A stretch of 45,324 nt of DNA from an uncultured Bacteroidales bacterium (lineage in GTDB: Bacteria > Bacteroidota > Bacteroidia > Bacteroidales > Paludibacteraceae): NCBI GenBank assembly GCA_902784425.1, contig CACZUS010000027.1, positions 27,424 to 72,747 on the forward strand, written 5' to 3'. Below the pieces are notes generated by a model that saw only the letters and a list, made by a program, of their open reading frames with translations, had not been told where the DNA came from and made no database searches. Shown in pieces: positions 1 through 45,324 of this stretch; within the stretch, counting starts at the first letter, position 1, and every line of letters begins with the position of its first letter. Position numbers and translations under genes: made by a program.

Positions 1-600
1 TATATCGAGAATGAACTGATGAAGATCAATACACAAAGTCGTTCTGTAGAGATCCCAGTTTCATCTATTCCATTGAGAGGTACTCATAACATGTACAACT
101 CTATGGCGGCAAGTATCACTGCTTGCTTGTGTGATATCTCAGACGATAAGCTCCGTTCTTCGCTTCAAACCTTTAAAGGCGCTGAACATCGTTTGGAAGA
201 GGTGGCTAAAGTGGGAGGCATTCGTTTCATCAACGATTCAAAAGCTACGAATGTAAACTCTTGCTGGTATGCACTTCAGTGTATGACCGAACCTGTTGTC
301 CTGATTTTAGGTGGAAAAGATAAAGGTAATGATTACACAGAAATAGAGGAGTTGGTGAAGAATAAGGTGAAGGCTATTGTATGCTTGGGTGTCGATAACA
401 CCAAGTTGCATAAGTTCTTTGATGGCATGGTTCCTGCCATTGAAGATGCATCATCCATGAAAGAGGCCATCGATAAGTGTTATCGTTTGGCATCAAGTGG
501 CGATACTGTATTGCTTTCACCATGTTGCGCAAGCTTTGATTTGTTTAAGAGTTATGAGGATCGAGGTACTCAGTTTAAAGAGTGCGTTAGACAATTATAA
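1..600 (+). CDS. murD: UDP-N-acetylmuramoylalanine--D-glutamate ligase, C-terminal part
   Basis: This is the last 199 codons of MurD, the cytoplasmic ATP-dependent ligase that adds D-glutamate to UDP-MurNAc-L-Ala in peptidoglycan precursor synthesis. The reading frame is already open at base 1, so the start lies outside the window, and the ATG at 19 is an internal Met. Visible family landmarks are FINDSKATN at the end of the central ATPase domain, VVLILGGKDKGND at the start of the C-terminal Rossmann-like domain, and LLSPCCASFD followed by YEDRG near the end. About 450 residues would be the usual full length. It is the first visible gene of the dcw cluster and ftsW begins 20 bases after its stop codon, which suggests co-transcription. 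Confidence 0.96.
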   Translation, partial: YIENELMKINTQSRSVEIPVSSIPLRGTHNMYNSMAASITACLCDISDDKLRSSLQTFKGAEHRLEEVAKVGGIRFINDSKATNVNSCWYALQCMTEPVVLILGGKDKGNDYTEIEELVKNKVKAIVCLGVDNTKLHKFFDGMVPAIEDASSMKEAIDKCYRLASSGDTVLLSPCCASFDLFKSYEDRGTQFKECVRQL

Positions 601-620
601 TAAAGATGTAAGAGAGACAG

Positions 621-1931
621 ATGCAAAAGTTCCTTTCGACATACATAAAAGGAGATAAAATCATTTGGGGCCTCGTCATCATGATGATGCTGATATCTGC
701 CTTCACTATGTACAGCGCTTCTAGTTCGTTGGCACATAGGGCAGTTGCTCGTGGTGGCTACTATTATGGTCCTGTATGGTCGCATGTCCTGTTTTTGCTC
801 GGAGGATTGATTGTTGTCTTTTTGGTACATCGCATACCTTTCAGGTTTATCATTGGATTGTCCAAACCGCTCTATTTCCTTTCGATTATCTTTTTGATTC
901 TCACACCGCTGATTGGTGTTGAGGTGAATGGTGCAAAGCGTTGGCTTCAGCTGGGCCCGATTGCTTTCCAACCTTCTGAGATAGCAAAGATCTTTACGAT
1001 TCTCTATCTAGCTAGTACCTTGGCTAAGTATCAGAATCAAAAGAACGTGACTCCGGATGATGGACTGATGAAATATTTGTTGATCTTAGGTGTCCCATCG
1101 GTAATCATTGCTACTGAAAACCTCTCCACCTTCTTACTGCTGATGATGATTGGCTTTATGATGATGTTTTATGCTCGATTATCATTCAAATTGATTTTGA
1201 AAATGGTGGGTGTTGGCGTCTTGGCGGTTGCCTTGGGTGTTGGTGCATTGATGTTGATCCCAGAAGAGAGTTCTCCTACTGTGACTTCCGCTGCAACGGA
1301 ACAACTCTCTACGGCGAAACCTCGTGGCGTCTTTCATAGAGCATTAACCTGGAAACATCGTCTCATGCGTCACTTCGAAGCAGAACAGCCTCATGATGCA
1401 AACTACAAATTGAATGATCAGACCTATCAAGAGGACCGTGCTAAGATTGCTGTGGCAAGTGGTAAATGGTTCGGACTAGGCATAGGTAACAGTATACAAA
1501 GAGACTTCCTCCCTTTGGCATATGCCGATTTCATATTCTCTTTGATGGTTGAGGAGGTAGGGGTCTTCGCTTTGTTTATTCTGCTTCTATACCTGATTTT
1601 TATGTATAGGGTGGGAGTACTGATTCGACAGTATTGCAACTCGGTGGTACAGTCGTTGGTGGTGTTGGGACTCTCCTCTATGATTATGGTGCAGACCTAT
1701 ATCAATGTTTTCATTGCGATGGGACTCTTCCCTGTCTCTGGTCAGCCTCTCCCTCTCTTTAGTAGGGGTGGTACCTCCATCTTGATTACTTGTTTGTATT
1801 TTGGCATTATCCTTTGTGTTAGCAATGAGTCAATGTCGCAGCAAGCAGCGAAGAAAGAGGAGAAGCCAGATGCTCCGAAGAAAAAAGAGATGAAAGAGGA
1901 GCCTCTCGAGTTGGATGCACAACCAGCATGA
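621..1931 (+). CDS. ftsW: SEDS-family peptidoglycan glycosyltransferase / division protein FtsW
   Basis: This is a 436-residue polytopic inner-membrane protein of the SEDS family, which polymerises lipid II at the septum together with a class B penicillin-binding protein. Many hydrophobic segments are visible, starting around residue 16. SEDS landmarks include FQPSEIAKI around residue 115, VEEVGVFALF around residue 312, and the C-terminal region with SGQPLPLFSRGGTS. The final 35 residues are a charged Lys/Glu-rich cytoplasmic tail. The ATG is the first in frame after murD. FtsW and RodA are hard to separate by motif alone; the position between murD and murG in the dcw cluster favours FtsW. 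Confidence 0.95.
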   Translation: MQKFLSTYIKGDKIIWGLVIMMMLISAFTMYSASSSLAHRAVARGGYYYGPVWSHVLFLLGGLIVVFLVHRIPFRFIIGLSKPLYFLSIIFLILTPLIGVEVNGAKRWLQLGPIAFQPSEIAKIFTILYLASTLAKYQNQKNVTPDDGLMKYLLILGVPSVIIATENLSTFLLLMMIGFMMMFYARLSFKLILKMVGVGVLAVALGVGALMLIPEESSPTVTSAATEQLSTAKPRGVFHRALTWKHRLMRHFEAEQPHDANYKLNDQTYQEDRAKIAVASGKWFGLGIGNSIQRDFLPLAYADFIFSLMVEEVGVFALFILLLYLIFMYRVGVLIRQYCNSVVQSLVVLGLSSMIMVQTYINVFIAMGLFPVSGQPLPLFSRGGTSILITCLYFGIILCVSNESMSQQAAKKEEKPDAPKKKEMKEEPLELDAQPA

Positions 1932-1964
1932 TTGAAGTGATAATTAATATAAATAGTTAGAGAT

Positions 1965-3068
1965 ATGGCAAAATTAAAATTTATCGTAAGCGGTGGAGGA
2001 ACAGGTGGACATATATTCCCTGCTATCTCGATAGCCAATGCATTGAAAAAGAAAAGGCCGGATGCTGAATTTCTTTTTGTGGGCGCAGAAGGACGTATGG
2101 AGATGGAGAAAGTTCCAAATGCGGGATACGAAATTAAAGGTTTGCCAGTGGCAGGCTTTAACAGAAGTAACTTGTTGAAGAATTTCAAGGTGTTGTTACA
2201 GTTGTTTAAAAGCCTTAGAATGGCTAAGAAGATTGTCAAAGAGTTTGCTCCCAACGTAGTTGTAGGTGTGGGTGGATATGCGAGCGGACCTACGTTGTAT
2301 GCTGCCAATTCATTGGGTATACCAACCTTACTACAAGAACAAAATTCGTATGCGGGTGTGACGAATAAATTGTTGGCTAAGAAGGCTGCTAAGATTTGTG
2401 TGGCTTACGACCATATGGATCGATTCTTCCCTGCCGAGTCGATTATACTAACGGGTAATCCTGTTCGTCAAAATGTTCTCGAAGTGACTCCAAAGGCTCA
2501 GGAAGCCTACGATTTCTTCCACTTCTCACCAGAAAAGAGAACATTGCTGATCATTGGCGGTAGCTTGGGTGCTCGCACCATCAATCAGAGTGTCTTGGCT
2601 GGTTTGGAGAAACTGAACGAATCGGGTATTCAAGTGATCTGGCAAACTGGTAAATATTATTTTGAAAATATTCAAAAGGCTGTGGAAGGAAAGGAATTGC
2701 CATCCATCTTAATCACTGATTTTGTGAAACGTATGGATTATGCCTATGCTGTTGCCGACTTGGTGGTATCACGTGCAGGTGCAAGTTCTATTTCTGAGCT
2801 ATGCTTGTTGGGTAAACCTTCCATATTGGTTCCTTCGCCTAATGTGGCGGAAGACCATCAAACAAAGAATGCACAAGCCTTATCTTCTGTTGGCGCAGCT
2901 GTGATGATTGCCGATGTGGATGCTCCTGCTAAGATGGTGGATGAAGCGCTTGCTTTGATACAAAATACAGATCAACTCGAATCGTTGGGCGAAGGCGCAA
3001 GATCCTTAGCACAGTTAGATTCTGCCGATCGTATTGCAGATGAAGTTCTTAAATTAGTGAAAGAATGA
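1965..3068 (+). CDS. murG: UDP-GlcNAc--lipid I N-acetylglucosaminyltransferase MurG
   Basis: MurG is the membrane-associated GT28 enzyme that transfers GlcNAc onto lipid I to make lipid II, on the cytoplasmic face. The 367-residue protein opens with the glycine-rich acceptor loop SGGGTGGHIFPA (residues 9-20) and has the nucleotide-sugar binding region with SRAGASSISEL and GKPSILVPSP in the C-terminal domain. The length is normal for the family. The stop overlaps the murC start by four bases (ATGA), which points to translational coupling of the last two nucleotide-to-lipid steps with murC. Confidence 0.97.
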   Translation: MAKLKFIVSGGGTGGHIFPAISIANALKKKRPDAEFLFVGAEGRMEMEKVPNAGYEIKGLPVAGFNRSNLLKNFKVLLQLFKSLRMAKKIVKEFAPNVVVGVGGYASGPTLYAANSLGIPTLLQEQNSYAGVTNKLLAKKAAKICVAYDHMDRFFPAESIILTGNPVRQNVLEVTPKAQEAYDFFHFSPEKRTLLIIGGSLGARTINQSVLAGLEKLNESGIQVIWQTGKYYFENIQKAVEGKELPSILITDFVKRMDYAYAVADLVVSRAGASSISELCLLGKPSILVPSPNVAEDHQTKNAQALSSVGAAVMIADVDAPAKMVDEALALIQNTDQLESLGEGARSLAQLDSADRIADEVLKLVKE

Positions 3069-4438
3069 TTTTAAAAAAGAACATATATTTCTTAGGTATC
3101 GGTGGTATCGGTATGAGTGCCTTGGCTCGCTATTTTAAAGCGAAAGGTTTCTCGGTGGCTGGCTACGACCGAACACCCTCTGCTTTGACGAAAGCATTGG
3201 AACAGGAGGGAATCCTTATTCATTATGAGGATGATGTCAATCTGATTCCGACTAATTACCGCAAACCAGATGATACAGTGGTGGTGTTTACTCCTGCTGT
3301 TCCTGCTACCATGTCGGAGATGGTGTGGTTCAAGGAACATCAGTTTGTTGTACAGAAACGTTCTCAGATTTTAGGTGAGATTACGCGCATGCAGAAGGGA
3401 CTCTGTGTCTCTGGTACACATGGGAAAACAACTACATCGACCATGCTTTCTCATCTGCTTCATCAGTCGTCCGTGGATTGCAACGCCTTCTTGGGGGGTA
3501 TCTCTAAGAATTATCAAACGAATCTCTTGCTATCGGATAAGAGCGATTTAGTGGTTATCGAAGCAGATGAGTTCGACCACTCCTTCTTGACTCTTTCCCC
3601 TTATATGGCAGTAGTTACGGCGGTGGATGCCGACCATTTGGATATTTATGGCACTGTGGAGGCCTATCGAAAAAGCTTTGAGGAGTTCACCTCATTGATT
3701 CGTCCAGATGGCGTTTTGCTGATAAAAGAGGGACTTCCTATTCATCCTCAATTGCAAAAAGGTGTGAAACGTTATACCTATTCAGTGGATAAAGGTGATT
3801 TTCATGCTACCAATATTCGTATTGGAAATGGAGAGATCTTTTTCGATTTTGTCACTCCATCTGAGGTGATAAAGGATATCCAATTGGGTGTCCCAGTCTA
3901 TGTGAATATCGAAAACGGTGTGGCAGCGATGGCTATCGCATGGCTGAATGGTGTTTCTGCGGATGAGTTACGTGCAGGCATGCTCTCTTATTCAGGTGTG
4001 AAACGTCGTTTTGATTTCCATATCAAGTCTGATAAGATTGTTCTTTTGGATGACTATGCACACCATCCGAACGAACTGAGGTCGAGCATTGAATCCGTCC
4101 GCCGTTTGTATGAAGGCAGAAAGTTGACGGTTGTCTTTCAACCACATCTATATACGAGAACGAGAGACTTGGCAGATGATTTTGCTTCGGCACTTTCGTT
4201 GGCAGATGAGTTGATTTTGTTGGATATCTATCCAGCTAGAGAGAAACCTATTCCGGGTGTTACTTCTCAGATGTTATTGGATAAGGTGTCGGTGTCGAAC
4301 AAGCGACTCTTCTCAAAGGATGAGTTGGTGGCATCAGCAGATTACCATGATTATGATGTCTTGTTGATGGTGGGAGCTGGCGATTTGGATCTTTTGATTC
4401 CGGAGATTGAACAGCGCTTGCGAAAACGACTGAAATAA
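3065..4438 (+). CDS. murC: UDP-N-acetylmuramate--L-alanine ligase MurC
   Basis: MurC is the cytoplasmic Mur ligase that adds L-alanine to UDP-MurNAc with ATP. The 457-residue product shows the N-terminal Rossmann motif GIGGIGMSALARYF (residues 11-24), the ATP-binding loop GTHGKTTTS near residue 118, the catalytic EADEFDHSFL near residue 166, and DDYAHHPNEL in the C-terminal part. All are typical of MurC and distinguish it from MurD, MurE and MurF. The start overlaps the murG stop in an ATGA arrangement. ftsQ follows after 30 bases. Confidence 0.97.
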   Translation: MILKKNIYFLGIGGIGMSALARYFKAKGFSVAGYDRTPSALTKALEQEGILIHYEDDVNLIPTNYRKPDDTVVVFTPAVPATMSEMVWFKEHQFVVQKRSQILGEITRMQKGLCVSGTHGKTTTSTMLSHLLHQSSVDCNAFLGGISKNYQTNLLLSDKSDLVVIEADEFDHSFLTLSPYMAVVTAVDADHLDIYGTVEAYRKSFEEFTSLIRPDGVLLIKEGLPIHPQLQKGVKRYTYSVDKGDFHATNIRIGNGEIFFDFVTPSEVIKDIQLGVPVYVNIENGVAAMAIAWLNGVSADELRAGMLSYSGVKRRFDFHIKSDKIVLLDDYAHHPNELRSSIESVRRLYEGRKLTVVFQPHLYTRTRDLADDFASALSLADELILLDIYPAREKPIPGVTSQMLLDKVSVSNKRLFSKDELVASADYHDYDVLLMVGAGDLDLLIPEIEQRLRKRLK

Positions 4439-4468
4439 AAAGAGTTTATAATGTTAAACTAACAACGT

Positions 4469-5215
4469 ATGGCAGTAAAAATTAATTGGAGAAAAGTGGC
4501 ACATGTAACGGTCTTTATTCTGATCGTTGCCTATTTGGCTACGTCCATTTCAATTTTTGCGTTTCGTTCAGATGAACGAATCTGTACGACCTGTCAAGTG
4601 ACGATAGAGGATAGTTTGACATTGCGCTTTGTTTCGAAGAAGGAGGTGCTTTCCTTCTTGGAACAAGATAAACTGAGTCCGTTTGGTGTACGTGGCGAGA
4701 TGATTGATCCGGCAAAGATTGAGAAGTCGTTGGAGCGTAAGTCTCGCATAAAGAAGGCCGATTGCTACAAGACTCCTTCAGGTATGGTGAGAATATCGAT
4801 TTATCAGCGAGAGCCGATTTTGCGTGTGATAACAGAACGTTCGAACTATTATGTGGATCGTGATGGTGATGTGTTGCGGATAGCTGAAAATTTTGCTGCT
4901 TATGTTCCAGTTGTGACCGGTCAGGTGACAGAGAAATTTGCAAAAGGTGATCTATATGAATTCGCACTTTTCTTGCGAGAAGATGCCTTTTGGAATGCCT
5001 TTGTGGAGCAGATTGATGTGAATGAACGAGAGGAATTGACCATTGTTCCCCGCGTTGGAAATCAAATAGTCAAACTTGGTAAGTTGGAAGGTTATCAGAA
5101 GAAACTGGACAAGCTGTATCAAGTTTATAAGAATGGTTTTAACAAGCTGGGCTGGAATAGTTATAAGGAGATTAACCTTATGTATGAAGGACAGGTAGTG
5201 TGTACGAAAAAATGA
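4469..5215 (+). CDS. ftsQ: Cell division protein FtsQ/DivIB
   Basis: This is a 248-residue bitopic division protein. A single transmembrane segment is visible at about residues 10-28 after a short basic cytoplasmic tail, and the rest is periplasmic, with the expected order of a POTRA-like region (about residues 45-110) and a beta domain. Sequence conservation in FtsQ is poor, so the assignment rests mainly on topology, length and the position between murC and ftsA, which is the normal dcw order. In known systems FtsQ links the divisome core to FtsL, FtsB and FtsW/FtsI. ftsA follows closely. Confidence 0.9.
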   Translation: MAVKINWRKVAHVTVFILIVAYLATSISIFAFRSDERICTTCQVTIEDSLTLRFVSKKEVLSFLEQDKLSPFGVRGEMIDPAKIEKSLERKSRIKKADCYKTPSGMVRISIYQREPILRVITERSNYYVDRDGDVLRIAENFAAYVPVVTGQVTEKFAKGDLYEFALFLREDAFWNAFVEQIDVNEREELTIVPRVGNQIVKLGKLEGYQKKLDKLYQVYKNGFNKLGWNSYKEINLMYEGQVVCTKK

Positions 5216-5245
5216 GTTGCAATTCAAATATAAATATTGAGCTTT

Positions 5246-6571
5246 ATGGAGAATATGGATTTAAGTAAATTATCGGTTGCGATCGATTTGGGGAGCTCCA
5301 AAGTGAAAGGAGCTATCGGTTATGTCAATGAGGCCGGTCGGTTTATCTGCATCACCTCCGACACAGAACAATCTTCTGGAATTTGTCGAGGTTATGTGAA
5401 AAACATCAGTGAAGTGGCTGGTCGTGTGAAAAATTTAATGACTAAGTTGAAAAATAGGTTGGTAAACTGGGCTAAGAAGGAGAATTATTTACCTGAGGGA
5501 TATAGACTTACCATCGATAAAGTATATGTGGCACTATCGGCGGCCGACACGCAAGGAGTGTTCAAAACCATAGTTCGAAATTTACCGCATGAGGAGGTGA
5601 CGGAGGAGTTGATTAGAAGTATGTTGGAGGAGAATGAAAAGTCTGCGATGAATTCCTACAGTAACAATATGGACTATTTCATGTCTATTCCTCAACGTTA
5701 TATCTTGGATGGTTGTGAAGAGACTACTCCTGTGGGATGCGTATGTGAACAACTCTCTGTCGTCATACAAAATATTTTGGTGAAGAAGGATTTGATTTCC
5801 AATGTTAGAACTTGCTTCGAGAGAGCTGGTTATCCGAATGTGGAATTCTGCCTTTCTCCATTGACCACGGCTAATGTTGTGCTGACGGAACAAGAACGGA
5901 TGGATGGAGCGGTGCTGATTGATTTTGGCGCCATGGACACTTCTGTCTCATTGTTTCAGAACAAAGTGATGAAATATGTATATATTCTACCAAAGGGAAG
6001 CAACCATATTACAAGAGATCTCCAAGAATTGAAGGTGCCAGAAGATAAAGCTCAAACAATTAAACACAATATATGCGCGGCACCAGGATTTATGAAACCT
6101 TGCTATTTCACCATGATGGTATGTGGTGAGGAACGTTATTTTGAAAGTGAAATGGTGACTCGGATTGTAGAGGATCGCTTGAATAAGATTCTTTCTCAAG
6201 TTGAAGCGGTGATATCTTATGTCATGTCTACCCAAAACATCAACCAGATCGTCTTAGTTGGAGGTGGATCTAAGTTGTTATACTTGAAGGAAAAGGTGGA
6301 GGCAACATTGGGTATTTCCACTCGTTTGGGTTCTGTGATTGATATGGGTGATGATACGAAGATTCTTCCGTTTGCGGCTGTGTTGGGTGCACTTTATAAT
6401 GCACAGGGAGGCTCTGTCGTCATGGAAAAGATAGAACAAACGGTGGAAAAACCAGAAAAGAAGCAGTCGGCTGGCGGCAAATCATTTGCTCAAAAGGTAA
6501 AGGCAACCGTAGGCTCCTTTATGGACGACCTTTTCAAAGATCCAGGTGAGTCGGATAGCGATAAGATGTAA
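5246..6571 (+). CDS. ftsA: Cell division protein FtsA
   Basis: FtsA is an actin-like ATPase that anchors FtsZ filaments to the membrane. The phosphate-1 loop AIDLGSSKVKGAIG lies at the N-terminus, phosphate-2 (LIDFGAMDTSVSLF) is central, and the adenosine motif IVLVGGGSKLLYL is towards the C-terminus. The last residues, around QKVKATVGSFMDDLF, can form the amphipathic membrane-targeting helix. A longer frame opens with TTG at 5237, but I prefer the ATG at 5246 (MENMDLSKL) because it is a standard codon and keeps the core motif at the usual distance. It sits just upstream of ftsZ. Confidence 0.95.
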   Translation: MENMDLSKLSVAIDLGSSKVKGAIGYVNEAGRFICITSDTEQSSGICRGYVKNISEVAGRVKNLMTKLKNRLVNWAKKENYLPEGYRLTIDKVYVALSAADTQGVFKTIVRNLPHEEVTEELIRSMLEENEKSAMNSYSNNMDYFMSIPQRYILDGCEETTPVGCVCEQLSVVIQNILVKKDLISNVRTCFERAGYPNVEFCLSPLTTANVVLTEQERMDGAVLIDFGAMDTSVSLFQNKVMKYVYILPKGSNHITRDLQELKVPEDKAQTIKHNICAAPGFMKPCYFTMMVCGEERYFESEMVTRIVEDRLNKILSQVEAVISYVMSTQNINQIVLVGGGSKLLYLKEKVEATLGISTRLGSVIDMGDDTKILPFAAVLGALYNAQGGSVVMEKIEQTVEKPEKKQSAGGKSFAQKVKATVGSFMDDLFKDPGESDSDKM

Positions 6572-6658
6572 TATGGTTGGAGATTGAATTAGGAGAAGGT
6601 TCAGAGAAACTTTTATTTGAATAGAAAATAAATTTAATAAGAAATTAAAATATAGGTT

Positions 6659-8128
6659 ATGGAAGACGTAATACAAATTGGCAAAGGAGTCGGAGAGATT
6701 TCTATTGATAAGCCAGTAATAAAGGTGATTGGCGTTGGTGGTGGAGGTACCAATGCGGCTAATCACATGTATGAATTAGGTATCAATAATGTTGACTTCG
6801 TTGTTTGTAATACAGACAATCAGTCATTGTATAATTCTCCTGTTCCAACCAAAATCCAGTTGGGTATGGAGGGACTCGGAGCAGGTAATGCACCTGAAAA
6901 AGGTCGCGAGGCTGCTACTTATTCATTGGATAAAATCAAAGAGCTATTGCAAGACTCCACAAAAATGGTGTTTGTGACTGCTGGTATGGGTGGTGGAACA
7001 GGTACAGGTGCAGCCCCTCTTATCGCTAAAACTGCTAAGGATATGGGTATCCTTACGGTAGGTATTGTTACTATTCCATTCAAGTTCGAGGGAAAACGTC
7101 GTATCACTCAGGCATTAAAGGGCGTTAATGAGATGCGTAAATGTGTCGACTCCATCTTGGTGATTAGCACGGAACGTATTGGTAAGATTTATCCAGACTA
7201 TACCCTTGATAAAGCATTTGCTTTCGCAGATGATATCTTGGCAACAGCTGCTAAAGGTATTGCTGAGATCATTACATTGCCAGGTTATATTAATGTGGAC
7301 TTGGAGGATGTGAAGACCGTAATGACCGATAGTGGTTCTGCCGTAATGGGTGCTGCCAAAGCCTCAGGAAAAGATAGAGCACTGACTGCTATTCAAAACT
7401 CGTTGGATTCTCCATTGTTGCTCTCTACGAATTTGCATGGCGCCAAAGATATTCTATTGAATATCGCTTATGGTGCCAATGGTATATTGGTGGATGAGTT
7501 GACAACCATCACGGATTATTTGCAGGATGAGGTTCAGTTTGATGAAAACCAAATTATCTGGGGTGCGACCAAGGATCCTAAATTGCAGGATGATGAGTTG
7601 TGTATTACCATCGTGGCAACTGGATTCCCTAGTAGTGAGATTGATTCAGCTATTGGAAACGGTAAGGCTGATAATCCATCAACCTATGGAGGTAAAATTA
7701 AAACCATCAGTTTGGATACTCCTGCTTCTGATGGAGTTTCCTATTCGAGTGGTATGATGAATAATGCTACTCCTCAATGGCAAAACCCAACATACCCTTC
7801 CCAACCTTACGGAGGCATGGATGGTCGTATGGCTGCCAATCAATCCTACGCAACGGCACCTGCCGATGATAATCAGGTGAGTGAGAGCTTGTATTCAAAA
7901 TACTATGACTCTCCTGTAGCTCAGAAAAATAAACCAGTAGCGAATACAGTGGAGTCACTCCCTCAGCAACCTTTTACGTTCGAGGATGAAGATTCAGATG
8001 ATGGTCCGATTTCTAATCTTGGTGGTTCATCATCTTCTTCTTTCGAGTCTTCTCGTTTCTCTTTGTCTGATGAGAATGGCTTGAATATAAATGATAAGAA
8101 TGATTTTCTTCATTCAAATGTAGATTAA
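6659..8128 (+). CDS. ftsZ: Cell division protein FtsZ
   Basis: FtsZ is the tubulin-like GTPase that forms the Z ring. The 489-residue product has the N-terminal nucleotide loop GVGGGGTNAANHM, the tubulin signature GMGGGTGTGAAPLIA near residue 109, and the catalytic T7 loop region with NVDLEDVKTVM. The GTPase core ends around residue 330. It is followed by a long low-complexity linker rich in Ser, Asn and Asp, and a terminal peptide ending in FLHSNVD. The long linker makes it larger than the approximately 380-residue E. coli protein. An 87-base gap separates ftsA from ftsZ and may hold an extra promoter, though I cannot define one. Confidence 0.98.
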   Translation: MEDVIQIGKGVGEISIDKPVIKVIGVGGGGTNAANHMYELGINNVDFVVCNTDNQSLYNSPVPTKIQLGMEGLGAGNAPEKGREAATYSLDKIKELLQDSTKMVFVTAGMGGGTGTGAAPLIAKTAKDMGILTVGIVTIPFKFEGKRRITQALKGVNEMRKCVDSILVISTERIGKIYPDYTLDKAFAFADDILATAAKGIAEIITLPGYINVDLEDVKTVMTDSGSAVMGAAKASGKDRALTAIQNSLDSPLLLSTNLHGAKDILLNIAYGANGILVDELTTITDYLQDEVQFDENQIIWGATKDPKLQDDELCITIVATGFPSSEIDSAIGNGKADNPSTYGGKIKTISLDTPASDGVSYSSGMMNNATPQWQNPTYPSQPYGGMDGRMAANQSYATAPADDNQVSESLYSKYYDSPVAQKNKPVANTVESLPQQPFTFEDEDSDDGPISNLGGSSSSSFESSRFSLSDENGLNINDKNDFLHSNVD

Positions 8129-8152
8129 TAAATATAAATAATTCGTACTGAT

Positions 8153-8602
8153 ATGGCATTATTTGATCAAGTTAACGACGACATTAAAAAAGCTATGCTT
8201 GCAAGAGACAAAGTCTCTTTAGAGGCATTACGTGGTATAAAGAAAGAGTTTTTGGAGGCAAAAACAGCAAAGGGAGCTAACGATCAGCTCTCAGATGAAA
8301 CAGCTATCAAGATTCTTCAAAAAATGGTGAAACAAAGAAAAGAATCGGCTGCTATCTTCACAGAGCAGAACCGTCCTGAACTTGCAGAAGGCGAGTTGGC
8401 TGAGGCTGCTGTAATTGAGAAATATCTCCCTGCTCAGATGTCTGACGAGGAGTTGACGGCTGCCATCAAGGAAATCATTGCTGAGGTGGGCGCTACATCT
8501 GCTAAGGAGATGGGTAAAGTGATGGGTGTCGCTTCTAAGAAATTGGCTGGCAAGGCAGAAGGAAAAGCTATCTCTGATAAGGTGAAGAGTTTATTGGCTT
8601 AA
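8153..8602 (+). CDS. GatB/YqeY domain protein
   Basis: This 149-residue cytoplasmic protein belongs to the YqeY family, which resembles the tRNA-binding tail domain of the amidotransferase subunit GatB. Family traits are the N-terminal LFDQVNDDIKKAMLARDK, the Lys/Ala-rich helices, the central EKYLPAQMSDEEL, and the C-terminal GKVMGVASKKLAGKAEGK. The precise function of stand-alone YqeY proteins is not established. It starts 24 bases after the ftsZ stop and is followed by a clear intrinsic terminator, so it appears to be the last gene of the dcw transcription unit. Confidence 0.93.
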   Translation: MALFDQVNDDIKKAMLARDKVSLEALRGIKKEFLEAKTAKGANDQLSDETAIKILQKMVKQRKESAAIFTEQNRPELAEGELAEAAVIEKYLPAQMSDEELTAAIKEIIAEVGATSAKEMGKVMGVASKKLAGKAEGKAISDKVKSLLA

Positions 8603-8610
8603 TACATTAA

Positions 8611-8646
8611 AGACAACGGAGAGTGTATCTTCGTTGTCTTTTTTTT
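8611..8646 (+). terminator. Intrinsic terminator closing the dcw transcript
   Basis: A perfect 8-bp stem, AGACAACG (8611-8618) with CGTTGTCT (8632-8639), is followed by a run of T residues. It lies nine bases after the YqeY-like stop codon. It also shows that the TTG at 8634, an apparent start for the next frame, lies inside a terminator. Confidence 0.92.
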
Positions 8647-8669
8647 CAAACTCACAAATCATTAAGAAT

Positions 8670-9590
8670 ATGGCGGTAAAGGATTGTATTCGACCAGCCT
8701 TCTTGCGTCCCAAAGACAAGGTGGCTATTGTTTCGCCTGCGGGAGCGGTTGATCCTGCTTTGATTGATGGCGCTTGTGCAACATTGATTTCCTGGGGATT
8801 GGTTCCCGTGGTGGGTGCCTATGCAAAAGGTAAGTATGGCCGTTATGCGGGTAGTGATGAACAACGTTTGTTTGATTTGCAACAAGCGATGGATGACCCT
8901 TCTATTGCTGCTATTCTATGCGGACGTGGTGGCTATGGAGCTCTTCGTATAGTGGACAAACTCTGTTTCAAAGGCTTTGCACAACGTCCTAAATGGTTGA
9001 TTGGGTTCAGTGACATAACCACTCTGCATTCGCGTTTTGAGAAGGAGGGATTCGCCTCTATCCATGGAGTTATGGCGAAAGCATTGGCACATCAGAGTGA
9101 TAATAAAAAGGCTGTTTCCTCTCTGAAGAATATGCTGTTCGGCAAGGAGGTCTCTTATAAAGTCACCAAAGGAAAGAAATACAATCGTGCGGGAGTTGCC
9201 ACAGGAGAACTGGTTGGTGGTAATCTTTCGCTTTTATATGCCTTGACGGGAACCCCCTATGCGGTCCGTCCGGAGGGTAAAATCTTATTCATCGAAGATT
9301 TGAGCGAACGTATGTATCATATCGATCGTATGGTTCAAAATTTGCGTTTGTCTGGTGTTTTTGATGGAATAAAAGGTTTGGTATTAGGGCAGTTTGCTGA
9401 TATCGAACCAGATCGTTCTATGAATCAAACGTTAGAAGAAATCTTTTTATCTGCTGTAGGTGATCGAGATATCCCAGTCGCATTTGGTTTCCCATTTGGT
9501 CATGTGACGGATAATCGTGCACTTATGCATGGAGCGCCAGCGGAACTGAAGGTGAGTGAGGAGGGGGCGGAACTCTCGTTTATTGGTTGA
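8670..9590 (+). CDS. LD-carboxypeptidase, peptidase family S66
   Basis: The 306-residue product matches the S66 murein tetrapeptide LD-carboxypeptidase family, which removes the terminal D-alanine from recycled muropeptides using a Ser-Glu-His triad. Visible landmarks are AIVSPAGAV near the N-terminus, CGRGGYGALR, the nucleophile region IGFSDITTLH, the Glu-bearing segment LFIEDLSERMYH, and the His-bearing DNRALMHGAP near the C-terminus. There is no signal peptide, which fits the cytoplasmic recycling enzyme. The frame could open at TTG 8634, but that codon is inside the upstream terminator, so the ATG at 8670 is the likely start. Confidence 0.93.
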   Translation: MAVKDCIRPAFLRPKDKVAIVSPAGAVDPALIDGACATLISWGLVPVVGAYAKGKYGRYAGSDEQRLFDLQQAMDDPSIAAILCGRGGYGALRIVDKLCFKGFAQRPKWLIGFSDITTLHSRFEKEGFASIHGVMAKALAHQSDNKKAVSSLKNMLFGKEVSYKVTKGKKYNRAGVATGELVGGNLSLLYALTGTPYAVRPEGKILFIEDLSERMYHIDRMVQNLRLSGVFDGIKGLVLGQFADIEPDRSMNQTLEEIFLSAVGDRDIPVAFGFPFGHVTDNRALMHGAPAELKVSEEGAELSFIG

Positions 9591-9608
9591 TAGTTTTTGT
9601 TGCTAAAA

Positions 9609-9638
9609 TATAGGTGGGGTGATAAAAACCCACCTATA
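9609..9638. terminator. Convergent hairpin between LD-carboxypeptidase and lipoprotein genes
   Basis: TATAGGTGGG (9609-9618) is a perfect inverted repeat of CCCACCTATA (9629-9638) with a 10-base loop. It lies between two convergent genes and can fold on either strand. There is no strong T tract, so termination from this element alone is an inference. Confidence 0.6.
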
Positions 9639-9647
9639 AATATTTCA

Positions 9648-10313
9648 TCAAAATTCTATATGAGTGGTTGTCGATAGGGTACGTCCTTCTTCAAAGGTTA
9701 TCGTAATTGTTAGATTGAAGTCTTTGGAGAGTGTTGGTTTGGGCAGACGGAACCCTATGCCACCATACCAAAGGCTTTTTTCATTTTTTGAAAAATCTTT
9801 AAATGGTTTCTCTACATATTGACAGTGTTCCATATTTTTAGGGTAATCATTTAATACAAACTCGCCCCATGATTGTATTCCGACAAATAACACATCACTT
9901 AAGTCATCACCTGCATGATGGGCTTCGTCATAATCCTTGTCGGCAATAATTGAAATGTTTTCTATAGGATATGCAATAGCATAGCCCAAATAGTATGTTT
10001 TCCCCCACCATGTAGTGTCATGGTATTTCTTTACAAAATAGTCGTACATGGGATGCTTGTTTTCAGCATCATTAGGTGCTTCTCCCGACAATACATTCTC
10101 TCCGTCCAAACAAAATCCAACTAGGATAGTATCTTCTCCAGAAAACTCCCATGTTAGCTGGGTAATAGAATCTGGCAATATATATCTTTGCATGAAATGG
10201 TTGGATTCCCATGATGGTTCATCACGACCTTCCTTGTTGCAACTTCCAAATATCATACTCATTGCAACTATTATGACAATAAAAGAATTGTAAATTTTTT
10301 TGTTTATCTCCAT
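9648..10313 (-). CDS. Putative lipoprotein next to a C10 protease remnant
   Basis: I do not recognise a characterised family for this 221-residue protein. The N-terminus has two Lys, a hydrophobic stretch (about residues 8-21) and a lipobox-like FGSC, with the lipidated Cys at about residue 25, so it is probably a membrane-anchored lipoprotein. The mature part is rich in Asp, Glu and aromatic residues and looks like a beta-rich domain. The start codon overlaps the stop of the upstream protease remnant in the sequence ATGGAGATAA, implying the two were once translationally coupled. In Bacteroides, C10 proteases are known to be encoded beside inhibitor genes, so a former protease-inhibitor or partner role is possible but only inferred. 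Confidence 0.72.
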   Translation of the reverse strand: MEINKKIYNSFIVIIVAMSMIFGSCNKEGRDEPSWESNHFMQRYILPDSITQLTWEFSGEDTILVGFCLDGENVLSGEAPNDAENKHPMYDYFVKKYHDTTWWGKTYYLGYAIAYPIENISIIADKDYDEAHHAGDDLSDVLFVGIQSWGEFVLNDYPKNMEHCQYVEKPFKDFSKNEKSLWYGGIGFRLPKPTLSKDFNLTITITFEEGRTLSTTTHIEF

Positions 10314-10474
10314 ACTATATGAATTTCATTATTATACTTATAATCACTATGAGAAGTGCTTTGCCACGAATCATATTGAATAGCATTGGCTGTATTAAAG
10401 CATCCTTCTGCGAAATATCCATTGTTTTGACCTACCCATCCCCAATTGATATGCAATAAGGAATTTTTATTTTG
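10304..10474 (-). pseudogene. 3' remnant of a C10 (streptopain/SpeB-type) cysteine protease gene
   Basis: The minus strand reads as an open frame of 56 codons ending in TAA at 10304-10306, with an in-frame stop at 10475-10477 and no start codon. The translation contains HINWGWVGQNNGYFAEG, which closely resembles the segment after the catalytic His in C10 peptidases, where HxNWGWGGxxxGYF is the family pattern. The rest of the enzyme, including the catalytic Cys and His, is absent. Just upstream (10481-10520) is a promoter-leader sequence like those of the neighbouring repeat-protein genes, so an internal deletion has joined a promoter to the last codons of the protease. Its stop overlaps the start of the lipoprotein gene. 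Confidence 0.75.
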
Positions 10475-10480
10475 TTATAT

Positions 10481-10519
10481 ATTCAATTGTTGAATTTACA
10501 AAAATAAATTTTTTTTCAA
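10481..10519 (-). promoter_or_regulatory. Promoter-leader copy upstream of the C10 remnant and lipoprotein
   Basis: On the minus strand this contains TATTTTTG (10499-10506), a match to the Bacteroidota -7 consensus TAnnTTTG, followed by the leader CAACAATTGAA. The same leader with a -7 element occurs upstream of the repeat-protein gene starting at 13617. No good -33 TTTG is visible at the usual distance, so promoter strength is uncertain. Confidence 0.5.
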
Positions 10520-10529
10520 TAAATCATAC

Positions 10530-10694
10530 GTGTGTTTACATGCCGTGCCTATGATATACCACCCCTTTGGGGTTGACGGCATTGCGTTACGGATGGGGAG
10601 CTCGTTGTCCCAAAATTGTTTCATTAATGCGCACGACAGACTACGGATGCGACATGCCAAGACAGACGCGGCACGCCACGTCCCTACAGCGGTG
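10530..10694. repeat. Dispersed intergenic repeat segment
   Basis: This non-coding stretch contains pieces found again at 13836-14010. One is ACCCCTTTGGGGTT-like sequence at 10559-10576. Another is a GC-rich unit at 10661-10692, with CGGCACGCCACG and CCCTACAGCGG, which recurs nearly unchanged at 13977-14008. Such units resemble REP-type palindromic elements scattered in many Bacteroidota genomes. I see no gene here; an open frame across it on the plus strand consists of repeat and antisense sequence. Confidence 0.7.
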
Positions 10695-10711
10695 CCAGAG
10701 GCTTTTATTTA

Positions 10712-12097
10712 CTATTCCTCAGTGTGCATCACTCTCCACCCAATAGGTATTTTGTCCTCTTCAAACAATTCTATTAGGGATTGGGGACAGATGAAGGTGC
10801 CAGTCGGAGCAACATTGGAGAGCCAACCATCCGTAAATGAAGGAAATCCCCCCTCTATTATTAAATTCTGACGATATCTATACCAACTATCGAAGCAAAC
10901 CTTTATGGAGCAAAGGTTGATACAATCCTTGAACATTCTTGTATAACAATATTCTGAGAACTCCGTGGCAGGCAATTCGGGGGCTTCCTTCAGACTGGTG
11001 CAACTATCGAACATCTCTGTGTAACAATATGCGTACAACTCCGTGGCGGGTAGCTCGGGAGCTAGTTCCAAGCTAGTACAACCCTTGAACATTCTTTTAT
11101 AGCAAAGATTATTTATGTTTGTGCAGTATAGTGAGGGCGCTTTGACAAGACTGGTGCAACCGACGAACATCTCTGCACAGCTTTCCCAGTCCATTTTTTC
11201 AGCGTACAAATCTGGCACCTCTGTCAAGTTCGTGCAATTGGCGAACATCCGGAAGCAGGACCTTTCACCAAGACATGTGTTCGGTAGTGCAGGCGCTTGG
11301 GTGAGACTGGTGCAGCTAGCGAACATCTCTGCACAACTTTCCCAGTCCATTTCTTTGGCGTACAGATCTGGTACATCGGTCAGACTTGTGCAGTTCGAGA
11401 ACATACTACGATAGCAAGCATCTGCCAGTTTGGTGGCGGGTAGTTTCGGCGCTTGGGTGAGGTTGGTGCAACCTGCGAACATGGCGTAGTAGCATCCACT
11501 TTTCATTGAATCGGCAGGTAGTTCAGGTGCCTGAATCAGGTTGGTGCAACTGGCGAACATTGCCCAATAGCAACCTATAGATAGTTTCGTGGCGGGTAGT
11601 TCAGGCGCTTTGGTCAGGTTGGTGCATTTCCAAAACATATCGAGGTAACACTCCACGTCCAGTTGGGTGGCAGACAATCGGGGCGCCTTGACAAGGCTAG
11701 TGCATTCCGCGAATAGTCTATTAAAACACCATTTGCAAGGAATAACCTTACTATCACCTTTGTTGTCTATCAGACTCATCACGCTTCCGCTGGCGGCGAT
11801 GGAACCAGTCATAGTGAATGAGGTGTATATATGTATATCATGGGAGAACCCACTGGGATTATTCCCTTTCAACAAAGCCATGTCACCCTTCTTTGCCAAT
11901 GTAACTACCGTGTTGGTGTCGAGAGTCATCCACCGCTTCCCCTTGTCTAAAGAGTATTGAACATTAGGGTTGTTGCTCCCTACGTTTATGATACCGAACG
12001 CAGAACTATCCGCCTCGGCCGTGAAGGTGAGGTAGTTGGCGGCATGGAGGGCGCTGGTGACGCACAAAAAGAGCAAGATGAGGAGTTTCTTTGTCAT
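10712..12097 (-). CDS. Secreted BspA-like protein with eleven 26-residue repeats
   Basis: This 461-residue exported protein has a signal peptide (MTKKLLILLFLC to about residue 20, ending SALHAAN) and an N-terminal domain of about 110 residues. It then carries about eleven repeats of 26 residues with the pattern MFxxCTxLTxAPxLPATxLxxxCYxx, and a C-terminal block with WLSNVAPTGTFICP and IPIGW. The pattern resembles the DUF285/BspA class of Leu/Cys-containing repeats found in surface proteins of gut Bacteroidales. Some BspA-type proteins bind host or bacterial partners, but nothing here shows a ligand. Two repeats share the variant MDWESCAEMF, suggesting local duplication. It is a paralogue of the gene at 12451-13617. 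Its upstream leader is cut off by a palindromic repeat. Confidence 0.85.
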   Translation of the reverse strand: MTKKLLILLFLCVTSALHAANYLTFTAEADSSAFGIINVGSNNPNVQYSLDKGKRWMTLDTNTVVTLAKKGDMALLKGNNPSGFSHDIHIYTSFTMTGSIAASGSVMSLIDNKGDSKVIPCKWCFNRLFAECTSLVKAPRLSATQLDVECYLDMFWKCTNLTKAPELPATKLSIGCYWAMFASCTNLIQAPELPADSMKSGCYYAMFAGCTNLTQAPKLPATKLADACYRSMFSNCTSLTDVPDLYAKEMDWESCAEMFASCTSLTQAPALPNTCLGERSCFRMFANCTNLTEVPDLYAEKMDWESCAEMFVGCTSLVKAPSLYCTNINNLCYKRMFKGCTSLELAPELPATELYAYCYTEMFDSCTSLKEAPELPATEFSEYCYTRMFKDCINLCSIKVCFDSWYRYRQNLIIEGGFPSFTDGWLSNVAPTGTFICPQSLIELFEEDKIPIGWRVMHTEE

Positions 12098-12116
12098 GTG
12101 TTCAATTGTTGATTGT

Positions 12117-12144
12117 ACGCACGGCCGTGCGTCTCTACACGCGA
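12117..12144. repeat. REP-like palindrome truncating a promoter
   Basis: ACGCACGGCCGTGCGT (12117-12132) is a perfect 16-bp palindrome followed by CTCTACACGCGA. The same sequence is at 13709-13736, where it is part of a longer palindrome. In this copy the match to the shared gene leader ends at about 12114, so the repeat replaces the region that carries the -7 promoter element in the paralogue. Confidence 0.85.
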
Positions 12145-12450
12145 CCTACGTCCTATGCGCACATCCTCCTCAATTATGAATGTGCCTGCATTTAAATCGT
12201 AAATTGTAAATAGTTAAATCGTAAATCTGTTTCGGCCTTTCAGGCCTATAATGCACCGCTTCCGATTAATTTCCTAACCCAGGGCGTTGCCTTGGGCTAT
12301 ATTTGTTTTGGCCTTTCAGGCCTATGCACAACCTCCCTCAATCATGAATCGCGTGCATCTAAATAGTAAATTGTAAATCGTCAAATCGTAAATCAAAAAT
12401 GGTTCCATCGAACCGCTATTCCCTAATTCAAAATTCAAAATTCAAAATTC
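12145..12450. repeat. Gene-free stretch made of dispersed repeats
   Basis: No gene is visible. The stretch contains two copies of GGCCTTTCAGGCCTAT (12234-12249 and 12310-12325), each a small palindrome. It also contains CCCAGGGCGTTGCCTTGGGC (12278-12297), an imperfect palindrome, and AT-rich oligomers of the AAATCGTAAATT type (12189-12230 and 12361-12395). A run of AATTCAAA-type units (12424-12462) extends into the end of the next gene. Related GGCC and CCCTGGGC units recur at 13895-13943. Confidence 0.75.
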
Positions 12451-13617
12451 TTAATTCTCAATTACCGTCCATCCCTCCGGTATCCAGCTCTCCCCGGACT
12501 TCTTCGGCAACTCTTTCGGGCAGATGAAGGTGCCGTTAGGGGCGACGCCGGAGAGCCAGTTGCGGGTGCTCGAACTGGATTCCCCATCTATTCTATGCTC
12601 CTCTTCTCTCTCTATGACTTCAAATCTATACTCCTCGTTCCACTTTGTGAACCCCACATTGATTTCGACGAGGTTAGTGCACCCACTGAACATTTCTGTG
12701 TAGCACTCAGTTGCCAGTTTTTTTGCGGGTAGTTGCGGCGCCTGCGTGAGGTTGGTGCACCCTTTGAACATTTCTGTGTAGCACTCAGTTGCCAGTTTTT
12801 CTGCGGGTAGTTGCGGCGCCTGTGTGAGGTTGGTGCACCCGCTGAACATTCTGTCGTAGCAGTTCTTAGCCAATGCTCTGGCGGGTAATTCAGGGGCTTT
12901 TGTTAAGTTGGTACACTCTGTGAACATGTATGCGTAGCAATGGTCTGCCAGTTTTGTGGCGGGTAGTTTAGGGGCTTGTGCGAGGCTGGTGCATCCCCAG
13001 AACATTCCGAAGTAGCACCCCTTTGTCAGTTGTGTGGCAGGTAATTCAGGGGCTTTTGTTAAGTTGGTACACTCTGTGAACATTCCTGAGTAGCAATAGT
13101 CTTCCAGTTTTGTGGCGGGTAGCTTAGGCGCTTGTGTGAGGCTTGTACATCCGACGAACATTCTTCCATAGCAATCCTTTGCCAATGTTGTGGCGGGTAG
13201 TTGTGGGGCTTGTGTCAGACCGTCGCATCTCATAAATAGCTGGTAGAAACAGTATTCTCCCGGGATGTCCAAACTTTCCCCCTTCCCGTCGATGAGGCTC
13301 ATCACGCTACCGCTGGCGGCGATGCGTCCCGTTATGACGAAACAAGTGTTCTCCCCGTAGGTTTTTGATATTCCTTGCGGGTTGTATCCTCTGAGCAGGG
13401 CTTTCTTCTTGTTGGGTAAGTCGATGAGCGTATTGTTTTTGAGTCTTTCCCACGTTTTCCCGCCATCCAAGGAGTATTGCACGTCGGGGTCGTTTCCCCC
13501 TACATTATAGATGCCGAATGATGAACTGTCCGCCTTCGCCGTGAAGGTGAGGTAGTTGGCGGCATGGAGGGCGCTGGTGGCGCACAAGAAGAGGAGCAAT
13601 AGGATTTTCTTTATCAT
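12451..13617 (-). CDS. Secreted BspA-like protein with eight 26-residue repeats
   Basis: This is the paralogue of the gene at 10712-12097. The likely start is the ATG at 13617 (MIKKILLLLFLCATSALHAAN), because it begins a good signal peptide and matches the paralogue; a longer frame back to 13764 runs through repeat DNA. After an N-terminal domain of about 115 residues come about eight repeats of the form MFxxCTxLTxAPxLPAxxLAxxCYxx. The C-terminal block contains NWLSGVAPNGTFICP and WIPEGWTV. Two adjacent repeats (DNA 12687-12764 and 12765-12842) are nearly identical at the base level, so repeat number has changed recently. The last codons and the stop are contributed by an AATTCAAA-type repeat. 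The protein probably sits at or beyond the cell surface; its ligand is unknown. Confidence 0.85.
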   Translation of the reverse strand: MIKKILLLLFLCATSALHAANYLTFTAKADSSSFGIYNVGGNDPDVQYSLDGGKTWERLKNNTLIDLPNKKKALLRGYNPQGISKTYGENTCFVITGRIAASGSVMSLIDGKGESLDIPGEYCFYQLFMRCDGLTQAPQLPATTLAKDCYGRMFVGCTSLTQAPKLPATKLEDYCYSGMFTECTNLTKAPELPATQLTKGCYFGMFWGCTSLAQAPKLPATKLADHCYAYMFTECTNLTKAPELPARALAKNCYDRMFSGCTNLTQAPQLPAEKLATECYTEMFKGCTNLTQAPQLPAKKLATECYTEMFSGCTNLVEINVGFTKWNEEYRFEVIEREEEHRIDGESSSSTRNWLSGVAPNGTFICPKELPKKSGESWIPEGWTVIEN

Positions 13618-13618
13618 A

Positions 13619-13660
13619 TGTTCAATTGTTGATTTTACAAATATAAATTTTTTGCAATAA
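13619..13660 (-). promoter_or_regulatory. Promoter-leader of the BspA-like gene at 12451-13617
   Basis: The minus strand contains TATATTTG (13638-13645), a full match to the Bacteroidota -7 consensus TAnnTTTG, 20 bases upstream of the ATG, followed by the leader CAACAATTGAAC. The leader is shared with the genes at 12097 and 10474, but only this copy and the 10481 copy keep the -7 element. Confidence 0.65.
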
Positions 13661-13700
13661 AAATTAATGGGAAAATCATTCGTTTTGAGACCATCCCATC

Positions 13701-13728
13701 GTAGAGACGCACGGCCGTGCGTCTCTAC
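13701..13728. repeat. Perfect 28-bp palindrome (REP-like)
   Basis: The sequence from GTAGAGACGCACGG to CCGTGCGTCTCTAC is a perfect palindrome of 28 bases, with no unpaired centre. The same element is present in half-length form at 12117-12144. Palindromes of this GTAGAGACGC...GCGTCTCTAC type are widespread intergenic repeats in several bacterial phyla. Confidence 0.9.
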
Positions 13729-14031
13729 ACGCGATGCCCATGAATGATCCATGCACCATCCCAATTCTGAAAGGATGTCATATCACAGACGCAGGTGCAA
13801 ACCTGCGGCGCAAATGTTGGGTGCCATCATTATGTGTCACCCCTCTGGGGTTCCATTGCCGCGTATCGTATTCCATACACGGGTTAACACACCTCCCTAG
13901 GGCGATGCCCTGGGCTATATATGTTTAGGCCCTTCAGGCCTATGCGCACACCACACAATGGACGTGATACATCACAACAGACGCGGCACGCCACGTCCCT
14001 ACAGCGGGGCTATGGCTATCTTAACTATTAA
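13729..14031. repeat. Gene-free stretch with mixed dispersed repeats
   Basis: No convincing gene. Recognisable units are a CACCCCTCTGGGGTT segment (13838-13852), CCTAGGGCGATGCCCTGGGC (13896-13915), a GGCCCTTCAGGCCTAT palindrome (13928-13943), and the GC-rich unit with CGGCACGCCACG and CCCTACAGCGG (13977-14008). Each has a relative at 10559-10692 or 12234-12325. A plus-strand open frame at 13734-13928 is made entirely of these repeats. Confidence 0.7.
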
Positions 14032-14793
14032 TTAATTGTTATTCCTGATTGGTAACAAGTATGCTCTCCATTTGTCTCCCTTTCCATTTCCGAAGACGAT
14101 GGATACTCCGAAACTAGTCCTTGGACGCGTTATTATTTCTTTCTTGTCGAAGGCTATGAGATGAGCACCTATTGTGTAAGACCTCATGACGTTGCCAATC
14201 GAACCATAATCGACTATTAGGTGCTCTTCCACTTCCATCTTTTTGCCGTTTTCTGCGATAACTACTATGCTTACGTCATCCTCTTCCTTGAAGGTGGGCC
14301 ATTCTGTGGAGGAACTTATTTCCACCATGTCGTTGTTGATTTTCAGGAAGAATTTCACCTTGGGTGATAGGATAAGCTCGATTTGCGATAATGGTGCATT
14401 GTCAGAGTCGGTGATGGTCATATATGCTTTTTGATCGGTGGGTCGCACCGCTATATCTATGCTTTTCAGATAGTTTCGATTTCCATCCAGCCATCCAAGT
14501 TTGTAACTTGTGATATTACGGTCTTTGCATATTAGACGGCGACCTTTATATTGTGTGGAGGAGAATTTTAAGACGTTGTCGCTCACCCGTTTGTATAGGA
14601 TGCCTGAGGTGAAACTATATAGGTCATTGTTTTTACTTAAGTCCACATGGATTGTGTCATTGTTGGGATGAAAGATGTACAAGGAGGTCTTGAACACATT
14701 GGAGGACACACTATCTCTCTTTGTCTCTCCCGTTTGTGCTGTTACATGGAGGCATAGTATGAATGCCGCGATCAGTGATAAGAATCTATTCAT
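14032..14793 (-). CDS. Exported protein of unknown function
   Basis: I do not recognise this 253-residue protein. It begins MNRFLSLIAAFILCLHVTAQTGE, a standard signal peptide with probable cleavage after the A of VTA, so it is exported. The mature part has alternating hydrophobic and polar residues typical of beta-rich periplasmic or outer-membrane-associated proteins. No lipobox or catalytic motif is visible. It lies alone between a repeat-rich gap and the terminator of the aromatic operon, which is transcribed toward it. It is probably transcribed separately, although I cannot define its promoter. Confidence 0.75.
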   Translation of the reverse strand: MNRFLSLIAAFILCLHVTAQTGETKRDSVSSNVFKTSLYIFHPNNDTIHVDLSKNNDLYSFTSGILYKRVSDNVLKFSSTQYKGRRLICKDRNITSYKLGWLDGNRNYLKSIDIAVRPTDQKAYMTITDSDNAPLSQIELILSPKVKFFLKINNDMVEISSSTEWPTFKEEDDVSIVVIAENGKKMEVEEHLIVDYGSIGNVMRSYTIGAHLIAFDKKEIITRPRTSFGVSIVFGNGKGDKWRAYLLPIRNNN

Positions 14794-14869
14794 GGTATGA
14801 TATTTTTTATTATAAATCGGCTAAAGATAATAATAAATGCACAAAAATGATAGTGGATGAAAAAAAATG

Positions 14870-14908
14870 AAAAAAAAACAGGATGTGTCACAATCAGACA
14901 CACCCTGT
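14870..14908 (-). terminator. Intrinsic terminator of the pheA operon
   Basis: On the minus strand ACAGGGTGTGTC (14908-14897) pairs with GACACATCCTGT (14889-14878) in a 12-bp stem with one G-U pair and a seven-base loop. It is followed by seven T residues. It lies 34 bases after the DAHP synthase/chorismate mutase stop. Confidence 0.92.
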
Positions 14909-14942
14909 ATGTTATATGTTGAAAAATCTAACCCAATCGGTT

Positions 14943-16001
14943 TTATTCCATGATCAACATTTGTTGACGAACAGACTCTGAGTGGATAGCCTCGAATACA
15001 ATCTTCATGAATTCACCATCCATAGATAGTTCGATGCCTTGTTGTGCACGCTTGTTGATGATCTCATCATAACGTGTGGTTTGTAGAATAGGCATCTCAT
15101 GCTCTTTTTTGTAGGTTCCGATTTCACGAGAGATACGCATTCTCTTCGCCAATGTCTCAATCAAATTGATGTCGATTTCATCAATCTGCTTTCTGAGCTC
15201 TGTTAGGTTCTCTGTTGTTTGGTTAGTCTCACGAATAACAAGGTTGTTGAGGATAATGTTCAATACCTCAGGTGTTACTTGCTGAGAAGCATCACTCCAA
15301 GCATTATCTGGATCGATGTGTGATTCGATGATCAAACCGTCGAACTGTAGGTCCATTGCTTGCTGACAAAGTGGTGCGATGAGGTCGCGACGACCAGAGA
15401 TATGACTTGGATCGCAGATGATTGGTAACTCAGGAATACGTCTGCGAAGTTCAATAGGAATATGCCATTGAGGAAGGTTGCGGTAGAGTTTCTTATCGTA
15501 TGTGCTGAATCCTCTGTGGATAGCACCAAGACGACGGATACCGGCGTTGTTGAGGCGTTGCAATGCACCAATCCAAAGTTCCAAATCAGGGTTGACGGGG
15601 TTTTTGATCAATACGGGTACGTCTGTGCCTTGTAATGTGTCTGCAATCTCTTGTACGGCAAATGGATCTGCGGTTGTACGTGCACCGATCCATAATAAGT
15701 CGATTCCATATTTTAAAGCCTCTTCTACGTGTTTTGCAGTGGCAACCTCTGTGGCAGTGAGCATGCCAGTCTCTTTCTTGACTGTTTGCATCCAAGGCAA
15801 GGCTTTGATTCCATTTCCTTCGAATCCTCCTGGCTTGGTACGTGGTTTCCATATTCCGGCGCGGAACACCTTCACTCCGTTGCTTGCTAATTGTTTAGCG
15901 GTTGCGATTACTTGTTCTTCTGTTTCTGCACTGCATGGACCTGCAATGACCAATGGTCTTTTTTCTTCTACACCTGTAAGACCTAGTTTTTTTAATTCCA
16001 T
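14943..16001 (-). CDS. Bifunctional DAHP synthase / chorismate mutase
   Basis: This 352-residue cytoplasmic enzyme combines the first step of the shikimate pathway (phosphoenolpyruvate plus erythrose 4-phosphate to DAHP) with conversion of chorismate to prephenate. Residues 1-260 are the DAHP synthase barrel, with VIAGPCSAE, RAGIWKPRTKPGGFEG, LLWIGART, VLIKNPVN, GAIHRGFS and the metal-ligand region ICDPSHISG. This is the shorter type that lacks an N-terminal regulatory extension. Residues from about 267 to the end are an AroQ-type chorismate mutase helix bundle (LTELRKQIDEIDINLIETLAKRM, split here as LTELRKQIDEID and LAKRMRISREIG). It follows pheA by 35 bases and shares its attenuated promoter and terminator. 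The product prephenate feeds directly to PheA. Confidence 0.95.
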   Translation of the reverse strand: MELKKLGLTGVEEKRPLVIAGPCSAETEEQVIATAKQLASNGVKVFRAGIWKPRTKPGGFEGNGIKALPWMQTVKKETGMLTATEVATAKHVEEALKYGIDLLWIGARTTADPFAVQEIADTLQGTDVPVLIKNPVNPDLELWIGALQRLNNAGIRRLGAIHRGFSTYDKKLYRNLPQWHIPIELRRRIPELPIICDPSHISGRRDLIAPLCQQAMDLQFDGLIIESHIDPDNAWSDASQQVTPEVLNIILNNLVIRETNQTTENLTELRKQIDEIDINLIETLAKRMRISREIGTYKKEHEMPILQTTRYDEIINKRAQQGIELSMDGEFMKIVFEAIHSESVRQQMLIME

Positions 16002-16036
16002 AAGATTTATTATTTATAATGTTTATTATTTCGTGA

Positions 16037-16879
16037 TTATAAGTTCTGATTTGCCTCTTGGTATTCTCCTAATACTTTCAAGTCCTTTGTCAGAGGTGTG
16101 ATAGCCGACAATGCTTGTGTGTAACGCACATATTGTGTGAAGGAGAGGTTTACGTAGAATTGATATTCCCACTCTCTGCCGATGATAGGGAGAGATTGAA
16201 TTTTAGTGAGGTTGAGTCCGTAGTAGGATAAGATGGACAATATCATAGCCAAACTACCTTGCTCATGAGGGAGCGAGAAGACGAGAGAGGCTTTGTTCGG
16301 ACTCTTTCCTTTGCTTAGCTCATCGGTCAACCATGAATCCGCTACGATTAGGAAGCGAGTGAAGTTGTGTTTGTTGGTTTCAATTCCTTTCTCCAATATT
16401 TCAAGTCCGTAGATCTCGGCTGCCATCTCACCGCAAATGGCTGCTACTCCCATTTTGCCCTCCTCGGCTACTCTTTTGGCACTGGATGCGGTATCGTCAC
16501 TTTCCACAGCTTTGATGTGCTTGTTGCGTTGAAGAAAGTCGCCACATTGCATAAGAGCGATCGGGTGGGAGTGCACCTCATGAATGTCGGATATCTTCTG
16601 TCCGGGGAGAGCTACTAAGTTGTGTTTGATGCGAAGTTTGTATTCTCCTGCGATCTTCAAACCGCTCTCTTTGAGAAGATTGTGATTTTGTAGCAAACTG
16701 CCGGCTATTGTATTCTCTATCGCTACGGCTCCTATGATGGATGAGTCTTTCTTGATGGTGGCGAATACATCGCTAAATGTTTCGCATGGGATAATCTCTA
16801 TCTCTTCACCATTGAAATATTCATGAGCGGCGATGTCGTGGAAACATCCTTTAATTCCTTGTATTGCAACTTTCTTCAT
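16037..16879 (-). CDS. pheA: Prephenate dehydratase
   Basis: PheA converts prephenate to phenylpyruvate, the committed step to phenylalanine, in the cytoplasm. The 280-residue protein is the single-function type. The catalytic domain (about residues 1-185) shows VAIQGIKGCFHDIAA, AIENTIAGSL and the family hallmark KHNFTRFLIV. The C-terminal ACT domain starts near residue 195. In most family members the ACT domain carries GALV and ESRP motifs that form the phenylalanine site; here they read GSLA and QSLP (IQSLPIIGREWEYQFYV). I recall the QSLP form from other Bacteroidales, so it may be a lineage trait. The gene is preceded by two tandem Phe/Tyr attenuators and followed by DAHP synthase/chorismate mutase. 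Confidence 0.95.
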   Translation of the reverse strand: MKKVAIQGIKGCFHDIAAHEYFNGEEIEIIPCETFSDVFATIKKDSSIIGAVAIENTIAGSLLQNHNLLKESGLKIAGEYKLRIKHNLVALPGQKISDIHEVHSHPIALMQCGDFLQRNKHIKAVESDDTASSAKRVAEEGKMGVAAICGEMAAEIYGLEILEKGIETNKHNFTRFLIVADSWLTDELSKGKSPNKASLVFSLPHEQGSLAMILSILSYYGLNLTKIQSLPIIGREWEYQFYVNLSFTQYVRYTQALSAITPLTKDLKVLGEYQEANQNL

Positions 16880-16899
16880 TTTTAAAACATTTTATATAT

Positions 16900-16923
16900 A
16901 AAAAAACCCGCTTTTCGGCGGGT
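16900..16923 (-). terminator. Attenuator terminator 2, upstream of pheA
   Basis: On the minus strand ACCCGC (16923-16918) pairs with GCGGGT (16911-16906) around a six-base loop, followed by a T run. It lies 20 bases before the pheA start codon, so it cannot be a normal end of another gene; it is the second attenuator terminator. Confidence 0.92.
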
Positions 16924-16953
16924 CTTGGTTTATCATACAATCTCCTTCCCGCC

Positions 16954-17016
16954 TTATGAAATAAAGTGGTAAAAGAAGTAAAAAAAGTAACCGTTATGTA
17001 TCGAAATAATTATCAT
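16954..17016 (-). CDS. Phe/Tyr leader peptide 2
   Basis: A 20-codon frame reads MIIISIHNGYFFYFFYHFIS and then TAA. Eight of nine residues in YFFYFFYHF are Phe or Tyr (five Phe, three Tyr), which is far from random and typical of a control-codon leader. The antiterminator arm GGCGGG starts immediately after the stop. The start lies 14 bases beyond the T tract of terminator 1, so this peptide is translated only from transcripts that escape the first terminator. Only the act of translation is expected to matter, not the peptide itself. Confidence 0.88.
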   Translation of the reverse strand: MIIISIHNGYFFYFFYHFIS

Positions 17017-17028
17017 ACTTATTTAAAT

Positions 17029-17056
17029 CAAAAAAGTCTCACATTTCTGCGAGACT
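17029..17056 (-). terminator. Attenuator terminator 1 in the pheA leader
   Basis: On the minus strand AGTCTC (17056-17051) pairs with GAGACT (17040-17035) around a 10-base loop and is followed by a run of six T residues. It separates the two leader peptides. The same AGTCTC arm can pair instead with the upstream antiterminator arm. Confidence 0.9.
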
Positions 17057-17103
17057 CATATCTTAAAAAATTTGTTTCAAATTTGGTAATCAGAATCTCG
17101 CTC

Positions 17104-17160
17104 TTACTGTTTAAAGTAAAAGTAAAAAAAGAAGTAATATGAATAAACTAAATTTTTCAT
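17104..17160 (-). CDS. Phe/Tyr leader peptide 1
   Basis: An 18-codon frame reads MKNLVYSYYFFFYFYFKQ and then TAA. Ten of the eleven residues in YSYYFFFYFYF are Tyr (five) or Phe (five). It starts about 12 bases downstream of the predicted transcription start, so it is the first thing translated from the pheA promoter. Three bases after the TAA begins the antiterminator arm. The mixture of Tyr and Phe codons suggests that scarcity of either charged tRNA would raise expression of the operon. Confidence 0.9.
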   Translation of the reverse strand: MKNLVYSYYFFFYFYFKQ

Positions 17161-17178
17161 TGTTTCTGAATTACTGTG

Positions 17179-17211
17179 CAAAGGTATATATAGTTTTTTA
17201 GAAAATGCAAA
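17179..17211 (-). promoter_or_regulatory. pheA operon promoter
   Basis: On the minus strand TTTG (17211-17208) and TACCTTTG (17186-17179) are separated by 21 bases, a full match to the Bacteroidota sigma-ABfr consensus TTTG-N19-21-TAnnTTTG. The expected start is near 17172, leaving a short untranslated segment before leader peptide 1. Confidence 0.88.
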
Positions 17212-17301
17212 TTTTTCTGTAAAAAAATTTCGAAAGAAAGAATTCTGTTGGTGTTCTGAAAAAGTTTGTAATTAAATTAAAACAGATTTACCCCGATTCT
17301 C

Positions 17302-17309
17302 TATCTTTG
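17302..17309 (+). promoter_or_regulatory. -7 promoter element of the exported protein gene at 17358
   Basis: TATCTTTG matches the Bacteroidota -7 consensus TAnnTTTG and lies 48 bases upstream of the ATG at 17358. No clear -33 TTTG is at the standard distance (the nearest is at 17265). It points away from the pheA promoter, so the two genes are divergently transcribed. Confidence 0.55.
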
Positions 17310-17357
17310 TAAAAGTATATATCAATTTAACGTTTATCTAAAAAACAATTTTTTTTC

Positions 17358-18119
17358 ATGAAACATTCATTTCACACAACTGCATTATTATTTAATGATA
17401 CATTGAAAATCTTCTTTCTGATAATTCTTTTTGGCTTTACGTCGTTGGCAAACGCTAATACTATAGATTATATGTATTATATGGCGGGTAATCCTACAAA
17501 AGGAATGAAAACTCTTACTATAGAGAGAGGTAATACTACAGAAATTTATTATTTAAATACTGAGGCTAAGGTTGATTCTGTTCGATTTCGTGGTGGTTGG
17601 AGAGAAGAGTTTATGGCCTTTCAGTATGGGAAAGACACATTAACAATTAACATGTACTCTAACGGCAAATTAGAAGGGAAAATGCTATGGACAAAAGATT
17701 CTGTATGGTCATATGGCTATGAAAAGGATTCTGTCAAAATTATGTCTGCGCAACTTGATGACCATGGGGAAATAAAAAGTCAGTATCAAGACACTTATAA
17801 AAGAATATATGACTCGAAAGGTAATTGTACAAGAGAGGAATACTATGAAAAAGGCGTGAAAAAACAAGTCACTGTTACAAAATACGATGATCGTGGCATT
17901 ATTATGGAAAAACGCGAGTTCGATGCTCAGGGAAAACAGAAATATTACAATAAATATAACTCCAATGGATTGCTGGTTGAATGTGGTGAGGATGGAAAAG
18001 TGTACTTTAGAACGTATAAATACGATGAAAAGGGCAACTGGATTGAGTTTACTGTTGTAGAGAAAAGCAATCCGCAGGCTATTATTTCTACTGTCAAACG
18101 CGTAATTGAATATTATTAA
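17358..18119 (+). CDS. Exported protein with YD-like repeats
   Basis: This 253-residue protein has an N-terminal hydrophobic segment (about residues 17-33, ending SLANANT) that is probably a signal peptide. The second half contains loosely repeated units such as YDSKGNCTREEYY, YDDRGIIMEKREFD, YNSNGLLVE and YDEKGNWIEFTV, which resemble YD/RHS-like or YwqK-like beta repeats that bind sugars or form shells. I cannot assign a function. Codon use looks AT-rich relative to its neighbours and it is followed by a tandem repeat, so recent acquisition is possible but unproven. It has its own promoter, divergent from pheA. Confidence 0.75.
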   Translation: MKHSFHTTALLFNDTLKIFFLIILFGFTSLANANTIDYMYYMAGNPTKGMKTLTIERGNTTEIYYLNTEAKVDSVRFRGGWREEFMAFQYGKDTLTINMYSNGKLEGKMLWTKDSVWSYGYEKDSVKIMSAQLDDHGEIKSQYQDTYKRIYDSKGNCTREEYYEKGVKKQVTVTKYDDRGIIMEKREFDAQGKQKYYNKYNSNGLLVECGEDGKVYFRTYKYDEKGNWIEFTVVEKSNPQAIISTVKRVIEYY

Positions 18120-18164
18120 TGGGGGGGATTTGACCATGGGTGAATGAAGGTGTGGAGGCATATT

Positions 18165-18297
18165 CATCATGGGCGAATTGCTATTCGCCCCTACGGGTGG
18201 TGTCATTCCACATCATCATGGGCGAATTGCTATTCGCCCCTACGGATGGTGTTATTCCACATCATCATGGGCGAATTGCTATTTGCCCCTACGGGTT
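18165..18297. repeat. Three tandem 49-bp hairpin repeats
   Basis: The unit occurs three times with exact 49-base spacing, with its palindrome at 18171, 18220 and 18269. Each contains GGGCGAAT-TGCT-ATTCGCCC, an 8-bp stem with a 4-base loop, followed by CCTACGG. The third copy has one C-to-T change in the stem. Units lie between the end of the 17358 gene and the end of the convergent NAD(P)HX repair gene, so they may serve as a transcription barrier. They resemble GGGCGAATxxxxATTCGCCCCTACGG-type intergenic repeats of Bacteroidota. Confidence 0.88.
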
Positions 18298-18315
18298 CAC
18301 CTCCCACGGTTTTTA

Positions 18316-19806
18316 TCATTCCTTGATAATTCTTAATTCCTCAATAATGTCTCGGGCAATCAATCCTGCTTCTGTTCTCTTCTCTGCGGCATTATCGCCT
18401 GCTTTCCCGTGCAACCATACGCCTAGGATGGCAGACTCTTCGGATGTGTATCCTTGTGCCAATAATGAGGTGATGATACCCGTCAGCACATCTCCGCTTC
18501 CGGCTGTTGCCATACCGGGATTGCCTGTCTGATTGATGTGAAGCGTTCCGTCGGGTAGTGAGATACTGCTATATGCTCCTTTTAGTACAATGACGACCTT
18601 GTATTGCTTTGACAATTCAATCTGTTTCATCCAACTGTTGTATCCTTTCGTCTTCTCCCCACTGATGCGTTCGAACTCCTTTGGATGTGGGGTTAGAATC
18701 GAGCCTTGTGGTAACTTGTCCCACCATGTCAAATCTCTGGCAAGCAGATTGAGCGCATCTGCATCGATGACCATCGGTTGCTTGTTCGCTTCCAGTAATC
18801 GATGAAATGCATTCAACGTCTCATCGGCGGTACCTAATCCAGGCCCAATGCCAATTGCATTGTATTTAGTTAGATTGGGTGACTCAGTAAAGTGCTTTTC
18901 ACTCTTGTCCAGAGAAACAATGGCCTCGGGCACTGATATCTGCATGATCTCGTAGCCTTTTTGAGGAATGTGCACGGTGACTAATCCGCAACCTGTACGT
19001 AGGGCTGCCTTGGTGGCTAAGATGGAGGCTCCCATCATACCATACGAACCACTGATTAGTAGGGCGTGTCCGAATGTGCCTTTGTGCGAGAATTTTCCTC
19101 TCGGACGAATCATCTTCGCTATTTCACTCTCCTCTGTGAGGTAGAATGGTGTTTGCGTGCGCTCTATGGCTAATGGATGAAGATGAATGTCAATCACTTC
19201 CCATTCCCCTAAATGCCGTTCGCTCTCTTCAAAAAAGAAACAAGGCTTAGGTGTTTGAAAGGTGAATGTATAGGTGGCATTGATGATGTGATCATGACAG
19301 TTGCTGCTGTTGTCTTCTCCGAATAGTCCGGATGGTATGTCAATGGAAAACACCTTGCAACCGCTTTGGTTCACGCTTTCCACAATCTTTGCGTATTCTC
19401 CTTCTAGCGGACGGTTTAGTCCGCTGCCAAACAGCCCGTCAACGACAATGTCAGATGGATGAAGTGTCAATTCCTCTGCTGTTTGTATTGTGTGTATGTC
19501 ACATAGCGACGATAGTTCGTTGTAGGCAGACTGGCAATCGTTGGATAGTTTATTCTTTGGGTTGACGAGATAGACTGTGCAGTTTTGTCCAATCTGAATC
19601 AGTAGTTTGGAGATGACCAATGCATCCCCTCCGTTGTTACCACTGCCGGCAAGGATGACGATATGCTCGTTTTGATTCAGATGGGTGATTAGTCTCTCAA
19701 AGAACAGACGAGAGGCTCGTTTCATCAGCTGAAAAGAGTCGATTGGCTCTTCCTGTATAGTGATGGAATCAATCTCTCGAATCTGATGTGTCTGAAATAC
19801 TTTCAT
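18316..19806 (-). CDS. nnr: Bifunctional NAD(P)H-hydrate epimerase / ADP-dependent dehydratase
   Basis: This 496-residue fusion repairs hydrated NADH and NADPH in the cytoplasm. The N-terminal half is the YjeF_N epimerase, with ILAGSGNNGGDALV near residue 50 and DGLFGSGLNRPL near residue 127. The C-terminal half, from about residue 225, is the ribokinase-like dehydratase, with HALLISGSYGMMGAS, the GPGLG motif, a DADALN segment, LTPHPKEFERI, and NPGMATAGSGDVLTG as its nucleotide and catalytic site. The length is typical of the E. coli YjeF/Nnr fusion. It starts three bases after the GT51 transglycosylase gene stops, so both are probably in one operon. Confidence 0.95.
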   Translation of the reverse strand: MKVFQTHQIREIDSITIQEEPIDSFQLMKRASRLFFERLITHLNQNEHIVILAGSGNNGGDALVISKLLIQIGQNCTVYLVNPKNKLSNDCQSAYNELSSLCDIHTIQTAEELTLHPSDIVVDGLFGSGLNRPLEGEYAKIVESVNQSGCKVFSIDIPSGLFGEDNSSNCHDHIINATYTFTFQTPKPCFFFEESERHLGEWEVIDIHLHPLAIERTQTPFYLTEESEIAKMIRPRGKFSHKGTFGHALLISGSYGMMGASILATKAALRTGCGLVTVHIPQKGYEIMQISVPEAIVSLDKSEKHFTESPNLTKYNAIGIGPGLGTADETLNAFHRLLEANKQPMVIDADALNLLARDLTWWDKLPQGSILTPHPKEFERISGEKTKGYNSWMKQIELSKQYKVVIVLKGAYSSISLPDGTLHINQTGNPGMATAGSGDVLTGIITSLLAQGYTSEESAILGVWLHGKAGDNAAEKRTEAGLIARDIIEELRIIKE

Positions 19807-19809
19807 CGT

Positions 19810-21834
19810 TTATTTGTTGTTGAGTATGTTCTTGGTTGCCTCCTCGTATTCGGATTCGTTTTTCACTTCATCGTCCTGATCTGGTGGCACCACCTTCTTC
19901 TTGAGGAAACTCTCCGCTCTTCCTGATAGATGCACATTGGGCACCATCTTCTCAAAATCTTCTGCTAAGATGACTTCATGACTGAGCAATTTTTCTCCGA
20001 GCAGTTTGTAATAATCGGCCAAGAACGGTTTGAGATTGTGGTCTTGGTCGAACGACCACATGAACTTCTTCGGTCTTGGAATGATGCTTGTCATAAAGAT
20101 AGCCTCCTCGACGGTTAGGTCGGCAGGCTCTTTTGAAAAGTAGAAGTGGGAGGCCTCTTTGGCACCATAAACGCTTGGTCCCCACTCAATGATGTTGAGG
20201 TAGATCTCAAACATTCGTTCTTTGGTGAGCAATCGTTTGTTTTCTATCAGCCAGACAATCATGGCCTCTTCCAATTTTCTGGATAGGGTTTTCTCTCGAC
20301 TCAACCATAGGTTCTTAACCAACTGCATGGAGATGGTGCTGCCACCACGTGCGAATCGTCTCTCTTTAATATCTTTGATGAGGGACGATCTTAATGCACT
20401 TTCATAGAACCCTTTATGCGCAAAGAAGAAACCATCTTCTGAGTAGAGAATGGAGTGCCTTAGATAGGTGGAAACCTCGTCTGCCTTGACGAAGTTCGGA
20501 TTCTCCTCTCCCACAATGAAAGATTCCACCTCCATACCGTGCTCGAAGACGTGGTAGGTGAAAGGTTTGCTGGCATCACGAAAATCAGTGGTTCCGAATT
20601 TTGTGATGTTGAAATTGTAAGGGGTTAGGGCAGAGCTAAACTCCAGACTATCCACCTGATTGGTGTTTAGTTTAAAGTGGAACTGGAAGGAAAGATCGCC
20701 CTCTGTCTCTATTCCTTTGAGATGAGAACAGATGCCGTCTGGTATTGAACTGAATAGTTTCTGTGCCTCGAAACGTTGATTTTTAAGATTGAGGGTGATG
20801 TCGTGAATCGTGTCCTCTTTTGTCCAAAGGAGGTAAGGGTTCACTTGAAACTGGTTGATTCGAATGAGACTGGAACTGTCTATTTCTATTTTATTTAAAC
20901 CGATAAGCGATGAAAAATCTAAGGCGAAGTTATTGCATAAGATATGGTTGTTGGCAATTTTTTGATTGAAGAAATCGATGGAGTCGCACACGATATCACC
21001 TGTGATACGAATCTCTTCTTTCCCTGCCTTCTCGGACGAGAAAGTTATCCTTGCCGTGTCGAAACAGATGGTCGTATTATATTGTTTCTCGATGTATGGG
21101 ATGACGATAGCATTGTCGCATAGAGAGTAGATTTTCAGGGAACTGTTTTCACTTGGGTCACTGCCGAGCAAACCCTTTATCATCCAATATTTATTGGGAT
21201 TGTCTTGTAGTGGTTCATTGCGTAACGTCTTTTTCAACAATAGTTGAGTGAAGAGTTTCCTTTCCGTCATTTGAGTCTCTGGCAAGTAAAGTTGCAAATC
21301 GATGGAGTCGGTTTGAATGCCAATGTTTACCTCTTTGGCGGATATGTCTTCGGGGATGTTACGAGTGATCAGACGATAGATATTAGCAAGCTTGTCAGCT
21401 TTCCTATGCAGATTGCTGCCACCTTCTTGATTATCGCTTTTGTCTTTTGATTTTTTCAGCAGGAAGGCGTAGTTTTTGTAATTCTCTGTATTGATGATGT
21501 TTACCTTTACATTGTCGCAAACGGCCTTTTTGATGCCGTTTCTTTCAAAGAAGAATCGGATGGAGTTTCCATATAACTGGATTGATTTTGCAGACAACAA
21601 TGTATCTTTTTCTGGCGAGATGATGTGAAGATTGTTTATGTCAATCGATTTAAGTCCGCTCATAGTGATGTTGTCAAATTCGATTTTGACACCCATCCGT
21701 TTTTCGTAGCTTTCAATTTTCTGGTTGATGATGGACCTGAAAATCTGACTTCTCTTTACATACACACTGATTGCAATCGAAGTGATAACTACAAATATGA
21801 GTCCGGTGATATATGCTTTTTTCTTTTTGTTCAT
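19810..21834 (-). CDS. Membrane-anchored GT51 (monofunctional) peptidoglycan transglycosylase-like protein
   Basis: The 674-residue protein starts with one transmembrane helix (about residues 7-25). Residues 30-420 form a large periplasmic region without recognised motif, vaguely like AsmA-type repeats of beta strands. The GT51 domain is C-terminal, about residues 425-610, with the catalytic EDGFFFAHKG, RGGSTISMQLVKNLWL, RKLEEAMIVWLIE and IYLNIIEWG motifs. GT51 enzymes polymerise lipid II into glycan strands. No transpeptidase domain follows, so it is monofunctional, but it is much longer than MtgA (about 240 residues). Its role in normal wall growth is inferred. It precedes the NAD(P)HX repair gene in the same transcription direction. 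Confidence 0.88.
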   Translation of the reverse strand: MNKKKKAYITGLIFVVITSIAISVYVKRSQIFRSIINQKIESYEKRMGVKIEFDNITMSGLKSIDINNLHIISPEKDTLLSAKSIQLYGNSIRFFFERNGIKKAVCDNVKVNIINTENYKNYAFLLKKSKDKSDNQEGGSNLHRKADKLANIYRLITRNIPEDISAKEVNIGIQTDSIDLQLYLPETQMTERKLFTQLLLKKTLRNEPLQDNPNKYWMIKGLLGSDPSENSSLKIYSLCDNAIVIPYIEKQYNTTICFDTARITFSSEKAGKEEIRITGDIVCDSIDFFNQKIANNHILCNNFALDFSSLIGLNKIEIDSSSLIRINQFQVNPYLLWTKEDTIHDITLNLKNQRFEAQKLFSSIPDGICSHLKGIETEGDLSFQFHFKLNTNQVDSLEFSSALTPYNFNITKFGTTDFRDASKPFTYHVFEHGMEVESFIVGEENPNFVKADEVSTYLRHSILYSEDGFFFAHKGFYESALRSSLIKDIKERRFARGGSTISMQLVKNLWLSREKTLSRKLEEAMIVWLIENKRLLTKERMFEIYLNIIEWGPSVYGAKEASHFYFSKEPADLTVEEAIFMTSIIPRPKKFMWSFDQDHNLKPFLADYYKLLGEKLLSHEVILAEDFEKMVPNVHLSGRAESFLKKKVVPPDQDDEVKNESEYEEATKNILNNK

Positions 21835-21875
21835 TCTCGTCTCTTCTGGTGCAGTGCAAATATAGTTATAATTTA

Positions 21876-21925
21876 AAGGTGAGTTCTATAAATTCACTAT
21901 ATTTAATCTGATTGGTGAAAAAAGT
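21876..21925. repeat. Dispersed GGTGAGTTCTATAAATTC element
   Basis: The intergenic sequence includes GGTGAGTTCTATAAATTCAC and GATTGGTGAAAAAAG. Related sequence is seen at 26973-27017 (GGTGGGTTCTGTAAATTC and its inverted partner) and, more weakly, at 43819-43836 and 44935-44950 (AAGGAGAGTTCTATA). It is probably a dispersed intergenic repeat. It lies between the radical SAM and GT51 genes. Confidence 0.45.
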
Positions 21926-21941
21926 GCATGATTTGTTTTGT

Positions 21942-22604
21942 TCAATCATTGCGTGCTTTTTCCTGATAATAGTTCATTTTTTTATCCAGTCCAGAGGTAA
22001 TGTAAGTGAATCTATTAAACCTTGTCAATCCTTTCTCTTGCAGCAGTTTCACGCTTTTCTCAACATCTTCAGGTGTGTTGTATTTGGGTATTAGAGGTGT
22101 GCGAACTAATATACACTCTTGTCCCACTTCTTGAATGAGCCATGAAAGGTTTTCCAATGCTTGAGAGTTGGATTTCCCTGTATATTTCTTATAGATTTCG
22201 TCGTTGGTGTCTTTGATGTCGACGATATAGTTGTTGATGCTCTGATATACCTTTTGAAGGTTTTCCAAAGGTACGTTGAGAGATGTTTCTATGGTGATGT
22301 TCCAATCATCTCCGCAGAGGTCGCGAAACTCATTGATGAAGTCGGGGTGTAGAAGCGGTTCTCCACCGCCGAATGTGATTCCACCACCCGTAGCAAGGAA
22401 GTAGAGTTGGTCGATACTGACGTTGTTGAAGAGTTGCTCTGGCGTGATGGATTTTGATTGGGAATCCATTGTTTGCCATGACTGCGGATTGAGGCAGTAT
22501 TTGCAACGCAACGGACAGCCCCAGAATCCTACCAGGGTGGTCACACCTTCTCCGTCTGTCGCTATTCGGTGTCGATGTATGCCGATGATGGAAGCTTCAG
22601 TCAT
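21942..22604 (-). CDS. Radical SAM protein, glycyl-radical-enzyme activase type
   Basis: This 220-residue cytoplasmic enzyme carries the radical SAM cluster motif CPLRCKYC (CX3CX2C) near residue 30 and the SAM-binding TFGGGEPLLH near residue 77. The overall layout matches the PflA/YjjW family, which installs a glycyl radical on pyruvate formate-lyase-like enzymes. It lacks the extra ferredoxin-type Cys clusters of the longer activases. No glycyl radical enzyme gene is nearby, so the substrate is unclear. A different small radical SAM function is possible. Confidence 0.85.
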   Translation of the reverse strand: MTEASIIGIHRHRIATDGEGVTTLVGFWGCPLRCKYCLNPQSWQTMDSQSKSITPEQLFNNVSIDQLYFLATGGGITFGGGEPLLHPDFINEFRDLCGDDWNITIETSLNVPLENLQKVYQSINNYIVDIKDTNDEIYKKYTGKSNSQALENLSWLIQEVGQECILVRTPLIPKYNTPEDVEKSVKLLQEKGLTRFNRFTYITSGLDKKMNYYQEKARND

Positions 22605-22641
22605 TGTAAGTACGAATGTGATAAATTAACGGATGATGATA

Positions 22642-23157
22642 TTATTCCATGTACCAACTTGCGTACATCCTATAGTTGTTGGAGATCTTGTTGATCATCT
22701 CTTTTGTCTGCTCGGGCGATACATCCTTGAGTTTCTTGGCTGGAACGCCAGCATATAAACTGCCTGCTTCTACAATTGTATTGGGTGTTACCAGTGCGCC
22801 TGCTGCGATGATGGAATTCTCGTTGATTACTGCACCATCCAAAATGGTGGATCCCATGCCCACTAAAACATTATCCTTGATGGTTGCTCCATGGATGGTT
22901 GCGTTGTGACCTACGGATACGTTGTCGCCAATCTCGATGGTTGATTTTTGATACAATGTATGTAATACACATCCATCCTGAATGTTAACGTTCTTCCCGA
23001 TTCTGATGCTGTTGACATCGCCACGTAAGACGGTGTTGAACCAGATGCTGGAGTCTTCTCCAATCTCCACATCGCCAATGACGGTTGCATTGTCCGCTAA
23101 AAATACATTGTCTGCTATTTTGGGCGTAAAGCCTCTTACTGATTTTATTAGAGCCAT
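22642..23157 (-). CDS. Gamma-class carbonic anhydrase-like hexapeptide protein
   Basis: This 171-residue protein folds as a left-handed beta helix, shown by repeated hexapeptides such as IGDVEIGEDSSIWFNTVLRGD and VSVGHNATIHGATI. The three His expected to bind the active-site metal in gamma carbonic anhydrases are visible in GCVLHT and VGHNATIHG. The relatives YrdA/PaaY/CaiE share this layout, and activity as carbonic anhydrase is not certain for all of them. It is the first of four genes read in the same direction towards 18316. Confidence 0.88.
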   Translation of the reverse strand: MALIKSVRGFTPKIADNVFLADNATVIGDVEIGEDSSIWFNTVLRGDVNSIRIGKNVNIQDGCVLHTLYQKSTIEIGDNVSVGHNATIHGATIKDNVLVGMGSTILDGAVINENSIIAAGALVTPNTIVEAGSLYAGVPAKKLKDVSPEQTKEMINKISNNYRMYASWYME

Positions 23158-23178
23158 GTTTTTACCTATTAGATGAAT

Positions 23179-23202
23179 AAAGACGGGATTTCCCCCGTCT
23201 TT
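23179..23202 (-). terminator. Intrinsic terminator downstream of the DUF5106 gene
   Basis: AAAGACGGG (23179-23187) and CCCGTCTTT (23194-23202) form a perfect 9-bp stem with a 6-base loop. It lies 22 bases after the stop of the gene at 23225 and before the gamma carbonic anhydrase gene. The T tract is part of the stem only, so termination may be partial. Confidence 0.75.
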
Positions 23203-23224
23203 ACTATATGTGTGATATTGCTAC

Positions 23225-24658
23225 CTATTTCTTCTTTCGTTTCACTAATTCCTCTTCCAAAATCATGTCAAGAGTCTTCATGTCAATTTTCTTGGCAATG
23301 ATTTTTCTGTCTTTGTTCAGAAGATACAATCCAGGAGTGGCAGAGGTGTCGTATGAATCCCAGAACCAAGACTCTCTGTACGGATCCCATACATTCACCC
23401 AATCCTCCAGATGGTTCTTATGCACGAACTCCATCCATTCGTTACGATCTGTCTGAGTGTAGCAGGCGAATACTTCGAATCCCTTTCCTTTCCATTTGGC
23501 GTACACTGAGTCGTGTAGAACCGGTGTGGTTTTCTTACAGTGTCCACAAGATGGTTCGAAGAAGTAAACCAATACGATTTCATCTTTCATCTCACTCAGT
23601 TTGACAGGTCTGTCCATTGAGTCGCGCATAGCCAACTCTCTTGCTTGCATACCGATGAGGTTGTATCTGATCTTTTTAGCCTCTTTTCTCAATGAGTTCA
23701 CCCATGCCGTGTCTGCCCAAGTGGCAACGCCATTGAAATAATATCTCTCGGCGATTTTGTACCATAAAGCATCCATACCCATCATCTTGCTAGATATACC
23801 GTAGTTAATCATCTTGCTGGTCATCACTTGGAAGGTGAGGCTGTCGCCACGGCTCTTCTCGATCAACTCGAAAGCGGTCTCGGCTAATGTGTCTGGGTCT
23901 TGAAGGATATGCTTGCTGTAGTAGTTATCCACCATGGATGGGAAATAAGGAGTTCTTAAGAAACGAGGATCACTTAGATTGATGTTGTCAAAATAGTGAT
24001 GCTTGAAATATTGGTATCTCGCACGGTTTCGAATAGAATCAGGCAACTCCTTCATCTCTGGCGTTTCTACAGGAATCGTACCTTTGATGTAGGCACCAAG
24101 AAAATCCTTCGCGTGAGTGTCGATGGTCTGTTTTTGGAATCCTTCCACTTCCTTCGTCATCTCATCGAGTCTGGATTGGAATTTCGTGGAATCTATTTTT
24201 TTGTCTTTATAATCTTTCACCAAGTTCGATCTCTTCTTGTTCATGCCCGTTAGAAACACTATGTATTTTTGAAAGTCTACACTTTCGGGGGCACCCGCAA
24301 CGGAAACACTTTGAAGATCGGAAGTGTCTACTGAGATCGTTAGATTTTGATTGTTTCCAATCAAGATGTCGAAATATTTACTAGAGTTGAAATAAATGAT
24401 GTAGATACCTTCATCCAATTTTTTCTTTTTGGAAAAAACACCATGTCCCGACTTGTCCAATTCAGTAGTGTCGGTGGAGTAGGTCTTTCCATTCATATAA
24501 TAGGCAAGGTATGCAGAGTCTTTTTTCGCATCGGTGCTCCTCATTCCTTTTACATTTAAATTAATCGTATAGCCTTTAGAAGAAGGCTTTTTCGCGTTGT
24601 CTGCCCATGCACCGAACATGACAAATAATGCTACGAGTGTAATGAAAATCTTTTTCAT
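23225..24658 (-). CDS. Exported DUF5106 / thioredoxin-like (TlpA-type) protein
   Basis: The 477-residue product begins with a signal peptide (MKKIFITLVALFVMFGAWA) and is therefore periplasmic or outer-membrane associated. Residues 25-130 resemble the DUF4369-type N-terminal beta domain. The middle resembles DUF5106. The last 140 residues are a thioredoxin fold with VYFFEPSCGHCKKTTP, which has the redox-active CGHC pair. Such proteins are common in Bacteroidota and are thought to reduce or shuffle disulfides outside the cytoplasm; the client is not known. An intrinsic terminator follows. Confidence 0.85.
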   Translation of the reverse strand: MKKIFITLVALFVMFGAWADNAKKPSSKGYTINLNVKGMRSTDAKKDSAYLAYYMNGKTYSTDTTELDKSGHGVFSKKKKLDEGIYIIYFNSSKYFDILIGNNQNLTISVDTSDLQSVSVAGAPESVDFQKYIVFLTGMNKKRSNLVKDYKDKKIDSTKFQSRLDEMTKEVEGFQKQTIDTHAKDFLGAYIKGTIPVETPEMKELPDSIRNRARYQYFKHHYFDNINLSDPRFLRTPYFPSMVDNYYSKHILQDPDTLAETAFELIEKSRGDSLTFQVMTSKMINYGISSKMMGMDALWYKIAERYYFNGVATWADTAWVNSLRKEAKKIRYNLIGMQARELAMRDSMDRPVKLSEMKDEIVLVYFFEPSCGHCKKTTPVLHDSVYAKWKGKGFEVFACYTQTDRNEWMEFVHKNHLEDWVNVWDPYRESWFWDSYDTSATPGLYLLNKDRKIIAKKIDMKTLDMILEEELVKRKKK

Positions 24659-24719
24659 GTTATTATGTATTTTCTCTTATTTCGTGAAATTTTGTGCTAA
24701 ATTATATAAAACAAACGGA

Positions 24720-26474
24720 TTATAGCTCTTTTGTAACATTTTTTAACCACATTATCTCTCTCTCGTCGGATAGATGAGTGACAATGGCGTTGTACACTCT
24801 TTGATGATACTGATTAATCCAATCAATCTCCTTTTGTGTCAACAGATCTTTAAGAATCAGTTTCCTTTCGTATGGGAATAATGTTAATGTTTTGAATTGT
24901 AGAAACTTGCCGAATTCTGATTCCTTGTATTTTTCGACGGCCACCATGTTTTCTATTCGTATACCATATTGATTGGTGCGGTAGATCCCTGGTTCGTCGG
25001 AAAGAATCATGCCCTCTTCCAATTTCACACCGCTGAAACGGCGGTTGATTCGTTGAGGACCTTCGTGTACACAAAGGAAAAATCCAATGCCGTGACCTGT
25101 GCCATGACCATAATCTAATCCCTCCTGCCATAGGAACTGTCGAGCCAAAGCATCAATGTGTGCCCCCTCCGTACCGTAGGGGAATCGGCAGGTGGCAATC
25201 GCTATGTGACCTTTTAATACGGCGGTGTAGTCTTTTTTCTGCTGCTCGGAGGGTTCTCCGAAACAGAAAACTCTCGTGATGTCTGTTGTTCCATCCAGAT
25301 AGTTGGCGCCTGAGTCGACTAGTAGCAGACTCTCTTTGCCGATGAGCGCATTAGACCCATGTTCGGCGTTGTAATGGACGATGGCACCGTTCGAACCATA
25401 TCCGGCGATGGTGGAGAAACTTTCGCAGAAGAATCCATCTTGTGCAGATCGATGTTTCAGTAAGATGGTGGAGATCTCTCTTTCCGTTGTTGTTTGTTGC
25501 TTCTCTATCCGTTCCGAGATTTCAACGAATGCATGCGTGAGTGCGATACCATCCTTCAACTCGGCATTCTCTATACAACGGATTTCACTGGCACTCTTGA
25601 TGCTTTTCAGTTGCTCAATGGGAGATTTCTCACGAACCAAGTGCTCTTTTTGAACACTATTATATAGAGTGTGATTGCTCTTTCCCGCATCCACCGAAAT
25701 GGTGTTTTTTAAAGAAACAGAAGAGACGAAATCGAATGTCTCATCGTAGGAATGAACGTTTATGTTATTATCGGCGAAATATTGTGCGACGCTCTTGTCG
25801 AGTTGGAGGTTGCATAGAAAAAGATGCGATTCCTGTTTGCCCAAAAGCGCGTATGCGATTGGCATTGGATTGAACTCGATGTCGGATGCACGCAGATTAA
25901 AGGCCCATGCAATTTCATCCAAAGCAGCAAGTAGGAGATAGTCGGCAGAGCACTTTTGAAAGACCACCGCTTTCTTTTCTTGGAAAGAATGTCCTTCGTA
26001 GGAAGAGTCGTGTATAAACAAGTCGGAGCAGGGGAGAGGAGGCAATTCATTTTCCTCAGGCAATACAAAATGAGTCTCTAAAGAACAATGATTGGATTGA
26101 CAAAGCGTCTCCAATTTCTCAACTGTCACTTGAGAAAAACAAAGTCCGTTGATGGCGATGCGACTACCTTGGGGCACCTTCTCCAACCAAGACAACCAGT
26201 CGGATTCCGTATCTTTATACATTATAATATTAGTCCCTTTCAACTCCTTTTCAGCTTGAAGAAAGTAGCGGGAGTCGGTCCACAGACCATTGCCAAATTT
26301 AGATAAGATAAGCAGACCGTTGGATCCGGTGAAACCAGAGATTAACTGACGAAGTTTCCAATGCTGAGCAGGGTATTCGCTAAGGTGAGGGTCTTCTGTT
26401 GGGATGATTAAGATATCGATATCTCTTTTCATCATTCGATCTTCTATTCCTTTGATGATATCAGTTCTTTTCAT
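24720..26474 (-). CDS. Xaa-Pro aminopeptidase, M24B family
   Basis: This 584-residue cytoplasmic metallopeptidase removes N-terminal residues that precede proline. It has the three-domain layout of the long (eukaryote-like, APP1) type: two creatinase-like N-terminal domains and the C-terminal pita-bread domain. The five metal ligands are visible in DSGANYLDGTTDITRV (two Asp), GTGHGIGFFLCVHEG (His), ILSDEPGIY (Glu) and GIRIENMV (Glu). The length is typical of Bacteroidota homologues. The DUF5106 gene follows after 61 bases and may be co-transcribed. Confidence 0.94.
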   Translation of the reverse strand: MKRTDIIKGIEDRMMKRDIDILIIPTEDPHLSEYPAQHWKLRQLISGFTGSNGLLILSKFGNGLWTDSRYFLQAEKELKGTNIIMYKDTESDWLSWLEKVPQGSRIAINGLCFSQVTVEKLETLCQSNHCSLETHFVLPEENELPPLPCSDLFIHDSSYEGHSFQEKKAVVFQKCSADYLLLAALDEIAWAFNLRASDIEFNPMPIAYALLGKQESHLFLCNLQLDKSVAQYFADNNINVHSYDETFDFVSSVSLKNTISVDAGKSNHTLYNSVQKEHLVREKSPIEQLKSIKSASEIRCIENAELKDGIALTHAFVEISERIEKQQTTTEREISTILLKHRSAQDGFFCESFSTIAGYGSNGAIVHYNAEHGSNALIGKESLLLVDSGANYLDGTTDITRVFCFGEPSEQQKKDYTAVLKGHIAIATCRFPYGTEGAHIDALARQFLWQEGLDYGHGTGHGIGFFLCVHEGPQRINRRFSGVKLEEGMILSDEPGIYRTNQYGIRIENMVAVEKYKESEFGKFLQFKTLTLFPYERKLILKDLLTQKEIDWINQYHQRVYNAIVTHLSDEREIMWLKNVTKEL

Positions 26475-26507
26475 ATTCCAATGATTATATTTTTATAGAA
26501 CACACCT

Positions 26508-26945
26508 TTAATAAAATATTAATTGGTTGATTCGATAATCCTTGCAGATGTCTATTAATAGATTGGTGCGAAAAGGTGTATGACGTTTGCTGATTTCGAT
26601 GGGGGTGTTGTATCCCGAATCATAGCTGTAGACGTAGATCGTGTAGCCTTCTGGATCTTGTTCTAAAATTTCAGTGAAGGAGATGCCCCCTTTGAATGTG
26701 ATGCGTTGGGTGATTGATTCGTCATAGTAATAGATCACCAGTTTGTATTGGAGGTCGCTGCTGAAACCGTAGCCGACGCTGGTTCTTCTGTTTTTGATGT
26801 CAGATTCTTTGGTTGCTTCGCTCCTAGTACCTTTTAAACATTCTATTCCAGCCCGTTCTAGTTTTTTTTCTCTTTGAGCGAATAAAGAACCAGAAGAAAG
26901 AATAAGGATAGAAAGGATAAAGAATATTCTCTGAATGACTTTCAT
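26508..26945 (-). CDS. Small exported protein of unknown function
   Basis: This 145-residue protein has a clear signal peptide (MKVIQRIFFILSILILSSGSLFAQ) with cleavage expected after the A of LFA. The mature part has many Tyr residues and a run IYYYDESITQRITFKGG; I recognise no family. It contains one Cys only. It is upstream of the Xaa-Pro aminopeptidase gene by 33 bases in the same direction, but a functional link is not evident. Confidence 0.7.
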   Translation of the reverse strand: MKVIQRIFFILSILILSSGSLFAQREKKLERAGIECLKGTRSEATKESDIKNRRTSVGYGFSSDLQYKLVIYYYDESITQRITFKGGISFTEILEQDPEGYTIYVYSYDSGYNTPIEISKRHTPFRTNLLIDICKDYRINQLIFY

Positions 26946-27290
26946 GATTAGTTGATTCGATTAGAAATATATTAGGTGGGTTCTGTAAATTCATTTCGTG
27001 GAATTTTATAGAGCTCGCCGTTAATGATTAGACAAAAATATAAAAAATATACCATTGTTACGAATAGATTGAATTCACCTTAATAATATAGGTGTAGTTT
27101 AATAGATCGGAAGAAAAGACGATGAGAGATAATGGAAGATGAAGTAGAATTAGAACATAAAGGGAGGAATCGGATGAATTTTTAAAAATGGGAGAGATAA
27201 AAAAAGAGGAGTGAAGATATAGGAGAAAGTCGGAAAATAGGATTATCCGCTTGATAGTTAGAAAAAAATAAACAAAAACAAGTTGTTAAA
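26946..27290. other. Gene-free intergenic stretch with a long imperfect hairpin and a purine-rich tract
   Basis: No gene is visible. At 26973-27017 an imperfect inverted repeat of about 18 bp can form, GGTGGGTTCTGTAAATTC with GGAATTTTATAGAGCTCGCC, with several G-U pairs. From about 27105 to 27245 the plus strand is strongly purine-rich (many GGAAGA, GAGAG and AAAGGGAGG runs) with no open frame. The promoter of rpsU follows at 27292. Confidence 0.6.
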
Positions 27291-27291
27291 T

Positions 27292-27323
27292 TTTGGGTAT
27301 TTCAAAAACAATCATTATTTTTG
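27292..27323 (+). promoter_or_regulatory. rpsU promoter
   Basis: TTTG (27292-27295) and TATTTTTG (27316-27323) are separated by 20 bases, an exact match to the Bacteroidota consensus. The predicted start falls near 27329, at the base of the leader hairpin, and leaves an untranslated leader of about 85 bases before rpsU. Confidence 0.88.
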
Positions 27324-27325
27324 CG

Positions 27326-27365
27326 CTCGCTTTTGCGAAAAAGAAAGATAAGAAGTAAAAGCGAG
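27326..27365 (+). promoter_or_regulatory. 5'-end hairpin in the rpsU leader
   Basis: CTCGCTTTT (27326-27334) is an exact inverted repeat of AAAAGCGAG (27357-27365), giving a 9-bp stem with a 22-base, purine-rich loop. It lies at the predicted transcript start. It may stabilise the mRNA or be a binding site for control of rpsU; no function is shown by the sequence. Confidence 0.5.
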
Positions 27366-27415
27366 AATGAAGTAATGCAAATTAAAAACAAAAAATAAAA
27401 CATTAAAAACAAATT

Positions 27416-27607
27416 ATGATCGTAGTTCCAGTAAAAGAAGGCGAGAATATTGAAAAAGCCTTGAAGAAATTTAAGAGAAAATTTGAGAAAACAGGTGTTA
27501 TCAAAGAGTTGAGAAATAGACAACAGTTTGAAAAGCCTTCAGTTGTAAAACGTCAGCAAAAGATTCATGCTATTTATGTTCAGCAATTGAAGAGAACTGA
27601 GGAATAA
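27416..27607 (+). CDS. rpsU: 30S ribosomal protein bS21
   Basis: The 63-residue basic protein begins MIVVPVKEGENIEKALKKFKRKFEKTGV and contains RNRQQFEKPSVVKRQQ, both typical of bS21 of the small ribosomal subunit. In Bacteroidota bS21 is reported to help hide the anti-Shine-Dalgarno end of 16S rRNA, which agrees with the rarity of Shine-Dalgarno sites here. The gene has its own promoter and a strong terminator, so it is mainly monocistronic. Confidence 0.95.
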   Translation: MIVVPVKEGENIEKALKKFKRKFEKTGVIKELRNRQQFEKPSVVKRQQKIHAIYVQQLKRTEE

Positions 27608-27628
27608 GATTGAGATATAGTTATAGAG

Positions 27629-27668
27629 AAGCGCAGGAAAGAAAAATTCTGCGCTTTTTCTTTTTTTT
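27629..27668 (+). terminator. rpsU intrinsic terminator
   Basis: AAGCGCAG (27629-27636) pairs perfectly with CTGCGCTT (27649-27656), followed by TTTCTTTTTTTT. It lies 21 bases after the rpsU stop. Confidence 0.93.
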
Positions 27669-27689
27669 GAAAAAAAACATGTGAAATTT

Positions 27690-27720
27690 TTTGTTTTATG
27701 TTCTAAAAGTTCTATATTCG
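27690..27720 (+). promoter_or_regulatory. Promoter of the xerC-like recombinase and hpf genes
   Basis: TTTG (27690-27693) and TATATTCG (27713-27720) are 19 bases apart. The -7 element differs from TAnnTTTG at one base. The ATG at 27747 follows 26 bases later. Confidence 0.7.
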
Positions 27721-27746
27721 TAGTGTGCTTATAGCAATTGATAAAT

Positions 27747-28637
27747 ATGTTGATTGATAAGTTTCTACAATATATTAAGTATGAGAAGTGTTATTCGGAG
27801 CATACTTATGAATCGTACAAGACTGATTTGTTACAGTTTAAGGATTTTGTAGAGAAGAAGGGTGCAAAAGAGTTTGACCCGGTGAAGATTGAAACGAAGG
27901 ATGTAAGAGAATGGATTGTTTTTCTGATGAAGCAGAAGGAGAAGGCGAGCAGTGTCGGTCGAAAGATCTCGGCGTTGAAGTCTTTTTACAAGTATTTAAG
28001 GAAGAGCAGTTATGTGGAGAAGGATCCCATGCGGCAGGTAGTTATTCCGAAGCGGGAGAAGCGGTTGCCGACCTTTGTAAGAGAGTCGGAGATGCATGAG
28101 TTGTTAGATGAGTTGGAGGATGCATTTGAAGATGATTACGAAGGGGTTAGGGATAAGTTGGTGATAGAGACGTTCTATACATTAGGAATTCGGTTGTCGG
28201 AGTTGATTGGCATGAAGGATGTAGATGTAGATAAGGGGAACAAGACGGTAAAGGTGACGGGAAAAGGAAACAAACAAAGGATAATACCATTTGGAGACCG
28301 GTTGCTACAGTCGATGGAAACCTATTTGCAGTTACGGGAAGCAACGACGGGGGTTCGTAACGGATATTTTTTCCAGAAGGAAGATGGAGGTGCGATGTAT
28401 CCCGTGTTGGTTTATCGGATTGTCCGTAAGTACTTAGAGAAAGTCAGTTCGCAAAAGAAGAAGAGCCCGCATGTATTACGACACACATTTGCGACAGCGA
28501 TGTTGAATAACGGAGCGGAGATAAATGCAGTGAAGGAGTTGTTGGGACATGCGAATTTGGCAGCGACGGAGGTGTATACGCATACGACCTTCGAACAATT
28601 ACAAAAAATTTATAAACAAGCTCATCCTCGAGCATAA
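27747..28637 (+). CDS. Site-specific tyrosine recombinase, XerC/XerD type
   Basis: The 296-residue protein has an N-terminal SAM-like core-binding domain (residues 1-85) and a C-terminal catalytic domain. The catalytic Arg is in TLGIRLSEL, the His-x-x-Arg is in PHVLRHTFAT, the second His in LLGHANLAATEVYTH, and the nucleophilic Tyr in the same segment (VYTH). XerC/D pairs resolve chromosome dimers at dif. The frame is open from TTG 27738, but the ATG at 27747 is the natural start. The conserved place between rpsU and hpf argues for a housekeeping XerC rather than a mobile-element integrase. I cannot tell XerC from XerD by eye. Confidence 0.9.
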   Translation: MLIDKFLQYIKYEKCYSEHTYESYKTDLLQFKDFVEKKGAKEFDPVKIETKDVREWIVFLMKQKEKASSVGRKISALKSFYKYLRKSSYVEKDPMRQVVIPKREKRLPTFVRESEMHELLDELEDAFEDDYEGVRDKLVIETFYTLGIRLSELIGMKDVDVDKGNKTVKVTGKGNKQRIIPFGDRLLQSMETYLQLREATTGVRNGYFFQKEDGGAMYPVLVYRIVRKYLEKVSSQKKKSPHVLRHTFATAMLNNGAEINAVKELLGHANLAATEVYTHTTFEQLQKIYKQAHPRA

Positions 28638-28657
28638 AAATTATGGAGGGAAAGATT

Positions 28658-28963
28658 ATGAATGTAACAGTTAAGGCTATTCATTTTGATGCAAAAGCAA
28701 GTTTGGAGGAGTTTATTCAAAAGAAGATTACAAAGTTGGAACAATATTCTGATAAGATTACAAGTGCGATAGTGACGTTGCAAGTAGTTAAACCAGAGGT
28801 ATCAGATAATAAGGAGGTGATGTTGAAAGTGTTGATGCCGAATAATGAGTTGGTGGTAACCAAGATTGCAGATTCATTTGAGGAGGCATTTGACAATGCG
28901 ATGGATGCGATGATACGTTCCATTAAAAAGGCAAAAGAAAAAGCGAATGACTTAAAAAAATAA
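28658..28963 (+). CDS. hpf: Ribosome hibernation-promoting factor (HPF/YfiA family)
   Basis: The 101-residue protein matches the short HPF/RaiA family that binds the 30S subunit and stops translation in stationary phase. It begins MNVTVKAIHFDAKASLEEFI and has the Lys-rich C-terminal part KKAKEKANDLKK. A first ATG at 28643 would add five residues. I prefer 28658 because it aligns with the family start and follows a purine-rich GGAGGGAAAG stretch. It is 20 bases after the recombinase stop and is probably in the same transcript. Confidence 0.92.
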   Translation: MNVTVKAIHFDAKASLEEFIQKKITKLEQYSDKITSAIVTLQVVKPEVSDNKEVMLKVLMPNNELVVTKIADSFEEAFDNAMDAMIRSIKKAKEKANDLKK

Positions 28964-28972
28964 TGGAAAATA

Positions 28973-29004
28973 TTTGTAGGTTAGAAAAATAATGTCTACA
29001 TTTG
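28973..29004 (+). promoter_or_regulatory. Promoter of the tRNA-tuf operon
   Basis: TTTG (28973-28976) and TACATTTG (28997-29004) are separated by 20 bases, a perfect consensus match. It lies just after hpf and upstream of four tRNA genes and tuf. Confidence 0.9.
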
Positions 29005-29007
29005 CAA

Positions 29008-29042
29008 GCCGTTTCGAAAAAGCATTTTTCGGAGCGGCTTTT
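29008..29042 (+). promoter_or_regulatory. Hairpin at the 5' end of the tRNA-tuf transcript
   Basis: GCCGTTTCGAAAAA (29008-29021) can pair with TTTTTCGGAGCGGC (29025-29038), a 14-bp stem with two G-U pairs and a 3-base loop, followed by TTTT. It covers the predicted transcription start. It could protect the transcript or act as a weak terminator; neither is proven. Confidence 0.6.
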
Positions 29043-29049
29043 AAAACGC

Positions 29050-29123
29050 CTCTTTAGCTCAGTTGGCCAGAGCACGTGATTTGTAATCTCGGGGTCGTTG
29101 GTTCGAATCCGACAAGAGGCTCG
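29050..29123 (+). tRNA. tRNA-Thr (anticodon TGT)
   Basis: The 74-base cloverleaf has the acceptor arm GCCTCTT with AAGAGGC, the T loop GGTTCGAATCC and the anticodon loop TTTGTAA with TGT. It is the first of four tRNAs before tuf. CCA is not encoded. Confidence 0.96.
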
Positions 29124-29156
29124 AAAGAAGAGAAGATCTTTGATTTTAAAAGTTGG

Positions 29157-29237
29157 GTAGTTACCAGAGTGGCCAAATGGGGCAGACTGTAAATCTGCTG
29201 GCTCTTGCCTTCGGTGGTTCGAATCCATCACTACCCA
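29157..29237 (+). tRNA. tRNA-Tyr (anticodon GTA)
   Basis: The 81-base tRNA has the acceptor arm GGGTAGT with ACTACCC, the anticodon loop CTGTAAA with GTA, and a long variable arm (CTGGCTCTTGCCTTCGG region) typical of class II tRNA-Tyr. Its reader, the Tyr codon, is one of the two control codons in the pheA leader peptides. Confidence 0.96.
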
Positions 29238-29246
29238 CTCTATCAT

Positions 29247-29319
29247 GCGGAAGTAGCTCAGTTGGTAGAGCATCAGCCTTCCAAGCTGAGGGTCGCGGGT
29301 TCGAACCCCGTTTTCCGCT
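29247..29319 (+). tRNA. tRNA-Gly (anticodon TCC)
   Basis: The 73-base cloverleaf has the acceptor arm GCGGAAG with TTTCCGC (one G-U pair), the T loop GGTTCGAACCC and the anticodon loop CTTCCAA with TCC. Confidence 0.96.
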
Positions 29320-29324
29320 CTATT

Positions 29325-29396
<72 letters not shown>

Positions 29397-29444
29397 CATG
29401 TAAATTGAAAAAATATTAATTAATTAAATAAAATATTAGAAATT

Positions 29445-30632
29445 ATGGCAAAAGAACAATTCGACCGTTCCAAACCGCACGTAAATATCGGTACTATTGG
29501 TCACGTAGACCACGGTAAAACTACTTTGACAGCTGCAATCACTACAGTATTGGCAAAGAAAGGTCTTTCTGAACAAAAATCATTCGATCAAATCGATAAC
29601 GCACCAGAAGAGAAAGAGCGTGGTATCACAATCAATACTTCTCACGTAGAGTATCAAACAGCAAATCGTCACTATGCACACGTTGACTGTCCAGGTCACG
29701 CCGACTATGTAAAGAACATGGTAACTGGTGCTGCTCAGATGGATGGTGCAATCATCGTAGTTGCTGCAACTGATGGACCAATGCCTCAAACTCGTGAGCA
29801 CATCCTTTTGGCTCGTCAGGTAAACGTACCACGTTTGGTTGTATTCATGAACAAATGTGATATGGTTGATGATCCTGAGATGTTGGATTTGGTTGAAATG
29901 GAAATGCGCGAATTGTTAGGTTTCTATGAGTTTGACGCTGATAACACTCCATTCATCCGTGGATCTGCTCTAGGTGCATTGAACGGTGAACCTCAATGGG
30001 AAGAGAAAATCATGGAATTGATGGATGCAGTTGATAGCTGGATCGAGCTTCCTAAGCGTGATATTGATAAACCATTCTTGATGCCAGTTGAGGACGTATT
30101 CTCTATCACTGGTCGTGGTACTGTTGCAACAGGACGTATTGAGACTGGTATCATCAAAGTTGGTGATGAGGTTGAAATCATCGGTTTGGGTGCAGAGAAG
30201 ATGAAATCTACTGTAACTGGTGTTGAGATGTTCCGTAAATTGTTGGATCAAGGAGAGGCTGGTGATAACGTAGGTTTGTTGCTTCGTGGTATCGACAAAG
30301 ATCAAATCAAACGTGGTATGGTACTTTGTAAGCCAGGTCAAGTAACTCCTCACACTGAGTTCAAGGCTTCTGTTTATATCTTGAAGAAAGAAGAAGGTGG
30401 ACGTCACACTCCATTCCACAACCACTATCGTCCTCAATTCTACATCCGTACTTTGGATGTAACTGGTGAAATCTCTTTGCCAGAAGGAACTGAAATGGTT
30501 ATGCCAGGTGATAACTTGGAAATCCAAGTAAAATTGATTTACCCAGTAGCTTGCAGCGAAGGTCTTCGTTTCGCTATCCGTGAGGGTGGTAGAACAGTAG
30601 GTTCTGGACAAATCACTAAGATCATTGACTAA
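29445..30632 (+). CDS. tuf: Elongation factor Tu
   Basis: EF-Tu delivers aminoacyl-tRNA to the ribosome as a GTPase. The 395-residue protein has GHVDHGKT (P loop, near residue 19), DCPGHADY near residue 81, and NKCD near residue 136, followed by beta domains 2 and 3. The length is normal. It follows four tRNA genes and is followed by tRNA-Trp, secE and nusG, the order known from many bacteria. Strong codon bias fits very high expression. Confidence 0.99.
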
Positions 30633-30654
30633 TACATTGTATTATTGATATGAT

Positions 30655-30686
30655 GATTCCCTGAGTGTATGCTTGGGGAATCTTTT
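30655..30686 (+). terminator. Hairpin between tuf and tRNA-Trp
   Basis: GATTCCC (30655-30661) pairs with GGGAATC (30676-30682), followed by TTTT. It lies directly before tRNA-Trp. It could be a partial terminator that lowers expression of the genes after tuf, or a processing signal. Confidence 0.65.
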
Positions 30687-30759
30687 ACGGGAGTAGCTCA
30701 GTTGGTAGAGCACTGGTCTCCAAAACCAGGTGTCGGGAGTTCGAGCCTCTCCTTCCGTG
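30687..30759 (+). tRNA. tRNA-Trp (anticodon CCA)
   Basis: The 73-base cloverleaf has the acceptor arm ACGGGAG with CTTCCGT (one G-U pair) and the anticodon stem-loop CTGGT-CTCCAAA-ACCAG with CCA. It sits between tuf and secE. Confidence 0.96.
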
Positions 30760-30774
30760 CTAATATTTACAATC

Positions 30775-30969
30775 ATGAGTAAGGTAGTAGATTACATAAA
30801 AGATTCGTACGACGAACTTGTAAACAAAGTAACTTGGCCTTCAGCAAGAGATTTAGCAAATAGCGCAGTTGTTGTTCTTGTAGCTTCCCTTCTAATTGCG
30901 TTGGTTATCTTTGCGATGGACAAACTTATCCAAGTTGTTATTGAGTTTATCTATGATTTGTTGCGATAA
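30775..30969 (+). CDS. secE: Preprotein translocase subunit SecE
   Basis: The 64-residue protein has the SecE pattern: a short amphipathic N-terminal helix with VDYIKDSYDELVNKVTWPS, then one transmembrane helix (about residues 35-57). It stabilises SecY in the translocon. The start is the ATG at 30775 (MSKVVDY), because the upstream in-frame extension runs through the tRNA-Trp gene. nusG begins 14 bases after its stop. Confidence 0.95.
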   Translation: MSKVVDYIKDSYDELVNKVTWPSARDLANSAVVVLVASLLIALVIFAMDKLIQVVIEFIYDLLR

Positions 30970-30983
30970 AAGAAAGGGAAAGC

Positions 30984-31541
30984 ATGGCAGAGACTGGTAA
31001 AAAATGGTACGTGCTACGTGCCATTAGTGGAAAAGAAAACAAGGTGCGCGAGTACATCGAAAATGAGATGAACACGACGGACCTTGGTCATTATGTTTCT
31101 CAAGTGTTAATTCCAACTGAGAGAGTTTATCAAATTAGTAAATCAGGAAAAAAGATTTCTAAGGAAAGAACTTACCTCCCTGGATATGTTTTGGTGGAGG
31201 CTAATCTGGTTGGCGAAGTTCAACATCGCCTTTCAGAAATGCCTAACGTAATTGGATTTTTAGGAGATGGCTCCAAAAAGTCCAACGAACCTGTTCCTTT
31301 ACGTCAAAGTGAAGTGATGCGTATCTTGGGTAAGGTGGAAGAGTTGCAAGATCCGGAAGGAAATGTTGCAATCTCATTCTCTGTTGGAGAGACTGTTAAG
31401 GTTACTTTCGGACCATTCAGCGGTTTCAGAGGAATTGTTGAAGAGGTCAACGACGAACGTAAGAAACTCAAAGTAAAGGTGAAAATCTTCGGAAGAGAAA
31501 CACCTTTGGAACTAGGATTTTTACAAGTGGAAAAGGAATGA
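30984..31541 (+). CDS. nusG: Transcription termination/antitermination factor NusG
   Basis: This 185-residue protein has the NGN domain first, with KKWYVLRAISGKENKV, and a C-terminal KOW domain with VGETVKVTFGPFSGFRGIVEEV. NusG binds RNA polymerase, Rho and the S10 protein. Its length is typical. The stop codon is part of a small hairpin leading into rplK. Confidence 0.97.
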   Translation: MAETGKKWYVLRAISGKENKVREYIENEMNTTDLGHYVSQVLIPTERVYQISKSGKKISKERTYLPGYVLVEANLVGEVQHRLSEMPNVIGFLGDGSKKSNEPVPLRQSEVMRILGKVEELQDPEGNVAISFSVGETVKVTFGPFSGFRGIVEEVNDERKKLKVKVKIFGRETPLELGFLQVEKE

Positions 31542-31559
31542 TCCTCTGGGTCATTTTTT
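31538..31559 (+). terminator. Weak terminator-like hairpin after nusG
   Basis: ATGATCC (31538-31544), which includes the nusG stop, pairs with GGTCAT (31549-31554) with one bulged T, and is followed by TTTTT. This may reduce read-through into rplK, but the gene order suggests that a portion of transcripts continue. Confidence 0.5.
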
Positions 31560-31592
31560 CGTGTATAATAATTATTTTTAATCAAAAACAAA

Positions 31593-32036
31593 ATGGCTAA
31601 AGAAGTTGCTGGATTTATCAAATTGCAGATAAAGGGAGGCGCTGCTAATCCGTCACCTCCAGTAGGACCTGCATTAGGTTCTAAGGGAATCAACATCATG
31701 GATTTTTGCAAGCAGTTTAATGCCAGAACCCAGGATAAAGCTGGAAAAGTATTACCAGTTGTTATCACTTTTTATGCAGATAAGTCTTTTGATTTTGTCG
31801 TTAAGACTCCTCCAGTTGCCGTTCAATTGCTAGAAATCTCTAAGCAAAAGAGTGGTTCTGCAGAGCCTAATCGTAAAAAAGTTGCTGAAATTACTTGGGA
31901 TCAAGTTAAAACCATCGCTCAAGACAAAATGCAAGATTTGAATTGCTTTACTATTGAGTCGGCTATGACTATGGTTGCTGGTACAGCAAGAAGTATGGGT
32001 ATCACTGTTAAAGGGGAATTCCCAAAAAATAATTAA
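31593..32036 (+). CDS. rplK: 50S ribosomal protein uL11
   Basis: The 147-residue protein begins with [36 protein letters not shown], split here as [20 protein letters not shown] and [14 protein letters not shown], the classical L11 N-terminal domain. It ends in the rRNA-binding domain. L11 forms the GTPase-associated centre on 23S rRNA with L10. rplA follows 17 bases later. Confidence 0.98.
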
Positions 32037-32053
32037 TTAACACTTCAATTGAA

Positions 32054-32746
32054 ATGAGTAAACTTACTAAAAATCAAAAGTTAGCTTTAGAGAAGATTGA
32101 AGCAGGGAAATCTTACTCTTTAAAAGAGGCTTCAGCTTTAGTTAAGGAATTAACTACAACTAAGTTTGACGCTTCTGTTGATGTTGATGTCCGTCTAGGT
32201 GTTGATCCTCGTAAAGCAAACCAAATGGTACGTGGCGTCGTTTCTTTGCCTAATGGTACAGGAAAGACTGTTCGCGTTTTGGCTTTGTGTACTCCAGATG
32301 CTGAAGCTGATGCTAAGGCTGCAGGAGCTGACTATGTTGGTCTTGATGAATACATCGAAAAGATCAAAGGTGGTTGGACAGACGTGGATGTAATTATCAC
32401 TATGCCTTCTATCATGGGTAAAATTGGTGCTTTGGGTCGTGTGTTAGGTCCTCGTGGTTTGATGCCAAACCCTAAGAGTGGTACTGTTACTAATGAAGTT
32501 GGAAAAGCTGTTCGTGAAGTTAAGCAAGGTAAAATTGATTTCAAAGTTGATAAGTTTGGTATCGTTCATACATCTATCGGTAAAGTTTCTTTCACCGCTG
32601 ATGCAATCTGCGAAAATGCAAAAACTTTCATCGATACTTTGATTAAGCTAAAACCTACTACTTCTAAAGGTGAGTATGTGAAGAGTATTTATCTTTCAAG
32701 TACTATGAGTCCGGGTATTAAAGTTGACCCTAAACAAGTAGATTAA
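32054..32746 (+). CDS. rplA: 50S ribosomal protein uL1
   Basis: The 230-residue protein shows the L1 landmarks [39 protein letters not shown] and a C-terminal [11 protein letters not shown]1 forms the mobile stalk near the tRNA exit site and often represses its own operon in other bacteria. rplJ starts 18 bases after the stop, too close for a long L10-type leader. Confidence 0.98.
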
Positions 32747-32764
32747 TTTAATATTTAGAGAAAC

Positions 32765-33262
32765 ATGAAAAAGGAAGATAAAAGCGTTATTATAGATCAG
32801 ATACTTGCCGGCTTGAATGATTATAGTCATTTCTATATTGCTGATGCTGCTGGATTAACTGCAGACTTGACAAGTGATATCAGACGTGCTTGCTTCAATA
32901 AGGATGTTAAGTTGGTGGTAGTTAAGAACACTTTGTTGAAAAAGGCTCTTGAGAAAAAAGAGGGCGACTTTTCACAACTTTATAGTGCTCTTGAGGGTCC
33001 AACCGCTCTAATGTTGTCTAATACAGGAAATGCTCCTGCTAAACTTATCAAAGAGTTCAGCAAGGGAAATAAATTGGGAAAACCAACTTTGAAAGCTGCT
33101 TACGTTGAAGAAGGTTTCTATGTTGGAGCTGACCAACTTGATGTATTAGCAAGCATTAAAAGCAAAAATGAGCTTATTGGCGACATTATTGCTTTGTTAC
33201 AGTCTCCTATGAGAAATATTATTTCCGGTCTTCAAGCTAAAGCAGAGAAAGAAGCGGAATAA
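32765..33262 (+). CDS. rplJ: 50S ribosomal protein uL10
   Basis: The 165-residue protein has the L10 layout, with an N-terminal rRNA-binding domain (YSHFYIADAAGLTADLTSDI, VKLVVVKNTLLKKAL) and a C-terminal helix that carries L7/L12 dimers. It is somewhat divergent at the N-terminus. Position between rplA and rplL confirms it. Confidence 0.96.
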   Translation: MKKEDKSVIIDQILAGLNDYSHFYIADAAGLTADLTSDIRRACFNKDVKLVVVKNTLLKKALEKKEGDFSQLYSALEGPTALMLSNTGNAPAKLIKEFSKGNKLGKPTLKAAYVEEGFYVGADQLDVLASIKSKNELIGDIIALLQSPMRNIISGLQAKAEKEAE

Positions 33263-33306
33263 AACACAATTAATTAACAGATTATAAACATTAAAGCAAA
33301 AATAAA

Positions 33307-33675
33307 ATGGCAGATTTAAAAGCTTTCGCAGAACAATTAGTTAACTTAACTGTTAAAGAAGTTAATGAACTTGCTGATATTTTAAAGAACGAGTATGGTA
33401 TTGAGCCTGCTGCTGTGGCTGTAGCTGTTGCTGCAGGTCCTGCTGCAGCTGCTGCTGAGGAAAAAACTAGTTTCGATGTAGTTTTGAAATCCCCTGGTGC
33501 AGCTAAGCTTGCTATCGTTAAATTAGTAAAAGAATTGACTGGTCTTGGCTTGAAAGAGGCTAAAGACATGGTTGACGGAGCTCCAAGTACAATTAAGGAA
33601 GGTGTTGACAAAGCAACTGCTGAGGACTTGAAGAAGCAACTTGAAGATGCTGGAGCAGAAGTTGAACTTAAATAG
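33307..33675 (+). CDS. rplL: 50S ribosomal protein bL12 (L7/L12)
   Basis: The 122-residue acidic protein has an N-terminal dimerisation helix, an Ala-rich flexible hinge (about residues 38-55) and a C-terminal domain with [20 protein letters not shown]. It recruits translation factors to the ribosome. A strong hairpin with a T tract follows before rpoB. Confidence 0.98.
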
Positions 33676-33707
33676 TACTGTACAGCTCTGAGTTATTCAG
33701 AACTTTT

Positions 33708-33742
33708 GGTTTAGAACCTATGTGTAGGTTCTAAACCTTTTT
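33708..33742 (+). terminator. Strong hairpin between rplL and rpoB (attenuator)
   Basis: GGTTTAGAACCTA (33708-33720) is an exact inverted repeat of TAGGTTCTAAACC (33725-33737), a 13-bp stem with a TGTG loop, followed by TTTTTG. rpoB starts 45 bases later. In E. coli a partial terminator sits at the same place and sets the excess of L7/L12 mRNA over rpoB mRNA; the same role is inferred here. Confidence 0.93.
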
Positions 33743-33786
33743 GTGTCTGTTATCTTTTTTAAGTTCTTAATTATATTCTTAGATAA

Positions 33787-36700
33787 ATGTCTTCTATTAA
33801 TAAAAACCAAAGAGTAACCTTTGCATCTGTCAGAAATCAGATGGAATATCCTGATTTCCTAGAGGTGCAATTAAAGTCTTTTAGAGATTTTTTCCAACTC
33901 GATACGCCACCAGAGCAACGTAAGAATGATGGCATGTTTAAAGTGTTCGCGGAAAATTTTCCAATCGCGGATACTCGTAATAATTTCGTCCTTGAGTTCT
34001 TAGATTACTATATCGACCCTTCTAAGTACACCATCGATGAGTGTATTGAAAGAGGCTTGACATATAGTGTTCCTCTGAAGGCTAAATTAAAATTATATTG
34101 TACAGATCCTGACCATGAGGATTTTGAGACAATTATCCAAGATGTCTATTTGGGTACCATCCCTTATATGACGGATAAAGGAACTTTCGTTATTAACGGT
34201 GCAGAACGCGTTGTCGTTTCTCAGTTGCATAGATCTCCTGGCGTTTTCTTCGGTCAGAGTATGCACGCTAACGGTACAAAATTGTATTCTGCTCGTATTA
34301 TTCCTTTTAAAGGTTCTTGGATCGAGTTTGCTACTGATATCAGTAATGTCATGTATGCTTACATCGATCGTAAAAAGAAATTACCGGTAACTACCTTGTT
34401 ACGTGCTATCGGTTTTGAAAGCGATAAAGATATTCTTGAAATTTTTGGCCTTTCCGAAGAGGTGAAAGTAACCAAAACTGGATTGAAAAAAGTAGAAGGT
34501 CGTAAATTAGCTGCTCGTGTTTTGAAAACTTGGGTGGAGGATTTCGTCGACGAAGATACTGGTGAAGTTGTTTCTATCGAACGTACTGAGGTCATCATCG
34601 ACCGTGAAACAGTGTTGGATAAAGACAACATTCAAGATATTTTGGATTCGGGAGTACAGACTATCCTTCTTCATAAAGAGGATCCTAACCTTTCTGATTA
34701 TAGTATCATCTATAACACTTTGCAAAAGGACCCTACTAACTCTGAAAAGGAGGCTGTATATTATATATATCGTCAAATGCGTAGCGCTGAGCCTGCTGAT
34801 GAAAATGCAGCTCGCGAAATCATTTCTGGTCTTTTCTTCTCTGAAAAACGTTATGATTTAGGTGATGTAGGTCGTTACAGAATCAACAAAAAGTTGAATC
34901 TGTCTACCGACATGGACGTTCGCGTTTTGACCAAGGAAGATATTATCGAAATCATCAAGTACTTGATCGAATTGATCAACTCTAAAGCTGATGTAGATGA
35001 TATCGACCACTTAAGCAACCGTCGTGTTCGTACAGTGGGTGAACAACTTTACAACCAGTTCGGTGTCGGATTGGCTCGTATGGCTCGTACAATCCGCGAA
35101 CGTATGAACATCCGCGATAATGAAGTGTTCTCTCCAACTGAATTGATCAACGCGAAGACAATCTCTTCTGTTATCAACTCATTCTTCGGAACGAACGCTC
35201 TTTCTCAGTTCATGGATCAAACAAACCCATTGGCTGAAATTACTCATAAACGTCGTTTGTCTGCCCTCGGTCCTGGTGGTCTTTCTCGTGAGAGAGCTGG
35301 ATTTGAGGTGCGTGACGTTCACTATACTCACTATGGTCGTCTTTGCCCTATTGAGACTCCAGAAGGTCCTAATATCGGTTTGATCTCCTCTTTGTGCGTA
35401 TATGCTAAGATTAATGATCTCGGATTTATCGAAACTCCTTATCGTATCGTTAAGGATGGTAAGGTTGATGTCTCTGAGAACGGTATCAAGTATATGACAG
35501 CTGAGGAAGAAGAGGGTAAGACCATCGCTCAGGGAAACGCTCCATTGGATGAGCAAGGAAACTTCTTGGTTGATAAAGTAAAATGTCGTAAGGAAGCTGA
35601 CTTCCCTATCTTGGATCCTAAAGAGTTGGATTTGATGGATGTGGCTCCTCAACAGATCGCTTCTATTGCTGCTTCCTTGATTCCTTTCTTGGAGCATGAT
35701 GATGCTAACCGTGCATTGATGGGATCTAACATGATGCGCCAGGCAGTTCCTTTGTTGCGTTGTGAGTCTCCTATCGTAGGTACGGGTATCGAGCGTCAGT
35801 TGGTTCGCGACTCTCGTACTCAAATCGCTGCTGAAGGTGATGGCGTTGTAGAATTTGTTGATGCAAGTGTTATTAAAGTTAGATATGACAGAACGGAGGA
35901 TGAGGAGTTCGTTAGCTTCGAACCTTCTTTGAAGGAATACATCATCCCTAAGTTCAGAAAAACAAACCAAAGTACTACCATCGACCTTCGCCCTATCGTG
36001 ACTTGTGGTCAGAGAGTGACTAAAGGTCAGATTATGACAGAAGGTTACTCTACTCAAGATGGTGAGTTGGCAATCGGTAAGAACTTGTTGGTGGCATTCA
36101 TGCCTTGGAAGGGTTACAACTACGAGGATGCTATTGTTATCAATGAGAAGGTTTGTAAATATGATATCTTTACTTCCGTACACGTTGACGAATACCAATT
36201 GGAGGTTCGTGAAACAAAACGTGGTATGGAGGAGTTGACTTCTGATATTCCTAATGTCAGTGAGGATGCAACGAGAAACTTGGACGAGAACGGTGTTATT
36301 CGTGTAGGTGCTTTCGTTGAGTCTGGTGACATCTTGATTGGTAAGATCACTCCTAAGGGTGAATCTGACCCTTCTCCAGAAGAGAAGTTGTTGAGAGCAA
36401 TCTTTGGTGATAAGGCTGGTGATGTGAAAGATGCTTCCTTGAAGGCTAATCCTTCTTTGCGTGGTGTCGTTGTTGACAAGAAGTTGTTCTCTAAAGCAAT
36501 GAAGACACGCAAGTCTCGTATGTCTGACAAGTTGGTTCTTGAAAAGTTGGATGCTGAGTTCGAAGAGAAAGAGATGGCATTGAAAGCTATCTTGATTGAT
36601 AAGTTGATGACTCTTACCAATGGCAAGACTTCTCAAGGTGTAAAGGATTTCTTAGGCGCTGACATCATCGCTAAGGGTGCTAAGTTCACTAAGAAAGCTT

Positions 36701-37599
36701 TGGAAGAGATCAACTACATGGAAGTACAGTTGACAAAGTGGACTTCAGATACTTATAAGAATGGTTTGATTCATGATTTGATCATGAATTATATCAGAAA
36801 ATATAAAGAATACGATGCAGAATTGAAGAGAAAGAAGTTTAACATCACAATTGGTGATGAGCTTCCTTCAGGAATTGTTCAATTGGTGAAAGTATACATT
36901 GCTAAGAAGCGTAAGATTCGTGTGGGTGATAAGATGGCAGGTCGTCACGGTAACAAGGGTATCGTATCACGTATCGTTCGTCAAGAGGATATGCCATTCT
37001 TGGAAGATGGAACGCCAGTTGATATCGTTTTGAATCCGTTAGGTGTGCCTTCTCGTATGAACTTGGGACAGATCTTCGAGACAGTACTTGGACATGCAGG
37101 AATGAAGTTGGGTGTTAAATTTGCAACCCCTATCTTCGATGGTGCTTCATTGGATGATTTGAATGAGTGGACAGATAAGGCAGGACTTCCTCGTTATGGT
37201 AAGACATATTTGTTCGATGGTGGAACAGGAGAGCGCTTCGACCAACCAGCAACAGTGGGTGTTATCTATATGTTGAAGTTGGGTCACATGGTTGACGATA
37301 AGATGCATGCTCGTTCTATCGGTCCTTACTCCTTGATTACACAACAACCATTAGGAGGTAAGGCTCAGTTTGGTGGTCAACGTTTCGGAGAGATGGAGGT
37401 TTGGGCATTGGAAGCATTCGGTGCATCTCATATTCTTCAAGAGATTTTGACTGTTAAGTCTGATGATGTTATGGGTCGTGCTCGTGCATACGAGGCTATT
37501 GTTAAGGGCGAACCAATGCCGCCTGCTGGTATTCCTGAATCTTTGAATGTGTTGTTACACGAGTTGAGAGGTTTAGGATTAAGTGTTAAACTCGATTAA
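33787..37599 (+). CDS. rpoB: DNA-directed RNA polymerase subunit beta
   Basis: The 1270-residue product is the beta subunit that forms one half of the catalytic cleft. The rifampicin region is visible as [20 protein letters not shown] and [13 protein letters not shown]. It keeps the Gln, Asp, His and Ser equivalents of E. coli positions 513, 516, 526 and 531, and has Ala where E. coli has Ser522. Other landmarks are [41 protein letters not shown] and the C-terminal [20 protein letters not shown]. The length is normal for Bacteroidota. rpoC begins 24 bases after the stop. Confidence 0.99.
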
Positions 37600-37623
37600 T
37601 GTTCATTTTTATTTAGTACAAAA

Positions 37624-40600
37624 ATGGGTTTTAGAAACGATAATAAAGTAAAGAGCGCCTTCACGAAGATCTCTATAGGTTTGGCTTCTCCAGAAGAGAT
37701 TTTGTCAATGTCTAGAGGAGAGGTTTTGAAACCAGAAACCATCAATTATAGAACGTATAAACCAGAGCGTGACGGTTTGTTCTGTGAGCGTGTCTTTGGT
37801 CCAGTAAAAGATTATGAGTGCCATTGCGGTAAGTACAAACGCATTCGTTACAAGAACATCGTGTGCGACCGTTGTGGTGTTGAGGTGACTGAGAAAAAGG
37901 TACGTCGTGAACGTATGGGTCACATTCAATTGGTTGTGCCAGTTGCTCATATCTGGTATTTCCGCTCTTTGCCTAATAAGATAGGTTACCTTTTGGGTAT
38001 GCCAACTAAGAAGTTGGACGCTGTTATCTACTATGAAAGATACGTTGTTATCCAACCAGGTATCAAAGAGGCTGATGGTATTCAAGAGCAAGATTTGTTG
38101 ACAGAGGAAGAATACTTGGATATTATTGATTCTCTTCCAAAGGAGAATCAAAACTTGGATGATAGTGATCCAAACAAGTTTATCGCTAAGATGGGTGCTG
38201 AGGCTGTTTATGACATGCTTCAGAGAATCGACTTAGACTCTTTGTCATACGATCTTCGTAACAAGGCTGGACAAGAATCTTCTCAACAACGTAAGACAGA
38301 GGCTTTGAAACGTCTTCAAGTAGTAGAGGCTTTCAGAGCATCTAACGGAAAGAATAAACCTGAGTGGATGATCGTTAAGGTTGTTCCAGTTATTCCTCCT
38401 GAATTACGTCCGTTGGTTCCATTGGATGGTGGTCGTTTCGCCACTTCCGATTTGAATGATTTGTATCGTCGTGTTATTATCCGTAATAACCGTTTGAAAC
38501 GATTGATCGAGATAAAAGCGCCTGAAGTTATCTTACGTAATGAAAAACGTATGTTGCAAGAGGCTGTTGACTCATTGTTCGACAACTCTCGTAAGTCAAG
38601 CGCCGTTAAGACAGATGCTAACCGTCCATTGAAGTCTTTGTCAGACTCCTTGAAAGGTAAGCAAGGACGTTTCCGTCAGAACTTGTTAGGTAAACGTGTT
38701 GACTATTCTGCACGTTCCGTAATCGTCGTTGGTCCTGAGTTGAAGATGCACGAGTGTGGTCTTCCTAAGGATATGGCGGCAGAGCTTTACAAACCATTTG
38801 TTATCCGTAAGTTGATTGAACGTGGTATTGTAAAGACGGTTAAGTCTGCAAAGAAAATTGTTGATCGTAAAGATCCTGTAGTTTGGGATATCTTGGAATA
38901 TGTAATGAAAGGACATCCAGTCCTCTTGAACCGTGCCCCTACATTGCACCGTTTGGGTATCCAAGCATTCCAACCAAAGATGATAGAGGGAAAAGCTATT
39001 CAACTTCACCCATTGGCTTGTACGGCGTTCAATGCCGACTTCGATGGTGACCAGATGGCTGTTCACTTGCCATTGGGTAATGAGGCAGTTTTGGAGGCTC
39101 AAATGTTGATGTTGGCTTCTCATAACATCCTTAACCCTGCAAATGGTTCTCCTATCACAGTGCCTTCTCAGGATATGGTGCTTGGTCTTTACTACATCAC
39201 CAAACCTCGTAAAGGTGCACTCGGTGAAGGCTTGATCTTCTACGGTGTTGAAGAGGCTGAAATCGCTTACAACGAAGGTAAGGTTGCTTTGCATGCTCCT
39301 ATCAAGGTGATTGTAAAAGATTTGAATGATAAAGGTGAGTTGGTTGATACGATGGTTGAAACAACGGTTGGTCGTTTGAAATTCAACCAAAACGTACCAC
39401 AAGAGGTTGGTTATGTTAATACGTTGATTACGAAGAAATCTCTTCGTGAAATCATCAGCAATGTAATCAAAGTTTGTGGTGTGGCTCGTACAGCTCAATT
39501 CTTGGATGATATTAAGAACTTAGGATACTACATGGCATTCAAGGGATGCTTGTCATTTAACTTGGAGAACGTGATTATCCCTAAGGAGAAAGAGGAATTG
39601 GTACAAAGAGGTTATGCTGAAGTTGAAGAGGTGATGAACAACTATAACATGGGATTCATTACATACAACGAACGTTATAACCAGATTATCGATATTTGGA
39701 CGCACATCAACGCTGATTTGGCTAATATCTTGATGAAGACTATTTCATCAGATGACCAAGGATTTAACTCAGTATACATGATGTTGGATTCTGGAGCCCG
39801 TGGATCTAAAGAGCAGATTCGTCAGTTGTCTGGTATGCGTGGTTTGATGGCAAAACCTCAAAAGTCTGGTGCTGAAGGTGGTCAGATTATTGAAAACCCA
39901 ATCTTGTCTAACTTTAAAGAGGGATTGTCAGTGTTGGAGTACTTCATCTCTACGCACGGTGCTCGTAAAGGTTTGGCCGATACCGCTTTGAAGACTGCCG
40001 ATGCAGGTTACTTGACTCGTCGTTTGGTTGACGTTTCTCACGATGTGATCATCAACGAGGAAGACTGCGGTACACTTCGTGGTTTGGTATGTACAGAGTT
40101 GAAGAACAACGAAGAGGTGGTTGCTTCTTTGTACGAAAGAATCTTAGGTCGTGTTTCTGTACATGATATCCAACATCCATTGACAGGTGAAATCATCGTT
40201 CGCTCTGGTGAAGAGATTCGTGAGGATGCTGCTCAAATCATCCAAGATTCTCCTATCGAGCGTGTGGAGATCCGTTCTGTATTGACTTGTGAGTCTAAGA
40301 AGGGTGTATGTGCAAAATGTTATGGTCGTAACTTGGCTACTGGACGTTTGGTTCAGAAAGGTGAGGCTGTCGGTGTCATCGCTGCTCAGTCAATCGGTGA
40401 GCCAGGTACTCAGTTGACATTGCGTACGTTCCACGTCGGTGGTGTTGCCGGAAATATCGCTGCTAATTCAGGTATTACTTCTAAATATGAAGGTATCGTT
40501 GAAATCGATGAGTTGCGTACAATCGATTCAGTAGACGAAGATAACAAACCAGTTCAGGTGGTTGTAGGTCGTTTGGCTGAGTTGAAAATCATCGATCCTA

Positions 40601-41898
40601 ATACTAAGATTACATTGACCAATGCGAATATCCCTTATGGTGCTAAATTGTTCGTTGAGAATGGTTCTACAGTTAAGAAGGGTGATCGTATTTGTGAATG
40701 GGACCCATTCAACGCAGTTATCGTAATCGAGGTTCAAGGTAAGATCAAGTTTGAAAATGTTATTGAAAATGTAACATATAAAACTGAATCGGATGAGACG
40801 ACAGGTTTGCGTGAAAAGATCATCATTGAGTCTAAGGATAAGACCAAAGTTCCAGAAGCGCATATTGTTGACAAACACGGTAACATCATTAAGACTTACA
40901 GTTTGCCTGTGGGTGCACACGTTACAGTGGATGATGATGAAGATGTTCGTCCTGGTCAGTTGTTGGTTAAGATCCCTCGTGCTGTTGGTAGTGCGGGAGA
41001 TATCACGGGAGGTCTTCCTCGTGTTACCGAGTTGTTCGAGGCACGTAACCCTTCCAACCCAGCAGTTGTTTCTGAAATCGATGGTGAGGTTACATTCGGT
41101 AAGGTAAAACGTGGTAACCGTGAAATCGTCATCACTTCTAAAACAGGCGACGAAAAGAAATACTTGGTTCCATTGTCAAAACAGATATTGGTACAGGAGA
41201 ACGACTACGTGCGTGCTGGTACACCTCTTTCTGATGGTGCAATCACTCCATCTGATATCTTGGCTATTATGGGTCCAACCGCTGTTCAAGAATATATCGT
41301 AAACGAAGTACAAGATGTCTATCGTCTTCAGGGTGTGAAGATCAACGATAAGCACTTCGAGGTAATCGTACGTCAGATGATGCGTAAGGTTGAAATCGAG
41401 GATGCTGGTGATACACACTTCTTGGAGAAAGAGATGGTTGACAAGTTAGAGTTCATGGAAGAGAATGATCGTATCTTCGGTAAGAAGGTCGTTATCGATG
41501 CTGGTGACTCTGAAGTGTTGAAACCAGGTCAGATTGTAACAGCTCGTAAATTGCGTGATGAGAACAGTGCTTTGAAACGTAAGGATTTGAAGTTGGTTGA
41601 AACAAGAGATGCCGTTCCTGCTATTTCTTCTCAGATATTGCAAGGTATCACTCGTGCTGCATTGCAGACAACAAGCTTCATGTCGGCTGCTTCATTCCAG
41701 GAAACAACTAAAGTGTTGAATGATGCTGCTATTAGAGCGAAAGTGGATAATTTGGAAGGTATGAAGGAGAATGTGATCTGTGGTCACTTGATCCCTGCAG
41801 GTACTGGACAAAGAGAATTCGATCGCCTAATCGTTGGATCAAAGGAGGAGATGGAAGGTTTAATCAATGTTCCTCGTAGAGGTAGCGTTGAAGAATAA
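37624..41898 (+). CDS. rpoC: DNA-directed RNA polymerase subunit beta'
   Basis: The 1424-residue subunit carries the catalytic Mg-binding motif [14 protein letters not shown] near residue 467. An N-terminal zinc site contains [20 protein letters not shown], and a second zinc site contains [15 protein letters not shown]. The bridge-helix/trigger-loop region follows with [22 protein letters not shown] and [21 protein letters not shown]. It is co-transcribed with rpoB. Confidence 0.99.
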
Positions 41899-41928
41899 TT
41901 GAATTTTCAATCAGGTTAAATAGAGATG

Positions 41929-41960
41929 AAGGAAATCGACATGGGTCGGTTTCCTTTGTC
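41929..41960 (+). terminator. Hairpin after rpoC
   Basis: AAGGAAATCGAC (41929-41940) pairs with GTCGGTTTCCTT (41945-41956) with one G-U pair and an ATGG loop. It is followed by a short T-rich stretch (TGTCGTTT), so it is probably a partial terminator before the DUF3467 gene. Confidence 0.75.
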
Positions 41961-41978
41961 GTTTAAATCAATACTGCT

Positions 41979-42308
41979 ATGCAAGATAACGAAGAAAAAA
42001 ATAAGATTAAAAACCAAATCAGTGTAGAACTGACTGAAGAGGTGGCAGAAGGGGTCTATTCCAATATGGCCATTATCTCTCATTCTTCATCTGAATTTGT
42101 GTTGGATTTCCTTCGCATCATGCCAAACTCTAATAAGGCAAAGGTGAAGTCTAGAATTATTCTTACACCAGAACACGCAAAACGCTTGTTACATGCGTTG
42201 GAAGAAAATATGGAAAAGTTTGAAAACCAATTTGGTACGGTGAAACGTTCTGATATAAACTTTAATCCTCCATTCCCTATCAATTTGTCTGGTTCGGGAG
42301 AAGCTTAA
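41979..42308 (+). CDS. DUF3467 family protein
   Basis: This 109-residue cytoplasmic protein resembles the DUF3467 family, with YSNMAIISHSSSEFVLDFLR, MPNSNKAKVKSRIILTPEHA and a helix KRLLHALEENMEKFENQFG. The function is unknown; the conserved location after rpoC in Bacteroidota hints at a transcription- or polymerase-related role, but that is an inference. It is followed by a bidirectional terminator. Confidence 0.85.
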   Translation: MQDNEEKNKIKNQISVELTEEVAEGVYSNMAIISHSSSEFVLDFLRIMPNSNKAKVKSRIILTPEHAKRLLHALEENMEKFENQFGTVKRSDINFNPPFPINLSGSGEA

Positions 42309-42323
42309 AGTTTGAAACATACA

Positions 42324-42357
42324 AAAAAAGAGGCGATGTGAACATCGTCTCTTTTTT
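42324..42357. terminator. Bidirectional terminator between DUF3467 and FKBP genes
   Basis: GAGGCGATG (42330-42338) pairs with CATCGTCTC (42343-42351) with one G-U pair, and is flanked by A6 on the left and T6 on the right. It can end transcripts from both convergent genes. Confidence 0.92.
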
Positions 42358-42397
42358 GTTATGATGAATGAACTAATTGTATAGTTAATATAAAGGA

Positions 42398-42796
42398 TTA
42401 GCAGACCGATATCAGCTCGATTTCGAATATCAATGTGGAATTAGCAGGAATATCACCCGCCTTCATGGCCCCATATCCTTTGTCTGCAGGAATATATACC
42501 AACCAATGATCTCCAATGTGCATGTTTACCAATGCGATCTGAAAACCACTGATTAAACTATTCACACGAAAGGCTTCCGGACATTTCCTGGCATATGAAT
42601 TATCAAACACCCTTCCATTGATTAAGGAACCTTTGTAATGACATGTCACCACACTTCGAGGATTTACTACACCCTCGCCGGTTCCTTCTTCAATAACTTT
42701 ATACAAGATGCCTCCTCGTAGCTCTTTGACATCCTCAGACGAGCGAAGCTTCTCAAAGTACTGCTCATTCTGTAATTTATAATCTTGTTTACTCAT
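42398..42796 (-). CDS. FKBP-type peptidyl-prolyl cis-trans isomerase
   Basis: The 132-residue protein has one FKBP domain, with VTCHYKGSLINGRVFDNSY, the hydrophobic pocket residues around SGFQIALVNMHIGDHWLVYIP (split as SGFQIALVNMHIG and DHWLVYIPADKGYG), and a final FEIELISV. No signal peptide is visible, so it should be cytoplasmic. A GTG at 42802 gives two more residues; the ATG at 42796 (MSKQDYKL) is the likelier start. Some pocket aromatics differ from classical FKBP12, so drug binding should not be assumed. Confidence 0.9.
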   Translation of the reverse strand: MSKQDYKLQNEQYFEKLRSSEDVKELRGGILYKVIEEGTGEGVVNPRSVVTCHYKGSLINGRVFDNSYARKCPEAFRVNSLISGFQIALVNMHIGDHWLVYIPADKGYGAMKAGDIPANSTLIFEIELISVC

Positions 42797-42821
42797 AATC
42801 ACACATCAATCGATTGACTTA

Positions 42822-43799
42822 TCATTTCTTTGTGATTTTAATTTCAGTGACGACGTTGACAGCGTTGTTCTCTGCCTTTCCTTTGATTGTTTTGATTCCA
42901 CTGAGAGAGGTAATCCATTTGGAAGTATTGTCAAATGAATAGTTGAAGTTGTCGGTCATGTTCAAGTCAAAGGTTTCTTTGTATTTTTTCTCGATTTCAC
43001 CTCGTTGTTGCTGAATTATATTGTCCATGTCAACTTTATCTTTACTTCCTTCCTCTTGCAACATAGATGAAAGACTCTTCATCACATTTGATGCTATTTG
43101 AATTCCAAATTCAATGAATGCAGGCATTATATCTTCATTTTTTAATAGGGAAGAACAACTCACATTGGCAATATTCCCTTTTACTGATTCAAGTGTGTAT
43201 TTGTACGAAGCGGGAACGTCAAATCCAAATGATGTGGTTTTGTTCCCTTTTATCTCGGCAGTTTTATTAGTCTCTAAAGTCATACCATTCAGAGAGTGAA
43301 TATAAGCAACTTCATCCAATAACCCTGCCAAATATACATCCGATGAGGAGTCTCCCATAAGTCCAAGTCCAAGAGCAAGTATAGGATAGTCCTTCATAAG
43401 TTTTTTATAGATTTCCGTCATTTCGGCAAGAACCTTGGCAGAGTCGGCAAAACCGATCAGTTTACCTGTTGCATCCAATTTGTAGTCAAACGATAGTCCG
43501 TCGTATATTTTAAATAGAGCTGCAGTCATCTCGTCCGCACCAGTCTGCTTAGGATTGGCAAAAGAGGCATTCATCGTATATCCATTCGCATCTTTGTTTA
43601 CCACCTTCAGATTTATTACAAGCGAAGTTACCACATTCGATGCTTCACCACCTGATTTTTTTGCTTCTTTTTGTTCGTAATTGAAGGAGACTTTGTCACC
43701 CTTGTTCCAATTAGGCACCAAAGAAACTGTTTGTGCAGAAATGGTCATACACAACATCATACTCAAGCAAGAGAGTATTAGACTTTTCATCTTATTCAT
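42822..43799 (-). CDS. Exported protein, tandem paralogue A
   Basis: I recognise no characterised family. This 325-residue protein has a signal peptide (MKSLILSCLSMMLCMTISAQ) and a beta-rich mature part beginning VPNWNKGDKVSFNY, with KVVNKDANGYTMNASF and SFDYKLDATGKLIGFADS. It resembles periplasmic barrel-like proteins that follow a KGxxxxY pattern in Bacteroidota. The gene at 43931-44914 is a clear paralogue; both share start, signal peptide and most motifs. It starts 22 bases before paralogue A reaches the FKBP gene, so co-transcription with FKBP is possible. Confidence 0.78.
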   Translation of the reverse strand: MNKMKSLILSCLSMMLCMTISAQTVSLVPNWNKGDKVSFNYEQKEAKKSGGEASNVVTSLVINLKVVNKDANGYTMNASFANPKQTGADEMTAALFKIYDGLSFDYKLDATGKLIGFADSAKVLAEMTEIYKKLMKDYPILALGLGLMGDSSSDVYLAGLLDEVAYIHSLNGMTLETNKTAEIKGNKTTSFGFDVPASYKYTLESVKGNIANVSCSSLLKNEDIMPAFIEFGIQIASNVMKSLSSMLQEEGSKDKVDMDNIIQQQRGEIEKKYKETFDLNMTDNFNYSFDNTSKWITSLSGIKTIKGKAENNAVNVVTEIKITKK

Positions 43800-43849
43800 T
43801 TTTTTCTTTTAAAATTTTAAGGAGAGTTCAATATAATCTTTTTCTATAA

Positions 43850-43875
43850 TATTGGCAGAACTCCAACCACCAATA
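43850..43875 (-). promoter_or_regulatory. Inverted repeat upstream of paralogue A
   Basis: TATTGG (43850-43855) and CCAATA (43870-43875) form an inverted repeat with a 14-base loop. It corresponds to the AATTGG/CCAATT repeat upstream of paralogue B, with the outer base pair changed on both sides. It lies about 50 bases before the start of paralogue A and could be an RNA hairpin or an operator. Confidence 0.5.
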
Positions 43876-43930
43876 AAAAAGAGTCATTTTGAGATAAACA
43901 AATAAAATATTTTTTACGATTTCAAAGAAA

Positions 43931-44914
43931 TTATTTCTTTGAAATCGTAATTTCAGTGATGTCACTAACATCTTTACCTTCTTTCTTTCCTTTAGTTGTA
44001 TAGGTTGCACTCAATGAGTTTAACCATTTGGAAGAATTGTCAAATGAATAGTTGAATGTGTCGGTGATATTCAAATCATAGGATTCTTTATATTCTTCTT
44101 CATATTCGGCTCTTCGTTCCTGAATGAGCGTTTTGAGTCTATCTTCGTAATCCTCATCTTGAAAAATATATGGATCATCCAGTATACTTGATGTTGTTTT
44201 AATTCCATCTTCAATGTATGCTGTCTTTATATCTTCATTTGTCAAAATGGTTGAACATTTCACATTAGTTATATTCTTTTTTACAGATTCAAGTGTGTAT
44301 TTATACGTTGAGGGAATGTCTAATGCTTTATAGTATGCACTGAGTGCAATTCTTTTTTCTTTTTTTATCTCAACGTTTTTTTTAGACTCCAGATTTATTT
44401 CATTCAGTGCGTGAATATAAACAACTTCCTCCATTAATTCAGATAAATAAATCTCAGGTGACAGTGCTCCTATAAGTCCATATAAAAAACTGACCATTGA
44501 GTCATCCGAATCACTCATTTTATATAGTTTCTTTATTTCGGCGATCACCTTGGTAGAATCGGCAAAACCGATCAATTTACCTGTTGCATCTAGTTTGTAG
44601 TCAAACGAGACCTTGTATTTTTTTAATAGTAGAGCATTTTCCTCTTCCGAACCAGGCGTTATTTTCGGATCCTCAAAAGATGCATTTATAGTATAACCAT
44701 TTGCATCTTTGTTCACTACCTTTAGATTTAATACAAACGTAGTTTTAACATTCAATGTCTCATCACCTGTTTTATCTGTTTCTTTCTTCTCGTAATAGAA
44801 CGAAGCCTTATCACCCTTTTTCCAATTAGGCACGAAAGAAACTGTTTGTGCGGAAATGGTCATACACAACATCATACTCAAGCAAGAGAGTATTAGACTT
44901 TTCATCTTATTCAT
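43931..44914 (-). CDS. Exported protein, tandem paralogue B
   Basis: This 327-residue protein is a paralogue of the one at 42822-43799. The first 30 residues are nearly identical (MNKMKSLILSC, MTISAQTVSFVPNWKKGDKA), and shared motifs include LKVVNKDANGYTINASFEDP and SFDYKLDATGKLIGFADS. The middle is more divergent and richer in Asp, Glu and Tyr. The pair arose by duplication that included the upstream region. The function is unknown; it is probably periplasmic or outer-membrane associated. Its leader contains two copies of a 47-bp repeat. Confidence 0.78.
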   Translation of the reverse strand: MNKMKSLILSCLSMMLCMTISAQTVSFVPNWKKGDKASFYYEKKETDKTGDETLNVKTTFVLNLKVVNKDANGYTINASFEDPKITPGSEEENALLLKKYKVSFDYKLDATGKLIGFADSTKVIAEIKKLYKMSDSDDSMVSFLYGLIGALSPEIYLSELMEEVVYIHALNEINLESKKNVEIKKEKRIALSAYYKALDIPSTYKYTLESVKKNITNVKCSTILTNEDIKTAYIEDGIKTTSSILDDPYIFQDEDYEDRLKTLIQERRAEYEEEYKESYDLNITDTFNYSFDNSSKWLNSLSATYTTKGKKEGKDVSDITEITISKK

Positions 44915-44949
44915 CTTTTTCTTTTTAAATTTTAAGGAGAGTTCTATAT

Positions 44950-45043
44950 GTTTTTTTTCAATAATTGGCAGAACCCTAATTCACCAATTAAGAAAGGTTT
45001 TTTTTCAATAATTGGCAGAACCCTAATTCACCAATTAAGAAAG
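44950..45043 (-). repeat. Exact 47-bp direct tandem repeat upstream of paralogue B
   Basis: Positions 44950-44996 and 44997-45043 are the same 47 bases. Each copy has a T8 run, TAATTGG (44962-44968 and 45009-45015) and CCAATTA (44984-44990 and 45031-45037), a 7-bp inverted repeat with a 15-base loop. A related inverted repeat precedes paralogue A. The exact identity means a recent duplication. Confidence 0.9.
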
Positions 45044-45129
45044 ATCATTCTGAAATGACCTTTCAAAGTTAACAAAAACACCCTAAAAACAGAAGAAAAA
45101 GGGAGCAGATGTTCACACAAACCCAAAAA

Positions 45130-45228
45130 CGGTTAGTCTGATAAACGATTTTTGTAAAATATCGGTTAGTCAAGTAACCTTTTTTGATATATTTTTGGTT
45201 ATTACGGTAAACGATTTTATATGTTGCC
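45130..45228. repeat. Three imperfect 33-bp tandem repeats
   Basis: CGGTTAGTC begins at 45130 and again at 45163, and the related TGGTTATTA begins at 45196, an exact 33-base period. On the minus strand a 54-codon frame (45233 down to 45069) reads through them as three 11-residue units of the type KIVYRNNQKYI, and ends in a hydrophobic tail. I do not consider the frame a gene without further evidence. The rest of the right end (45044-45324) shows nothing else recognisable. Confidence 0.6.
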
Positions 45229-45324
45229 GACATCCCTAATTCCTATATCCTTGCCGATTCTATGGAATTCCCAATTGGAAAGAAATTGCCAGTCTGGATT
45301 GTTGGAATGATTTATTAAATGAAA

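Follow-up and report, generated by a model that had tools for sequence, protein, structure and literature searches.

Does pheA in an uncultured Bacteroidales bacterium stand behind one attenuator or behind two? The window (the whole 45,324-nt stretch of DNA analyzed here, which comes from a 3.3-Mb assembly of 170 contigs) carries on its minus strand, in this order, a promoter (17211-17179), leader ORF 1, terminator 1, leader ORF 2, terminator 2, and pheA. The pheA gene (16037..16879) encodes prephenate dehydratase (Pfam PF00800, E 1.5e-56), and the next gene downstream, 35 bases past pheA, encodes a DAHP synthase-chorismate mutase fusion (14943..16001; PF00793 and PF01817); both enzymes belong to the Phe/Tyr pathway. 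MAGs of Paludibacteraceae from the omasum of goat and the reticulum of water buffalo have a PheA that is 99% identical. The initial annotation had read the leader as two complete Phe/Tyr attenuators in series, and anatomy, folding, covariation, and relatives all agree with that reading, which is the best supported of those that we weighed. We thus consider it highly probable that the leader holds two classical attenuators of transcription, ribosome-mediated and arranged in series, which respond to Phe-tRNA and Tyr-tRNA and control pheA; the DAHP synthase-chorismate mutase gene is probably under their control as well.

The first module opens with leader ORF 1 (17104..17160; ATG at 17160, stop TAA 17106-17104), which encodes MKNLVYSYYFFFYFYFKQ, an aromatic ORF conserved in relatives, with 10 aromatic residues among the 11 of YSYYFFFYFYF. 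Its last codons take part in a protector hairpin (segments 1:2; 17096..17127), where CTTTTACT (17122-17115) pairs with AGTAAGAG (17108-17101) and four outer pairs are added; both the computed fold and the codon choice of relatives favor this hairpin. The antiterminator arm A1 (segment 2; GAGCGAGATTC, 17093..17103) begins with the first or second base past stop 1 and pairs with B1 at -15.7 kcal/mol. Terminator 1 (17030..17057) consists of B1 (GAGTCTCGC, 17057-17049; segment 3), C1 (GTGAGACTT, from 17042; segment 4), and a U-tract (17035-17030), and is identified by folding, pairing energy, and covariation. Leader ORF 2 (16954..17016; ATG at 17016, stop TAA 16956-16954) encodes MIIISIHNGYFFYFFYHFIS, where 8 of the 9 residues in YFFYFFYHF are aromatic, and bears a signature common to six families. 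In its protector hairpin (16949..16969; fold computed on the identical segment of L002), CTTTAT (16966-16961) pairs with ATAAGG (16957-16952), with two further outer pairs, and most other module-2 leaders have CTTTATG/CATAAGG equivalents. Arm A2 (AAGGCGGG, 16948..16955) overlaps stop 2 and pairs with B2 at -14.2 kcal/mol, with weaker covariation than its counterpart. Terminator 2, AGACCCGCC-GAAAA-GCGGGTTTTTTT (16900..16925), has the same three lines of evidence as terminator 1. Direct reading thus bore out the coordinates, the two aromatic peptides, the competing arms, and the placing of antiterminator arms at the leader stops that had been proposed at the outset.

From this anatomy and its evolution we infer regulation at the tandem leader along the following lines. 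When Phe and Tyr are plentiful, a ribosome reaching the leader stop would cover segment 2, leaving segments 3:4 to form the terminator. A ribosome stalled in the aromatic run would instead break protector 1:2, so that 2:3 would pair before segment 4 is made and the polymerase would read through. If the leader were not translated at all, 1:2 would form and transcription would end. The scheme assumes that transcription and translation are coupled in Bacteroidales. Read-through into pheA, and into the next gene if both form one operon as we suppose, would require antitermination at both modules, so the two probabilities should multiply; the predicted outcome is a sharper response and transcripts of three lengths.

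Folding reproduced these states in silico. With a ribosome placed at the stop, segments 3:4 paired with a probability of 0.98 in module 1 and 0.87 in module 2. If segment 4 was yet to be made and segment 2 was free, segment 3 paired upstream, chiefly with segment 2 (1.00 and 0.75, respectively). With no ribosome, protector and terminator formed together (terminator 0.93 in module 1 and 0.87 in module 2). The competition between terminator and antiterminator that the initial annotation expected from folding was therefore seen in both modules, along with a protector hairpin that it did not describe; our own first idea, that the modules lack such a hairpin, was ruled out when folding without a ribosome revealed one. 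Once each module is complete and segment 2 is free, the equilibrium favors the antiterminator in module 1 (0.78 versus 0.22 for the terminator) and the terminator in module 2 (0.77 versus 0.09 for the antiterminator). Module 2 would therefore have to act kinetically.

The protector hairpin has left a trace in codon choice. Synonymous randomization of the aromatic codons weakened the protector region from -7.80 to -6.72 across 110 clusters (p 9e-11), and from -8.41 to -7.16 across 14 module-2 clusters (p 1e-4). When the folded stretch omitted the last aromatic codons, no synonymous effect was seen (p 0.84), and arm-2 swaps in that test likewise had no effect (51% ties or wins). The last three-codon aromatic run reads TTT-TAC-TTT in 180 of 258 modules. 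Since each module has a protector between its last aromatic codons and arm A, termination is the predicted outcome for a leader that is not translated.

We then asked how specific the antiterminator pairing is, comparing in 258 modules the energy of arm A with its own B, with the B of other species, and for shuffled A regions. Arm A paired with its own B at a mean of -16.8 kcal/mol, compared to -12.5 when B came from another species and -7.1 when the A region was shuffled, and the own pairing tied or beat 86% of the swaps. The median A:B energy and the median terminator energy were both about -16.8 kcal/mol. The start of arm A lay between -5 and +4 relative to the first base past the stop in 139 of the 258 modules, and nearly all others started farther upstream, within the ORF, which is the Bacteroides layout. 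Within the window, cross-pairing between the modules was weaker than pairing within them (-4.3 and -9.4 kcal/mol). In several relatives, however, A1 can also pair with B2, in L004 (-17.0 kcal/mol) and L099 (-17.3) about as strongly as in their own pairs, and the independence of the modules is therefore not general.

Compensatory changes, counted on hand-registered arms in 11 and 13 rows with 500 shuffles each, were strong for three of the four arm pairs and modest for the fourth. A1:B1 was 97% paired with five of nine pairs changed on both sides, B1:C1 was 100% paired with four of nine, and B2:C2 was 88% paired, again with four of nine; no shuffle in 500 reached the covariation score of any of these. 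For A2:B2 (84.6% paired, 4/9 pairs changed on both sides), 21 of 500 shuffles reached the score, and neither the number of cells paired (76/500) nor that of double-change pairs (127/500) was remarkable. Further pair types were not raised in module 1, where shuffles equaled A1:B1 in 461 and B1:C1 in 124 of 500 cases. All three arms of module 1 (A, B, and C) have changed in concert between L082 and L004. Arm covariation is thus strong in module 1 and weak to modest for the module 2 antiterminator.

Downstream of arm A, many modules have a TG, often TATG, some 7 to 10 nt past the GG of the arm (17093-17080 in the window, and equivalents). The elemental pause signal has the form GG-N8-YG, and a pause-like GG-N8-YG followed arm A in 103 of 211 cases (shuffled mean 36, maximum 53). 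Spacings of 7, 9, and 10 were also raised, and those of 4 and 5 were high as counted without a shuffle comparison.

Could an A+T-rich sequence have produced such a leader by chance, with a terminator that has nothing to do with pheA? When the last 300 nt upstream of pheA were shuffled 20,000 times with dinucleotides preserved, 20 of the shuffles contained any ATG ORF with 8 of 10 aromatics, one contained one module, and none contained two. Seven Phe/Tyr codons in a row are by themselves no rarity: such a run has 10 matches in the genome on both strands, four of which (three of them overlapping) fall in the pheA leader, compared to 13 for a reversed-pattern control. The weight therefore rests on the combination of elements and on the relatives, and here hundreds of pheA leaders conserve the attenuator. 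Nor does terminator 1 mark the end of the upstream neighbor, because that ORF (17358-18119, plus strand) is divergent from the pheA leader. As some distant relatives share the double attenuator, a chance origin is very unlikely, to the point that we regard it as virtually negligible.

Two attenuators might also sit on two transcripts, each behind a promoter of its own, rather than in series on one. We assigned the promoter upstream of leader 1 (17179..17211) by what we take to be the Bacteroidales-type consensus, with TTTG at -33 (17211-17208) and TACCTTTG at -7 (17186-17179), 21 nt apart. Across the tandem loci, 22 of 23 (all but L294) have TANNTTTG 26 to 40 nt upstream of the leader-1 ATG, 19 of these 22 with a TTG in the -33 region. 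Between the two ATGs, TANNTTTG, the single consensus searched, was absent from 20 of 23 tandem loci; the three that have it there (L249, L255, and L262) would suit two promoters, but they lack a TTG in the -33 region. A module can evidently sit at a promoter, as the lone module-2-type leaders of L095 and L102 have TATCTTTG 61 and 84 nt upstream of their ATG. In the window, however, the leader-2 ATG follows terminator 1 after only 13 nt. With the motif upstream of leader 1 and seldom between the leaders, the data support one transcript with two attenuators, and separate promoters appear highly improbable.

To see how widespread the arrangement is, we examined 288 pheA loci, namely the best 80 of 559 confirmed contig stretches together with loci and stretches from further genomes. 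Of 250 genomes at the family level, 139 gave a match, and nearly all of these were read (weak or partial matches in G078, G126, G131, G155, and G173 were left out); at the order level, 153 of 344 genomes had a match, and 26 new loci and 40 stretches were read beyond those already included. The 288 loci reduced to 266 distinct ones, of which 10 had less than 350 nt upstream, leaving 256 usable loci in a nonrandom sample enriched in close kin of the window. Counted by rule, 216 of these have one complete module, 21 have two, and 19 have none, although an aromatic ORF is still present in 11 of the 19 that lack a module by the terminator rule. Two further loci, L241 and L252, which have two aromatic ORFs and one terminator missed by the rule, were added by hand, for a total of 23 tandems in 256 loci. 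A single attenuator is thus the rule upstream of pheA in Bacteroidales, and the tandem recurs in the order and is not peculiar to the window's genome. The expectation that close relatives would have two leaders before pheA held in 11 of the 15 genomes of the window's genus with usable sequence, the other four (L088, L089, L095, and L102) being single; a further genome of the genus, G014, had no pheA match.

These counts bear on whether regulation in the window is the work of a single module next to an ornamental or decaying copy. One module suffices in most relatives (216/256), including the four single members of the genus, and the covariation of A2:B2 is weak. Against this, neither module has lost its aromatic ORF, protector, antiterminator, or terminator across deep divergence, and in L082 and L004, where the leader peptides differ, the two are still complete. 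We therefore judge an idle second copy unlikely and retain two working attenuators in series.

The tandems fall into eight family codes (f1, f15, f60, f68, f78, f88, f96, and f117) plus the named contig L016. The PheA tree requires at least 10 changes between tandem and non-tandem, whether built on 256 rows or on 109 rows that include 18 tandems, in counts that come from one gene and do not separate gain from loss. Second leaders in f1, f60, f68, f78, f88, f96, and L016 share the signature ...FYFM or one of its near variants (L008 has V, the window I); after this comes TCATAAGG(T/C)G(A/G)G, again with slight variation, and L252 (f68) fits least. The basis of this signature is that CTTTATG pairs with CATAAGG as the protector hairpin (14 module-2 clusters, a set that does not include L252). 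In L240 and L255 the same second-module DNA is read in another frame, with an ORF that runs on, which argues that the conserved entity is the RNA. As the signature is common to six families, the second module is probably one old element that was repeatedly lost, and L095 and L102 carry the second-type module alone. The second modules of L294 and L296 lack the shared signature and fold differently, and may be independent gains. Overall we lean, with less assurance than for the tandem itself, toward an old and distinct second pheA attenuator in Bacteroidales, marked by the CTTTATG/CATAAGG protector and stacked so that two ribosomes would read the same amino acids twice for multiplicative control, lost many times and sometimes surviving alone. 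Trp residues number 12 in the 23 second leaders compared to two in the first leaders, and seven of the second-leader residues belong to a single near-identical group, which is slight ground for supposing that the second module might read Trp too.

Is this a known kind of regulator? The leader combines an ORF enriched in codons for the amino acids that the pathway makes, a terminator, a covarying antiterminator (more weakly so in module 2), and a protector that includes the control codons, all as in trp- and phe-type attenuators. The enteric pheL-pheA leader (RF01859) and the trp, his, and thr attenuators have the same codon-rich leader ORF, protector, antiterminator, and terminator, and pheA is the controlled gene both in the enteric case and here. 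The enteric Phe leader is mostly Phe, whereas the present leader has two modules in series with Phe and Tyr about evenly mixed. RF01859 itself scored 20.8 and 17.5 bits at the leader, below its gathering cutoff of 55. No Rfam family matched the leader at gathering level; five tRNAs were the window's only matches at that level, with none to T-box or riboswitch families. Ten Bacteroides pheA loci likewise gave no gathering hit, and Rfam BTnc231, tried as a Bacteroides pheA leader, was discarded at 12.6 bits in the window against a cutoff of 80.4.

Leader-peptide attenuators are thus the known kind, and what appears new is two of them in series for the same amino acids. In the full-text listings and passages searched, which lie mostly outside subscription journals, we met no report of two same-amino-acid attenuators in one leader. 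The closest same-signal case in the passages available is mefAL/msrDL, two leader-peptide attenuators that both sense macrolides and succeed one another toward msrD, mefAL controlling mefA and msrD, and msrDL controlling msrD only (PMC10314930); there mefA lies in between, whereas here the same amino acids would be read in one leader before one gene. The Salmonella mgtCBR leader has tandem attenuators, its mRNA carrying two short ORFs one after the other, but one of these responds to ATP and the other to proline, and the passage at hand implies that they do so without two intrinsic terminators (PMC3641672), in contrast to the pheA tandem, whose modules read the same amino acids and have a terminator each. 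In ermB, two leader peptides, ermBL and ermBL2, also share one leader, which by the paper's title undergoes translational attenuation by erythromycin (PMC8274638), not the transcription termination by amino acid supply proposed here. Closer in lineage, a structured 5′ element with no Rfam hit was described upstream of pheA in Flavobacteriaceae, likewise Bacteroidota, together with clues to leader-peptide attenuation upstream of amino acid operons, in a passage that does not mention a tandem (PMC9723704), and leader-peptide-like sORFs were described in B. thetaiotaomicron 5′ UTRs, as far as the relevant excerpt goes (PMC7366714).

Attenuators for one signal in series offer a way to test whether stacking makes repression multiplicative or the response sharper, and relatives with one module, with two, or with module 2 alone can serve as natural controls. 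The design depends on a ribosome that keeps close to RNA polymerase, which makes transcription-translation coupling directly testable in Bacteroidales, an important gut group.

Elsewhere in the source genome (G000), tyrA (contig 22, L260) is unlinked to pheA, and the plus strand of the stretch fetched around it has no aromatic ORF at a threshold of at least 5 per 10. HisG (PF01634) had no match in this genome, which is 96% complete, and the bacterium may therefore lack histidine synthesis. On contig 46 (L303:1354-1504) lies a possible Trp leader (MERNFFKYWRWQGLRFENRKSDRVFLEANV), apparently a single attenuator with no tandem; its terminator comes just before a long open frame, presumably trpB, that stands upstream of a TrpE-like gene. 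Within the window, the five tRNA genes lie at 29048-30759 on the plus strand, four of them clustered at 29048-29396.
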